Assembly: GCA_021202575.1 (NCBI GenBank)
Contig: JAJQCU010000023.1
Coordinates: 1-11,313, forward strand
DNA: 11,313 nucleotides
Source: Lachnospiraceae bacterium
GTDB taxonomy: Bacteria; Bacillota; Clostridia; Lachnospirales; Lachnospiraceae
Direction of reading: 5' to 3'
The position numbers and the translations under genes are program-made. The first letter of the stretch is position 1, and every line of letters starts with the position of its first letter. Positions 1 to 11,313 of the stretch are shown piece after piece. The notes below the pieces were generated by a model. It worked only from the letters and a program-made list of their open reading frames with translations. It searched no databases and was not told the DNA's origin.

Positions 1-2
1 AC

Positions 3-1499
3 CGCCGCGAGCTTTTTGAGCGGCTGGAGATATCAAAAAATAAGGATCTCTGCGCACAGTGGATGAACCAGTGGCCGGTATTGTTTGTGACGTTGAAGGA
101 TGTGAACGGGCGTGATTTCCCCGATGCGTATGAAATGCTGCATCAGGTGCTGGCTGATCTGTGCAAAGAGCACTATTATCTGAAAACGAGTGACAGAGTC
201 AATGCGGAAGACAGGGATGCGTTTGCCAGACTGTGTGCACGTAAGGGTGAGCTCGCTGATGTTAAAAACGCTTTGACAATCCTGCTTCGTATGATGTGCG
301 CACATTATGGGAAGGAGGTTATCCTGCTCGTAGATGAATACGATGTTCCGCTGGCAAAAGCCAGTGATAACGGCTATTATGACGAGATGCTGAATGTCAT
401 CCGGACGCTTCTGGGGATGTCCTGGAAGTCCAATCCGAATCTCAAATTTGCAGTGGTGACGGGGTGCCTGAGAGTTGCGAAGGAAAGTATATTTACCGGA
501 GCGAATAATTTTGTCTCCAGCTCCATTTCGGATGTCAGATACCAGGATTGTTTTGGATTTACAGAAGCGGAAGTGATACAGATCCTTGCGGATGCGGATC
601 TGTCAGAGGCGCTGCCTGAAATGAGACGGTGGTATAACGGCTATCGTTTTGGCAAAATGGAGATTTATTGTCCCTGGGATGTGCTGCTTCATGTGCTGGC
701 TCTTAGCCAGGACGAACATGCCAGACCGGGAAATCACTGGCTGGATACAAGCCACAACAGCATCATCAGGCGTTTCATTGACCTGCCGGATATGTTTGTA
801 AACGATAAATTTGAGACCCTGCTCTCCGGTGGTGTTATTCAGGAACGGATCCGTGAGGATCTGACTTATGATATTGCTCATTCCTCAGAAGATAATTTAT
901 GGAGTATTCTCTATCTGACCGGCTATCTGACGCAGGTTCTTCCGGAAGAGCTGCCGGAGGGAATGACGCCTCAGGAGGGAAAAACCTCCCTGCGCATTCC
1001 GAATGAAGAAGTGAAATCTGTTTTCAAAGATACCGTGCAGGCCTGGTTTGAGGACTCGCTCAAGTCCAGAGACCGCAGTGAATTGTTTAGCGAATGGTGG
1101 AACGGGGATGATGTGAAGCTGACCGGGAATGTCTCGGATATTCTTTTTGATACCATCAGCTACTACGACTACAAAGAAGACTTTTACCACGCGTTTGTCG
1201 CCGGAATGTTCTCCGGCGCGGGTTATGAGGTAAAATCAAACTCTGAACAGGGGAAGGGAAGAGCTGACATTGTAGTCAAGGAACGCCGTCGCAGACGAGC
1301 CATTGTCATTGAAGTGAAATGGCCGGGGAAAAAGAAAAACGCTACCCTTGAAAGCGAATGTCAGGAAGCGCTCGATCAGATTGAGAGGATGCAATATTCG
1401 AGGAATCTGCGTATGGAGGGCTTCAGGACAGTGCTTTGTTATGGAGCGGCATTTCTCGGAAAAGACTGCCTGATCAGGCGGGCCGTGGAAAAAGAGTAA
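3..1499 (+). CDS. AAA-ATPase-like / PD-(D/E)XK nuclease-superfamily protein, 5' truncated by window edge
   Basis: The frame is open from base 3, so the true start lies upstream. The first in-frame ATG (63) is internal, because about 20 residues before it (ending LCAQW) continue naturally into WPVLFVTLKDV. The N-terminal P-loop expected in this family lies outside the window. A Walker B-like strand VILLVDEYDVPL sits near residues 86-97 counted from Met63. The C-terminus carries a PD-(D/E)XK core: GRADIVV near residue 400 and IEVKW near 417-421, with a basic RRRRR stretch between them. This matches the Pfam families AAA-ATPase_like (PF09820) plus PDDEXK_9 (PF08011) as I know them. Members are often multicopy in gut anaerobes and their cellular role is not established. 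The gene stands alone: a strong terminator follows and the next gene is 300 bases away. I am confident of the family, not of any function. Confidence 0.88.
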   Translation, partial: RRELFERLEISKNKDLCAQWMNQWPVLFVTLKDVNGRDFPDAYEMLHQVLADLCKEHYYLKTSDRVNAEDRDAFARLCARKGELADVKNALTILLRMMCAHYGKEVILLVDEYDVPLAKASDNGYYDEMLNVIRTLLGMSWKSNPNLKFAVVTGCLRVAKESIFTGANNFVSSSISDVRYQDCFGFTEAEVIQILADADLSEALPEMRRWYNGYRFGKMEIYCPWDVLLHVLALSQDEHARPGNHWLDTSHNSIIRRFIDLPDMFVNDKFETLLSGGVIQERIREDLTYDIAHSSEDNLWSILYLTGYLTQVLPEELPEGMTPQEGKTSLRIPNEEVKSVFKDTVQAWFEDSLKSRDRSELFSEWWNGDDVKLTGNVSDILFDTISYYDYKEDFYHAFVAGMFSGAGYEVKSNSEQGKGRADIVVKERRRRRAIVIEVKWPGKKKNATLESECQEALDQIERMQYSRNLRMEGFRTVLCYGAAFLGKDCLIRRAVEKE

Positions 1500-1545
1500 G
1501 GAACAAACATCAGCAAAGTCAAAATTTCATAATTTTCCGGGTCAG

Positions 1546-1580
1546 GAACCGCTTCTGCTGTCGCAGGGGCGGTTCTTTTT
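1546..1580 (+). terminator. Rho-independent terminator after the AAA/PDDEXK gene
   Basis: The seven-base arms GAACCGC (1546-1552) and GCGGTTC (1569-1575) are perfectly complementary. Inside them CTGC (1555-1558) pairs with GCAG (1563-1566) around a TGTC loop. Five T residues follow at 1576-1580. It begins 47 bases after the TAA of the upstream gene, the expected position for an intrinsic terminator. Confidence 0.88.
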
Positions 1581-1800
1581 CATCAGTTTATTTTGAGTTG
1601 AAACTAAAGGGGTATCATGGTTGGGATTTGAGGAGGGCATATTGCCGGGAATAGGAAGAGCGTGTTTTGGGAAATCTATGGAAGGATGCCCCGGGCCGCG
1701 CAGGATGGCTGTTCCGAAAAATAAAGCCGCATGATGGCGGAACTATTCAGAAGCTGTTAAGAAAAAGATTAATTTTTTAACAGTCTCCTCAGGGAAGCGG
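1581..1800. other. Non-coding leader between the first gene and the acyltransferase/GT8 operon
   Basis: With the terminator, this is a 300-base stretch without a convincing gene. It probably holds the promoter of the downstream operon, but I could not identify a pair of -35/-10 boxes I would defend. A strong Shine-Dalgarno-like GAGGAGGG at 1630-1637 precedes a TTG at 1642 that opens only a 30-codon frame (1642-1734), which I do not call a gene. An AT-rich hairpin lies at 1754-1783. Confidence 0.5.
1754..1783 (+). promoter_or_regulatory. AT-rich inverted repeat upstream of the operon's first gene
   Basis: CTGTTAA at 1754-1760 mirrors TTAACAG at 1777-1783. Pairing continues inward through a G-T wobble and three A-T pairs, giving an 11-pair stem with an 8-base loop. 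It ends 8 bases before the Shine-Dalgarno AGGGA (1791-1795) of the acyltransferase start at 1801. It lacks a following T-run, so it is not an ordinary terminator. It could be an operator or a leader RNA structure, and the function is unknown. Confidence 0.35.
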
Positions 1801-2577
1801 ATGAAAATGAGGGAAGAGGTTCGGTATTACCGCGAATATACAGACGATTTTGTGGAGAGCAGGCGGCAGGAGGAGAAGCTTCCTGAGGATTTTGTGTGGC
1901 TCCATGAGAATATCTTTTACCGGGCCGCAGCGGCTTTCCTGTATGGAATTGCGGTGATATTCAGCTTTTTTTATTCGCGCTTTTGTCTTCATATCCGGGT
2001 GGTGGGCAGGGAGAAGTTCAAAACCTGCAGAGGACAGGGGATTTTCCTGTACGGCAATCACACCCAGCCTGTGGGGGACGCCTTCGCCCCGGCCATGTAT
2101 ATTTTCCCGAAAAGGCTGTACACGGTGGCGGACGCGGCCAATCTGGGCATCCCGGTGCTGGGAAAGCTGCTTCCCATGCTCGGCGCGCTGACGGTGCCCC
2201 AGTCCCTGTCCCGGATGAAGCTTTTTCTGAACGCGATGAAATATCATCTGGAGCATGGCAGATGCATTATTGTTTATCCGGAGGCGCATGTGTGGCCTTA
2301 CTGTAATTTTATCCGGCCCTTCCCGGAGACCTCCTTCCGGTATCCGGTGCAGTTCGGGGCGCCCGCTTACTGCATGACCACGACCTATCAGAAGAGGCAA
2401 AGAGGGCAAAGGCCGGGCATCACCACATACATTGACGGCCCCTTTTATCCAGATCAGGGGGTGGGCAAAAAGGAGGCGCAGAGGAAGCTGCATGATGAAA
2501 TTTATCAGTGCATACTGGAACGGAGTAAGGAAAGCAACTGCGAATATATCCGGTATGTCAGAAAAACGGGGGAATAA
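1801..2577 (+). CDS. PlsC-like lysophospholipid/1-acylglycerol-3-phosphate acyltransferase family protein
   Basis: A 258-residue protein. One hydrophobic segment (about residues 42-60, rich in A, F, I and V) should anchor it at the cytoplasmic membrane. The catalytic block follows: GNHTQPVGDAF with H87 and D93, then an acceptor-side block VYPEAHVW (158-165) and a FIRPF...GAPAY region (170-190), the order expected of the PlsC/LPLAT fold. The usual motif is H-x4-D; here the aspartate is one residue further away (H-x5-D). The ATG at 1801 has AGGGA five bases upstream; a second ATG at 1807 has poorer support. It opens a run of co-directional genes encoding two GT8 enzymes and another acyltransferase, so a role in acylating a glycolipid or lipid anchor is inferred. 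The acyl donor and acceptor cannot be read from sequence. Confidence 0.85.
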   Translation: MKMREEVRYYREYTDDFVESRRQEEKLPEDFVWLHENIFYRAAAAFLYGIAVIFSFFYSRFCLHIRVVGREKFKTCRGQGIFLYGNHTQPVGDAFAPAMYIFPKRLYTVADAANLGIPVLGKLLPMLGALTVPQSLSRMKLFLNAMKYHLEHGRCIIVYPEAHVWPYCNFIRPFPETSFRYPVQFGAPAYCMTTTYQKRQRGQRPGITTYIDGPFYPDQGVGKKEAQRKLHDEIYQCILERSKESNCEYIRYVRKTGE

Positions 2578-2604
2578 GACCGAGAAGCTCAAAGGACGGC
2601 ATTC

Positions 2605-2682
2605 AAAGGAGCGATAAATGAGAGCGAAAGCCCGCAGAGTGACGTGCCGGAAACTATGAAAAAAGGGAGAGAAAGCAAGTGA
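2605..2682 (+). other. Gap with two chained mini-ORFs leading into the GT8 start
   Basis: A good Shine-Dalgarno AAAGGAG (2605-2611) sits 6 bases before an ATG at 2618 that encodes only 13 codons (basic, MRAKARRVTCRKL). Its TGA (2657-2659) overlaps a second ATG (2656) encoding 8 codons, whose TGA (2680-2682) overlaps the GTG start (2679) of the GT8 gene. The overlaps would allow translational coupling into the GT8 gene. Whether either peptide is made is unknown, and chance is quite possible. Confidence 0.25.
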
Positions 2683-3509
2683 TCAACATCTTATACTGCG
2701 GGGATCAGAATATTGAGGACGGCCTGATCATCTCTGTTTTATCTCTGCTGAAAAATGTGGAGGAGGAGCTGAATATTATCGTCCTGACGCTCGCCCTTTC
2801 GGCGGAGGAGACCGGCACAAAAGAGCTCTGTCCGGTGTCTGAGAGGGTGATCCGGTATCTTGACGGGCGGGTGAAAGAGCAGAATCCTCAGAATCAGGTC
2901 AGGCTCATCGACGCCACTAAGCTGTTTCAAAAGCAGATGCCCGCGGCCAATATGGCGACCCGCTTTACGCCCTGCTGCATGCTTAGGCTGTACGCCGATC
3001 AGATTCCGGAGATACCTGACCGGATTTTGTACCTGGACAACGATGTGGTCTGCCGGAGAAGTCCGGGAGGTTTTTACCATCAGGAAATGGAAGCTTATGA
3101 GGTGGCGGGGGCCTTGGATTATTACGGAAAATGGTTTTTCAGAAGCAGTCCTTTTCACATGGATTACCTGAATTCCGGCGTCCTTTTGCTGAATATGAAA
3201 AAAATCAGGCAGACGTCCCTTTTTGAGCGCTGCCGCACCCTTTGCCGAGATAAAAAAATGTTCATGCCGGATCAGTCCGCCATCAATAAACTGGCAGGAG
3301 CCAAAAAAATCTGCCACAGAAAATACAACGATCAGAGACGGCTTCATGAGGACACAGTGATGCAGCATTTTTCCACCACATTCCGTTTCTTCCCATGGAT
3401 TCATACGCTGACGGTGAAGCCCTGGGAGGTGGAGCGGGTGCACAGCGTGCGGAAGCTGACGGAATATGACGATCTTCAGGAGGAGTACATACGAGGAGAG
3501 TATTTATGA
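2679..3509 (+). CDS. Glycosyltransferase family 8 protein (first of two)
   Basis: A 276-residue GT8 enzyme, expected to transfer a hexose from a UDP-sugar with retention of configuration, probably at the inner face of the membrane. Visible family landmarks are the N-terminal nucleotide-binding strand INILYCGDQN; RLYADQIPEI..RILYLDNDVV with the metal-binding D-x-D at D120-N-D122; LNSGVLLLNM (N165-S-G167); PDQ (197-199); and the C-terminal H230 and KPW (247-249) that close on the sugar nucleotide. The start is GTG at 2679 with GGGAGA at 2665-2670; the upstream ATG (2656) is in another frame and stops after 8 codons. The last four bases overlap the next gene as ATGA, indicating coupled translation. 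The sugar and acceptor are unknown. Confidence 0.9.
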   Translation: MINILYCGDQNIEDGLIISVLSLLKNVEEELNIIVLTLALSAEETGTKELCPVSERVIRYLDGRVKEQNPQNQVRLIDATKLFQKQMPAANMATRFTPCCMLRLYADQIPEIPDRILYLDNDVVCRRSPGGFYHQEMEAYEVAGALDYYGKWFFRSSPFHMDYLNSGVLLLNMKKIRQTSLFERCRTLCRDKKMFMPDQSAINKLAGAKKICHRKYNDQRRLHEDTVMQHFSTTFRFFPWIHTLTVKPWEVERVHSVRKLTEYDDLQEEYIRGEYL

Positions 3510-4462
3510 AGGAAATACCTGTTTTTTTCACGGTTGATGATGATTACGCGCCTTATCTGGACTGCGCCCTGCGCTCCATGATGGAGAACGCGTCCGGAGA
3601 GTATGATTATAAAATTATTGTGCTGGAGCAGGATCTTGGCGAGGAGCACAAGGCCTGGCTTGCGGCTGCCGCAAAGCCGCCCTTTGAAATTCAGTTTATC
3701 CGGATGAAGGACAGCTACAGCTGGCTGACGGACCGGAAGGAGAACTGGCTTCGCTGTGATTATTTTACGCTGACCATTTATTTTCGCCTTTTTATCGCGG
3801 ATATGTTTCCCCAGTATGATAAGGGAATTTATCTGGACAGCGATATCGTGGTGCCGGGAGATAATTCAACGCCGGCTGCCGCGGCGCGCGGGGACAGGCG
3901 TTCGGGGGTGTGTACGGATCAGGCGGTGCTGGCGGTGCCTGAGCTGTCCCATTACGCTGAGCAGTCCATCGGCGTGAAAAGCAAGGACTACTTTAATTCC
4001 GGCATTATGGTCATGAATTTAAAGGCTCTGCGGGAGGAAAAATTTGCCGACCGGTTTATGCGGCTGCTGAACACCTGGCATTTTGACTGCATCGCGCCGG
4101 ATCAGGACTATCTCAACGCCATCTGTCAGGGACGGGTTGTGCTGCTGGACGGAGAGTGGGATGTGATGCCGCCGGCCGGGGAGGGCGGGGCGCTTGTGAA
4201 GGAGCCGAAGCTTATTCATTACAATTTATTTTCCAAGCCCTGGTGCTATGACGGCATCGCCTATGAGGAATATTTCTGGAAATACGCTGAGAAATCGCCG
4301 TTTTATCAGGATATTCTGCGCCATAAGGAAAGCTATTCCGAGGAGCAGAAGCGATCGGACGCGGACTGCATGGCGACCATGATCCGGAAGGCAGCGACTA
4401 ACGATGAGCGGGAGGTGACATTCCGCAAGCTCAGGGACAGAGGAGAGAAGATCCGGTTATGA
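3506..4462 (+). CDS. Glycosyltransferase family 8 protein (second), C-terminus probably truncated by a repeat expansion
   Basis: A 318-residue GT8 paralogue. Landmarks: FFTVDDDYAPYL at the N-terminus, FRLFIADMFPQYDKGIYLDSDIVV with D-x-D at D111-S-D113, FNSGIMVMNL (163-172), PDQDYLN (198-204) and HYNLFSKPW (238-246), so the catalytic core is complete. The start at 3506 has GAGGAG at 3492-3497 and overlaps the upstream stop as ATGA. Two things are odd. Residues 119-134 (DNSTPAAAARGDRRSG) after the D-x-D are unusually Ala/Arg-rich where this class normally has a hydrophobic loop. The last residues KLRDRGEKIRL belong to the first unit of a tandem repeat that supplies the stop at 4460. The same frame reopens beyond the repeats and ends at 4804 against the next gene, so the original protein was probably some 40 residues longer. 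The core looks functional, but activity is not assured. Confidence 0.87.
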   Translation: MKEIPVFFTVDDDYAPYLDCALRSMMENASGEYDYKIIVLEQDLGEEHKAWLAAAAKPPFEIQFIRMKDSYSWLTDRKENWLRCDYFTLTIYFRLFIADMFPQYDKGIYLDSDIVVPGDNSTPAAAARGDRRSGVCTDQAVLAVPELSHYAEQSIGVKSKDYFNSGIMVMNLKALREEKFADRFMRLLNTWHFDCIAPDQDYLNAICQGRVVLLDGEWDVMPPAGEGGALVKEPKLIHYNLFSKPWCYDGIAYEEYFWKYAEKSPFYQDILRHKESYSEEQKRSDADCMATMIRKAATNDEREVTFRKLRDRGEKIRL

Positions 4463-4687
4463 GTCCCGGTGAAACGCGGAGCCGGAGAAAAGATCCGGTC
4501 AGGAACTTCGGCGAAACGCGGAGCCGGAGAAAAGATCCTGTGAGGAGCCATGCTGAAGCTCAGAGACAGAGCGGAGAAAATTCGGTTATGACCCCCGGCG
4601 AAATGCGGAGCCGGAGAAAAGATCCGGTCAGGAGCATCGCTGAAGCTCAGGAACCGGAAGAGAAAATCCGATTATGGTTTTTGGCGG
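4427..4687 (+). repeat. Six-unit tandem coding minisatellite (45-42-42-45-42-45 bp) at the 3' end of the second GT8 gene
   Basis: Units: A 4427-4471, B 4472-4513, C 4514-4555, D 4556-4600, E 4601-4642, F 4643-4687. There are two types. A, D and F begin AAGCTCAG. B, C and E begin AAA(C/T)GCGGAGCCGGAG and carry CCGGA-7 bases-TCCGG hairpins (perfect in B and E). Every unit is a whole number of codons in the frame of the GT8 gene: A/D read KLRDR(G/A)EKIRL-stop, B/C/E read K(R/C)GAGEKI. Stops lie in units A (4460), C (4541) and D (4589). Unit F is one base shorter internally, regains a base at its end, and reads through as KLRNRKRKSDYGFWR. The array therefore appears to have grown by duplication inside the coding region. 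The opposite strand gives equally repetitive but meaningless frames. Confidence 0.85.
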
Positions 4688-4804
4688 AAGTACGGGGCGG
4701 ATAAAGCCTCGGACCTGATGATCGGCAGAGCCGTATATACGAAAGAGAAAGAATTTGATTATCAGAAAGGCCGGAAAAATACGAGAGAAGGGATTCAGAT
4801 ATGA
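4643..4804 (+). pseudogene. Relic C-terminal coding tail of the second GT8 gene
   Basis: In the same frame as the GT8 gene starting at 3506, this stretch is open from 4592. From 4643 it reads KLRNRKRKSDYGFWRKYG and continues through ADKASDLMIGRAVYTKEKE to a TGA at 4802-4804. That stop overlaps the ATG (4801) of the next gene as ATGA, the same arrangement as the junction between the two GT8 genes. Removing units A-E would join FR at 4421-4426 directly to KLRNRKRK and give one GT8 protein of about 360 residues. The segment is now separated from its gene by three in-frame stops. Calling it a relic is an inference from frame and spacing. It accounts, with the repeat, for the 338 bases between annotated genes. 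Confidence 0.55.
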
Positions 4805-5664
4805 TCATCGGCGGAAATAGAGCGGAAGTAGTACAAAACATCAGAAAAAACGCGGAAAACGGGGATTACAACCTGAAAACCGAGGTGGATGACCCCAGTA
4901 TCACAGCCGAACAGAAGACGGAGCTGGCGCTTCGCTACGCCAACAGTCAGGGAACGGTGGGCTACTGGCTGAAAAACCGGCTGGCCATGGCCTTTCTGTA
5001 TGTGTTTGACTTTCTTCTTAATCGGAACACACGGGTGGAAGGACTGGAGAACCTGGACGATATCCGGGGCGGCGCCATCGTCACCAGCAATCATTTCAAT
5101 CAGCTGGACAACACAGTGGTGCGGGAGACCATGCGCCGGGGCGGCCAGAGGCGGATGTACACAGTGGTGCAGGAGACCAATCTGGCGATGACGGGCTTTA
5201 TGGGCTTTATCATGAATTATGTGGACAATATTCCCATCACAAAGAGCAAAAAATACACCAGCGAGTATTTTGAACCTGAGATCGCCCGTCTGCTGGCGCG
5301 GGGGGACAAGATCCTTATTTATCCGGAGCAGGAGATGTGGTTTAATTACCGCAAGCCCAGGCCGCCGAAGCGGGGCGCTTATTATTACGCGGCGGTAAAT
5401 AATGTACCTGTGATTTCCTGCTTTGTGGAGATCCAGGATTTGCCCCAACAGGAGACGGAGGAATTTTATCAGACCCGGTGGGTGATGCACGTGCTGCCGA
5501 CCATTTATCCGGATCCGCAGAAGGATGTGAGGACCAACAGCCTGGAGATGATGGATAAGGATTATCGGCAAAAGACAGCGGCCTATGAGGCGGCCTACGG
5601 GAAGAAACTGACCTACGCCAATGAGCAGGGGGACGTGGCGGGATGGATTGCGAAGGAGGCGTGA
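4801..5664 (+). CDS. PlsC-like acyltransferase family protein (second)
   Basis: A 287-residue acyltransferase. About 60 N-terminal residues without clear family features precede a hydrophobic stretch (LAMAFLYVFDFLL, 61-73). Then come VTSNHFNQLD with the canonical H-x4-D pair (H98, D103), the YTVVQETN and ITKSKK blocks, and IYPEQEMW (173-180), followed by KRGAYYYAAVNNVPVISC (190-207). The order fits the PlsC/LPLAT fold acting on an acyl-CoA or acyl-ACP at the membrane. The ATG at 4801 is supported by AAGGGA (4788-4793) seven bases upstream and by overlap with the TGA that would end the ancestral GT8 frame. It is not a recent duplicate of the acyltransferase at 1801: only motif-level similarity is evident. 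With the two GT8 genes it suggests a glycolipid-forming set (inference); the substrate is unknown. Confidence 0.85.
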   Translation: MIIGGNRAEVVQNIRKNAENGDYNLKTEVDDPSITAEQKTELALRYANSQGTVGYWLKNRLAMAFLYVFDFLLNRNTRVEGLENLDDIRGGAIVTSNHFNQLDNTVVRETMRRGGQRRMYTVVQETNLAMTGFMGFIMNYVDNIPITKSKKYTSEYFEPEIARLLARGDKILIYPEQEMWFNYRKPRPPKRGAYYYAAVNNVPVISCFVEIQDLPQQETEEFYQTRWVMHVLPTIYPDPQKDVRTNSLEMMDKDYRQKTAAYEAAYGKKLTYANEQGDVAGWIAKEA

Positions 5665-5676
5665 AACCCGGTACAG

Positions 5677-7515
5677 ATGAAAAATAAGGATACAGAAAAG
5701 AGGGTGGAATTGATCAGGCGGGGGGAAGAGATGGCTCCTGTCATGAAAACAGCCGGAAAAGAAGGAAAAGCAACGGAACTGAGACTGGGCATCGATATCG
5801 GCTCCACCACGGTGAAGCTGGTGATCATCGATGCCCATACATATGAGGTGATTTATTCAGTCTACCGGAGGCACCATGCCAGGCAGATGGAGACAGCGGC
5901 GGCGCTTTTAGAGGAGGCGGCGGAGAAGTTCCCCGGGGTGGTTCTCAGGGCCGCGGTGTGCGGCTCCGGCGGGAAACCGGCGGCGGAGGCTTTGGGGGTT
6001 CCCTACATTCAGGAGGTGGTGGCAAACGCCGCCGCGGTCTGCGCCCTGTACCCACAGGCCAGAACCGCCGTGGAGCTTGGCGGTCAGGACGCCAAGCTGA
6101 TTTTTTTTCATTATGATGAGGAAAAAAAGGAGCTGACGGCGTCGGATATTATGCGCATGAATGGAAGCTGCGCCGGGGGAACCGGGGCCTTCATTGATGA
6201 GATTGCCGCGCTTCTGGATGTGGAGCCGGAAAATTATGAGGCGCTGGCGGCGGCCGGAAGCCATGTCTATGATATTTCCGGGCGCTGCGGGGTGTTCGCC
6301 AAGACGGATATCCAGCCGCTGCTGATTCAGGGGGCGGCCAGGAAGGATATCGCGCTGTCTGCCTTTCACGCCATCGCGAAACAGACCATCGGCGGTCTCT
6401 CCCAGGGACTGGAGCTGGCGCCGCCGATCATTTTTGAGGGCGGGCCGCTGACCTTTCATCCCACCCTGGTGAGGGTATTCGCGGAGAGGCTGCACCTGAA
6501 GGAGGAGGAAATTCTGATTCCGGAGCATGCGGAGACCATTGTGGCCCGGGGAGCGGCCATCGCCATTGACCGGCTGTTTCCGGAGACAGCGGACGGAAAC
6601 GATGGCAATGAGGGCAGAATGTCCCTCTCCGGGATGGCTGATAAGCTTTCCACCTTTCTAAGAACGCAGGAAGCGCAGCTGGCGGCTTCTGGCCGTCCCT
6701 TTTTTGAAAATGAGAAGGAGAGAGAGAACTTTGAGGCGCGCCACGGCGCGGAACGCCTGCCTGTGGAGGAGCCCGAAGTCCGTGATGGGGAAATCCGCGC
6801 CTGGCTGGGCATTGATTCCGGCTCCACAACCTCCAAAATGGTGCTGATGGATGAAAAAGAGCGGGTCATAGACCGTTTTTACGCTTCCAACCGGGGACAG
6901 GCACTTGGGGTGGTCTGCGACGGCATCCGCGGCTTCTATGAGAAATATGAGAAGCAGGGCGTCCGGCTGCGCATTCTGGGAGCGGGCACCACCGGCTACG
7001 GCGAAAAAATGCTGGCGAAGGCCTTCGGGGCGGATTATCATATCGTGGAGACAGTGGCCCACGCTGCGGCGGCGGTCAGATTTTTCCCGGACGCGACCTT
7101 CCTGCTGGATATTGGAGGGCAGGATATGAAGGCCATCTGGCTGGAGGATGGTGTGATCACCAATATCATGTTAAATGAGGCCTGTTCCTCCGGCTGCGGC
7201 TCCTTTCTGGAGACCTTCGCGGAGAGCCTGAATATTCCGGTGGAGGAGATCGCCGACGAGGCCTTCGCCTCGGAAAACCCGGCCCGTCTTGGCAGCCGCT
7301 GCACCGTGTTCATGAACAGCACCATTATCAATGAGCAGAGAAACGGCAAAAGTCCCAGGGACATTATGGCCGGCCTTTGCCGTTCCATCATTGAGAATGT
7401 GTTCACGAAGGTGGTGCGCGTCTCCAACACGGACACGCTGGGGGATTGTGTGGTCGTGCAGGGCGGTCCCTTCAACACAGCGGCAGTGCTTCGGGCGCTG
7501 GAGGAATATCTGTGA
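5677..7515 (+). CDS. Acyl-CoA dehydratase activase, double ATPase (HgdC/BcrA-BadF type); N-terminal part of a split giant protein
   Basis: Two ASKHA ATPase domains in one 612-residue chain. Domain 1 has GIDIGSTT (38-45), GGQDAK (135-140), NGSCAGGTG with C165, RCGVFAKTD with C204 and EGGP (254-257). Domain 2 has GIDSGSTT (378-385), GGQDMK (480-485), NEACSSGCGSF with C503, RCTVFMN with C542 and QGGPFN (595-600). In HgdC-type activators one cysteine of each such pair per subunit ligates a [4Fe-4S] cluster bridging a dimer, and ATP hydrolysis drives an electron into a 2-hydroxyacyl-CoA dehydratase. Here both pairs are 39 residues apart, so the chain could form an internal pseudo-dimer. The protein stops at a TGA just before the GALGAA motif that should finish domain 2, and the same frame continues to 10173. 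The 5677 start has AAGGAGG 17 bases away, which is far; ATG 5731 after GGGGGAAGAG is a credible alternative. Confidence 0.88.
   Translation: MKNKDTEKRVELIRRGEEMAPVMKTAGKEGKATELRLGIDIGSTTVKLVIIDAHTYEVIYSVYRRHHARQMETAAALLEEAAEKFPGVVLRAAVCGSGGKPAAEALGVPYIQEVVANAAAVCALYPQARTAVELGGQDAKLIFFHYDEEKKELTASDIMRMNGSCAGGTGAFIDEIAALLDVEPENYEALAAAGSHVYDISGRCGVFAKTDIQPLLIQGAARKDIALSAFHAIAKQTIGGLSQGLELAPPIIFEGGPLTFHPTLVRVFAERLHLKEEEILIPEHAETIVARGAAIAIDRLFPETADGNDGNEGRMSLSGMADKLSTFLRTQEAQLAASGRPFFENEKERENFEARHGAERLPVEEPEVRDGEIRAWLGIDSGSTTSKMVLMDEKERVIDRFYASNRGQALGVVCDGIRGFYEKYEKQGVRLRILGAGTTGYGEKMLAKAFGADYHIVETVAHAAAAVRFFPDATFLLDIGGQDMKAIWLEDGVITNIMLNEACSSGCGSFLETFAESLNIPVEEIADEAFASENPARLGSRCTVFMNSTIINEQRNGKSPRDIMAGLCRSIIENVFTKVVRVSNTDTLGDCVVVQGGPFNTAAVLRALEEYL
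7513..7515 (+). other. In-frame TGA interrupting the activase giant gene
   Basis: The reading frames of 5677-7515 and 7549-10173 are identical. Between this TGA and the ATG at 7549 there is no other stop: the codons read RELHLAPYSGE and then MGALGAAML, which is the missing end of the second ATPase domain. Without the TGA the frame is 1498 codons. The position expected here in the LG-x-x-(2-9 residues)-MGA(L/F)GAA context of these activases is glycine, and GGA becomes TGA by one G-to-T change. I see no bacterial SECIS-like hairpin directly downstream. Confidence 0.85.
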
Positions 7516-7548
7516 CGGGAGCTGCATCTGGCGCCTTATTCCGGAGAA

Positions 7549-10173
7549 ATGGGAGCCCTGGGGGCAGCGATGCTGACCCGAAATCATATCAAAGAATACG
7601 GGTATGCGGATCGGAAGGATACTTCTTTTATCGGCAGAGAAGGCCTCAACAGCTTTCATTATGAAACAAGGACCGGCGTGATCTGTCCCCGCTGCGCCAA
7701 CCATTGCAGCCGCACGGTGATTTCCTTTTCCGACGGGAAAGAGGATGCTGACGGAAAATATTATGTTACGGGGAATCGATGTCAGCGCGGGGAAATGCTG
7801 ACCAGACGGGAGTGGGTGCAGGAAACGGGTATGGCGCAGACAGAATCCTCTGATGGGAAGGGAAAAGCCGCGCAGGTGCAGCCCGTGGATCTGTTCGCTG
7901 AACGCGAAGCCCTGCTCTTTCAGGAGTATCCTTATCACGCTTCTGCCGTGCGAAAGGAGGTCATCGGCCTGCCCAGGGTGCTGGAATTCTGGGACAGCTG
8001 CCCCTTCTGGAGCACGTTTTTCAGAGCGCTGGGATATCAGGTAAAATTATCCCGCAAAAGCAGCCGTAGGATGTACGAGGAGGGCCTTTCCTTTGTGGCC
8101 TCCGACACCATCTGTTTTCCGGCCAAGCTGGTGCATGGCCACGTGGTGGATCTGGCAAAACAGGGCGTGGACAGGATTTTCTTCCCTTATATTATGCACA
8201 TGCCGCCGGAGGGCGTGGACAAGCAAAGCCCCTATGTCTGTGCTGTTCTGCAGGGCTATCCCATGATGGTGCAAAATTCCCAGAATCCGGAAGAGCGTTA
8301 TGGCGTGATTTACGACGCGCCGGTGTTTCACTGGTTTTCCGAAAAGGACAGAAAAAAACAGATTTGCCAGTACGCGGCGGATACGCTGGGAGTGACTGCA
8401 AAGGAAGCGGAGGAGGCCTTCTCGCAGGGAGAGGAGGCCATGAAGCTGTTTCGCGCGACCCTGACGGAGAAGGCTTCACGGGTGATTGACCAGGCGCGAA
8501 AGAATCACAGCTATGCCGTAGTGCTGGCCGGCCGACCCTACCACACGGATCCCTTTGTGTCTCATGATATCTCGAAGCTATTTCTCAAAAAGGGCATTTC
8601 CGTGCTGCCGGTGGACTCTCTGCCGGGGCTGGACGAGCAGGATCTGAAGAATACCCGCATTGAGATCACCAACAATTTTCACACCCGGATGCTCGCCGGA
8701 GCCATGATCGCCGCGGAGAATGAGGCGCTGGAATATGTGCAGTTAGTCAGCTTCGGCTGCGGCCACGACGCCGTGCTCTCCGATGAGATCGTCCGGATTA
8801 TGACTGAGAGGGCGGACAAGCCGCCGCTGATTTTGAAGGTGGATGAGAGCGACGCTTCAGGCTCTCTTGGCATCCGCACGGAATCCTTTATTGAGACGGT
8901 GGACATCCGGCGGAAAGGCAGAAGCGGCACAGCGCAGGCATGCTCGCTGCCCGCGCCCAGTCCCGTTAAATTTTATAAGAAGGATAAAAAAATACGAACG
9001 TTGCTCATCCCCAACATTTCCGCGGAGGTCTCCGTCCTTTTGTGCGGGATTCTGGAAAAGGAAAATTTCATTGTCCAGTCGGTCCCGGTGGGCGGCCTTG
9101 AGGAGATCGGCCTCGGCAAAAAATATGTACATAACGATATCTGCTTCCCCTGCCAGATGGTTATCGGGGAACTGATCGGCGCTCTTCAAAAAGGGAATTA
9201 CGATCTGGACGAAGTGGCGGTGGGTATGGTAAAATTCCAGTGTGACTGCCGCATGTCCCATTACGCGGGCCTTCTGCGCAAGGGCCTGGACGCCGCCGGT
9301 TTTTCACAGGTGCCGGTGCTGACCACGGACATGGGGGACTCCAAGGACATGCATCCCGGCGTTGCCCTGCTGGGCGTCGGCGCGGTGCTGGAGGCGGTCT
9401 GGAGCTTTGAGATGCTGGACATGCTGACAGAGCTGTGCAGGAAAATCCGCCCCTACGAGTTCCACCCTGGGGAGACGGACCGGGTATATCAGGGCTGTGT
9501 CCATCAGATCGCGGATGGAATCCGGGAGGGCATCGGCGCGGCCAGAAGGGCTTTTGAGAAATGTCTGGATGAAATGGCGGCCATTCCTTATGACAGAAGC
9601 CATTTAAAGCCCCGTGTTTTTGTCACCGGCGAGCTCCTGGTCACCTATCACCCGGGGTCCAACTTCGATATTGAGCGCTATCTGGAGAGGAATGGAATGG
9701 AGACCGTATTTCCAAGGATCACGGACCAGCTTCGCAAGGATTTCCGGGCCACAGAGTGTGAAATATCAGAATATCATGCCAATATTTTCCCCTACCCCTT
9801 CGCTGTGACCTGGCTTTTCGATGAGATCCAGAAACGGCTGGAGAAGGCGGCGGTCAGGCATCCTCTGTACCGAAAGGCCATGCGCCCCAGGGACATGTAT
9901 CAGGAGGTTGAGGATATCATTCCCGAGACCTTAAGCTGCGGCGAGGGCTGGCTGATGGCGGCGGAAATCGCCCATTACGCCGGGGAGGGCGTGAAGCGCT
10001 TCGTGATTTTACAGCCCTTCGGCTGTCTGCCCAACCACATCTGCGGCAGGGGCGTGATCAAGAAGCTAAAGGAGCGATTTCCGGATATTCAGATTTTGCC
10101 TCTGGATCTGGATCCGGATACCAGCTATGCCAATGTGGAAAACAGGCTGCAGATGCTTTTGATGAACCATTAA
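7549..10173 (+). CDS. Acyl-CoA dehydratase activase-related protein, DUF2229 and CoA-dehydratase-like C-terminal part of the split giant protein
   Basis: An 874-residue protein that is the direct in-frame continuation of the double activase. It starts with MGALGAAML, the tail of ATPase domain 2. A cysteine cluster follows: C46-x2-C49-x3-C53 and C78. Then comes the DUF2229 (PF09989) region with VIGLPRVLEFWDSCPFW (C151), DTICFPAK (C189) and LAGRPYHTDP. The second half has NDICFPCQ (C532, C535), QCDCR (C565, C567), SCGEGW (C797) and QPFGCLPNHICG (C826, C832), conserved cysteine motifs that suggest Fe-S cofactors as in 2-hydroxyacyl-CoA dehydratases. In fused relatives (about 1400-1500 residues) one chain carries all of this; the physiological substrate is generally unknown. 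ATG 7549 has only GGAG two bases upstream, so independent initiation would be weak. The real unit is probably 5677-10173, now split; whether this half is expressed is uncertain. Confidence 0.85.
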   Translation: MGALGAAMLTRNHIKEYGYADRKDTSFIGREGLNSFHYETRTGVICPRCANHCSRTVISFSDGKEDADGKYYVTGNRCQRGEMLTRREWVQETGMAQTESSDGKGKAAQVQPVDLFAEREALLFQEYPYHASAVRKEVIGLPRVLEFWDSCPFWSTFFRALGYQVKLSRKSSRRMYEEGLSFVASDTICFPAKLVHGHVVDLAKQGVDRIFFPYIMHMPPEGVDKQSPYVCAVLQGYPMMVQNSQNPEERYGVIYDAPVFHWFSEKDRKKQICQYAADTLGVTAKEAEEAFSQGEEAMKLFRATLTEKASRVIDQARKNHSYAVVLAGRPYHTDPFVSHDISKLFLKKGISVLPVDSLPGLDEQDLKNTRIEITNNFHTRMLAGAMIAAENEALEYVQLVSFGCGHDAVLSDEIVRIMTERADKPPLILKVDESDASGSLGIRTESFIETVDIRRKGRSGTAQACSLPAPSPVKFYKKDKKIRTLLIPNISAEVSVLLCGILEKENFIVQSVPVGGLEEIGLGKKYVHNDICFPCQMVIGELIGALQKGNYDLDEVAVGMVKFQCDCRMSHYAGLLRKGLDAAGFSQVPVLTTDMGDSKDMHPGVALLGVGAVLEAVWSFEMLDMLTELCRKIRPYEFHPGETDRVYQGCVHQIADGIREGIGAARRAFEKCLDEMAAIPYDRSHLKPRVFVTGELLVTYHPGSNFDIERYLERNGMETVFPRITDQLRKDFRATECEISEYHANIFPYPFAVTWLFDEIQKRLEKAAVRHPLYRKAMRPRDMYQEVEDIIPETLSCGEGWLMAAEIAHYAGEGVKRFVILQPFGCLPNHICGRGVIKKLKERFPDIQILPLDLDPDTSYANVENRLQMLLMNH

Positions 10174-10177
10174 AATG

Positions 10178-10227
10178 AAAAGGCGGGCGGACCGGTAAAA
10201 TTCCGACCGTTTTTGGAGGAGCCTTTT
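10178..10227 (+). promoter_or_regulatory. Possible leader hairpin around the GtrA ribosome binding site
   Basis: AAAAGGC (10178-10184) is complementary to GCCTTTT (10221-10227). The 36-base loop contains CGGT/ACCG (10193-10196 with 10206-10209), followed by a T5 run (10210-10214), and then the Shine-Dalgarno GGAGGAG (10215-10221). The small inner stem plus T-run could be a weak terminator after the activase gene; the outer stem would partly hide the ribosome site. Stem strength is modest, so this is tentative. Confidence 0.25.
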
Positions 10228-10231
10228 TAAA

Positions 10232-10669
10232 TTGAAAAGAGTTTCTGAGTATATAAAAAGATATATTCCGTTCCTGAAGTTTGTGACGTCTTCCCTGACC
10301 GGCTCGGCGGTGGAGCTGCTGTTGTTTTACGGTCTGTGCCAGGTGCTTCCCCTGCCCCGGGTGCAGATGATCTACCTTGCCACGGTCATTTCCAGAGTGA
10401 TTGCCGGAACCCTGAATTTCCTGATGAATAAGTTCTGGAGCTTCGGGGGAAAGGGCGGCGGTGCAGGGTCAGTCCGGTCCATGGGCCCCCAGGCGGTAAA
10501 ATACGCCATCCTGTTTGTGGGCAAGATGCTGGCCAGCGCCCAGCTGGTGTCGATGATGCCGGCCGCGATTCCTACGGTGTTGTCGAAGGCGGTGGTGGAT
10601 ACAGGCATTTTCTTTATCAGCTATGTGATTCAGAAGAAGTGGGTGTTTGCGGAAAAGAATAAATCGTAA
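10232..10669 (+). CDS. GtrA family membrane protein
   Basis: A 145-residue protein with four hydrophobic segments (about 12-37, 45-68, 88-109 and 113-134) and the paired signatures NFLMNKFWSF after helix 2 and ISYVIQKKWVF after helix 4, the layout of the GtrA/DPMS-associated family (PF04138). Such proteins are thought to help move polyprenyl-linked sugars across the cytoplasmic membrane or to support their polymerisation. The start is TTG at 10232: the Shine-Dalgarno GGAGGAG (10215-10221) is ten bases upstream, and the first ATG is well inside the second helix. It is 58 bases downstream of the activase region and may be cotranscribed with it. A membrane sugar-lipid protein is consistent with the GT8/acyltransferase set upstream, though the large activase intervenes. 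It is followed by a strong hairpin terminator. Confidence 0.88.
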   Translation: MKRVSEYIKRYIPFLKFVTSSLTGSAVELLLFYGLCQVLPLPRVQMIYLATVISRVIAGTLNFLMNKFWSFGGKGGGAGSVRSMGPQAVKYAILFVGKMLASAQLVSMMPAAIPTVLSKAVVDTGIFFISYVIQKKWVFAEKNKS

Positions 10670-10690
10670 CAGAAAAGTAAAAAAGTTTGT

Positions 10691-10702
10691 GACGAATTCG
10701 TC
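10691..10702. promoter_or_regulatory. 12-bp perfect palindrome GACGAATTCGTC
   Basis: GACGAATTCGTC equals its own reverse complement. It overlaps the first four bases (10699-10702) of the left arm of the following terminator hairpin, so an RNA fold of the palindrome would compete with the bottom of that stem. It may be a protein-binding operator or chance. Confidence 0.3.
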
Positions 10703-10749
10703 TCCCCGTGCATATATAAGTAGAACGATATGCATGGGGAGGCGTTTTT
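10699..10749 (+). terminator. Strong hairpin terminator that also contains the dprA Shine-Dalgarno
   Basis: The left arm 10699-10715 and right arm 10728-10744 are each 17 bases and pair along their whole length, with two G-T wobbles, around a 12-base loop. Five T residues follow at 10745-10749. It starts 30 bases after the GtrA stop and should end the operon. The right arm includes GGGGAGG (10736-10742), seven bases before ATG 10750, so the same stem would bury the ribosome binding site of dprA in any readthrough transcript. A promoter inside or near the loop would free it: TTGTGA (10687) and TATATA (10713) are present, but their 20-base spacing is poor. Confidence 0.85.
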
Positions 10750-11313
10750 ATGTGCGGATTTTGGGAAAAGAATGAATGGAAAAAGGAAGCGCTGGAATCA
10801 GAAAATAAAGAAAATTTGAAGGATAGTGAGAGGTACAAAGCGGCACTGGAGGAGCAGATGTGGGCGCTCTGGTTTACAAGCGTGCCTGGAATTGGCAGAA
10901 AGACGCTGTATGGCCTGGAAAAGATATTTGGAAGCCTGAAAAGGGCGGCCTCGGCGACAGAGGAAGAGCTTGCTTCAATTATGAAAGCTTCTCAGATCAG
11001 GAGTCTGCGGGAATTTGAGCCGACGCCGGACGGGCTATGGAGGCAGTGTGAGCGGGCAGGGGTAAGATATGTGACAGTTCACAGCTATAGCGAGGTTGAG
11101 GCGGAACTGGTTTTGGGGCACAGGAAAGATGCTGTTGGCAGTAATTGCAACGGCGCGGGCAGTTTATGCTTTCCGGAGCGATTAAGGCAGATTCCAGATT
11201 CTCCCTACGGCCTGTTTGTAAAGGGACGGCTGCCTGACCCGGATCAGCCGACGGTGGCGATTATCGTCGCAAGAGTCTGTTCCGGTTACGGAAAAGAGGC
11301 AGCGAGGATGATG
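10750..11313 (+). CDS. dprA: DNA-processing protein DprA, 5' part (runs off the window)
   Basis: 188 codons are open to the window end. DprA (Smf) binds single-stranded DNA and loads RecA during natural transformation. Visible features: the helix-hairpin-helix-like VPGIGRKTL (45-53), FPERLRQIPDSPYGLFVKGRLP (141-162), which corresponds to the (Y/F)P-x2-L-x2-I-x-D-x-P-x2-L(Y/F)-V-x-G signature, and VAIIVARVCSGYG (169-181) at the start of the Rossmann fold. The usual sequence there is VGAR; this protein has IVAR, so the conserved glycine is a valine (codon GTC). The first 36 residues are charged and atypical. ATG 10858 with GGAGGAG three bases upstream is an alternative start nearer the usual N-terminus, but ATG 10750 has the better-spaced GGGGAGG (10736-10742). 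Its ribosome site lies in the preceding terminator stem. Confidence 0.87.
   Translation, partial: MCGFWEKNEWKKEALESENKENLKDSERYKAALEEQMWALWFTSVPGIGRKTLYGLEKIFGSLKRAASATEEELASIMKASQIRSLREFEPTPDGLWRQCERAGVRYVTVHSYSEVEAELVLGHRKDAVGSNCNGAGSLCFPERLRQIPDSPYGLFVKGRLPDPDQPTVAIIVARVCSGYGKEAARMM

Follow-up and report, generated by a model that had tools for sequence, protein, structure and literature searches.

The gene examined here encodes a large protein of a Lachnospiraceae bacterium and is interrupted by a single in-frame TGA. The question is whether this stop is a genuine recent mutation, a recoded or tolerated codon, the boundary between two functional subunits or an error in the sequence. The window, i.e., the whole stretch of DNA that was analyzed (11,313 nt), is free of N. 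On its forward strand, an ATG at 5677 opens a reading frame of 612 codons (5677-7515) that ends with the TGA at 7513-7515. Past this codon, the same phase stays open for 885 codons, from 7516 to the TAA at 10171-10173; 11 sense codons follow the TGA and then an ATG at 7549, from which 874 amino acids are encoded up to the TAA ending at 10173. The preliminary description had reported two same-phase frames separated only by the TGA and 11 sense codons, with no further stop over nearly 900 codons, and these coordinates and the phase are exact. Its remark that such a long open frame indicates either a recent event or continued use of the downstream half is a fair point but does not decide between explanations. 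It also listed four explanations (nonsense mutation, sequence error, readthrough and functional split) without choosing among them; an error is the best supported of these, and readthrough and a functional split are disfavored. The features of the locus are as follows.

5677..7512, + strand: N-terminal piece, with the first activase (BcrAD_BadFG) domain, a linker and the second activase domain without its last part (Pfam, NCBIfam and 1hux matches).
7513..7515, + strand: in-frame TGA; all 76 other loci that cover residues 590-640 have a sense codon here.
7468..7522, + strand: patch with four changes specific to the window, each a transversion at codon position 1 or 2; the stop and the loss of Asn 601 are among them.
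7516..10170, + strand: continuation of the frame, with the end of the second activase domain, a Cys-rich segment, DUF2229 and a C-terminal region.
7549..10173, + strand: ORF of 874 aa from an ATG, the longest one past the stop; the Shine-Dalgarno-like letters upstream are coding letters shared with the intact locus L039.
3864..3903, + strand: second patch, with eight window-specific changes, six of them transversions, and no stop, in a GT8 glycosyltransferase gene.

The frame represents real coding sequence, given the Pfam matches in each half and an additional NCBIfam match in the N-terminal one. Two stretches of the N-terminal piece match the BadF/BadG/BcrA/BcrD activase family (PF01869, 219.7 bits against a cut-off of 31.5; TIGR00241, 246.5 bits against 125.4). 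In the piece after the stop, DUF2229 (PF09989) is the sole significant Pfam match, with 226.5 bits against a gathering score of 29.4. As judged from these domain matches, the gene product is a fused double activase and DUF2229 protein. The second activase domain is incomplete in the 612-residue product: its match ends at position 244 of the 271 of the PF01869 profile. The match to 1hux ends at residue 231 of 270 with the remainder encoded after the stop, and the TGA therefore removes the end of this domain, in agreement with the earlier proposal that the codons around it encode the missing end of the second ATPase domain. In related genomes, many short single-domain activase matches begin at about residue 374 of the window frame and end at 633-648, and others reach ~705-712. 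In this family, the activase domain binds ATP, carries an iron-sulfur cluster and drives electrons onto an acceptor of low potential. An alignment of 35 proteins revealed invariant Cys columns after the stop, which suggests that this part is a candidate iron-sulfur acceptor of the HgdB/DCCP type, fused to the activases in one chain. Based on what is known of the family, we infer that the intact protein would be an ATP-driven electron pump, its two activase domains holding the iron-sulfur cluster, fused to a probable iron-sulfur acceptor module. The part after the stop yielded no significant match to PDB sequences (best E-value 0.28, antibody chains), and its comparison with itself gave a weak signal of internal duplication (hhalign probability of 80% over 52 columns).

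A match is present in 57 of the 61 genomes searched, the genome of the window included. In other genomes, each full-length match listed is one open frame of ~1,400 to 1,600 codons and, among the matches listed, the window is the only full-length one with an internal stop. Stops were otherwise seen in a 491-codon frame on contig C38 of G013 (two TGA) and in a shorter activase on contig C153 of G002 (one TGA). The preliminary description had suggested aligning the joined frame to fused relatives. At the position of the stop (residue 613), a sense codon was found in 76 of 76 other loci, a set that mixes orthologues and paralogues (three paralogues from the same genome among them) and in which at least four genes were fetched by two routes (L007/L041, L008/L040, L009/L039 and L011/L075, with equal frame lengths). 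These codons encode Gly in 65 loci, Glu in five, Asp in three and Arg, Lys and Asn in one each. The range of residues accepted at this position speaks against a special role of the codon. Twelve codons upstream, residue 601 is Asn in all 76 loci and Thr in the window, such that the window does not carry the Asn of the motif GG-x-F-x-N, a motif defined by alignment only. The 76 loci derive from 84 fetched loci other than the window, 79 of which cover residues 590-640; three second fetches from the same genome were dropped. The five loci left out cover this region partially or not at all; among them is L018, which begins only at residue 599 and likewise carries a sense codon at 613.

A search of sister strains for intact versions had also been suggested, and one was found: the gene is intact in the sister genome G003, a Lachnospiraceae MAG, whose locus L039 is 96% identical to the window after the stop and presents collinear blastn matches from 429 to 10662 of the window. 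A single base separates the TGA from the codon of the close relatives L039, L040 and L075. No intact copy near 100% identity was found among the best 120 of ~8,000 candidates in each search of the protein collections, the nearest fused protein being 89-90% identical; therefore, the absence of the stop from the species is not demonstrable. Among the matches listed in these collections, split halves came only from one contig of 11,313 bases: P0001 has two members from one contig, an origin that rests on one of these two sequences, and P0121 has one member from one contig.

The order acyltransferase, GT8, GT8, acyltransferase, activase/DUF2229 and GtrA (window 1801-10669) is kept in L039, L041, L042 and L043. 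The linker between the activase domains varies in length and is ~49 codons longer in L039 (at about 6613 of the window). The window also carries a degenerate 42-bp tandem array of 4.5 copies (4442-4635) with a GT8 gene on one side and an acyltransferase gene on the other, and the stretch of L039 that matches this region is ~240 bp shorter. Finally, another MAG of the group (L070, 5177-9790) presents a single in-frame stop elsewhere in the same gene, at window residue 787.

Could the two frames encode two separate subunits, the second made by reinitiation at the ATG at 7549? This ATG lies 33 nt past the stop with GGAG just upstream, and a related gene of G057 (C1:2801119-2805260) is indeed organized as two neighboring frames (996 and 428 codons) on the same strand. 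However, the break in G057 lies near residue 1080-1098, ~470 residues beyond the stop of the window and not at residue 613, and the cut in the window falls inside the second ATPase domain, removing its end. The preliminary description had named, as one condition that would refute its reading of a gene split by the TGA, relatives that consistently encode two proteins with a proper ribosome site at 7549. Neither was observed: none of the 76 other loci has a stop at the site, and the letters resembling a Shine-Dalgarno sequence are unchanged internal coding letters of the intact L039, which rules out an acquired ribosome site. We consider a functional split very unlikely. The variant in which the stop is real and fixed in the species, with the pieces cooperating as activase and acceptor subunits that complete the ATPase fold across the break, is more improbable still. 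Even a product joined by readthrough or by association would be doubtful because the Asn kept in the other loci has been lost as well. Programmed readthrough or selenocysteine insertion at the TGA would account for the long and conserved downstream frame, but Cys occupies the site in none of the 76 other loci, the in-frame stops found elsewhere in the assembly include TAA and TAG, and TGA terminates three other ORFs of the window (3507-3509, 4460-4462 and 5662-5664). TGA is thus not generally reassigned, and a change of the genetic code was rejected on the same two grounds. In the genome itself (84% complete), the best match to SelB reached 190.6 bits, under the cut-off of 242.25, and the best match to tRNA-Sec scored 35.1, under the gathering score of 47. 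A selenoprotein was rejected on the lack of Cys in homologues and of these two components above their cut-offs, the genomic part of this argument being weak at 84% completeness, and recoding of any kind appears hardly plausible.

The quality of the draft bears directly on the two remaining explanations. The host assembly (G000) consists of 427 contigs, and N gaps, most of them of 10 N, occur in 20 of the first 44 of its stretches examined; one paralogue of the gene, on contig C9, seems broken and its interruption is such a 10-N gap. We compared interrupted genes in both directions between ~512 kb of G000 and ~1.01 Mb of G003, using the fetched stretches only (64 and 61, respectively). Accepted frames had 80 or more aligned residues, an identity of 80% or higher and differences dominated by third positions; ORFs with X were dropped, and stops in the first 40 or last 20 residues were not counted. 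In G000, 12 of 120 accepted genes are interrupted: four by frameshifts at N gaps, two by other frameshifts and six by in-frame stops, among which TGA, TAA and TAG are all represented. The reciprocal count gave two interrupted genes out of 114 in G003, both by frameshift, and no in-frame stop. An earlier and cruder count (11 of 70 genes flagged in G000 and nine of 74 in G003) is superseded by these numbers; 11 of its 20 flagged sequences were viewed, several of which were judged by eye to be spurious (antisense frames or start extensions).

Random base errors produce about two transversions for each transition. Within 60 nt of the six in-frame stops of G000, and excluding the stop codons themselves, we counted 34 transversions to 17 transitions. 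The remainder of the same genes, whose divergence is transition-biased, has 62 and 235 (Fisher's exact test, p = 2e-10). Without the largest contributor (L125), the counts are 16:13 against 59:223 (p = 1.5e-4). The signal is carried by three of the six genes: the local ratios are 5:4 in the window, 8:4 in L124, 18:4 in L125 (beside an N gap), 1:1 in L116 and L118 and 1:3 in L126. L116 also has a 15-nt deletion near its stop. The pooled ratio is that expected of random base errors, and we read it as local consensus errors in a poor draft. This reading is tempered by the pooling of the pattern and by relaxed constraint, which could account for some of the excess, transversions being by nature more frequent among nonsynonymous changes than among synonymous ones.

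Across six genes of the window, and using only the columns where all outgroups agree, 90 changes are specific to the window and 50 to L039. Transversions represent 28 of the 90 against eight of the 50 (Fisher's exact test, p = 0.07), and codon positions 1 and 2 represent 52 against 20 (p = 0.05). The changes of the window are patchy, with concentrations at 3864-3903 in the GT8 glycosyltransferase gene, at 6662-6691 in the linker and at 7468-7522 around the stop. In the activase gene, the 26 changes at positions 1 and 2 are clustered beyond chance (permutation test, p = 0.002), the densest 200 bp being the linker and not the patch around the stop. The longer branch of the window could also reflect real fast evolution.

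Taken together, we consider it probable that the TGA arose from a base-level error of sequencing or assembly in a draft and probably metagenome-assembled genome. Three observations make this the best-supported explanation: the TGA is part of a cluster of transversions, the assembly has many in-frame stops and the pooled changes near them look random. The close relatives encode the fused double-activase/DUF2229 protein in a single unbroken frame, and the true gene of the window would do the same; we infer that the reads do not carry the stop. A genuine and recent nonsense mutation, private to the strain and leaving a pseudogene with both fragments inactive or degraded, is possible but unlikely. 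It would require a single base change from the codon of the three close relatives, it fits the concurrent loss of Asn 601, and paralogues of the family in the genome could make the loss tolerable. It also agrees with the excess of nonsynonymous changes in the window: the second activase domain has five of them (the stop included) against zero for L039, and a stricter count over the whole activase gene gave seven nonsynonymous and 19 synonymous changes against zero and 18 for L039. However, the excess of changes extends beyond this gene (eight against two in GT8b), and the pooled ratio near stops and the number of other interrupted genes point to noise. If the stop were real, a large ATP-driven redox protein would have been lost, or oddly split, in this lineage. 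If it is an artifact, as we favor, claims of pseudogenes or recoding from this genome cannot be trusted without the reads, a caution that follows from the six in-frame stops in 120 genes against none in 114.

The closest known counterparts are the fused acyl-CoA dehydratase activase/DUF2229 proteins (PF01869 and PF09989), which share the domain order of the window and up to 96% identity after the stop. Such proteins were seen in MAGs named Lachnospiraceae, Oscillospiraceae, Clostridiales, Spirochaetales and others. The close relatives are encoded by one uninterrupted frame, whereas that of the window contains a stop and lacks the Asn kept in all 76 other loci. Among solved structures, sequence matches to the second activase domain are given by the activators of 2-hydroxyglutaryl-CoA dehydratase (1hux) and 2-hydroxyisocaproyl-CoA dehydratase (4eht), as well as by subunits of 3-methylbenzoyl-CoA reductase (9gai) and a putative CoA-substrate-specific enzyme activase (7yyl), the latter presumably tied to a double-cubane cluster protein. 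These solved chains are 243-276 aa long, in contrast to the window, where two such domains are fused to a large module. A further counterpart is the BCR/HAD family of radical enzymes, which includes the double-cubane cluster protein (PMC11971306). In contrast to this family, the part of the window after the stop has DUF2229 as its one significant Pfam match and no significant match to PDB sequences. The parallel with the family would lie in the pairing of an ATP-driven electron activation module with an iron-sulfur acceptor.
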